From Candidatus Azophilus lithoversatilis (GTDB lineage Bacteria; Pseudomonadota; Gammaproteobacteria; Pseudomonadales; Azotimanducaceae), in NCBI GenBank assembly GCA_028278675.1, contig JAQAJJ010000013.1, positions 2,555 through 37,447 on the forward strand: a stretch of DNA of 34,893 nt. The letters run 5' to 3'. This document shows positions 1 to 34,893 of this stretch, piece after piece. A program made the translations under genes and the position numbers. The first letter of the stretch is position 1. Each line of letters opens with the position of its first letter. A model generated the notes under the pieces. It had not been told where the DNA came from. It made no database searches and saw only the letters and a program-made list of their open reading frames with translations.

Positions 1-74
1 TTGCCCCCGAACGGCACGCCGCCGACGCCGAAGGAACAACCGTCCAGCCGCGGGGTCGTCTCCATTTGTTCCAT
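1..74 (-). repeat. Partial ORF / copy A of a 65-bp conserved sequence, cut by the window edge
   Basis: On the minus strand an open frame starts at ATG 74 (or ATG 65) and runs off the left edge. From the second ATG it reads METTPRLDGCSFGVGGVPF and continues GG. A closely similar stretch lies at 30112-30176 on the plus strand (METARRLAGCSFGVSGVPF if the GTG start is read as Met). Most nucleotides match between the copies, and several of the differences are synonymous or conservative. It lies 35 bp downstream of the SDR stop codon. No clear ribosome binding site precedes either ATG. It could be the start of a gene beyond the edge, a short peptide, or a non-coding repeat. I do not recognise the family. 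Confidence 0.35.
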
Positions 75-108
75 GGAAGACCGGCGGCGTGGATGAGCTC
101 GACTGGGT

Positions 109-1002
109 TCACTTCCCGCTGGGTGGTGTGCGCACTGGCGCGTTGACCGGCAAGGGTTGGATGTCCTTGTAGTAGGCATCCAGATCATCCGCCGACCAAG
201 GTGCGTCGCGGAACGCGGCGTGCTGCTCCGCTGGGTGGGACCATAGCCCGGTCTTGCGGCCGTTGAAGGTCAGTATCTGGCCGTTGAAGTGGGCGGCGCC
301 ATCGCTGGCCAGCCATACCAGCCCCGAGGCCACCTCGGCCGGGGTGCCGAAGCCCATGGCCACCGGGTCCGGCGGCGGCTCACCCTGTTGGGCGGCGGCG
401 GCCCGCGCCCGTTCAAAGACCACCTGAGTCATGTCGGTCTGGCCGATCGGCCAGAGGGCGTTGTTGCGGATGTTGAAGCGGCTGAACTCCAGCAACGCGG
501 TGCGCATCAGGCCGATCATGCCCTCCTTGGCGGCGGCGTAGTTGCCTTGGCCAAACCCACCGGACAGGCCGGAGGCGGAGATGACCTGAATGATGTGCCC
601 GCCGCCCGTTTCGCGCATCGCCAGCGCCGCTTGCTGGGTGCAGAGAAAGGCACCGCGCAGATGCACCCTGACGACGGCGTCCCATTCCTCCGCGGTCATC
701 TTGAGCAGGGTTCGGTCGCGCACGATGCCGGCGTTGTTGACCATCACATCGATGCCGCCGAAGCGCTCGACGCAGGTTCGCACCAATGCCTCCGCGACCG
801 CCGGTTCCGCCACGGAGCCGGGAACCGCAGCCACGTTGCCGCCTGCGACGCTAATCACCTCGGCGGTTTTATTGAGCGCCGCCTCGTCGGTGCCGTTAAC
901 GATGACCGCTGCGCCTTCGGCGGCGGAGGCGGCGGCAAAGCCCCGACCCAGACCCCGGGATGAACCGGTGATCACCATGCGTTTTCCGGTCAGGCGCGAC
1001 AT
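109..1002 (-). CDS. Short-chain dehydrogenase/reductase (SDR)
   Basis: NAD(P)-dependent oxidoreductase of the classical SDR family, 297 aa and probably cytosolic. The N-terminal cofactor motif TGSSRGLGRG is at about residues 12-21, followed by VNNAGI, the catalytic Ser region ISASG, and the YAAAK active site. The C-terminal 50 residues beyond the Rossmann core (after GQILTFNG) form an extension rich in W, D and P, of the kind seen in longer, multifunctional-enzyme-2-like SDRs. The ATG lies 3 bp after the stop of the upstream P450, with no strong Shine-Dalgarno sequence, so it is probably translated by coupling in the same operon. A likely role is oxidising a hydroxyl introduced by that P450. 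The substrate is not evident; steroid or acyl-CoA alcohols are guesses. Confidence 0.88.
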   Translation of the reverse strand: MSRLTGKRMVITGSSRGLGRGFAAASAAEGAAVIVNGTDEAALNKTAEVISVAGGNVAAVPGSVAEPAVAEALVRTCVERFGGIDVMVNNAGIVRDRTLLKMTAEEWDAVVRVHLRGAFLCTQQAALAMRETGGGHIIQVISASGLSGGFGQGNYAAAKEGMIGLMRTALLEFSRFNIRNNALWPIGQTDMTQVVFERARAAAAQQGEPPPDPVAMGFGTPAEVASGLVWLASDGAAHFNGQILTFNGRKTGLWSHPAEQHAAFRDAPWSADDLDAYYKDIQPLPVNAPVRTPPSGK

Positions 1003-1005
1003 GGG

Positions 1006-2295
1006 TCAGTATGCCGAAGCGCCGGGCTTGTACGGGGCCCGGTTGCGCACGTCGAAGGCGATGTCGAGCTGCTTGAGGCCGCGCAGAAAACTGCTTGGCA
1101 CATGTTCGAAGGCGTCTCCCGGATCCTTAAGGCGGATGTTTTGCAGACGGTTCAGAACGATGGTGAAGGTGGAGAACATCTCCTGGCGGGCCAGAGCCGC
1201 GCCCGGGCAGTGGTGCGGGCCGGAGCCGAAGGCGAGGTGGGCGCCTGCCCTCCGGCGGGCGATGTCGAAGGTCTCGCCATCCTCGAACACTGCCTCGTCC
1301 CGATTGGCTGAGGCGTAGCCCAGCGCCAAGCTCGCGCCCTTGGGCAGTTGGACGCCGCCGAGTTCGGTGTCTTTGGTAACCACGCGCCACAGGTGAATCA
1401 CCGGCGTCTCGAAACGCAAGGACTCCTCGATGAAATTGCGCTTAAGCTTCGGGTCGTCGCGCATCCGCTCCATGGTGCCGGGGCGCTGCAGCAGCAGCAT
1501 CAGCGCCGAGCCGATGGCGTTGGTGGTGGTTTCGTTGCCGCCGGTGAGCAGTTGGTCGAGCAGGTCCTGCAACTCGTGCATGTCGAGGCCGCGTTCGTCG
1601 CCGCCGGGCTCATCGACCACCACGGCGTGCGCCAAATCGGAAATGATGTCGTCTCGAGGCTCGCGCCGCCGCTCCTCAATGACGCTGGCGAAGAAGCGCT
1701 GCGCCTGGACCACCAACTTGGCGCACTTGAGGGCCTCATCGCCATCGACGAAGCCGCCACCGGGCGCCAGCATGGCGTCGGACCATTCTTTGAGCTGCCA
1801 GATCTTGTCCCTCGGCACACCGAGTTGGTCGGCGATGACCGTGCAGGGCAGGGGGATGGCAAAGTCCCGGACGAAGTCGCATTCCCCGTGGTCAATGAAG
1901 GCATCGATGAGGTCATTGACCACCGTCTCCACGTAGGGCGTCATGGCGCGTATGCGCTTGACGGTGAAGGCGTGGTTGATGAGCTTGCGGTATTTGGAAT
2001 GCACCGGCGGGTCGGTGCGCTGCAGGGTGGAGACCCGTGCCCAGCCGTGCTCGGTGCGGTAGCTTTCGGCGATGTCGCGGCTCGTTCCCCGCTGGACGCC
2101 GAACTCGTAGATGTTGTTGGAGAACAGCTCCGGGTGCTTCTTGACGTAGCGCACGTCCTCATAGCGGGAGACATACCAAGCGTCCAATTCCGCCATGAAA
2201 TAGACCGGGGCCTCGTGCCGGATGGCTTGGAAATAGGGGAACGGGCATTCCCGTGTGCGATCCTCCATCAGGTTGTAGCTGGCCAGTTGCTTCAT
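1006..2295 (-). CDS. Cytochrome P450 monooxygenase
   Basis: Bacterial soluble class I P450, 429 aa, which inserts one oxygen atom using electrons from a ferredoxin partner. All hallmarks are visible: I-helix oxygen-activation motif GGNETTT, K-helix ExxR in EESLRFETP, and heme loop FGSGPHHCPGAALAR with the iron ligand at Cys363. The start at 2295 is preferred because GGAGG at 2304-2308 sits 8 bp upstream; an in-frame TTG at 2310 overlaps that site. A sigma70-like promoter lies at 2364-2391. The SDR follows after 3 bp, suggesting hydroxylation followed by oxidation of the same substrate. Family-level identity is firm, subfamily and substrate are unknown. Confidence 0.95.
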   Translation of the reverse strand: MKQLASYNLMEDRTRECPFPYFQAIRHEAPVYFMAELDAWYVSRYEDVRYVKKHPELFSNNIYEFGVQRGTSRDIAESYRTEHGWARVSTLQRTDPPVHSKYRKLINHAFTVKRIRAMTPYVETVVNDLIDAFIDHGECDFVRDFAIPLPCTVIADQLGVPRDKIWQLKEWSDAMLAPGGGFVDGDEALKCAKLVVQAQRFFASVIEERRREPRDDIISDLAHAVVVDEPGGDERGLDMHELQDLLDQLLTGGNETTTNAIGSALMLLLQRPGTMERMRDDPKLKRNFIEESLRFETPVIHLWRVVTKDTELGGVQLPKGASLALGYASANRDEAVFEDGETFDIARRRAGAHLAFGSGPHHCPGAALARQEMFSTFTIVLNRLQNIRLKDPGDAFEHVPSSFLRGLKQLDIAFDVRNRAPYKPGASAY

Positions 2296-2363
2296 GTGGC
2301 GAACCTCCAATCGGGCGGCGGGAAATACGGCGGAAATAGCGCGGCAAAAAGGAATTAGCGTTC

Positions 2364-2391
2364 AATATAGTGTAAAAGGCGCATCTGTCAC
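2364..2391 (-). promoter_or_regulatory. Putative sigma70 promoter of the P450-SDR operon
   Basis: Minus-strand GTGACA (2391-2386) and TATATT (2369-2364) are separated by 16 bp. Each differs from the -35 and -10 consensus by one base. The start would be near 2357, leaving a leader of about 60 nt before the P450 ATG. The prediction rests on sequence match only. Confidence 0.5.
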
Positions 2392-2398
2392 AGTAGTT

Positions 2399-2441
2399 GC
2401 GCTTCGCCTGCGGCGAAGCGTTCGAGTTGCTGCGCAACTCG
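2399..2441. repeat. Two adjacent perfect hairpins in a divergent promoter region
   Basis: Stem 1 is CGCTTCGCC / GGCGAAGCG (2400-2420) and stem 2 is CGAGTTGC / GCAACTCG (2423-2441), each with loop TGC. They lie just upstream of the P450 promoter, between divergent genes. Stem 2 and its flank (GAGTTGCTGC, GCAACTCGGCG) recur upstream of sufB at 27362-27386. They could be a REP-like palindromic pair, a protein-binding site, or an RNA element of the plus-strand transcript. Confidence 0.6.
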
Positions 2442-2500
2442 GCGTGACTTCGGACGCTTCGAGACGTTTCGGAGCCAACACAATGGTTGGGGGAGAAATG

Positions 2501-3247
2501 ATGGATGCATTTCGACTGGATGGCCAGGTGGCCGTGGTCACCGGGGCCGGCAAGGGCATTGGCCGGGGCATTGCCCTGTGTTTGGCTGAGGCGGGTGCCG
2601 ATGTGGTCGTCAGCGCCCGAACGCGAGCCGATCTCGAGCAGGTGGCGGACGCCATTCGGGCCAAGGGGCGACGGGCAGCAGTGGTTCCGGCCGACGTCAC
2701 CGAAGGCGAACAGTTGGAGCCGCTCATCGCCGCTGCCGAGGAATTGGGGTCCCTAGGCATTTGGGTCAACAACGCCGGCGGGCTGCCTGATGCCACGCCG
2801 CGCTATCTCTCCCGCACCCCGGAGGATCGCTGGGATGCGCAGATCGACCTGAATCTCAAAGCCGTCTGGATGGGTGCAGTGCGGGCAGCTGCGGCCATGG
2901 AGTCGGGCAGCATCATCAACATTTCGTCCCGAGCCGCCATGGGGCCGCAACTCAAGAACGGCCCCTACGGCGCTTCCAAGGCCGCAGTGAACAGCCTTAC
3001 CCAGACCTTGGCGGCGGAGTTGGCCCCCCACATCCGCGTCAACGCGGTCGCGCCGGGTCCGATCCCGACCGAGAACTTCAATCAATCCACCAACTTTCCC
3101 GAGGGCAAGCCGATTGAGAAGCTCATCGGCGTCCCCTTGGGCCGCCTCGGTGCCCCGCAGGACATCGGTCACGCCGTCGTTTTCATGGCCTCACCGGCCG
3201 CAAGCTGGGTCACTGGCCAATGCCTCTACGTCACGGGCGGCCTCTAA
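2501..3247 (+). CDS. Short-chain dehydrogenase/reductase (SDR)
   Basis: Classical SDR of 248 aa. Motifs in order: cofactor loop TGAGKGIGRG, VNNAGG, catalytic Ser in NISSRAAMG, and YGASK. The PGPIPTE segment after the active site and the C-terminal VTGG are typical of FabG-like enzymes. The ATG at 2501 is preferred: GGAG at 2492-2495 is 5 bp upstream, and the product then begins MDAFRLDGQVAVVTG, matching the start of the SDR at 13674-14450, which is evidently a paralog. In-frame ATGs at 2498 and 2483 are alternatives. It is divergent from the P450 operon and is followed 31 bp later by djlA. Substrate unknown. Confidence 0.9.
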   Translation: MDAFRLDGQVAVVTGAGKGIGRGIALCLAEAGADVVVSARTRADLEQVADAIRAKGRRAAVVPADVTEGEQLEPLIAAAEELGSLGIWVNNAGGLPDATPRYLSRTPEDRWDAQIDLNLKAVWMGAVRAAAAMESGSIINISSRAAMGPQLKNGPYGASKAAVNSLTQTLAAELAPHIRVNAVAPGPIPTENFNQSTNFPEGKPIEKLIGVPLGRLGAPQDIGHAVVFMASPAASWVTGQCLYVTGGL

Positions 3248-3278
3248 GTCCTTTGCTGCGGAGGGTTTGAGAACCCCA

Positions 3279-4088
3279 ATGGGCATTAGCGGCAAGGTAG
3301 TCGGGGGCATTCTCGGCTTTGTGGTTGGCGGGCCGATCGGCGCGCTGATCGGCTTGGTCATTGGCCATCTGGTGGATTCAAACGGGTTTGTCGGCGGTGG
3401 CCGCAGGTTCAGCCGTGCTCGGGATCACACCACCTTTTTCAACACGACCTTTGCGGTCATGGGGCACCTGTGCAAGGCCGATGGCCGGGTGTCGGCGGAG
3501 GAGATTCGCACCGCCGAGCTAGTGATGGACCAACTGCGTCTCAGCGAGGCGCGCCGGACCGAGGCCCGATCCATGTTCCGGATCGGAAAGGCGCCGGACT
3601 TCGATCTTGCCGAAGCGCTGGACGCTTTCCAAGCGGCCTATGGGCGAGCGGCCCAATTGAAGTTTGTGTTTCTGCAGATCCAGATGTCGGCGGCTTGGGC
3701 GGACGGGGAGGTCGGCGCCGCAGAGCGCAGCGTGCTGCACGAGATTGCCCGGCGGCTGCGTATACCGGAGGTCGCGTTTCGACAGGTCGAAGCGCTGGTG
3801 GCAGGGATGGCGGGACGTGCGCGCCGAAGCGGCGGCGGGCACGGGCAGCCGGCGAGTGAGGCCGACATTGACAGCGCCTACCGAGCCCTCGGCGTCTTAC
3901 CCGAGGACAGCGATACCCACATCAAACGCGCCTACCGGCGCCTGATCAGCCAGCACCATCCGGACAAGCTGATCTCCAAGGGACTGCCGGAAGACATGAT
4001 GCGGGCGGCAACGGAGCGCACCGCCGAGATCAAGGCATCATACGACCTGATCATGTCGCGCCGAACGGCCGGCCGGGCTAGTGGCTAA
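3279..4088 (+). CDS. djlA: DjlA-like membrane-anchored DnaJ co-chaperone
   Basis: A 269-aa protein with the DjlA architecture: an N-terminal Gly-rich membrane segment (about residues 6-30, reading KVVGGILGFVVGGPIGALIG and onward), a central TerB-like helical domain (about 45-175), a Gly/Ser linker, and a C-terminal J domain (about 190-262) with the HPD motif at residues 227-229. DjlA proteins stimulate the ATPase of DnaK at the inner membrane. ATG 3279 is chosen because it places the membrane segment at the N terminus as in the family; GGAGGG at 3260-3265 is 13 bp upstream, which is rather far. The placement behind an SDR looks like neighbour chance or simple co-transcription, not shared function. 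Confidence 0.9.
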   Translation: MGISGKVVGGILGFVVGGPIGALIGLVIGHLVDSNGFVGGGRRFSRARDHTTFFNTTFAVMGHLCKADGRVSAEEIRTAELVMDQLRLSEARRTEARSMFRIGKAPDFDLAEALDAFQAAYGRAAQLKFVFLQIQMSAAWADGEVGAAERSVLHEIARRLRIPEVAFRQVEALVAGMAGRARRSGGGHGQPASEADIDSAYRALGVLPEDSDTHIKRAYRRLISQHHPDKLISKGLPEDMMRAATERTAEIKASYDLIMSRRTAGRASG

Positions 4089-4215
4089 GCCGAAGTTCAA
4101 CGGGTCTTTTGGGGCTCGGAATGTCGGCCCGCTTGAGTGATGGATGAGCCCTCAACGCGCCGGCCGTCCACTTGCGACATTGCCATTCGGAGTTGTAGGG
4201 TGATTTTTGCGCGAT

Positions 4216-4258
4216 AATCCTTGAAAATCAGAAGTCGAATGATCTATTTTCAAGGATT
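4216..4258. promoter_or_regulatory. Perfect 13-bp inverted repeat upstream of the AAA/DUF4143 gene
   Basis: AATCCTTGAAAAT (4216-4228) and ATTTTCAAGGATT (4246-4258) are exact reverse complements around a 17-nt spacer. The left arm overlaps a -10-like GATAAT (4213-4218). The right arm contains AAGGA (4252-4256), the likely ribosome binding site 8 bp before GTG 4265. It may be an operator for autoregulation or a hairpin hiding the ribosome binding site. No downstream T-run suggests a terminator. Confidence 0.6.
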
Positions 4259-4264
4259 GAGGCC

Positions 4265-5422
4265 GTGTTGATTGATCGTCCTGACCCGCGCGCTCGCATT
4301 GGGGACTCGTTCGCCGTGCATCCCATTGTCACCCTAGCCGGCCCGCGCCAGTGTGGCAAAACGACGCTGGCACGTTCCATCGCCGAGGCGACGCCGGGCA
4401 GCACGTACTTTGACTTGGAGGCGGCGGTCGATGGCAGGCAGCTTGAAACGCCCGAACTGACTCTTGGACGGCTTAAGGGCTTGGTCGTCATTGATGAGGT
4501 GCAGCGGTCGCCAACGTTGTTTGAGGCGCTTCGCGTCCTCGTGGACCGGACGGACTATCCAGCCCGATTCCTGTTGCTGGGCAGTGCGTCGCCGACACTG
4601 GTTCGAGGCGCATCGGAATCACTGGCAGGCCGCACCGGGCTCGTTGACCTGTCGGGGTTCGATGTCGGGGAAGTTGGCGCGAAGGCGTGGCGTACGCTCT
4701 GGCTGCGCGGCGGGTTTCCGCGCTCCTACCTTGCGCCAAACGTGGACCAATCCCTGCTTTGGCGGGCCAACTTCGCCCGCACCTTCCTTGAACGCGACAT
4801 TCCGCAACTCGGCATCCGCATCCCGGTGGAAACGTTGCGGCGATTCTGGACGATGATTGCCCACTTCCACGGCCAAGTTTGGAATGCGGCGGAATTTGCC
4901 CGCGCCTTGGGTTCGAGCCAAGCCGCCGCCCGCAACTATCTCGACATACTTGCCGGGGCGTTCATGGTGCGTGTGCTGCCGCCGTGGTTCGAGAATCTCA
5001 AGAAGCGCCAAGTTAGTGCGCCAAAGATCTATGTGCGGGATTCCGGGCTGCTGCACACCTTGCTCGATATTGGCGCGGAGCGACAACTGGCTGGCCATCC
5101 CAAGGCAGGCGCTTCATTTGAAGGATTTGCCGTAGAGCAGCTGTTGACCCTGACGGGGGTGCGCGATGCCTACTTTTGGGCGACGCACGGGGGCGCGGAA
5201 CTTGATCTGCTCATTGTGCGTTCGGGCAAGCGCTACGGCTTTGAGTGCAAGCTGGCCGACGCGCCGGGCACAACCCGGTCGATGCGGGTTGCGCTTGATG
5301 ACCTAGGGTTGGACCACCTGTGGATTCTGTATCCTGGCGATGAAGCCTATGCGCTCGATACGCGTATTTCGGTGCATCCCGCCGACCGCATTCCCGAATT
5401 GGCCGGACAAATCGCCAGTTGA
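4265..5422 (+). CDS. AAA_14 / DUF4143 family ATPase
   Basis: A 385-aa protein of the widespread AAA_14-DUF4143 family. Walker A is GPRQCGKTT (26-34), Walker B is VVIDE (74-78), and a sensor-like LLLGSASPTL follows. The DUF4143 half begins around LWLRGGFPRSYLAPN and ends in a restriction-endonuclease-like fold segment with ELDLLI...KRYGFECK, resembling the D-ExK arrangement of PD-(D/E)XK nucleases. Length is usual for the family. The start is GTG 4265 with AAGGA 8 bp upstream, inside an inverted repeat. Members are scattered, often stand alone or near mobile genes, and their physiological role is not settled; defence or toxin-antitoxin-like roles have been proposed. It appears intact and monocistronic. 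Confidence 0.88.
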   Translation: MLIDRPDPRARIGDSFAVHPIVTLAGPRQCGKTTLARSIAEATPGSTYFDLEAAVDGRQLETPELTLGRLKGLVVIDEVQRSPTLFEALRVLVDRTDYPARFLLLGSASPTLVRGASESLAGRTGLVDLSGFDVGEVGAKAWRTLWLRGGFPRSYLAPNVDQSLLWRANFARTFLERDIPQLGIRIPVETLRRFWTMIAHFHGQVWNAAEFARALGSSQAAARNYLDILAGAFMVRVLPPWFENLKKRQVSAPKIYVRDSGLLHTLLDIGAERQLAGHPKAGASFEGFAVEQLLTLTGVRDAYFWATHGGAELDLLIVRSGKRYGFECKLADAPGTTRSMRVALDDLGLDHLWILYPGDEAYALDTRISVHPADRIPELAGQIAS

Positions 5423-5498
5423 CGTTGTATGCTGAAGTGGATTGCAGCCCGACTCAGGGCATGTGCAGCCCATGCGGAAAAGCACAAAGGGAGAACCC

Positions 5499-5858
5499 AT
5501 GATCGTTGTTGCCGCCATGATCGACTTTGCCACCCAAGCCGACCGCGACCAGGCGGTGCTGGAAACAGGGCCAGTGCAAAAGGCCACTCGGGACGAAGAA
5601 CCGGGCTGCCAAGCCTACTGCTTTGCCGCGGACCCTTGCGCACCGACCCGCATCCAAGTCTATGAACTTTGGGACGACGGCCCGACGCTGGCGGCGCACT
5701 TCAAGCACCGGAACTATGAGGACATGAAGACGGTGCTGGGCAAGTACGGCATCGTCAACAACTGGAACCGGATGTACCGGGTCACCGATGATGAGCCGGT
5801 TTACGACGCCGCAGGGCAGCCTCGCGAAGCCGACGCCTTCTTTGGCGGGAAGGGTTGA
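5499..5858 (+). CDS. ABM-domain (antibiotic biosynthesis monooxygenase-like) small protein
   Basis: A 119-aa protein with the dimeric alpha/beta-barrel features of ABM-like proteins: MIVVAAMIDFATQADRDQ as first strand and helix, a central EEPGCQAY strand, VYELWDDGPTLAAHFKHRNY, and a C-terminal tail. Such proteins range from quinone-forming monooxygenases to stress or isomerase-like proteins, so the exact reaction is unclear. The ATG at 5499 has AGGGAG (5488-5493) 5 bp upstream; the frame is open further 5' but without a better start. Its stop TGA overlaps a TTG (TTGA, 5855-5858) that could start the amidohydrolase, so the two are probably co-transcribed and act on related aromatic or cyclic substrates. 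Confidence 0.82.
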   Translation: MIVVAAMIDFATQADRDQAVLETGPVQKATRDEEPGCQAYCFAADPCAPTRIQVYELWDDGPTLAAHFKHRNYEDMKTVLGKYGIVNNWNRMYRVTDDEPVYDAAGQPREADAFFGGKG

Positions 5859-5908
5859 GGAAGCGCGATGGGCAAGGCGCGGAGACCGTGAGCGCCATAG
5901 AGCGCCCC

Positions 5909-6937
5909 ATGGGAGTGCCAGAGGGGAAGGGAGTTTGGCGTCAGCCAAACTCCAACGAACCGAAGGTCCGCGTAATTGATCTGCACGCCCACATCGTGCT
6001 CGAGGAGGGCTTTGGCGTGGCGGGTCACTACGGCCCGGTACTGGGCGTGGACGACGACGGCGTGTCGTTCTTCCGCATCGGTGCCTACCGGATGAAGCCC
6101 ATGGCTTACCGGGGCACGGTGTTCATGGACGTGGGCAGGCGTTTGGCGCTGATGGAGAAGCTGGGCATCGACCTGCAACTGCTGTCGCCCAATCCGCTGA
6201 CCATGTTCCATGGCATTGAAGCGGACATCGCCGAGCGATTTTGCCGCGTCCACAACGACGCCATGGCCGAGGTGGTGGCGAAGCATCCGCATCGACTGCT
6301 CGGCGCTGCGGCGCTGCCCATGCAGGATCCACAAGCCGCATGCCGGGAGTTGGAGCGGGCGGTGCGGGACTTGGGTCTGACGGCCGCCCACACGGGCACC
6401 GACTATCCCTTTCCACTTTACGATTCCTGCTTGGATGACTTCTACCGTACCCTAGTTGCTTTGAACGTCCCTTTGTTCCTGCACCCCGCTTCAACCGACG
6501 GCGCCAATCCGCCTGCCGACGAGCGTCTGAACCACTTCGACTTGGGCTTGATTGTTGGCTACGCCTATGACGAATCCGTGGCCGTGGCGAACCTGATCTT
6601 CGGCGGTGTGCTGGAACGGCATCCCGAGGTGGACATCTGCATCTCCCACGGCGGCGGCGCTCTGCCCTTCCTGATGGGGCGCTACGAAGGCATGGCGCGG
6701 CTCCGGGCCTGGGCGCCCGAATCGGTGCGTGAACACGGTTTTCGCCACGAAGCGCGCAAGCTCTGGTACGACGCCCACGTGGAAGGCGAGGCGGCGCGCA
6801 ATCTGCTGGTCGAGGCGGTCGGCCGGGGACGGTTGGTGTTCGGCACCAACTTCGGCGGCTGGGATACGCCGAGCTGTCCGGCGACGGATTTCGACGCTTC
6901 ATTGACGCCGAATGCGGAAAAATTGATGCGACTTTGA
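5909..6937 (+). CDS. Amidohydrolase_2 family metal-dependent hydrolase/decarboxylase
   Basis: TIM-barrel amidohydrolase of the ACMSD / 2,3-dihydroxybenzoate decarboxylase-like branch, about 342 aa. Visible motifs: metal ligands in VIDLHAHIV near the N terminus, LFLHPAS, CISHGGGALPFLMGR, and the terminal strand VFGTNFGGWD, whose Asp matches the conserved catalytic aspartate. Family members cleave C-C or C-N bonds, often decarboxylating ring-cleavage products or hydroxybenzoates. The start is uncertain: the frame opens at TTG 5855 (in a TTGA overlap with the ABM gene), and GTG 5888 or ATG 5909 are alternatives; ATG 5909 gives the more usual short lead before the HxH motif. It probably acts in a catabolic step with the ABM protein. 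Confidence 0.88.
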   Translation: MGVPEGKGVWRQPNSNEPKVRVIDLHAHIVLEEGFGVAGHYGPVLGVDDDGVSFFRIGAYRMKPMAYRGTVFMDVGRRLALMEKLGIDLQLLSPNPLTMFHGIEADIAERFCRVHNDAMAEVVAKHPHRLLGAAALPMQDPQAACRELERAVRDLGLTAAHTGTDYPFPLYDSCLDDFYRTLVALNVPLFLHPASTDGANPPADERLNHFDLGLIVGYAYDESVAVANLIFGGVLERHPEVDICISHGGGALPFLMGRYEGMARLRAWAPESVREHGFRHEARKLWYDAHVEGEAARNLLVEAVGRGRLVFGTNFGGWDTPSCPATDFDASLTPNAEKLMRL

Positions 6938-7059
6938 GGGGCGTCTTAAGACGGGCACACAGAGGCGAGGGAGATTCGACAAGGAGAGGCTTGGGCAGGA
7001 AGGTCTCAGCCGATGGATAGCTTCGAACGAAGGTCGGCTCGAGGGCAAGATGCCCATAA

Positions 7060-7585
7060 GCGTTAACTTGTTTCAGGCGTCCGGGAAGCGGCTGGACAGT
7101 CGGGGCATGCGCGGCCGGGGCGGCTCCGCCAGCGCCTCGGAGATGGCGTTCCAGTCGGCGAGGGACGACCTAGGTTCGATGGCGCAGGCGAGGTGGTTGA
7201 GGACGAAGCGCAAGTCCCGCCAGGCGCTATGGGGCCGGCCCAGCGTCGAGACGGCCCCCAGCAGGTCGAAGGGCTCCCCCTCCGGCCCGTGCAGCGGCAG
7301 CGACCCGGCGTTCACCCGAACCGTCACCCGGCCCCCGGCCAACGCCACGTGGCCAAGGCCCCGCGCCGACGAGTGGCCTCGGTCCGCCAGCACGTGGTCG
7401 CCCTCGCGGATCGGGAAATGGCCGAACGCCTCGCACGTGCTCGGCCCTTCGCCCCCGTCAGCTTGAGGAAGTCGCAGCGCAGCGACGGCAGGCTGACGCT
7501 TTAGTGGATGTGCCACAGCGAACCCGTCCGCCCCGGCTCGCTGACCGTCGTCGCGTCAAAGGCGCGAACCTCGAAGCCATTCCTC
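7060..7585 (-). pseudogene. Decayed IS4-family transposase (DDE_Tnp_1)
   Basis: Minus-strand reading gives recognisable IS4-family blocks in broken frames: VRAFDATTVSEPGRTGSLWHIH, then a TAA (near 7503) where the family has Tyr, SLPSLRCDFLKLTGAKG, a frameshift, then HVLADRGHSSARGLGHVA, VRVNAGSLPLHG and FDLLGAV. The catalytic-core middle after FDLL is missing and jumps to a C-terminal-like tail ending PRLSSRFPDA. The N terminus is absent upstream of about 7585. So one stop, one frameshift and at least one internal deletion disable it. The sequence past the stop (GTTAACGCTTATGGGCAT, about 7063-7046) may be the old element end. The stretch 6938-7059 holds nothing I can assign. Confidence 0.7.
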
Positions 7586-7626
7586 TTCTTGAATCACCGA
7601 GTTTCGGTGGAATGGTTGGGGTCGTT

Positions 7627-8883
7627 CTATCGGCACTTTCGTCGCAGTTCAGCCGTGCGGCCCCTGATCAGGTTGGCGATCCGAATCAGTGTCGGCGCAC
7701 AGTCGGTTGGCGGTGCGAAGGGTGCTGCCGCGCCATCGATGTGATCGTCCACGGCGTCGGCTAGCTGCCGTATGCGTCTGCGAATGTAGGGTTCGCTTAG
7801 GCCGGTTTCCGTGGCGAAGACTTTCCAGTCGGTGGCCCTGATGGCCTCCAGACTCGAACGCTTCGCGATCTTCATGGCCATCTTGGGGCTGATGCTTGGG
7901 TAGGCCACTGTGCAGAGAAGATCATACAAGGGGGCCAATTCAGTGCTGGCGCGATGATGGAGCAAGCTGAAGTTCTTGCCGTGGGCATCGGCGTTGCCGA
8001 TGATGAGGTTGAAGACCGCCGCGTCGAGTAACTTGAGGACTTCCTGTGCGGGCCGCGTTGCCACACGGCGCAGAAGGGCGAAGCCATCACGGAAAGTGGG
8101 GCCGCCGTCGGATGCGTGTTTTTGACTGGAGGGGTGGCCGAGGGCTTGGCAAAAGTCCTCTTGGTGCCAACGGCGGATGCGCCCCTCAACGGTCGTGCGG
8201 TCGTAGCGCTCGATCAATAAAACCGGTCGGTTGCCGATGGCTCTGATCTCAACCGGCGCGACCTCCAAGCCGATGTCACGAGCTAGACGCATGCAGAATG
8301 CCTCATTTTCCGTCGTGCCGGGAAAGCGCTCGATAGGTGGCTTAAGGATGTGCGTTGTGGGTGCATCGCAATCGGGCAGGGCGATTCCTTGGTCCGTTGC
8401 GATGACTGGCAACTTCGACTGTGCGCCAGCTAAGGAGAGACGCAAGGCAGCGTCGCCGACGAGCAGTGGGCGGGTCGGCAGCGCATCGAGAATCTCGATC
8501 AGGTCGTTGTCAGCCATCAGGCTGGGTGGGTTGCCCGGTTCGATGGGATCTGGCGGCAATTCTCCCTCGGGCCGAAGGGTCAACGCTCCGGCAACTTCAC
8601 CGCCCAAGGCTTCGAGAAGCCGAAACTCATTGTTCTCGGAAGTCCCGAGCGCCTTGGCTATGGCTATGCGCTGCCCTTCCTCGGGCAGCAATCCTTCAAA
8701 AAAAGGCCGACTCGCTCGGCGGGAAAAAGGTTTGGCGCGCAGGGGCAGGGAGACCGAAATCGGACGCGGCTCAGTGCTCGCAAGCCAGTCCGTTGCGTAG
8801 GCAAACACCGCTTCGCCATGCCGGTTGAGCCGTAACGAACCAACGATGGCACCGTCCCACCAAATGCTCAACGCGCTCGTCAA
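7627..8883 (-). CDS. hipA: HipA-family serine/threonine kinase toxin
   Basis: A 418-aa HipA-type kinase, full length for the family. The N-subdomain (about 1-110) includes SLPLRAKPFSRR and FFEGLLPEEG. The kinase core keeps the Gly-rich loop LSLAGAQSK with Ser150 as the possible autophosphorylation site, Lys181 in HILKPP for ATP, LLIERYDR, RWHQEDFCQALG, the catalytic loop GNADAHGKN with Asp299, and YDL with Asp321 as the metal-binding position. In E. coli, HipA phosphorylates glutamyl-tRNA synthetase and induces persistence; the target here is unknown. The start is TTG 8883 in a TTGA overlap with the hipB stop, so translation is coupled. The frame is open further upstream through hipB, but that extension is not HipA-like. 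Confidence 0.93.
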   Translation of the reverse strand: MTSALSIWWDGAIVGSLRLNRHGEAVFAYATDWLASTEPRPISVSLPLRAKPFSRRASRPFFEGLLPEEGQRIAIAKALGTSENNEFRLLEALGGEVAGALTLRPEGELPPDPIEPGNPPSLMADNDLIEILDALPTRPLLVGDAALRLSLAGAQSKLPVIATDQGIALPDCDAPTTHILKPPIERFPGTTENEAFCMRLARDIGLEVAPVEIRAIGNRPVLLIERYDRTTVEGRIRRWHQEDFCQALGHPSSQKHASDGGPTFRDGFALLRRVATRPAQEVLKLLDAAVFNLIIGNADAHGKNFSLLHHRASTELAPLYDLLCTVAYPSISPKMAMKIAKRSSLEAIRATDWKVFATETGLSEPYIRRRIRQLADAVDDHIDGAAAPFAPPTDCAPTLIRIANLIRGRTAELRRKCR

Positions 8884-9095
8884 GATGCGTCGCCAGCCGG
8901 GGTTTCGATGCTGAGCTTGCAGCCCAATGCGGCCAAGACGTCGAGCGCCTTGCCGACCTGCGCGGTTGATTTGCCAGCTTCGAGTTCGACTAGAAACCGC
9001 AACCCCACCCCCGCTGCGGCCGCCAGTTGGTCTTGGCGCAAACCTTGCGCCTTGCGGGTTTGGCGAATGATCGCGCCGATGTATTTTGGCGTCAT
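8880..9095 (-). CDS. hipB: HipB-like XRE-family antitoxin
   Basis: A 71-aa helix-turn-helix protein (XRE/Cro type): the HTH spans about residues 6-55, with RQTRKAQGLRQDQLAAAAGV as helices 1-2 and VGLRFLVELEAGKSTAQVG as the recognition helix and following turn. Such proteins neutralise HipA and repress their own operon. The ATG at 9095 has GGAAAG a few bases upstream. Two palindromic sites with the same sequence pattern lie upstream, at 9103-9114 and 9150-9165, and fit autorepression. The tail ends ...AGDAS immediately before the TTGA overlap with hipA. Position as first gene of the pair is standard. Confidence 0.92.
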   Translation of the reverse strand: MTPKYIGAIIRQTRKAQGLRQDQLAAAAGVGLRFLVELEAGKSTAQVGKALDVLAALGCKLSIETPAGDAS

Positions 9096-9102
9096 ATTTC
9101 TT

Positions 9103-9165
9103 TCCCGATCGGGATAATCGCTGGGCGGCTGGCAATTATCAAGCAGAAATTTCCCGAATGGGAAA
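9103..9165. promoter_or_regulatory. Twin palindromic operators of the hipBA operon
   Basis: Site 1 is TCCCGATCGGGA (9103-9114), a perfect 12-bp palindrome. Site 2 is TTTCCC-GAAT-GGGAAA (9150-9165). Read on the minus strand both fit T-N-TCCC-N2-TCGGGAAA, with centres about 49 bp apart. Site 1 abuts the -10 and site 2 lies upstream of the -35. They are likely HipB binding sites. The pattern differs from the E. coli TATCC-N8-GGATA operator. Confidence 0.65.
9114..9142 (-). promoter_or_regulatory. Putative hipBA promoter
   Basis: Minus-strand TTGATA (9142-9137) and GATTAT (9119-9114) with a 17-bp spacer. The -10 touches operator site 1, so a bound HipB would block it. Four to five of six positions match consensus in each hexamer. 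Confidence 0.4.
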
Positions 9166-9244
9166 AATCCACAGGAATGATCTGGGATCTAGCTTGTTGG
9201 AGGAGTCGGAGCGGCCTCAGGTGGCCAGTTCTCGAAAAGTCGTC

Positions 9245-9274
9245 GGGAGCGCCGACATTGCGTACGGCGCTCCC
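9245..9274 (-). terminator. Hairpin terminator candidate after the TonB receptor gene
   Basis: GGGAGCGCCG (9245-9254) and CGGCGCTCCC (9265-9274) form a perfect 10-bp stem with a 10-nt loop, 29 bp past the receptor stop codon. On the minus strand the stem is followed by GACGACTTTTC, so the T-run is short and offset by 6 nt. This is a moderate intrinsic terminator at best. Confidence 0.45.
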
Positions 9275-9302
9275 AGGGGATTGGATGGGCTGGCGCTGGA
9301 TT

Positions 9303-11774
9303 CTACAGCGTGTAGCGGTACTGCAGGCTCAGGGTTCGACCGAGTGGGGTGGTCGCGGCCTGGTCGAGGCTGTTCGGATCCCTCAGGTCAGGCTGATTGC
9401 AAACGCCGGGGCCGTTCATGAAATAGGGGCAGCGGCCGGGAATTGCACCTCCGCCGATTACGTAAATCTCATCGGTGATGTTGCGCCCAATCAGGTTGAA
9501 CTGATGTCGGCCGTCCTCCGAATAGAGGCTGATAGCAGCGTCGAGGAGCCAGAAGCTGTCCTGCTGGTAGGGGTTGAGGGACGCGCTCCATGCATAATCA
9601 CCCGTGTAGCGGGCGTCCGCGGCTAGAGCGAGCCGCCAAGCGTTGCCGACCGCAATTTCGTAGGATGCGCCGATGTAGCCACTGAATTCCGCACTGCCGA
9701 TACCATCTTCGCCTTTGAGGTTCTGCCATGTGGCCGGATCCAACGTGGTGAAGAAATCATCCGGGTACCAAGTGTCGGTCCACGCCCAAGCGCCGCGCAA
9801 GGTCAAGCCTTCAATGTTAGTGCGGTAGTTTGCATCGAATTCAACGCCTTGCGTTTTGAGGGTGGAGGCGTTGAAGGTGCTGAACTGGATGGCCGCGGAG
9901 TTAAAAAGCTGCACCTGCAAGTCCGAGTACTCGTAAGTGAACGCCGTGCCGTTTAAGCGAAGGGCACCATCGAGGAAGCGACCCTTCAGGCCAGCTTCAA
10001 AGCCCTCGGCTTCTTCGGATTCGTAAATCAAAAAGCCGGGGAAATCGGGAATTCTGGGCTGCAGCGCGGCAGTTGGCAGGGCACTATTGTCGATGCCGCC
10101 GGACTTGAAGCCCTGTTTGTATGCCACGAAAACGCTGACATCGTCGTTCAGATAGTAATTTATCGCCGCTTCTGGAGAGATGTTGTCGTCGTCAAACTCC
10201 AAACCTTCCTCTATTACTGGGGGGGTGCCCCATTGGAACAGCCTTGCCGCGGCGTGGAGGTAGGGAAGCTCGATGCGGCCCTTCTTCGATTCGTCGGTGT
10301 ACCGGGCGCCGAGCGTGATCTCGGTACGCTCATTGAGGTTCCAATAGACAGCAAGGAACGCGGAATACACTTCGGTGTCCAGGAAGTGATGCTTGTTGTA
10401 GTCATACTGCCAGCCTGTTACAGGATCGGGGCCGAAGATGGTCGCGGCGGGGTCGCCGCCAACCAAGGCGTAGGCAGGCCCTAAGAAGTTCGGCACGACG
10501 CCAAAATTGAAAGCATATTGATAGGCGTCGAATTCCTGCTCGATGTCTTGATAGAAGAAACCCGCCTGGAAGTTCATGGGGGCATCGAAGTTGCTGGCCA
10601 AACGGAACTCTTGGGTGATGCTCTTGTAGATGTTGTTGTGCAGGCCGCCGAAAACCCCTGCTCCGTAGCTGTAGTCGTCTAGCTCCCAGTGCTCCAAGTC
10701 AACCCACCCGGTGACCGAAGTGGCGGTGAATTGCTCGTTGACGTCCCAGTCCATGCGCAACGACAGGAAATGAGTGTCCTGCTCCAAGCCCGGTTCGCCG
10801 TCGTCGTAGCCCTGCGGCAACCCAGCACGTAGACCGGGATTCAGATTCAGCTTCGAGGTATTGCCATTGAGCTTGCAGTCGTCAACGCCTTGGAAGATTC
10901 GAAAAGGTGCATTGACGGAGGGAACACTGGTAGGCTGATGGCTGCCCTCGGGGCATACGTCTTCCGCCCATGCGGTGCCAGCCCCCTCGTTGTCATACTC
11001 GGAGTAGCTGTACTTCAGCTTGGCTTCGAAGTTGTCGAGCGGAATCCAAACCAAGGTCAGGCGAGTATTGAGCGATTCGTCGCCGTAGTACTTGTCAGCT
11101 CCGTTGATGGCGACGTTAACAGGATCATTCTCCGCCGAGTAGTTTTCGAACAGCTCGTCATTCTTGGTCCAACCGACGGCAAAACGGGCGCCGAGGGTAT
11201 CGGAGAGTGGGCCGGAAATGACGAACTCTCCAAAGATGCCGTCGTATTCGGTTTCGTAGCCGCCGCTGACCTCCATCTCGAACTCATCCCCCGGATCATT
11301 GGTGGTGATTGACACGACGCCGGCGGTGGCTGACTTGCCGAAGTAGAGAGACTGGGGTCCCTTGAGCACTTCAATCTGACCCATGTCCATGTAGGAGTTG
11401 TGGATGAAGCGGCCCCGGTTGACGACCACGCCATCCAGATTGATGGCGACCGAGTGGTCGAAGGCGGCGGAAATGGAGCTTGAGCCGATGCCCCGCAGCC
11501 TCAGGCTTGAGCCGTTGCCGGAGCCGCCGGGGGAGATCACCATGTTGGGCACCATTTTGGCGGCATCCACCAGACTGGTGATGTTGTAGCGGTCGAGATC
11601 CGCCTCGGTCAGGGCGGCGATGGTGACCGGCACGTCCTGCAGAGTTTCCTGCTGCTGGCGGGCGGTGACGATGATCTCCTCGATGACTCCGCCTTCCTGG
11701 GCGAAGGCGGGCATCAAAGGGGCCCATGCCAAGGCGCAGGCAAGGGTTCCGAGAATTCGGGAGCGGGTGCTCAT
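9303..11774 (-). CDS. TonB-dependent outer-membrane receptor
   Basis: An 823-aa receptor for energised uptake across the outer membrane. A signal peptide (about 1-25, cleavage after AFA) is followed by a TonB-box region with IEEIIVTARQQ, a plug domain (about 45-160) with LRLRGIGSS, IEVLKGPQSLYFGKSATAGV and VSITTNDP, and a large beta-barrel ending in aromatic RTLSLQYRYTL. Barrel motifs such as NLIGRNITDEIYVIGGG support the family. The class is the broad ligand group often seen with catabolic clusters for hydrophobic compounds or glycans; the ligand is unknown. ATG 11774 has GGAGGAGAG just upstream and a strong promoter at 11826-11853. A GPH symporter gene diverges upstream and could carry the substrate across the inner membrane. 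Confidence 0.95.
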   Translation of the reverse strand: MSTRSRILGTLACALAWAPLMPAFAQEGGVIEEIIVTARQQQETLQDVPVTIAALTEADLDRYNITSLVDAAKMVPNMVISPGGSGNGSSLRLRGIGSSSISAAFDHSVAINLDGVVVNRGRFIHNSYMDMGQIEVLKGPQSLYFGKSATAGVVSITTNDPGDEFEMEVSGGYETEYDGIFGEFVISGPLSDTLGARFAVGWTKNDELFENYSAENDPVNVAINGADKYYGDESLNTRLTLVWIPLDNFEAKLKYSYSEYDNEGAGTAWAEDVCPEGSHQPTSVPSVNAPFRIFQGVDDCKLNGNTSKLNLNPGLRAGLPQGYDDGEPGLEQDTHFLSLRMDWDVNEQFTATSVTGWVDLEHWELDDYSYGAGVFGGLHNNIYKSITQEFRLASNFDAPMNFQAGFFYQDIEQEFDAYQYAFNFGVVPNFLGPAYALVGGDPAATIFGPDPVTGWQYDYNKHHFLDTEVYSAFLAVYWNLNERTEITLGARYTDESKKGRIELPYLHAAARLFQWGTPPVIEEGLEFDDDNISPEAAINYYLNDDVSVFVAYKQGFKSGGIDNSALPTAALQPRIPDFPGFLIYESEEAEGFEAGLKGRFLDGALRLNGTAFTYEYSDLQVQLFNSAAIQFSTFNASTLKTQGVEFDANYRTNIEGLTLRGAWAWTDTWYPDDFFTTLDPATWQNLKGEDGIGSAEFSGYIGASYEIAVGNAWRLALAADARYTGDYAWSASLNPYQQDSFWLLDAAISLYSEDGRHQFNLIGRNITDEIYVIGGGAIPGRCPYFMNGPGVCNQPDLRDPNSLDQAATTPLGRTLSLQYRYTL

Positions 11775-11825
11775 GGATCTCTCCTCCGTAAGGCCAAGTC
11801 GAATGATATTGGCGTGACCTGCGAA

Positions 11826-11853
11826 ATTGTAGGGATTCTTGAAGGTATGTCAA
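11826..11853 (-). promoter_or_regulatory. Sigma70-like promoter of the TonB receptor
   Basis: Minus-strand TTGACA (perfect -35, 11853-11848) and TACAAT (-10, 11831-11826) with a 16-bp spacer, followed by a leader of about 45 nt and the GGAGGAGAG ribosome binding site. It is one of the best promoter matches in the window. Confidence 0.6.
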
Positions 11854-12020
11854 TGAAACTGGAGAAATAATTGAGAGAAGCGCCTTGCAGCTTTTGCCAT
11901 CTTGATGTTGAAGTTGGCTATTCTTGGGCGCACGGGCGGGAACTTGAGCCACTTCACGCCGTTCGTCGATGCGTTCCGCTGGGATTCCCGGCGCAATTGA
12001 GTCATTGAAGGGGTGAGGGC

Positions 12021-13553
12021 ATGACGCAGAGCGCAGCAGGTCAAAGGGAACCGTCGAGGCGGGCTGGGCTTTCCAAGCGGGTGCTGGCCTCCTATGGCGC
12101 TCCGGCGCTGCCGCTGTCAATGACCACCCTGCCTCTGGCGGTTTACCTGCCCGCGGTATACGCCGACGCGGAGGGCTTCGGCCTCTCCTTGGGCTTCGTC
12201 AGCCTGATGCTGGTGGTGTCGAGGGTTTTCGATGGGGTGACCGATCCGGTCATCGGCTTCCTTTCGGACCGCAGCCGCAGCCGCTGGGGGCGCCGCAAGC
12301 CGTTCTTCCTGCTGGGCACGCCGTTGTTCGTGGCGGGTGTATGGCTGCTCTGGGTGCCGCCTTTCGACTTCGGGCCGGTTTCAGTGCTCGGCCAGGAGAT
12401 GAATTCCGGATACCCCTACCTGCTTGCGACCTTGGTGCTGCTGTTCGTCGGCGCCACCATCAAGGACGTGCCCTACAGCGCTTGGGGCGCTGAACTATCC
12501 CAAAACTACAATGAGCGCACCCTGATCACGAGCTGGCGCGAAGGCTTCAATGTGGCCGGCAACCTTATTGGCGCCTTCGTGCCTGCGGTGATCTTTTTCT
12601 GGGGTTACTCCAAGCCGGCCGATGCCGTGTTCTTCCTGTCGGTCGGCATTGTCGCCTTGATGCCGGCGCTGGTCGCCAACACCTTGTTCAGCGTGCCCGA
12701 ACCCAAGCTGGCGGAGCACCGGCGCGAACGGCTGCCCATTCGCGAGAGCTTCCGTCACGCGTGGGCCAATGAACCGTACCGCAGGCTGCTCATCATCTTC
12801 CTGTTCTCCACCATGGGAGCGGCGATGACGAACACCTTGAGCTTCTTCTTCGTCAAGCATGTGCTGCTGGCCGGCGACCTGTACGGGGTCTACCGGGCCC
12901 CGTACTTCATCTCGCAAATCGTCGCCATTCCGCTTTGGTTCAAGCTCTCCCGGCGCATCGGCAAGCACCGGGCGACCATGGCGGCCATCGGCTGGTACTC
13001 GCTGTGGTCCTGCTTCATTCCGCTGATCGCCGTGGCCCCTGTGGTTTGGTTCAATCCCTTCGAAGTGGCCAACCTGCTGCGCTTCCTGCCGGACGGGGCT
13101 TATGCGGCGACGCTCGACTACTTCAGCGGCATCCCCACGGGCAAGTTTCTGTTCTTCATCGGGGTGATGTGCCTGAAGGGCTCCGCCATCGGCGCCCTCT
13201 CGGCGCTGCCTTACGCCATGGCCGCCGACGTTGTGGATCTCGACTCCGCGCGAACCGGCAAGCGCCAAGGCGGCGCCTACTTTTCCATTTGGCTGATGGT
13301 GCGCAAGCTGGCCTACGCCTTCGGCCTGCTCATCGGAGCGAACATCGTGATTTGGTTTGGCTTCGACTCGCTCGCCGACCCCTTGAATACGACCAACACC
13401 GCGTTCGCCCTGCTGGTGCTGGCCGTCACCTATTCGGTAGTGCCCGCGATCCTCAAGTTCGTGGCCATGCCGTTACTGTGGAACTACCCGCTGACCCAGG
13501 CCCGACTTGGGGAGATTCAGCGGCAGATCGAGACCCAAGCGCGGAGCAACTGA
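12021..13553 (+). CDS. GPH-family (MFS) cation symporter
   Basis: A 510-aa inner-membrane transporter of the glycoside-pentoside-hexuronide:cation symporter family. The family signature DPVIGFLSDRSRSRWGRRKPF is present after the second transmembrane helix (about residues 75-95), and about 12 hydrophobic segments follow, e.g. FVAGVWLLWVPPF, ALMPALVANTLFSV and LLVLAVTYSVVPAIL. In environmental gammaproteobacteria such symporters are often placed in catabolic clusters and do not only carry sugars. ATG 12021 is preceded by AAGGGG (12008-12013). It diverges from the TonB receptor and converges with an SDR, so it may be the inner-membrane partner of the receptor. Confidence 0.92.
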   Translation: MTQSAAGQREPSRRAGLSKRVLASYGAPALPLSMTTLPLAVYLPAVYADAEGFGLSLGFVSLMLVVSRVFDGVTDPVIGFLSDRSRSRWGRRKPFFLLGTPLFVAGVWLLWVPPFDFGPVSVLGQEMNSGYPYLLATLVLLFVGATIKDVPYSAWGAELSQNYNERTLITSWREGFNVAGNLIGAFVPAVIFFWGYSKPADAVFFLSVGIVALMPALVANTLFSVPEPKLAEHRRERLPIRESFRHAWANEPYRRLLIIFLFSTMGAAMTNTLSFFFVKHVLLAGDLYGVYRAPYFISQIVAIPLWFKLSRRIGKHRATMAAIGWYSLWSCFIPLIAVAPVVWFNPFEVANLLRFLPDGAYAATLDYFSGIPTGKFLFFIGVMCLKGSAIGALSALPYAMAADVVDLDSARTGKRQGGAYFSIWLMVRKLAYAFGLLIGANIVIWFGFDSLADPLNTTNTAFALLVLAVTYSVVPAILKFVAMPLLWNYPLTQARLGEIQRQIETQARSN

Positions 13554-13622
13554 TGCCTGCGCTCCGGTTTCCTTGATCGCGGGAGTAGGTTGCCAAATGG
13601 GCCAGCTCGCGCGTTCGGCTCC

Positions 13623-13646
13623 GCGCGCCGCCCCAACGCGGCGCGC
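13623..13646. terminator. GC-rich hairpin between convergent genes
   Basis: GCGCGCCGC (13623-13631) and GCGGCGCGC (13638-13646) form a perfect 9-bp stem with loop CCCAAC, between the 3' ends of the GPH symporter and the SDR. No T-run follows on either strand, so termination is plausible only as a bidirectional or Rho-assisted structure. Confidence 0.35.
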
Positions 13647-13673
13647 CTTCCCATTGGCCGAAGCTTTGCCTCT

Positions 13674-14450
13674 TTAGGGCCCGCCCTTGATCGAGATGGT
13701 GTGCCCGGTCATCCAGCTCGAGGCCTCGGAGGCCAGATAGACCACCGCCGGCGCAATGTCTTCGGGCGTGCCCACGCGGCCGAGCGGAATTTGAAAGCGC
13801 TCACCCAACTCTGGAATCTCCTCCTCCTTGAGGTTGAGGAACTCCAGGAAGACTTCGGTGGGGATTGGCCCTGGCGATACGCCGTTGACGCGGATGCCCA
13901 GCGCCGCCATCTCCGCAGCCAGGGTCTGGGTCAGGTTGTTGACGCCGCTCTTGGCCACTGCGTAAGGGCCGTTGAAGGGCGCGGCAGCGCCGGCCGCGGC
14001 GGATGAAATGTTGATGATGGTGCCGCCGCCGTGGTCCTTCATGAGGTTGGCCGCCGCTTGAGCGCCGGTCCAGACCGCTTTGAGGTTTAGGTTGAGCTGA
14101 AAGTCCCACTGCCGTTCCGGCATCTCCAGAAAGGTGCGCGGTACCCGGTCATCGGCACCGCCAGCGTTGCTCACCCAACAGGTCAGGGCACCCATGTCGG
14201 CGAAGGCCTGGTCCGCCAGCGCCTGCACCTGCTCGATTTCCATGACGTTGGCGGTCACCGCGAGGGCGCGGCGGCCCAGGGCGCGAACCTTGTCGGCCAC
14301 GGCTTCGATCTCGTGGGTGCGGCGAGCGGCCACTACGACATCGGCACCCGCCTGCGCAAGCCCCAACGCCAGCCCCTCGCCAATGCCGCGGCCGCCGCCG
14401 GTCACCACCGCCACTTGGCCATCTAGGCGGAATCTGTCCAAAACCCCCAT
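13674..14450 (-). CDS. Short-chain dehydrogenase/reductase (SDR)
   Basis: Classical SDR, 258 aa: cofactor loop TGGGRGIGEG, a VSNAGG variant of NNAG, catalytic Ser in INISSAAAG, and YAVAK. It begins MGVLDRFRLDGQVAVVTG and has PGPIPTE, both nearly as in the SDR at 2501-3247, indicating paralogs. ATG 14450 is chosen: GGGAG lies about 7 bp upstream and the alignment with the paralog starts there; the frame is open 51 codons further upstream through repeat DNA. It diverges from the MaoC hydratase. Likely role: alcohol/ketone interconversion in the same catabolism. Confidence 0.9.
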   Translation of the reverse strand: MGVLDRFRLDGQVAVVTGGGRGIGEGLALGLAQAGADVVVAARRTHEIEAVADKVRALGRRALAVTANVMEIEQVQALADQAFADMGALTCWVSNAGGADDRVPRTFLEMPERQWDFQLNLNLKAVWTGAQAAANLMKDHGGGTIINISSAAAGAAAPFNGPYAVAKSGVNNLTQTLAAEMAALGIRVNGVSPGPIPTEVFLEFLNLKEEEIPELGERFQIPLGRVGTPEDIAPAVVYLASEASSWMTGHTISIKGGP

Positions 14451-14530
14451 GAATGTGCTCCCTTTGTTCTTTGGAGTGAAGCTTAGATGGGGGGGAGTCG
14501 TTTGAAAAGGTGAGGTCCGGAGTCTTGTCG

Positions 14531-14587
14531 AAGTGTGTGTCCCGGTGTTCGGTGTCCCGGTGTTCGGTAAGTGTGTGTCCCGTGACC
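14531..14587 (-). repeat. GGGACACAC-core repeat array 1
   Basis: Three tandem units on the plus strand: AAGTGTGTGTCCCGGTGTTCG without a break into GTGTCCCGGTGTTCGGT, then AAGTGTGTGTCCCGTGACC. On the minus strand each has the core GGGACAC, in two of them GGGACACAC. It lies in the 314-bp gap between the divergent SDR and MaoC genes. The same core is found in three other arrays (28365-28506, 32980-33096, 34770-34893), with different flanks. Confidence 0.75.
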
Positions 14588-14701
14588 AATGCGCCGTGTC
14601 CATGCGGTTTGCGTTCCAACAGAGCGACAGCGCCGATTGGCTCGACTGAGCGCCTTGCGCAATTGCACGTTATTGGGGCCGGACAGGACACCGGGGGCTA
14701 C

Positions 14702-14731
14702 TTGAATCCACGGATCAAACCTCCGCATAAT
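14702..14731 (+). promoter_or_regulatory. Putative promoter of the MaoC hydratase gene
   Basis: TTGAAT (14702-14707) and CATAAT (14726-14731) with an 18-bp spacer, about 33 bp before the ATG. Moderate match to sigma70 consensus. Confidence 0.35.
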
Positions 14732-14763
14732 CACTGCTCTTGTCATCGAAATCAGGGGACTGC

Positions 14764-15237
14764 ATGGCTAACGAGGCACTTGAACAGGGTCTGGAGACGC
14801 TCAAGGACAAAATCGGTCAGCCGTCGGCGCCGACGGATTGGTTTGAAATGACTCAGGGCCGAATTGACACCTTCGCCGACGCAACCTTGGACCATCAGTG
14901 GATCCACGTGGAGCCGGAACGCGCCAAAGCGGGGCCGTTCGGTGCGCCGATCGCCCACGGTCAGTTGACGATGTCGCTGATGGGCTTTTTGCCGGGCAGC
15001 GAAGACATCGGCCTGCCCGAACTGCCCGGCATGAAGCTTGGCATCAACTACGGCTGGAACAAGGTGCGCTTTCCGGCGCCGGTGCCGGTCGGTGCCCGCA
15101 TCCGCACCCGCAGCGAAATCCTGAGCGTGGTGCCCAAGGGCGGCATGATCGAGGTGGTCAATCAGCTAACCGTTGAAGTGGAGGGTCAAAGCAAGCCCGC
15201 CTGCGTTGGGGAGAGTGTGCTGCGGCTGGCCTTTTGA
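14764..15237 (+). CDS. MaoC / NodN-like (R)-enoyl-CoA hydratase-type dehydratase
   Basis: A 157-aa hot-dog-fold protein. The hydratase-2-type motif appears in FADATLDHQWIHVEPERA followed by GPFGAPIAHGQLTMSLM, as in NodN-like MaoC proteins, with Asp and His as the expected catalytic pair. Family members hydrate trans-2-enoyl-CoA thioesters. ATG 14764 follows AGGGGA at a good distance. The context with SDRs and a CoA-transferase fits beta-oxidation of an acyl or side-chain acid. It is short and single-domain, so probably homodimeric. Confidence 0.9.
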   Translation: MANEALEQGLETLKDKIGQPSAPTDWFEMTQGRIDTFADATLDHQWIHVEPERAKAGPFGAPIAHGQLTMSLMGFLPGSEDIGLPELPGMKLGINYGWNKVRFPAPVPVGARIRTRSEILSVVPKGGMIEVVNQLTVEVEGQSKPACVGESVLRLAF

Positions 15238-15282
15238 TGCCGCGTTGATGGCGGATGGGCCGGTCGCCGTTACGGCTGCGCC

Positions 15283-16932
15283 ATGAAACGACGTTGGCTG
15301 GCAGCGGCTGCGGCGCTTGCCGCATTGTGGGCTGCGGCCGACTGGACGACGCTGGATGTCGGCCTGCTCAAGCCCTTGGTCTTGGGGGCTGGCAGTCTGC
15401 GGGTGGAGGCCTCCGCCGAGAGCGCACAGGTGCGGCTCGACGGCGTTGTGCGCGGCGAAACACCGCTCACCTTGGAGCCTGTGCTTGCCGGACGCCATCG
15501 CCTGTTGGTTGAGCACCGGTTTCATCCGCCTGCCGCGTCTGAAATCAAGATCCAGCGGGGTGAGCGGTTGACGGTGTCCGTGGAGTTGGCAACGGCGTAC
15601 GGTCGCCTACTCATCGCCACTAACCCCGTCGGCGCTTCGGTGACCCTCAACGGCGAAAGCCTCGATGAACTCAGTCCAGTTGAACTCCACCCGCTTGAAG
15701 CCGGACGCCACGAGGTGGTGCTCGAGCAATTTGGCCGCGAGACCGTCAACGAGACGGTTGAGGTGTTGCCCGGCGAGCGCCATGAATTGATCGTTGAGTT
15801 GAATCGGGTGGCCATGAGCGAGCTTCGGGTGCGGACCCAACCGCCCTCCGCCCGGGTCCGGCTCGTCGATGGGCCGGCGCCGTACCGTCCCGGTGTGCGC
15901 CTGCCCGTTGGCGTTTACCGCATCGAAGTGGCTGCCGACGGCTATCGGACAAAGAATCGCAGCCACCGGCTGCGCAAGGGCGTCAACGTCATCGATGTGA
16001 CCTTGGACCGGCTGCTTGGCCGATTGAAGGTGCAAGTAACGCCCCCGGATGCGCAAATCGCCGTGCGAACGGATGGTGGCCGCTTCCGTGGCTTCCAGCC
16101 GGGCGTTCCGCTGCCCGTCGGCCCGGTGGAGTTGCGGGTGCGCAAGTTCGGATACCGTACGCGGTTGGAACGGTTCCGTTTGTCCGAGGCCGGCAGGACG
16201 CTGCGCATCGCCCTGTCCCGCTACCGGGTCAGCGGCGGCGAATTCCTGCGGGACGCCTTGGCCAGCGGTGGCATGGCCCCAAGGCTGGTGGTGGTGCCGG
16301 CGGGCAAGGCGAACATCGGCGCTGCCGGCGGCGATGGCATGCGGGCGCTGCCGGCGCAGGAGGCATTGATTGGCGAACCCTTCGCTCTTGCGGTCAATGA
16401 ATTGAATCTGGGCGACTATCGGCGGTACGCCGAGGCCATGAACCTGCGCCTGCCGACGGCCAAGGGCATGGACAGCGACCGCCACCCAGTGGTCAAGGTG
16501 AGTTGGCGCGAAGCGCTGGGCTACGCCGAATGGCTGAGCTTTGAGACCGGCAAGCTCTACCGTCTGCCTGATGAGCGGGAATGGGCCTATGTGGCCAGCC
16601 GCTGGGCGTCGCGGGCGGCGCCTTGCCAGCAGGGCAACATCGCCGATCGCTCGCTTGGCCGGGTATTCCGGCAGTGGCGAGTCATTGACTGCGACGACGG
16701 CTTCGTCCGCAGCGCCCCGGTGGGTTCCTTCCAAGCCAACGCCCTTGGCGTACATGATCTGGTAGGCAATGTGGCTGAGTGGGTCAACGACTGCGGTCCA
16801 AGTGGCTGCGGCAATCATATTGCCCGCGGCAGCGCTTGGGATTCCGCCGGGGATGAGTTGCAGCTATCGTTCCGGGAGAGCTACGACCGACCGTCGGACA
16901 CACGTGGTTTCAGAGTGGTGCGGGAGTTGTAG
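15283..16932 (+). CDS. Anchored protein with four PEGA domains and a C-terminal FGE-sulfatase domain
   Basis: A 549-aa protein. An N-terminal hydrophobic segment (about 5-20) acts as signal or anchor. Four PEGA-type beta repeats follow: about 37-104 (SLRVEASAESAQVRLDG), 106-176 (LLIATNPVGASVTLNG), 179-246 (LRVRTQPPSARVRL) and 247-317 (LKVQVTPPDAQI). The C terminus (about 330-549) is a formylglycine-generating-enzyme-like sulfatase-modifying domain with VPAGKANIG, HPVVKVSWREALGYAEWLS, YRLPDEREWAYVA, and VHDLVGNVAEWVND, and ends RGFRVVREL. In most such bacterial proteins the FGE fold is not a true sulfatase activator but binds ligands or partners. Likely outside the cytoplasm. The start lacks a clear ribosome binding site. 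Function not assignable. Confidence 0.87.
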   Translation: MKRRWLAAAAALAALWAAADWTTLDVGLLKPLVLGAGSLRVEASAESAQVRLDGVVRGETPLTLEPVLAGRHRLLVEHRFHPPAASEIKIQRGERLTVSVELATAYGRLLIATNPVGASVTLNGESLDELSPVELHPLEAGRHEVVLEQFGRETVNETVEVLPGERHELIVELNRVAMSELRVRTQPPSARVRLVDGPAPYRPGVRLPVGVYRIEVAADGYRTKNRSHRLRKGVNVIDVTLDRLLGRLKVQVTPPDAQIAVRTDGGRFRGFQPGVPLPVGPVELRVRKFGYRTRLERFRLSEAGRTLRIALSRYRVSGGEFLRDALASGGMAPRLVVVPAGKANIGAAGGDGMRALPAQEALIGEPFALAVNELNLGDYRRYAEAMNLRLPTAKGMDSDRHPVVKVSWREALGYAEWLSFETGKLYRLPDEREWAYVASRWASRAAPCQQGNIADRSLGRVFRQWRVIDCDDGFVRSAPVGSFQANALGVHDLVGNVAEWVNDCGPSGCGNHIARGSAWDSAGDELQLSFRESYDRPSDTRGFRVVREL

Positions 16933-16941
16933 GCAGGACGA

Positions 16942-17215
16942 TCACAGCCCCTTTTTTGCGCCGATGGCTGCCGCAAGCGCCTTGTCGAAGGTTCTGGCAG
17001 CCGAGATGTTCCGGCGTCCGCAACTCGCAAGGTGGCATAGATCGCGAGCGCCGAGAATGGGGAAACGAGCGTGTGGATGTGCCGCCAAAATCACGTCATC
17101 CCGCTCACGCGGCGACACCGTTAGGGCATGGCCGTCCATCAAAGCCATCGCCCGCTCCAAGGTGGCTCGTCGACCGACGAGGACGTAGGCGTGAGTGAGT
17201 TCCTGCGGAACCTCC
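16942..17215 (-). pseudogene. Remnant of a PIN-domain (VapC-like) gene
   Basis: Minus-strand sequence resembles the C-terminal two thirds of a PIN nuclease: TSAEVPQELTHAYVLVGR, ILGARDLCHLASCGRRN and ISAARTFDKALA. The expected N terminus with the first catalytic Asp (typically LDTNVLL) is missing; upstream codons through about 17385 stay open but are unlike the family. No antitoxin gene is adjacent. The rest of the 480-bp gap (17216-17412) holds nothing I can assign. It could also be an unrelated small protein; the match is by eye. Confidence 0.45.
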
Positions 17216-17412
17216 GCTGATGTTGCCGGTTGTTCAGCGTGAGCGGATCCGCCAGGAACCGGCCTGCACCGGAAAGCAGCCCGTCCGAACCGTTGTGAAC
17301 CTATCCGCGGATGTGGAATCGGTTGTCGCGGGCCCGGCCAAAGTTCGAGTCGTTGCGGACGTCTGCATGGGGCATAAGGCGTCACTGCGGCGAACTGCGG
17401 TCGTCCGTCGGC

Positions 17413-18750
17413 TTAGGCTGTGCGGTCGAGGTTCCCGAGCGCTCGCAGTCGGTCCTGATAGGCTCGGTGTCCGCTGAGCAGCAGGCCGGCAGCCACGGGC
17501 CCCATCACCAATGACACCAACGCCAGCGAGTGGGCCACGGCCTTGGGGTCGCCGAAGATGTAGTCGGTGGCGCCGGCCACCAGCGTTGGACCAAGGGCCA
17601 GGCCGATGACGTTGGTGGTGACGACGTACAGGCCCGACACCACTCCGCGCATGTCGTTGGGTGTGGCCAACTGGAGTGCGGAGGTCATCAGCGCCAAGGG
17701 CAGGGTGACGAAGAAGCTGGCGGCAAACACGCACGCCAGGCCGGCGTAGGGGCTCCCCTGCCACGGCAGCAAGGCGAGGCTGACCGCCGCGGCAATGGCG
17801 CTGAAGGCGGCGATGGGCAAGGCTTGGCCGGCGTGGCCGCGGCCTTCTAGCAGACGGGCGACGGTGGGTCCGGTGAGCACGCCGGCGGAGCCCGCCACCA
17901 AGGCGATTGTTCCGTAAATGCGCCCGACCTCGGCCAATTCCCAACCGTAAACGCGCACCATGACGGTCGGCACCCAACCCTGCAGACCGTAGAGCATGAC
18001 GACGATGCAGGGCACGCCGAGGTGCAGCGACAGGTAGATGCGCCAGTTCTGGCGTAGAAAGCCGATCACGGTTGGCCAAGGCGGCGCTTCCGCGCGCTCG
18101 CGGTTCTTGCGCTCCGGTTCGCGCACCGTCAGCAGCAGCGCGGCGATCAGCAAGCCGGGCAAGCCCACGGCGATGAAGGTGAACTGCCAGGGGGCGAGCG
18201 CGCCGACCAGGGGCAGCGCGATCTCGCCCGCCTGCTCCGTCCAGTCGAGGACCGCGGCGCCCGCAATCATCGCCAGGCCACCGCCGATGTAGGGCCCCAT
18301 TAGATAGACGCTGATTGGACGCGCGAGGCGCTCCGGGGGAAAGTAGTCCGACAGCAGCGACCAAGCGGCAGGGGTGACCGTGGCTTCGCCGGCGCCGACG
18401 CCGAGGCGGGCGCCGAATAGCTGCTCGAAGCTACGGGAGAGGCCGCAGGCCACCGTGGTTGCGCTCCAGACCAGAACTCCGCCGATCATGATGGCGATGC
18501 GGTTGAATCGGTCAACCATTCGCCCGATGGGCACGCTCAGCGCGACGTAGGTGAACACGAACGCCAAGCCTTGCAATAGGCTGATCTGGGTGTCGGAGAG
18601 GCCGAGGTCGGTCCGTATCGGCTCGACCAGCAGGTTCAGCACTTGGCGGTCAACGAACGAGAACGTGTAGGCCAGCAGCAGCGCGAAGGTGACGTACCAG
18701 CCATAGAGGGGGTTGGGCCAGCGGTTGCGGTCCGTGGTTCGGTTCGTCAT
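17413..18750 (-). CDS. MFS transporter (spinster-like)
   Basis: Twelve-helix major facilitator, 445 aa from ATG 18750. Signatures: NPLYGWYVTFALLLAYTFSF with FVDRQVLNLL as helix 1, VPIGRMVDRFNRIAIM as the loop 2-3 motif, GVGAGEATVTPAAWSLLSDY, and NDMRGVVSGLYVVTTNVIG in the second half. Related transporters sit in catabolic clusters for aromatics and steroids, in both import and export roles. A second start at 18816 (adding MACPFVAQSG...) has AGGAG only 2 bp upstream, too close, while ATG 18750 lacks an obvious site, so the start is open. It diverges from the CaiB/BaiF gene, with 90-160 bp between them. Confidence 0.92.
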   Translation of the reverse strand: MTNRTTDRNRWPNPLYGWYVTFALLLAYTFSFVDRQVLNLLVEPIRTDLGLSDTQISLLQGLAFVFTYVALSVPIGRMVDRFNRIAIMIGGVLVWSATTVACGLSRSFEQLFGARLGVGAGEATVTPAAWSLLSDYFPPERLARPISVYLMGPYIGGGLAMIAGAAVLDWTEQAGEIALPLVGALAPWQFTFIAVGLPGLLIAALLLTVREPERKNRERAEAPPWPTVIGFLRQNWRIYLSLHLGVPCIVVMLYGLQGWVPTVMVRVYGWELAEVGRIYGTIALVAGSAGVLTGPTVARLLEGRGHAGQALPIAAFSAIAAAVSLALLPWQGSPYAGLACVFAASFFVTLPLALMTSALQLATPNDMRGVVSGLYVVTTNVIGLALGPTLVAGATDYIFGDPKAVAHSLALVSLVMGPVAAGLLLSGHRAYQDRLRALGNLDRTA

Positions 18751-18908
18751 GGTTGCTGCGAGGGCGGGCCGGTAACCGCTGCGCGCGCCGGATTGCGCGA
18801 CGAAGGGACAGGCCATTACTCCTAAACGAGGAGGGATTCCTATGTGGATAGGCAGGGATTATATTGGCCGCGACCTGCAAGTGAAACGACAGCTCAAGGA
18901 GGTTGGCA

Positions 18909-20123
18909 ATGACGCTGCGCGGCGGTCCGCTTCGGGACATCTCGGTGCTCGATTGCACCATGGCATTGGCTGGGCCGTTCGGCACCGCGGTGTTGGCCGA
19001 TTTGGGCGCCAACGTCATCAAGGTGGAGCCGCCGACCGGCGACTTGAGCCGCGGCCTGCCGCCGCATCCGGAGGACTTCGCCACCCCGGCGTCGGAAACC
19101 GACGCGGGCTGCGATTACGGCGGCTACTTCGCCAGCGTCAACCGCAACAAGCGCGGCATTGTGCTTGACTTGAAGGATGCTGACGACCGGGAGCTCTTCT
19201 TTCGGCTCGCGGAGCGGGTCGATGCTGTGGTGGAGAACACCCGAGACGGCGTCATGGACCGGCTCGGCTGCGGCTACGAGGCCGTCCGCGCCCGTAATCC
19301 GGCCATCGTCTATGGAGCGGTGCGCGGCTTCGGCGACCGGCGCACCGGCGAGAGTCCCTATGCAGACTGGCCAGCCTTTGACATCGTCGCCCAGTGCATG
19401 GGCGGCTTGGCCCACATCAGCGGTCCCGAGGCCGGCGGCTTTCCCGCCGGCGCCAGCATCGGCGACCTGTATCCTGGCACCCTGATGGCGCTCGGCGTCG
19501 TCGCCGCGGTGCATGAGGCGCGGCGCACCGGCGTGGGGCAGTTGGTCGATGTGGGCATGTTTGACGCCGTGGCGTTTCTCTGCGAGACCCTGTTCGTGAA
19601 CTACAGCATGGCGGGCCGGGTGCTCGGTCCCCGGGGCGCTGGCCATCCCAATCTGTCGCCGTTCGGAATCTACCCGGCCGACGACGGCGGCGTGGCCATT
19701 GCCGCGCCAGGACCGAAGCATTGGGAGGCGCTTTGCCGCATCATGGAACGCGATGATCTCCTTGAGGATCCCCGCACCGCCACCCTCAAGGCGCGGGTGG
19801 CCCATCAGCCGGTGGTCGATGCGGCGGTATCCGCTTGGACGGGGGCGAGGTCCAAGCACGAGGTGGCGCAGCTGCTCGGTGGCCAGGTGCCTTGCGGTCC
19901 TCTGAACACAGCCGCCGATCTGTTTGACGATCCCCACCTGCGGGCGCGCAACATGATTCAGAGCGTCGAGGTGCCCGGTGCCAACACCGATGCGGAACTG
20001 GTCGCGAACCCCATCAAGTTCACCGAAACGCCCTTGGATCCGCTCCGGAGGGCACCATGCCTTGATGAGCATCGGGCCGACATCCTGCGCGAGTTCGGAT
20101 TGACGGACGTTCGTGGCGCTTGA
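18909..20123 (+). CDS. CaiB/BaiF family CoA-transferase (class III)
   Basis: A 404-aa class III CoA-transferase that moves CoA between carboxylic acids. Recognisable blocks: VLDCTMALAGPFGTAVLADLG and NVIKVEPPTGD at the N terminus, NRNKRGIVLDLKDADDR, FDIVAQCMGGLAHISGP, QLVDVGMFDAVAF with the catalytic Asp, and SPFGIYPADDGGVAIA. ATG 18909 is 6 bp after AAGGAGG (18896-18902), the best ribosome binding site in the window. The stop overlaps a TTG (TTGA at 20120-20123) in front of the glycosyltransferase gene. With the SDRs and MaoC hydratase it suggests CoA activation of a carboxylic acid intermediate; substrate unknown. Confidence 0.94.
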   Translation: MTLRGGPLRDISVLDCTMALAGPFGTAVLADLGANVIKVEPPTGDLSRGLPPHPEDFATPASETDAGCDYGGYFASVNRNKRGIVLDLKDADDRELFFRLAERVDAVVENTRDGVMDRLGCGYEAVRARNPAIVYGAVRGFGDRRTGESPYADWPAFDIVAQCMGGLAHISGPEAGGFPAGASIGDLYPGTLMALGVVAAVHEARRTGVGQLVDVGMFDAVAFLCETLFVNYSMAGRVLGPRGAGHPNLSPFGIYPADDGGVAIAAPGPKHWEALCRIMERDDLLEDPRTATLKARVAHQPVVDAAVSAWTGARSKHEVAQLLGGQVPCGPLNTAADLFDDPHLRARNMIQSVEVPGANTDAELVANPIKFTETPLDPLRRAPCLDEHRADILREFGLTDVRGA

Positions 20124-20131
20124 CTGATCGC

Positions 20132-20812
20132 ATGCCGCTCAAGCCGCCTTCAGTCACCATCGTCGTGCCAGTGCTCAACGACGCGCCCGCCCTCGGCACT
20201 TTGCTGGACGCGCTGGATGGCGCGAACTTTGAAGTCATCGTCGTCGATGGCGGCAGCGACGACCGTAGCGCCGAGGTGGCGGAACAGGCGGGCGCACGGG
20301 TCATTCGCAGCCGGGCCAGCCGCGGATTGCAGCTCGACCGAGGCTTTCGGGCAGCGTCCCGAGACTGGATTTGGATGCTGCACGCCGATGCCGTCCCGTC
20401 CCCGGCCAACATCGCCGAGGCTGCCGCTTGGCCTTCGGCGTCACCCGGATGGGGCTGTTTCGGAGTGCGCCTCGACGACGGTCCCACGCTGCAGGTGGTG
20501 GCTTGGCTGATGAATCGCCGGTCCGCCCTGACCCGCATCTGCACCGGCGATCAGGGCCTATTCGCGCATCGCCAACTGCTCGATGCGATTGGCGGTGTGC
20601 CCCGACAGCCGCTCATGGAGGACATCGAGCTCAGCAAGCGGCTGCGGCGACTGAGCCGTCCCCTGCGGGCCCACACTGCCTTGAGCGCTTCTGGACGGCG
20701 GTGGCAGCGCCACGGTGCGGCGCGGACTATTGCGACCATGTGGTGGCTGCGCGCCCGCTACGCCCTCGGCGCTTCACCGGACCGCCTCTATCGGCGCTAC
20801 CATGGCCGCTGA
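20132..20812 (+). CDS. Family 2 glycosyltransferase (TIGR04283-like)
   Basis: A 226-aa GT-A fold enzyme without transmembrane tail: TIVVPVLNDAPALGTLLDAL, VIVVDGGSDDRSAEVA, GLQLDRGFRAASRDWIWMLHADAV with the DxD-like H-A-D, and GDQGLFAHRQLLDAIGG with PLMEDIELSKRLRRL. This matches the rSAM/selenodomain-associated transferase 2 type. Start ATG 20132 is used; an upstream TTG at 20120 overlaps the CoA-transferase stop. The next gene overlaps by 11 bp and encodes the usual partner (transferase 1). No radical SAM gene is in the window, so the substrate is unclear. Confidence 0.88.
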   Translation: MPLKPPSVTIVVPVLNDAPALGTLLDALDGANFEVIVVDGGSDDRSAEVAEQAGARVIRSRASRGLQLDRGFRAASRDWIWMLHADAVPSPANIAEAAAWPSASPGWGCFGVRLDDGPTLQVVAWLMNRRSALTRICTGDQGLFAHRQLLDAIGGVPRQPLMEDIELSKRLRRLSRPLRAHTALSASGRRWQRHGAARTIATMWWLRARYALGASPDRLYRRYHGR

Positions 20813-21434
20813 GCCGCGGCTTTGCGTGTTCGTCAAGGCCCCGGAGTCCGGCCGAGTCAAAACCCGTTTGGCCCGGCACTTGGGTGACGCCGCTGCTTGC
20901 CGAGCCCATGAAGCGCTGGTGGCGCGCGTTGTTGACAGCTTGGCCGGCTGTGCGTTGGCTAAGGAGTTGTGGGTGGCGGGTGATGCGGGCCATCCGCGGG
21001 TCGCGGTCTGGTCGCAGCGCCTTGGCGCGGCGGTTCAGGCGCAGCCGCAGGGTGATCTGGGCGTCAGGATGCAGGCCGCCGTCACGGCTTGCTGCGCCGC
21101 CGGCCAATCAGCCTTGGTGGTTGGCTCAGACCTGCCGGAAATCGACGTACCCTACATTGAGCGAGCGGTAGCCTTGCTAGCCGCCCATGATTTGGTTCTC
21201 GGCCCAGTGGAGGACGGCGGCTACGGGTTGATCGGGCTGAATGCCCCGGCACCGCTCCTGTTCAGCGGCATCGCCTGGAGCACTCCGGCGGTGTTGGCCG
21301 AGACAAGGTCCCGGGCCGTTTTATTGCGTCTCAGGGTCGCCGAATTGCCAACCACCTGGGACGTGGACGACATTGATGATTGGCGCCGATTTGTGGCTCT
21401 GGGAGTTCAAGCGGCACCGCGTTTGGCCTCCTGA
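20802..21434 (+). CDS. DUF2064 nucleotidyltransferase-like protein (TIGR04282-like)
   Basis: A 210-aa protein of the DUF2064 / rSAM-selenodomain-associated transferase 1 family: LCVFVKAPESGRVKTRLAR at the N terminus, GDLGVRMQAAV, SALVVGSDLPEIDVPYI, and LGPVEDGGYGLIGLN. These resemble nucleotidyltransferase cores. The ATG overlaps the end of the GT2 gene by 11 bp, so the pair is co-translated. Its 3' end overlaps the 3' end of sufE, on the other strand, by 28 bp. Function in the family is not established. Confidence 0.88.
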   Translation: MAAEPRLCVFVKAPESGRVKTRLARHLGDAAACRAHEALVARVVDSLAGCALAKELWVAGDAGHPRVAVWSQRLGAAVQAQPQGDLGVRMQAAVTACCAAGQSALVVGSDLPEIDVPYIERAVALLAAHDLVLGPVEDGGYGLIGLNAPAPLLFSGIAWSTPAVLAETRSRAVLLRLRVAELPTTWDVDDIDDWRRFVALGVQAAPRLAS

Positions 21435-21811
21435 TGGATGCGCGCGACCATCGATCGCAGGCCGTTGCCGCGGGTGGGCGTCAGGTGCTTGATGAGTTCC
21501 AGTTCCGCGAACAGGCCTTCGATGTCGAAGGCGCGGATCTCGTCGGGCGTTCGGTCCTGGAAGACGGTCAGGATGATGGCGATCAGTCCGCGCACGATTT
21601 GCGCGTCGCTGTCGATGGCGAAGCGCATTCGGCCGCCGCGCAGCTCGGTCAGCAGCCAGACTTGGCTTTGGCAGCCGCGCACCAAATTGGCGGCGGTCTT
21701 GTGCGCATCGTCCAGCTGCGGCAGGTCCTTGCCGAGGTCGATGACGAAGCGGTACTTGTCCTCCCAGCCGTCGAAGAAGGCGAAGGCCTCGCGGAGCTCG
21801 TCAAGATCCAT
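21407..21811 (-). CDS. sufE: SufE, cysteine desulfurase-activating sulfur acceptor
   Basis: A 134-aa SufE. The sulfur-accepting Cys is in LVRGCQSQVWL, about residue 47, with AFAFFDGWEDKYRFVIDLGK at the N terminus and the usual FDIEGLFAELELIKHLTPTRG near the end. SufE takes sulfane sulfur from SufS and hands it to SufBCD. GAGGAAG precedes ATG 21811. It is the last gene of the suf operon, 10 bp after sufT. Its 3' end overlaps the convergent DUF2064 gene, so opposing transcripts share 28 bp. Confidence 0.95.
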   Translation of the reverse strand: MDLDELREAFAFFDGWEDKYRFVIDLGKDLPQLDDAHKTAANLVRGCQSQVWLLTELRGGRMRFAIDSDAQIVRGLIAIILTVFQDRTPDEIRAFDIEGLFAELELIKHLTPTRGNGLRSMVARIHQEAKRGAA

Positions 21812-21821
21812 GGATGCTTCC

Positions 21822-22346
21822 TCAGAAAAGGCCGAGTTCGAGTTGGGCTTCCTCGCTCATGCGCTCCCTGGACCAAGGTGGGTCGAACACCAGTTCCACT
21901 TCCACCCCCCTGACGAAGGGCACTTGGGCGACGCGCGCCTTGACTTCATCGACCAGCACCGGCCCCATGCCGCAGCCGGGCGCGGTGAGCGTCATGTCGA
22001 TGTGAACTCGCCCATCGTGGATGCGGCGGGCGTAGATCAGCCCCAGATCGACGATGTTGACCGGTATTTCCGGATCGAAGACGCTCGACAGCGCGATATC
22101 GACCTGCTCGGCATCGACGGCGCCATCCGCTGGCGGCTCGAATGCCAGAGTTTCCGGGGTCAGACCCAGCGCGTCGCCGTCCCCGCCTTCGATGCGCGCC
22201 ATGTTGCCGTTGAAGATGACGGTGTAGCTGCCGCCCAGCGCTTGGGTGAGGGTGACGAAGGTGCCGCCGGGAATGCTGACCGGATCGCCGGTGGGCACCA
22301 GCTTGCCCTGCAGTGGCCGGGCGGTGGGAATGATCCGCCGCTCCAT
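21822..22346 (-). CDS. sufT: SufT, Fe-S assembly protein (DUF59/MIP18 family)
   Basis: A 174-aa SufT: N-terminal RRIIPTARPLQGKLVPTGDP region particular to SufT, then a DUF59 domain with SSVFDPEIPVNIVDLGLIY and MTLTAPGCGMGPVL, whose Cys is conserved. SufT-type proteins help mature Fe-S proteins when demand is high. It starts 3 bp after sufA, without a strong ribosome binding site, so translation is probably coupled. Length is normal for the family. Confidence 0.93.
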   Translation of the reverse strand: MERRIIPTARPLQGKLVPTGDPVSIPGGTFVTLTQALGGSYTVIFNGNMARIEGGDGDALGLTPETLAFEPPADGAVDAEQVDIALSSVFDPEIPVNIVDLGLIYARRIHDGRVHIDMTLTAPGCGMGPVLVDEVKARVAQVPFVRGVEVELVFDPPWSRERMSEEAQLELGLF

Positions 22347-22349
22347 GAG

Positions 22350-22721
22350 TCAGCCGCCGCTGTCTGCCAGGGAGAAACTCTCGCCGCAGCCACATTCGGC
22401 GGTCGCGTTGGGGTTCTTGAACTGAAGGCTGGTGTTCAAGCCTTCAGTGACCAAGTCCACCTCGGTGCCCTGCACCAAGGGCAGGTCCTCCTGGCGAACG
22501 TATAGCGCCAGACCCTCGGCAATTTCAAAGGCGCGGTCGTCCGCCCGGGGCTGGTCGATGTAGTCGAGCACGTACATGTAGCCGTTGCAGCCGCTTTCCT
22601 TCAAGCCCAAGCGCAGGCAGGAGTGCCCAGAGCGGGTGATCTGGCGCGTGATGTGCGCCACTGCGGCGTCGGTCGCGGTTATGGCGGCGGCATCGGCGGG
22701 ATTGAAGGTGGCAACGCTCAT
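22350..22721 (-). CDS. sufA: A-type Fe-S carrier (SufA/IscA-like)
   Basis: A 123-aa A-type carrier with the three-Cys signature: KESGCNGYMYVLDY in the middle and ECGCGESFSL at the C terminus. It ferries clusters from the SufBCD scaffold to client proteins. ATG 22721 is used; an in-frame TTG at 22730 is the alternative. The gap to sufS is 23 bp. Which A-type subclass (SufA, IscA, ErpA) is not decidable by eye; the suf context favours SufA. Confidence 0.92.
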   Translation of the reverse strand: MSVATFNPADAAAITATDAAVAHITRQITRSGHSCLRLGLKESGCNGYMYVLDYIDQPRADDRAFEIAEGLALYVRQEDLPLVQGTEVDLVTEGLNTSLQFKNPNATAECGCGESFSLADSGG

Positions 22722-22744
22722 CAGTGGCAACTCGCTAACCGGCC

Positions 22745-23956
22745 CTAGAGGAATTCGAGGGCCTTTTCGACGCCGGCGACCAGTCGTTCGACGTCGGTGG
22801 CTGAATTATACAACGCGAATGAGGCGCGGATGGTGCCCGGAATGCCGAGTCGTTCCATGAGAGGCATGGCGCAATGGTGTCCGGTGCGCACGGCGATGCC
22901 CTGTTGGTCGAGCAACGTGCCGAAGTCGTGCGGGTGGCCCGTGTCGATCAGGAAGGAAACCACCGAGACCCGCTCGCTGGGCTCGCCGACCATCCGCACG
23001 CCTGGAACTTGCTTGAGATGGCGGATCGCCTCGCTGACCAGCGCCGCTTCCCGGTCGCGCAGCGCTTCGCGGGGCAGACCGCCGAGATAGTCAACGGCCG
23101 CTCCGAACCCGATGGCGCCGGCAATGTTTGGCGTGCCGGCCTCGAACTTGTAGGGCAGTTTGTTGTAGGTAGTGCGCTCAATGCTCACGTGCTCGATCAT
23201 TTCGCCGCCTCCTTGGTAAGGAGGCAGGCTCTCAAGCAGGTCGGCCCTGCCGTACAGCGCACCGATGCCTGTGGGGCCGAACAGCTTGTGCGCCGAGAAT
23301 GCGTAGAAGTCGCAGCCGAGGCGCGCCACATCCACGTCGACGTGCTGCACCGCCTGGGCGCCGTCGATCAAGGTCAGAGCGCCTTGGCGATTGGCTGCGT
23401 CAATAAGGTCCGCAACCGGATTCAGGGTGCCAAGCGCGTTGCTCACGTGGCCGACGGCCACCAGCTTGGTGTGCCGGCCGAGCTTGGCGTGGAAGTCCTC
23501 GAGGTCAATCTCCCCGGTTGGCGTCACTCGGCAGGCCATCAGCGCCGCGCCGCTGCGTTGGCAGAGCAGTTGCCAGGGCACGATGTTGGAGTGGTGCTCC
23601 ATTTCCGTGATGAGCACTTCATCGCCCGGACCGAACCGGTCCGTCAGGCAGGCGGCGGCTAGGTTGATGCCCTCGGTGGTGCCGCGGGTGAAGATGATCT
23701 GTCGGGCCTCGCCTGCGCCGATCAGGGCGGCGACCTTTGCGCGGGCGTCCTCTAAGGCCGCGGTGGCCTCGTCCGCCAGCACATGGGCGGCTCGATGGAC
23801 GTTGGCGTTGTAGCGCTCGTAGTAGTCGCGGATGGCGTCGATGACCGCCTGCGGCTTCTGCGTGGTTGCGGCGCTGTCGAGGTAGGTTAGCGGTTGCCCG
23901 TTGATCCGCCGGGCGAGCAGGGGAAAGTCGCCACCGATGTCGAGCGACCGCGCCAT
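22745..23956 (-). CDS. sufS: SufS, group II cysteine desulfurase
   Basis: A 403-aa PLP enzyme that extracts sulfur from cysteine. The N terminus has LTYLDSAATTQKPQAVID; ITEMEHHSNIVPWQLL, TLIDGAQAVQHVDVDV, the PLP Lys in FSAHKLFGPTGIG and the catalytic Cys in VRTGHHCAMPLM are in order. Group II features such as the YKFEAGTPNIAGAIG segment are present. ATG 23956 lies 1 bp after the sufD stop; GTG 23965 would overlap sufD. Partner of SufE at the end of the operon. Confidence 0.95.
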   Translation of the reverse strand: MARSLDIGGDFPLLARRINGQPLTYLDSAATTQKPQAVIDAIRDYYERYNANVHRAAHVLADEATAALEDARAKVAALIGAGEARQIIFTRGTTEGINLAAACLTDRFGPGDEVLITEMEHHSNIVPWQLLCQRSGAALMACRVTPTGEIDLEDFHAKLGRHTKLVAVGHVSNALGTLNPVADLIDAANRQGALTLIDGAQAVQHVDVDVARLGCDFYAFSAHKLFGPTGIGALYGRADLLESLPPYQGGGEMIEHVSIERTTYNKLPYKFEAGTPNIAGAIGFGAAVDYLGGLPREALRDREAALVSEAIRHLKQVPGVRMVGEPSERVSVVSFLIDTGHPHDFGTLLDQQGIAVRTGHHCAMPLMERLGIPGTIRASFALYNSATDVERLVAGVEKALEFL

Positions 23957-23957
23957 G

Positions 23958-25082
23958 TCAAGCACTCATGAAGTGCGCGGCGAATGCGGTTGCGGCGCGC
24001 TCCGCGAACGGCCCGGCGAGGCCGTCGCGCAGAAAGCCGAGGCTGAGCAGGCGCTGGGCCTGCTGCGGGCCCAAGCCCCGGCTCAGGAGGTAGAACAGCA
24101 CTTCGGCGTCCAATTGCCCGACGGTCGCGCCGTGGGCGCAGCGCACATCGTCGTTGTAAATCTCCAGCTCCGGCTTGGTGTTGACCTCGGCGCTGGAGTC
24201 GAGGGCGAGATTGCGGTTGGAGAGGTCCGCATCGGCGCCGGCCGCCCCAGGATGGATGTGGATGCGGCCATTGAAGGTGCAGCGGCTCCTGCCTGCCGCC
24301 AAGTTGTGCTGCTTGATGCGGCTGACCGTGCCTCGGCTGGCGTGCTCGATCACGACTTGTTGATCGAGGCGTCCGCCCTCCTGAATCAAGGCGGCCCCGA
24401 CGCTGGAGAGACGGGCACCCTCGCCAGCGAGCGCGACGTTGAGATCCTGTCGCTGAAAGTTGCCCACGGTGCATTGATGGTTGAGCGTTAGCGCTGCGTT
24501 GCGCTGCAAATGCACCTGCAGCAAAGACCAACGATCGACACTCGACGCGAGTTCGGCGGTGGCGCAGGTGGCCTCGGAGTCCGGTCCGAGGGATAGCACC
24601 AGGACTTGTGCCCCTAAGCCGCCTTCACTGGCCGCTTCGGCCGCTTCCTGTTCGATATCGACCCGGCAGCCTGGGGCCACCTGCAGGAGCACCGGAGCGC
24701 TGACACCCAAGGAGGGGGCCGCCAGGCGAAGAGGATGGCTCGGCGTCCGCTCGACTTTGATCAGCCAGCCGGTGCCGGCCCGCGCGGCAGCGATGCCCGC
24801 CAGTGGATACCGGTTCAGGTCGATCCCGAACTGTGGCGGCGCGTCCAGCTCATCGAAGCGATGCAGGGCTGCTTCCGGAGGCAGCGCCTCCACTGGCGGG
24901 TCTTGATGCACGTCGGTTTGGATCAGCGCATCGGTGACCTTCGGCAGCGGCGAGTACTTCCAAGTTTCCCGCACCAACTTGCCTCCTAGGGCTCGTCGGC
25001 AGCGCGTTAAGCCCTCGGCGCCGAGCCAAGGCGGCGCCTCCAGCGAGCTGAGGGCCGCCATGTCACTTAGTCCGATAGCCAT
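23958..25082 (-). CDS. sufD: SufD, scaffold subunit of SufBCD
   Basis: A 374-aa SufD. The C-terminal core has the family block KPELEIYNDDVRCAHGATVG and LDAEVLFYLLSRGLGPQQA; the beta-helix core precedes it. SufD pairs with SufB on the SufC ATPase dimer. ATG 25082 overlaps sufC by 16 bp and has GAAGG 6 bp upstream; ATG 25061 is an alternative. The N-terminal 100 residues are poorly conserved, as usual. Confidence 0.93.
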   Translation of the reverse strand: MAIGLSDMAALSSLEAPPWLGAEGLTRCRRALGGKLVRETWKYSPLPKVTDALIQTDVHQDPPVEALPPEAALHRFDELDAPPQFGIDLNRYPLAGIAAARAGTGWLIKVERTPSHPLRLAAPSLGVSAPVLLQVAPGCRVDIEQEAAEAASEGGLGAQVLVLSLGPDSEATCATAELASSVDRWSLLQVHLQRNAALTLNHQCTVGNFQRQDLNVALAGEGARLSSVGAALIQEGGRLDQQVVIEHASRGTVSRIKQHNLAAGRSRCTFNGRIHIHPGAAGADADLSNRNLALDSSAEVNTKPELEIYNDDVRCAHGATVGQLDAEVLFYLLSRGLGPQQAQRLLSLGFLRDGLAGPFAERAATAFAAHFMSA

Positions 25083-25809
25083 GCATAGCCTTCGGCCTCC
25101 AGCTTCTCCGCCAGATGCCTATCGCCGCTGGCGACGATGCGGCCTTCGCTGAGCACATGAACGCGGTCGGGAACGATGTGGTTGAGCAGCCGTTGGTAGT
25201 GGGTGATCAGCAGCACGCCGGTGTCGGCGCTGCAAAAGCGGTTGATCCCGGCGGCGACGGTTTGCAGAGCGTCGATGTCGAGGCCGGAGTCGGTTTCATC
25301 GAGCACGGCGAGCTTGGGTTCGAGCAACAGCAGCTGCAGGATTTCGTTGCGCTTCTTCTCGCCGCCGCTGAAGCCCTCGTTGACCCCCCGTTTGAGGAAC
25401 TCCGGGTTCAACTCCAGGCTCTTTGCCAAGGCGCGGGCTCGCTTCATGAAGCTGACCGCCGATTCGGGTTGCGCCCCTTGGGCGGCCCGGTGGCTGTCCC
25501 AGGCTGCCTTGAGAAACTCCATGTTGCTGAGGCCAGGAATCTCCACCGGGTACTGAAAAGCCAGGAATAGGCCCGCTTGAGCCCGTGCCTCAGGTTCAAG
25601 GCCGGTGAGGCCGGCGCCGTTGAAGGATACCTGCCCGGCGGTGACCTCGTAGCCGGGCCGCCCGGCCAGCACATTGGCCAAGGTGCTCTTGCCGGAGCCG
25701 TTGGGGCCCATGATGGCGTGAATCTCCCCGGTCTCAACGCGCAGGCTCAAGTTCCTGAGAATCGGTTCGCCGTTGACGCTGGCATGCAGGTCATGGACCT
25801 CGAGCAGGC

Positions 25810-25813
<4 letters not shown>
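25067..25813 (-). CDS. sufC: SufC, ATPase of SufBCD
   Basis: A 248-aa ABC-type ATPase: Walker [11 protein letters not shown]-loop [10 protein letters not shown], SufC-specific signature [10 protein letters not shown], Walker [13 protein letters not shown], and the H-loop in [11 protein letters not shown]. It powers the SufBCD scaffold in the cytoplasm. The start is TTG 25813 in a TTGA overlap with the sufB stop, which gives the standard family length. Confidence 0.96.
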
Positions 25814-27267
<1,454 letters not shown>

Positions 27268-27296
27268 TGCGAGCCTTTTCGAATGCGATTCCTAAC

Positions 27297-27385
27297 GAGG
27301 CTGTGCCTCAGAACCACGAGAGGGCGCACCGCCTTGGGGCGGCGGCGTACGCAAGCGCACGGCCGAGTTGCTGCCGCAACTCGGC
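27297..27385. repeat. Hairpin cluster in the sufB leader region
   Basis: Three perfect stems: GAGGC/GCCTC (27297-27309), CCGCC/GGCGG (27329-27342), and GCCGAGTTGC/GCAACTCGGC (27362-27385, loop TGCC). The last shares its core, GAGTTGCTGC and GCAACTCGGCG, with the palindrome at 2423-2441. With transcription from the promoter at 27453-27482 they fall within the suf 5' leader. Confidence 0.55.
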
Positions 27386-27452
27386 GGTCGCCGGGCGCAA
27401 AAGATGGTTCATTTGGTAGCCTTTTCCTGCGATCAACAAACTAGTGCCGCAC

Positions 27453-27482
27453 ATTGTAACTGCGGTGCAGGGGAATACCCAA
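27453..27482 (-). promoter_or_regulatory. Putative suf operon promoter
   Basis: Minus-strand TACAAT (27458-27453) fits a -10 in five of six positions, and TTGGGT (27482-27477), 18 bp upstream, is a weak -35 lying within the IscR-like operator. A leader of about 180 nt would precede sufB. Confidence 0.4.
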
Positions 27483-27517
27483 CTAAATTAGTCGGGTATT
27501 GAATTAGTCGGGTATTG
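27474..27517. promoter_or_regulatory. IscR type-1-like operator with tandem half-site duplication
   Basis: 27475-27499 is a 25-bp imperfect palindrome: left arm ATACCCAACTA, right arm TTAGTCGGGTAT. It matches the known IscR type-1 consensus ATASYYGACTRwww-YAGTCRRSTAT at all positions but one (A for G in the left arm). The right half is duplicated exactly in tandem: the 16-mer AATTAGTCGGGTATTG is at 27486-27501 and again at 27502-27517. It overlaps the weak -35 of the suf promoter and lies between ferredoxin and sufB. Regulation by an Rrf2-family IscR-like repressor is inferred. Confidence 0.7.
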
Positions 27518-27523
27518 GGCTGC

Positions 27524-27826
27524 TCAAGTCACCGACAGGCCCTGCCCGGCGACCTTGTCCACTCGTTGCCGGGTGGTGGCCTTGTCCTCGAACCATTGGG
27601 CGTTGATGGCGGTGAATTCGGCCGTCTCCGACGGCACCTGAGCATCCGCAAAGATGGCGCCCACCGGACAGGCTGATTCGCAGGCGGCGCAGTCGATGCA
27701 CTCATCCGGATGGACGTAGCACATGCGGTCGTCGCCTTCATCGAAGTAGATGCAATCCACCGGGCAGACTTCGATGCAGGACTGATCCTGCACGTCGATG
27801 CAGGCGTTGGTGATCACGAAAGTCAC
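27524..27826 (-). CDS. fdxA: 7Fe-type ferredoxin (FdxA-like)
   Basis: A 100-aa electron carrier with two cluster motifs: Cys9, Cys17, Cys21 and Cys25 in CIEVCPVDCIYFDEG, and Cys43, Cys46, Cys49, Cys53 in ECIDCAACESACPVGAI, followed by a C-terminal tail like FdxA proteins. The first cluster lacks the C-x2-C spacing of a normal 4Fe-4S site, as in 7Fe [3Fe-4S]/[4Fe-4S] ferredoxins. The start is GTG 27826, without an evident ribosome binding site. It lies upstream of the suf operon on the same strand, separated by the operator region. It could serve the P450s as electron donor; this is inference. Confidence 0.88.
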   Translation of the reverse strand: MTFVITNACIDVQDQSCIEVCPVDCIYFDEGDDRMCYVHPDECIDCAACESACPVGAIFADAQVPSETAEFTAINAQWFEDKATTRQRVDKVAGQGLSVT

Positions 27827-27959
27827 TGGAGTTGGCCGTTCCCTAAGAAGCCGGATAGGCTAGCCAAAATGTTGAGCGTTGCCAATGGCTCGCTGATGGG
27901 GTCGCTGATGGGGGCGTGGGTTGGGCTGAAAGGGGGTGCGAGGGCGCTGGCTATGCCAC

Positions 27960-28337
27960 TCAAGCCTTCGGCCCGTCGAAAGACTTGATGTGTTCGTACC
28001 ATCCAGAACCCCTTACCCGCAGCGGAATCCCACCAAGCCGTTCGCCCGTCTCAAGGTGTTTTCCCCGACCCTCCCAGGCGTTGGGGTCACGCTGCCACTC
28101 GTTGAGGACGCGCTCCGCCTCCTCATAGCTCGGCGCTTCGACCTCGTAAAGCGAGAGGTATTCGGAGACGGTCTCACCGTCGAGGTGCGGCCCGCTCAGC
28201 CTGAATACGCTGCCGCGAATGAAGTTGGGGCACTTGGCGGTGTCCTCGATGTGCTGAACAACGAACCACTCCTCGAAGGGCGCTCGGCTGTCGGCGGCCG
28301 GTGGCTCGCAAAGGCCGATGAGAACGAAACGGGGCAT
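27960..28337 (-). CDS. Small dimeric alpha/beta-barrel protein (EthD/DUF4286-like)
   Basis: A 125-aa protein. It has FVLIGLCEPPAADS as first strand, FEEWFVVQHIEDTAKCPNFIRG with the H-x-x-D-x pattern of EthD-like proteins, a GETVSEYLSLYEVEAPSYEEA strand-helix unit, and a hydrophilic tail. The ATG at 28337 has AGAGG about 8 bp upstream; the frame is open further 5' only through repeat DNA. EthD-like proteins often accompany P450s and catabolic enzymes, but the assignment is by fold pattern only. Confidence 0.7.
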   Translation of the reverse strand: MPRFVLIGLCEPPAADSRAPFEEWFVVQHIEDTAKCPNFIRGSVFRLSGPHLDGETVSEYLSLYEVEAPSYEEAERVLNEWQRDPNAWEGRGKHLETGERLGGIPLRVRGSGWYEHIKSFDGPKA

Positions 28338-28364
28338 GGCTTTTCCTCTTCCCTGGTGAGTTGT

Positions 28365-28506
28365 TTTGAATCGGACATTTGAATCGGACACACATAAGTT
28401 GAGCGGGAGGAACGCGGTTGAGCGGGATACACATAAGTGTACATTGCTCGCAGTTGAGCGGGACACACATAAGTTGAGCGGGACGCACATTGAATCGGAC
28501 GCCCCC
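28365..28506 (+). repeat. GGGACACAC-core repeat array 2
   Basis: Seven tandem degenerate units, each starting TTGA: TTGAATCGGACA, TTGAATCGGACACACATAAG, TTGAGCGGGAGGAACGCGG, TTGAGCGGGATACACATAAG plus 16 nt, TTGAGCGGGACACACATAAG, TTGAGCGGGACGCACA and TTGAATCGGACGCCCCC. Unit consensus is TTGAGCGGGACACACATAAG. It lies between the EthD-like gene and the P450 gene; nothing else is seen in the rest of that 332-bp gap (28507-28669). Confidence 0.85.
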
Positions 28507-28669
28507 GGTCAACCTGCTAACGAAGCGGAAAGCAGCCGAGTGACAGTGTGCGGGGTGGCAGGAAGGGGCCGATGGGGATTGTGGACGATGCCGCGTTCGC
28601 GTTAGTTTAAGGCTTGGGCCGCTGCAAACCACAGCATACACATTCAGCGCAGTAGCGCGGGAGAGACTC

Positions 28670-30106
28670 ATGGCCACTGGCTGCCCCTTTACCTTGGACA
28701 TCTTTGCCGAGCCGGAGGATCGCTCCGGCGATACCGGCGCTCAATTCGATTTCCCCTTGATGCCGGAAGGGCAGGCATTCGACATGGGCCACGCGCCGGA
28801 CGGCAGGCCGCTTTTCGATCCGCGCATCCTTCAGTCCGCCGAGTTCTTTCGCAATCCCTACCCTTACTACCGCATTCTGCGGGATCACTACCCGGTCTAT
28901 CACGACCGGCTGCACAACACCTACTACGTCACCCGCTACGAGGATATCACCCGCTGTTACTTTGACGACGAGGGTTTCAACACCATTCCTAAGGGCAGTT
29001 CCAGCGGCGTGCTCGGCAACACCCAACTGGAGCTTTCCGGCGTGGAGCACCGGCGGCGGCGCAACCTTTACGGGCAGCATTTGGTCGGCCAGTCGCTCAA
29101 GAACCGCATTCCCGCCATTCAGCGCCAAGCACGAGAGATGATCGGGGCTTGGGACGGCATCAACGATACCGCAGTGGTGTCCGAGTCCGATGGGGTGCGC
29201 ACTGTGGAGTTGGGCATGGCCTTCGCCAACGAATTTCCCATCCGCGTGGTCTGCGAAGTGCTCGGCTTTCCCAAGGAAGCCCAAGATGACTTCTACTATT
29301 GGTACAACTCCATGATGTCCGGGCTGGGTGGTTCGGAGACCCATCAGCAGGGATTGGAGGCTCGCCAGCATCTGGAGGACTACGTGGAGGGCATCGTCGA
29401 GGCACGGCGCAAGCAGCCTACCTACCTGTACGACGAGGCCGGAGACCCCATCAGCAAGGACATCATCTCCAAGCTATCCGAAACCAATCTGGACGTCGAC
29501 TACCTCTCCACGGAAGAAATCACCTCCAACATCGCCTTGGTGGTCGGTGGCGGCGGCGAAACGACCCGGGGTGCCATCCTTAACATGTGGTACCTGCTGC
29601 TGCTGCACCCGGAGCAGTTCGAGGCGGTCCGCAACGACGATTCGCTTTGGGACGCAGCGTTCCACGAGACGCTGCGCCATTCCTCCTCCATCGGTGGCCA
29701 GCCCCGCCACAACACCTACGATGTGGTGATGCACGGGGTCAAGGTGCCGGCGGGCTCACTCATGGAGATGGTGGATTTCTCCGCCAACCACGACGAGCGG
29801 GTGTTCAAGGACCCGGAGATGTTGACCATCTTCCGCGATGACCTCTCCACCGGCAAGATTCTGCGCAGTGGGTACAACAAGAACGGTCGCCGCAACCACA
29901 TGGCCTTCGGGGTTGGTCCGCATCTATGTCCGGGCGCTTGGATATCCCATCAGGAAGCGGTCGAAGGTTCCCGCATCTTATTGAAACACCTAAAAAATCC
30001 GCGTATCAACGTGGAGCGAATGGCGAAGGACATCGATGGTGTTGGCTTGAGGCCCTTGGGTATTGTGTCGGTGCGCGAACTACATCTCGACTATGACCTT
30101 CCATGA
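28670..30106 (+). CDS. Cytochrome P450 monooxygenase
   Basis: A 478-aa P450. I-helix VVGGGGETTRGA, K-helix ExxR in ETLRHSS, and heme loop MAFGVGPHLCPGAWISH with ligand Cys420. The N terminus carries about 45 residues before the usual FDPRILQSAEFFRNPYPYYRILR start. ATG 28670 has GGGAGAG just upstream. The next gene, 111 bp away, is a heme-less relative with a matching N-terminal half (NPYPLLAVLRENYPCYRDW against NPYPYYRILRDHYPVYHDR). Substrate unknown. Confidence 0.95.
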   Translation: MATGCPFTLDIFAEPEDRSGDTGAQFDFPLMPEGQAFDMGHAPDGRPLFDPRILQSAEFFRNPYPYYRILRDHYPVYHDRLHNTYYVTRYEDITRCYFDDEGFNTIPKGSSSGVLGNTQLELSGVEHRRRRNLYGQHLVGQSLKNRIPAIQRQAREMIGAWDGINDTAVVSESDGVRTVELGMAFANEFPIRVVCEVLGFPKEAQDDFYYWYNSMMSGLGGSETHQQGLEARQHLEDYVEGIVEARRKQPTYLYDEAGDPISKDIISKLSETNLDVDYLSTEEITSNIALVVGGGGETTRGAILNMWYLLLLHPEQFEAVRNDDSLWDAAFHETLRHSSSIGGQPRHNTYDVVMHGVKVPAGSLMEMVDFSANHDERVFKDPEMLTIFRDDLSTGKILRSGYNKNGRRNHMAFGVGPHLCPGAWISHQEAVEGSRILLKHLKNPRINVERMAKDIDGVGLRPLGIVSVRELHLDYDLP

Positions 30107-30111
30107 ATTAA

Positions 30112-30176
30112 GTGGAGACAGCCCGTCGGCTGGCTGGTTGTTCCTTTGGCGTCAGCGGCGTGCCGTTCCCGGGCAA
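30112..30176 (+). repeat. Copy B of the 65-bp conserved sequence
   Basis: Starts 5 bp after the P450 stop. Read from GTG 30112 it gives METARRLAGCSFGVSGVPF and continues PGK; the reading continues open into the following gene in another frame. It matches copy A at 1-65 (minus strand). Possibilities are a short peptide gene, a translated leader for the heme-less protein, or a repeat. Confidence 0.4.
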
Positions 30177-30217
30177 GCTGAGGGCTCGGCTGACTGGATC
30201 GGCAGGGCAGGGCGACC

Positions 30218-31552
30218 GTGACGGAGAGCGGCTTGACTGTGATTGGCGCCAATGGGGTGGCCATCCCGGAGGGCACCCACGGCGATGCCGGCTTTCGCAC
30301 CTACGAAGTGTTCCAGCGGGAGCGAGTGGGCCAGTCCACGGCCAAGATCAAGCCAGCGCAGTTGGTCTCGCGGGAGTTTGCCGACAACCCCTATCCGCTG
30401 CTGGCCGTCCTGCGCGAGAACTACCCGTGCTACCGGGATTGGCTGAACAATTGCTTTTGGATCACCCGCTACAACGACGTCACTTCGGTGTTCACCGACG
30501 ACGCCAATTTCGAAACCCGCTCCAAGGCTTGGCACCTCGGCATCGAGGGCTTCGGCACGGACTTGCGGGCCGCGTTGCCGGTGCTGACCGCCCAGGCGAA
30601 CGCATGGGACCTCAACATCCGGCGCTTGGCCGAGGCAGCGGTCGCGGATTTCGCGCCGCGTGGTGAAGCCGATCTCGCCACCGAATTCGCGGCGCGCCTG
30701 AACATGCAGCTTTGGCTGGCGATGCTCGATGTGACAGAAGAGGATGCGCCACTGATCGCCGCCCTGCTGTGGCGGCTGCACCGGGGCGTGAGTTGGGATC
30801 CCCGCATTTGTCTGGATGGCATTGCCGCAGCGGAGGAACTCGCCGCTTGCCTAGCGCCATTGCTCGATGCGCGGCGGAGTGTGCCGGGCGGCGACTTGAT
30901 CTCCGCAGTGGCTGGCTTGGAGTTGGCCGATGGTCCGGCAGAGCCGAAGGACTTGGTGGCGACGCTGCTGGAGATGGATTTCGAGACCCTGCACGGCGCA
31001 CTGGCCAATCTGTGGCTGGCGCTGTTGAATGACCCGGAGGGGTTTGAAAAGGTTTGCGCCGACCGGCGCTATGTCAAATTGGCGGTATTGGAGACCTTCC
31101 GCCATTCGACGCCGGTGCTGGCCGCGCCGCGCTTTGCCCGGCATGAGGTGGAGCGTTTCGGCCGCCTGATTCCAAAGGGCGGGTTGCTGCTGTGCTCAGC
31201 GGCGGCAGCCAATCGGGATCCGCGCATCTTTGCCGACCCAGACCGCTTCATCGCCGGCCGCAAGGACGTTTGCCACCGTGAGGCCCGGGGTCAGTATCGG
31301 GCGGACGGTTTGGCAATGGGCATGACGCCGGGCCTAGGGTCGCCCACCGCCCATCCGGCGGTGCCGGAAGACCGCCCCCGGTCGCTGTACGCCCTGACTC
31401 GGGACACCTTGGTCACTGCGTCCAATACCTTGCTGGAAGCGGTGGATCAGATCGCCCTGGCGGACGGCGTCGAACGGCCGCGCGCCGTCTGCCGCAGACT
31501 CGGGGAGATGCACACCTGCTGGCGTTTGCCCGTGCGCTTTCGGATACGTTGA
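30218..31552 (+). CDS. P450-fold protein lacking the heme-ligand cysteine
   Basis: A 444-aa protein clearly homologous to the neighbouring P450: DNPYPLLAVLRENYPCYRDW, FWITRYNDVTSVFTDDANFE, K-helix LETFRHSTPV with ExxR kept, and ANRDPRIFADPDRFIAGRK. The heme loop, gap-free against the neighbour's MAFGVGPHLCPGAW, reads LAMGMTPGLGSPTA: the Cys is Gly374, and the conserved His and Gly are also lost. The I-helix oxygen-activation motif is replaced by MDFETLHG. The frame is intact over its whole length, so it is not simply decaying. Known heme-less P450 homologs (EryCII, DesVIII) act as glycosyltransferase partners, so a structural or partner role is possible. The start is GTG 30218. Confidence 0.88.
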   Translation: MTESGLTVIGANGVAIPEGTHGDAGFRTYEVFQRERVGQSTAKIKPAQLVSREFADNPYPLLAVLRENYPCYRDWLNNCFWITRYNDVTSVFTDDANFETRSKAWHLGIEGFGTDLRAALPVLTAQANAWDLNIRRLAEAAVADFAPRGEADLATEFAARLNMQLWLAMLDVTEEDAPLIAALLWRLHRGVSWDPRICLDGIAAAEELAACLAPLLDARRSVPGGDLISAVAGLELADGPAEPKDLVATLLEMDFETLHGALANLWLALLNDPEGFEKVCADRRYVKLAVLETFRHSTPVLAAPRFARHEVERFGRLIPKGGLLLCSAAAANRDPRIFADPDRFIAGRKDVCHREARGQYRADGLAMGMTPGLGSPTAHPAVPEDRPRSLYALTRDTLVTASNTLLEAVDQIALADGVERPRAVCRRLGEMHTCWRLPVRFRIR

Positions 31553-31613
31553 TGCGGCCCGCCGCGGTCCGTTTTTCGGGCCGTTCCGCTTCATTTTTCA
31601 TTTGGGGAGATTC

Positions 31614-32933
31614 ATGGAGGCAAAAACGCCCAACCACGCACTGAGTCCCATGCGCTGCCCGACGCATCTGGAAGATGTTGACCTGTTCTCGCCGGGCGCG
31701 TCGGAACATTGGTATGCCGCCTACGACATTCTGCACGCGCAAGCGCCTGTGCATCGCATCCCCGGCGAGGGATTTGAGCCGGGCACTGATGCTTTCATTC
31801 TCTGCAAGCATGAGGACATTGCCCGCGTGGTGCGCGACGAGCGGCGCTATCCGGTCATTGGCAGTCTGTTTCTGCAGCAACTGCTGGAAGCCGGTGAGCC
31901 GCCATACGACCGGCCGGGCGTTGGCGCGATTACGGCGTCGATGGCCAGCTTACGCCCCAATCCAAAGCTTTGGCGGGCGCACCGGCAGGAACTGACCGAT
32001 CCTTGGGTCGGCCCCGGTGCCGGCCGCAACGAGCTGATGATCGAGCAGGTGGCCCACGAATTGATCGACCGCTGGATCGATCGCGGGCAGGTCGAGTTTG
32101 TCTCCGAGTTTGCTCAGCCCCTGCCGCAGATGGTGATGGCCAACATCCTTGGCTGGCCGCTATCCGACCTCAAACTGCTCAAGCACTTTGGCGATGGCAC
32201 CGTAAAGCCCTTCGTGTATGGCCGCAAGCACAACAATCTGCTGGACGAGGAGGAGACCAAGGCGCAGCAGGGGGTGCTGGAGGAGTTCAAGCAGTACACG
32301 GCAAACCTGATTCAGGAGAAGCGCCGGTCCCCCCAGGAGGACATGATCAGTTTCCTGACCGAGGTGGAATATTCCCCACTTGGACGCAAGCTGACCGACT
32401 TGGAGATCAACGGCATCGTTTATGCCATGGTCATCGGCGGCTTGGAGACGACCCAATATGCCTTGGCCGAGGAAGTGCAACTGCTGATCGAGAGAGATGG
32501 CGTGTGGGATGCGATTCGGGCTGATCGCAGCAAGATGCGAGCCTTCATCGAAGAAGGCATGCGCCTGCGCTCCCCGACCCAGGGGCTGTCCACGCGGATC
32601 ACCAGCCAGGATGAAGTGTTTCAAGGAGTTAAGGTGCCGAACGGCTCCTACCTTCACTTGCGCTGGGCGGCGGCCAACATCGACCCCGATGAGTGGCAGT
32701 GCCCTCAGGAACTGCAGCTGGACCGCAAGGCCGGCACCCGGCATCTGGTGTTCTCCCAAGGCCCACGGGTATGCCCTGGTGCCCATTTGTCGCGCATTGA
32801 GCAACTGGTTGCTTGGAACGCCCTGTGCGACCGCATAAGAGGCTTCTCATATGGGGAGGGCAACCAGTTTTTGCACCAACCGGGAATCATGCTGGGAACA
32901 CTGGAGCTTCACCTCGAATTCGACGCTGCATAG
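31614..32933 (+). CDS. Cytochrome P450 monooxygenase
   Basis: A 439-aa P450. I-helix VIGGLETTQYALAEE, K-helix ExxR in EEGMRLRSPT, and heme loop LVFSQGPRVCPGAHLSR with ligand Cys387. The C terminus ends LELHLEFDAA. ATG 31614 is 4 bp after GGGGAG (31604-31609). It follows the heme-less gene by 61 bp on the same strand, so the three probably form one transcription unit. Substrate unknown. Confidence 0.95.
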   Translation: MEAKTPNHALSPMRCPTHLEDVDLFSPGASEHWYAAYDILHAQAPVHRIPGEGFEPGTDAFILCKHEDIARVVRDERRYPVIGSLFLQQLLEAGEPPYDRPGVGAITASMASLRPNPKLWRAHRQELTDPWVGPGAGRNELMIEQVAHELIDRWIDRGQVEFVSEFAQPLPQMVMANILGWPLSDLKLLKHFGDGTVKPFVYGRKHNNLLDEEETKAQQGVLEEFKQYTANLIQEKRRSPQEDMISFLTEVEYSPLGRKLTDLEINGIVYAMVIGGLETTQYALAEEVQLLIERDGVWDAIRADRSKMRAFIEEGMRLRSPTQGLSTRITSQDEVFQGVKVPNGSYLHLRWAAANIDPDEWQCPQELQLDRKAGTRHLVFSQGPRVCPGAHLSRIEQLVAWNALCDRIRGFSYGEGNQFLHQPGIMLGTLELHLEFDAA

Positions 32934-32979
32934 GGCAGCGAGAGGTTACTGGGGGTTGTTCGTCTTGTCCTCGGCTGGC

Positions 32980-33096
32980 GTCGTCGACTGGGACACACGT
33001 CGACTGGGACGTCGACTGGGACACACATCTTTGCCGGTCGTCGTCGACTGGGACACACATCTTTGCGCGTCGTCGACTGGGACACACATCTTTGCC
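32980..33096 (+). repeat. GGGACACAC-core repeat array 3
   Basis: Five units sharing GTCGACTGGGAC: GTCGTCGACTGGGACACAC (32980-32998), GTCGACTGGGAC (32999-33010), and three longer ones ending CACACATCTTTGC (33011-33035, 33036-33066, 33067-33096). The core GGGACACAC is exact in four. It lies right after the last P450. The remainder of the 678-bp gap (33097-33611) contains no gene or element that I can support. Confidence 0.85.
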
Positions 33097-33611
33097 GAGT
33101 TGAGGTTCGCATCTCTAGGGCCTGTTACCACTACTTGGGTTGGCCCTGCCGGGATCCCTTTTTCTTCGGGCAAGGCGGAGCGAGCGCGGTGTGGCCACGA
33201 TCACATGAGCGAGCGACAATGCCGTCCGGGGAAAAACGGACCGGGCCCTTCGGGTTGCGCCCCAAGCCGCGCCACTCGGCGTTACTCGTCGCTTGCTTGA
33301 CGCTGGCCAGACCGCGTTCCTCACGCCTTGATTGGCGCGGCCTTGGGCGCAACAGCGCTAACCTATCTAGTGTTAAAGACCTTGGCCAGTGACTCTTGGA
33401 TCATGCGTTGTGGAGTCGCTCGGCGGTGCCAAGGCGCTTCTATCGCCGACAAATTCACTGATCGGTGTGGCACTCACGGAAATCGAGGCGAAACCGCCGA
33501 CTGAGAATCCTTCTACTTGGGATTGCGCTGCTGAAGATAAGGCGCCGCAGAGGCGGCAGGGCTTGAGCGGATTGGTTGCAATTGCCCGGCAACGGACATG
33601 GCTTGCTTTGG

Positions 33612-34646
33612 TCAAGTAGGCAGTGGCGTCTCCCAGCACCGCATACCTCGGTCAGCGATCCACTGCTGGAGCGCTCGTGCGCAGCCGTGTGCCCGCTGCC
33701 GCCTGTCCATTGTCGCCACTCGCGCCAGCCATCGCCCCAGCGGATCCAGTTTGCTCCGAGCGCCGTCCGCTGCTGTCGCCTCTGCCGCCATGATTCCCTC
33801 AAGCAGCTCGACGTAGCCGCGAAGCGTCATCCGGACGCGCGGCGCGGGCGTCGTCCGATTGGTGCCCGCCCGAGCCGCCTTCGGCTCGTTGGCTCTAGCC
33901 CCGGCTGCCTCATCGTCTTCAGTGGCGGCGGCCACCTTGTCATCGGGTGCCTCCCTGCCGCCAAGGCCCGACGCCAGCGGCGCCAGGAACTCGTCCAACG
34001 CCTCCGCCCGGTTTACCCGAAGGCGCTCCCCGATTGAAGCGTCCTGGCACTCTGAAAGACGGTCCGCCAACTTCGCCCGAACCGGGTTCAGGTCAACGTA
34101 AGCCATTGCTGCAACAACCGCTTCCTCGTCCAGCAGCGCACCCGAATAGAACCTCTGCTCGAAGAAGTGGCCCTTCACCCCGTCCTCTTGGTTCGCCCTG
34201 CGGGCGATCGGCTGCTTGATGTGCTTCATGAACGACGACAGCGACCCCAGCGTTGCCCGTGCCCGCGCCAGACGCTCCGGATCCGCCAGCAGGCGCTCGC
34301 GCTCCAAGGGCTTGCGTTCCTCCGCCACCGCCCCGTCCTCCGTCGGCGGGAATGCCTCCACCCAGCGACGCGCCACCTCCGCCTCGCTCCACGCAAAGCA
34401 GGCTTTCGGGTCATAGTACGCTGCCAAGTGGAAGTGGTTGCTCAGCACGGAGTAGCTGTCGATCTCGACCGCGAAGAACTGCGCTAGGAACAGTAGCCGC
34501 TCAATCAGCCAGCGGCGGCGGTGGGAGCAGTCCCGGCCAGTGGCCGGGTCACGCCCGCAGAGGAAGGCACCGCGTACGCAACGGGACACCAAGTGGTAGC
34601 TCAGCGCGTTCTCGGAATCCACCAGTTTACTGCGGGGAATGGCCAT
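33612..34646 (-). CDS. REP-associated tyrosine transposase (RAYT / Y1, HUH type)
   Basis: A 344-aa single-strand DNA transposase of the IS200-like Y1 family. N-terminal YHLVSRCVRGAFLCG, then HRRRWLIERLLFLAQFFAVE, the HUH motif in SVLSNHFHLAAYY, SFMKHIKQPIARRANQEDG and VKGHFFEQRFYSGALLDEE, then MAYVDLNPVRAKLADR, whose Tyr is the likely nucleophile. The C-terminal third (after about residue 215) is hydrophilic and family-variable. Such proteins are not mobile themselves but act on nearby palindromic repeats. ATG 34646 is used; the frame is open to 34724. No IS ends or second gene are seen. Repeat arrays with a GGGACACAC core lie upstream (34770-34893) and downstream (32980-33096). Confidence 0.85.
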   Translation of the reverse strand: MAIPRSKLVDSENALSYHLVSRCVRGAFLCGRDPATGRDCSHRRRWLIERLLFLAQFFAVEIDSYSVLSNHFHLAAYYDPKACFAWSEAEVARRWVEAFPPTEDGAVAEERKPLERERLLADPERLARARATLGSLSSFMKHIKQPIARRANQEDGVKGHFFEQRFYSGALLDEEAVVAAMAYVDLNPVRAKLADRLSECQDASIGERLRVNRAEALDEFLAPLASGLGGREAPDDKVAAATEDDEAAGARANEPKAARAGTNRTTPAPRVRMTLRGYVELLEGIMAAEATAADGARSKLDPLGRWLARVATMDRRQRAHGCARALQQWIADRGMRCWETPLPT

Positions 34647-34769
34647 AGGGGATAGGTTGGCGCGCTCGGTAGGCCACCGTCCAGAGGCGATCTCTGCAGT
34701 CCTTGGTGGATATTGACCCGCCATCGCCGCTCCATTTCAGGAACCCCGTTGTGCGAGTTCTCCGCGACC

Positions 34770-34893
34770 TTGTAAGGTGGGAATTGTGTGTGTCCCGATC
34801 CTGATTTGTAAGGTGGGAATTGTGTGTGTCCCGATCCTGATGTGTGATGAGGTGAGAATTGTGTGTGTCCCGATCCTGATGTGTAAGGTGGGA
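34770..34893 (-). repeat. GGGACACAC-core repeat array 4, cut by the window edge
   Basis: Tandem 36-bp units: 34770-34805 and 34806-34841 are identical, beginning TTGTAAGGTGGGAATTGTG and containing TGTGTGTGTCCCGATCCTGA. A third (34842-34880, 39 bp) is a variant with GTGTGATGAGGTGAGAATT at its start. The fourth begins at 34881 and runs off the window. Each contains GTGTGTCCC, the reverse complement of GGGACACAC. It lies 46 bp before the open frame of the RAYT gene (124 bp before ATG 34646), on its 5' side. Confidence 0.9.

What the first reader, a model, noticed from the sequence alone, without database searches (positions are those of the whole stretch)
30218..31552. Intact P450-fold protein without the heme cysteine, between two true P450s
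Gly374 (nt 31337-31339) replaces the heme-ligand Cys in a gap-free alignment to the adjacent P450. The I-helix AG-x-ET motif is also gone, but ExxR remains and the frame is open for 444 codons. An uncatalysed P450 relative kept intact beside its paralog suggests a partner or allosteric role, as for EryCII with a glycosyltransferase.
Basis: partly seen in the sequence, partly recalled or inferred. Interest (0 to 1): 0.8.

Follow-up and report, generated by a model that had tools for sequence, protein, structure and literature searches.

The report
Heme-less P450 twin beside working P450
A protein shaped like the oxidising enzyme cytochrome P450, but stripped of its heme-holding parts, is kept intact beside the same working P450 in many unrelated bacteria, which suggests that the two work as a pair.

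Summary
ORF 30218-31552 (444 codons) is a real, selected gene. It has a P450 fold (AlphaFold pLDDT 87; best Foldseek match CYP134A1, TM 0.72-0.76) but no heme-thiolate site. The I-helix pair E256-T257 is kept, while its glycines became E252 and D254.

None of 69 distinct family members (window included) has the cysteine, so its loss predates the family's spread. dN/dS is 0.09-0.23. The family also lacks the C-helix (19 of 19 aligned), has an invariant Pro two residues before the Cys slot, and carries a conserved extra N-terminal segment.

The strongest finding is gene pairing. A Cys-bearing P450 (28670-30106) has its ortholog directly upstream in 58 of 59 loci; the exception starts at a contig end. 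Searching from that P450 instead, 4 of 4, 8 of 8 and 15 of 18 copies had the heme-less partner. Four solo copies, three of them in that last search, lack it.

Best reading: a non-catalytic partner subunit of the adjacent P450. It would work like EryCII but is not in its family (95 bits, cut-off 343). Binding is inferred, not shown.

The parts
30218..31552 (+). Heme-less P450-fold protein (pseudo-P450, 'ps'), GTG start, 444 aa
   Evidence: ORF and translation; Pfam p450; AF2 pLDDT 87 and Foldseek to CYP134A1; 69 distinct family members; dN/dS 0.09-0.23
30293..30340 (+). Conserved extra N-terminal segment, residues 26-41 (F-R-T-Y-E-V-F-Q-R-E-R...T); predicted helix 26-34
   Evidence: R27, E30, Q33, R34, R36 in 68 of 68 rows that cover the site; helix in the AF2 model at low confidence; RSYEVFQRQ kept in the divergent homolog at the end of L127; outside the aligned range with the upstream family
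30971..30997 (+). I-helix motif, residues 252-260 (E-M-D-F-E-T-L-H-G): glycines of AGxET replaced by E252 and D254, E-T kept
   Evidence: Alignment; D254 69 of 69, T257 66 of 69, H259 63 of 69; HExxH in 47 of 69 but not in the window
31091..31102 (+). ExxR motif, E292-R295, retained
   Evidence: 69 of 69
31265..31393 (+). Rebuilt heme loop, residues 350-392: Gly374 is the FGxG glycine (31337-31339), Ala378 the Cys slot (31349-31351), His379 next to it; invariant P376, P380, P383
   Evidence: Profile-profile and family alignments; column counts; AF2 confidence only 61-71 over residues 351-390
28670..30106 (+). Cys-bearing P450 ('up'), constant upstream neighbour; Cys420 at 29927-29929, FGVGPHLCPG
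   Evidence: Translation; Pfam 77.3 bits; ortholog (62-94% identical) adjacent in 58 of 59 loci; Cys in 67 of 67 paired and 4 of 4 solo copies; dN/dS 0.04-0.10
31602..32933 (+). Third P450 ('down') with Cys (FSQGPRVCPG); not a constant part of the pair (likely start ATG 31614)
   Evidence: ortholog directly after ps in three other genus genomes (L009-L011) and about 3 kb away in L056

Best explanation
The gene encodes a heme-less P450-fold protein that serves as a dedicated non-catalytic partner of the P450 encoded just upstream. Shown: the heme-thiolate ligand is gone in the whole family, the gene is under purifying selection, the fold is predicted with good confidence, and the two genes travel as a unit. 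Inferred: the two proteins bind, probably through the conserved N-terminal segment and the rebuilt face where the heme loop was, and the partner stabilises or tunes the catalytic P450 (substrate pocket or electron delivery). This would be like EryCII's effect on its glycosyltransferase, but with a P450 as the client. Neighbour genes suggest a catabolic oxidation step: short-chain dehydrogenases, Rieske oxygenases, acyl-CoA enzymes.
For: The upstream P450 is adjacent in 58 of 59 loci found by searching with ps (L089 starts inside ps at a contig end). Searched the other way, from the P450, in sampled groups: family of G312, 4 of 4 copies in 199 genomes have ps next door; class of G317, 8 of 8 copies in 395 genomes (two cut by contig ends); order of G306, 15 of 18 copies in 10 genomes. 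In the genus, 7 of 9 genomes have both and 2 of 9 neither. Two tandem up-ps pairs lie in each of L047, L048 and L049. There are 71 distinct pairs with a median gap near 35 nt (measured to the profile start of ps, not its start codon); over 67 of them the two distance matrices correlate at r = 0.66 (best of 999 shuffles 0.14). Heme features lost: Cys 0 of 69, Pro376 69 of 69 at the site of the usual His/Arg, D254 69 of 69 in place of an I-helix Gly, and the C-helix H-x-x-x-R stretch absent in 19 of 19 ps rows of the tree alignment. New conserved features: N-terminal segment and a loop with invariant Args. dN/dS is 0.09-0.23. EryCII precedent: Cys absent, C helices absent, an added N-terminal helix as main contact surface (PMC3391682, passages read).
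Against: Four solo P450s of the upstream type (L099, L117, L118, L126; 60-62% identical to the window's, no more divergent than the paired L104 at 60.6%) have no ps beside them, and G919 and G920 show no ps at E 1e-20 beyond Cys-bearing P450s, so the P450 does not always need it. Genes of one operon share history, so the tree correlation does not prove contact. The N-terminal helix is of low confidence in the model (pLDDT about 48-54).
Confidence: 0.6

Rival explanations
1. The protein activates a different enzyme (for example a dehydrogenase or an unlinked glycosyltransferase), as EryCII does, and merely shares an operon with the P450.
For: EryCII-like architecture. Short-chain dehydrogenase domains in 23 of 115 neighbour ORFs; the largest cluster of like non-P450 ORFs that is not a shadow of the pair spans 37 of 59 loci, its family not confirmed.
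Against: No other ORF cluster was found in all loci, while the upstream P450 was in 58 of 59. No glycosyltransferase family is among the 25 most frequent families in 115 neighbour ORFs (62 rarer families were not shown).
Confidence: 0.13
2. The protein still binds heme, or another tetrapyrrole, through a different ligand such as His379 or Cys352, and acts as a sensor or a low-activity enzyme.
For: His379 aligns to the Cys in the profile-profile alignment; residue 379 is aromatic in 69 of 69 (H 54, Y 9, F 4, W 2), and C352 is in 67 of 69.
Against: Residue 379 is Phe or Trp in 6 of 69; the divergent homolog piece L132 has neither His379 nor Cys352. D254 and E252 occupy former glycine positions of the I-helix and the C-helix stretch is missing.
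Confidence: 0.08
3. The emptied pocket has become a non-heme site (ligand or metal) with its own chemistry; the I-helix E-x-D-H-E-T-L-H-G would supply ligands.
For: HExxH in 47 of 69; D254 69 of 69, H259 63 of 69.
Against: Residue 255 is Phe in six of the seven genus members, the window's included; H255, H259 and H379 occur together in only 42 of 69, 37 of them with E256. The loop is modelled with low confidence.
Confidence: 0.09
4. A recently inactivated P450 on its way to decay.
For: Loss of the Cys.
Against: Cys absent in all 69 distinct members; ps is one clade with support 100 (19 rows); dN/dS 0.09-0.23; intact frame.
Confidence: 0.01

Closest known systems
P450-derived glycosyltransferase activators EryCII / DesVIII (NCBIfam TIGR04515)
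   Same: P450 fold, heme Cys lost, C-helix lost, extra N-terminal helix, works with a client enzyme (EryCII features from PMC3391682, passages read).
   Different: Scores 95 bits against a cut-off of 343; other P450 places of the same genome score up to 170, and ps ranks 13th of 25 places. The constant neighbour is a P450, not a glycosyltransferase.
CYP134A1 (CypX); NCBIfam TIGR04538 (cyclodipeptide synthase-associated P450)
   Same: CYP134A1 is the best PDB sequence match for both ps and the upstream P450 and the best structural match for ps; TIGR04538 is the best NCBIfam match for ps and the upstream P450.
   Different: CYP134A1 is a heme enzyme; ps scores 117 bits against the TIGR04538 cut-off of 500 and lacks the heme site. 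The structure of the upstream P450 was not searched.
EutEFG, split inactive P450 in euthailol biosynthesis (PMC11574762, passages read)
   Same: Inactive P450 proposed to keep a structural role beside other enzymes.
   Different: A single cluster with a gene in three fragments, not a conserved intact family.
'Pseudo-P450s' of genome surveys (PMC7369989, passages read)
   Same: Would be placed there: has EXXR, lacks CXG.
   Different: Such proteins were not analysed further in that survey; here they form one conserved family.

Membership tests
Catalytic cytochrome P450 | P450 fold | tested here: met
   AF2 pLDDT 87.0, pTM 0.87; Foldseek E 1.3e-21 to 3nc3, TM 0.72-0.76 over the CYP134A1 entries 3nc3-3nc7
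Catalytic cytochrome P450 | Heme-ligand Cys in FxxGx[HR]xCxG | tested here: not met
   0 of 69 distinct members; Cys slot is Ala378
Catalytic cytochrome P450 | ExxR | tested here: met
   69 of 69
Catalytic cytochrome P450 | I-helix [AG]Gx[ED]T | tested here: not met
   ET kept, glycines replaced by E252 and D254
Catalytic cytochrome P450 | Heme binding and CO-difference spectrum | not testable with these tools
   Needs purified protein
P450-derived glycosyltransferase activator (TIGR04515) | Curated model score of at least 343 bits | tested here: not met
   95 bits for the window protein; 13th of 25 places in the own genome, none over the cut-off
P450-derived glycosyltransferase activator (TIGR04515) | Missing heme Cys | tested here: met
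P450-derived glycosyltransferase activator (TIGR04515) | Adjacent client glycosyltransferase | tested here: not met
   Constant neighbour is a P450; no glycosyltransferase among the 25 commonest families of 115 neighbour ORFs (62 rarer families not shown)
P450-derived glycosyltransferase activator (TIGR04515) | Physical complex with, and activation of, a client enzyme | not testable with these tools
   No complex prediction or bench work possible

The most novel reading that the evidence does not exclude
A two-subunit cytochrome P450: a catalytic heme subunit and a dedicated heme-less P450-fold subunit that arose once and is found as a unit in Gammaproteobacteria, Alphaproteobacteria and Acidimicrobiia. 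The pseudo-subunit shapes the partner's active site or its electron supply.
Probability: 0.42. Interest if true: 0.8.

Novelty: new variant of a known kind. Interest (0 to 1): 0.62.

Why it matters
Heme-less P450 relatives are known to me mainly as glycosyltransferase activators in antibiotic clusters (recalled, and PMC3391682). A conserved pairing of a catalytic P450 with a heme-less P450 would add pseudoenzyme control to one of the largest enzyme superfamilies. It would also explain why such P450s might fail when expressed alone. One genome survey that demanded both EXXR and CXG set such proteins aside (PMC7369989), which may be why the family has gone unnoticed. The solo copies offer a natural control for finding what the partner does.

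Tried and rejected
Rejected: recent pseudogene. Kinship with EryCII. Gly374 as the Cys replacement. Strict dependence of the upstream P450 on ps (solo copies). Metal site from HExxH, kept only as a weak rival.

Recounted: the counts of 74 family members and 79 pairs held repeated copies from overlapping loci. Searches removed them (69 members, 71 pairs, r 0.66 instead of 0.73), and the report uses only the recount.

Led nowhere: the plasmid search with ps gave 190 records, all below 60% identity; the 30 rows shown were annotated as P450 or not annotated. One hit that was opened was annotated as a P450, with no glycosyltransferase listed in the stretch shown. Eight paper searches listed no description of such a pair (open-access library only, so weak evidence of absence). 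The AF2 model of the upstream P450 was only moderate (pLDDT 76.9) and was not used for a fold search. No fusion of the two genes was noticed, but this was not searched for systematically.

Full report
WHAT IS THERE. The window lies in a 3.77 Mb genome of a nine-genome genus; its nearest named matches are MAGs titled Pseudomonadales or Gammaproteobacteria. ORF 30218-31552 is open for 444 codons. Pfam sees P450 weakly, 27.8 bits over residues 282-348. AlphaFold2 on 58 family members gives pLDDT 87.0 and pTM 0.87, and Foldseek places it on CYP134A1 with TM 0.72-0.76. It is a P450 fold by prediction.

THE OBSERVATION, CORRECTED. The heme cysteine is absent, but Gly374 is not its replacement. Profile-profile alignment with the adjacent P450 family (E 8.8e-54) sets Gly374 on the second glycine of F-G-V-G. 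A 67-protein alignment with Cys-bearing relatives sets Ala378 in the Cys column; prefers His379 there with a one-residue insertion at 378. The family consensus is AFGLGKPSxHPAVPEDRPRS, while some relatives with the Cys read FGLGKHFCVG. The I-helix keeps its Glu-Thr pair (E256, T257) and loses glycines to E252 and D254. ExxR is intact.

CONSERVATION. Across 69 distinct members, the window's included: Cys slot K 28, I 17, R 11, V 7, M 2, and E, A, N, T once each, never C; G374, P376, P380, P383, D254, E292 and R295 69 of 69; residue 379 always aromatic (H 54, Y 9, F 4, W 2). The only Cys residues in the loop 364-401 are in 4 of 69, away from the slot. The C-helix stretch H-x-x-x-R, a heme contact in P450s (recalled), is missing in 19 of 19 family rows of the tree alignment. 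Residues 27, 30, 33, 34 and 36 of an N-terminal segment, outside the range aligned with the upstream family, are invariant in 68 of 68 covered rows. In G895 a much more divergent partner gene follows a divergent upstream P450 (48% identical, one stop codon inside the match). Its N-terminal piece at a contig end is 26% identical to ps and keeps the N-terminal motif. A C-terminal piece at the start of another contig (L132), possibly of the same gene, also lacks the Cys and has Ile at position 374. dN/dS among six genus members is 0.09-0.23, against 0.04-0.10 for the upstream P450. In the own-genome loci that were fetched, 20 of 23 P450-like ORF rows have the heme motif; the rest are this gene twice and the downstream P450 cut before its Cys.

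PAIRING. Scanning a collection of 84,980 species genomes with ps, by a method that finds close relatives only, returned 59 loci, titled Gamma- and Alphaproteobacteria, Acidimicrobiia and relatives; one (L048) bears the title Candidatus Kuenenia. In 58 of 59 the ortholog of 28670-30106 (62-94% identical) lies immediately upstream on the same strand. The remaining one (L089) begins inside ps at a contig end. The test in the other direction used the upstream P450 family as query on sampled groups at E 1e-100 or 1e-120. Family of G312 (genome of L058, titled Caulobacteraceae): 4 of 199 genomes have it, 4 of 4 with ps adjacent. Class of G317 (genome of L064, titled Acidimicrobiaceae): 7 of 395 genomes, 8 copies, 8 of 8 with ps, of which L106 and L108 are cut by contig ends. 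Order of G306 (genome of L049, titled Alphaproteobacteria): 10 genomes, 18 copies, 15 with ps and 3 without. Some of these genomes were already in the ps-derived set, and the group centres were chosen from it. In the window's genus 7 of 9 genomes have both and 2 of 9 neither. In a sample of 293 genomes of the order, in which no other genus member matched, only the own genome has ps (E 1e-60) or the P450 (E 1e-100). L047, L048 and L049 each hold two tandem up-ps pairs. Counting all loci, 71 distinct pairs were seen. The third P450 of the window (31602-32933) follows ps in three other genus genomes and lies about 3 kb off in L056, so it is not part of the unit.

AGAINST. Four upstream-type P450s (L099, L117, L118, L126; 60-62% identical to the window's) have no ps next to them. 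Two of them (L099, L117) in the tree form a side branch of the same clade (ultrafast support 98), while the P450 of L108, which has a partner, branches outside both (support 97). In G919 and G920 no ps was found at E 1e-20 apart from Cys-bearing P450s; G919 is only 2.4 Mb and its completeness is unknown. So pairing looks ancestral, and ps can be lost or was not needed there. Ten residues differ between at least 97% of 67 paired and all 4 solo P450s; four solo copies are too few to read much into that.

HOW IT MOST LIKELY WORKS. Shown: no heme-thiolate ligand, loss before the family's spread, purifying selection, gene pairing. Inferred: ps binds the upstream P450 and stabilises or tunes it, with the N-terminal segment as docking element. 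The model is EryCII, whose crystal structure with EryCIII shows a P450 fold without the Cys, without C and C' helices, and with an added N-terminal helix as the main contact (PMC3391682, passages). The resemblance is in architecture only. On the EryCII family model ps scores 95 bits against a cut-off of 343, and twelve other places in the same genome score higher. The Cys was therefore most likely lost independently, though no tree with EryCII itself could be made.

SETTING. In 115 neighbour ORFs from 23 loci (of 173 candidates) short-chain dehydrogenases are commonest (23), followed by TetR regulators (6), then Rieske oxygenase parts, SnoaL-like and ThuA (5 each), zinc dehydrogenases and acyl-CoA enzymes. 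That suggests catabolism of some hydrophobic compound; the substrate is unknown.

ALTERNATIVES. Heme through His379 or Cys352 is unlikely, because both vary and neither is in the divergent L132 piece. A metal site from E-x-D-H-E-T-L-H is weakened by Phe255 in six of seven genus members; HExxH occurs in 47 of 69, together with His379 in 37 of 69.

NOVELTY. Eight searches of the open-access library listed no description of such a pair (listings seen, three papers read in passages). An inactive P450 with a supposed structural role is described in one cluster (PMC11574762, passages), and a survey set aside proteins lacking EXXR or CXG (PMC7369989, passages). I rate it a new variant of a known kind: a heme-less P450 of activator type whose constant companion is itself a P450.

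Noticed in passing
14534-14581, 28460-28469, 33018-33088, 34787-34871: The decamer GGGACACACA occurs 9 times (0.08 expected by shuffling); most copies lie in short tandem arrays of different unit length on both sides of the P450 cluster.
   Followed up: partly
33612-34724 (-): 370-aa ORF with an SNHFHLA motif and EQRFYSG...YVDLNPVRA, resembling REP-associated tyrosine transposases (recalled motif; no Pfam hit at 1e-3), next to the GGGACACACA arrays: a possible REP/RAYT system.
   Followed up: partly
22745-27267 (-): sufB, sufC, sufD and sufS genes of an iron-sulfur assembly operon just upstream of the P450 cluster.
   Followed up: no
27960-28490 (-): 176-aa ORF with no Pfam hit; relatives in L036, L037, L038, L039 and L044 (66-92% identical).
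   Followed up: partly
30971-30997; homologs in A1: Most family members carry HExxH in the I-helix of the heme-less protein (47 of 69), unexplained.
   Followed up: partly
L136, L137, L138, L139, L140: A further P450 group (FGLGxHFCxG) whose match to ps runs into its C-terminal part, in several of the same genomes; a Cys-bearing relative worth a deeper tree.
   Followed up: partly
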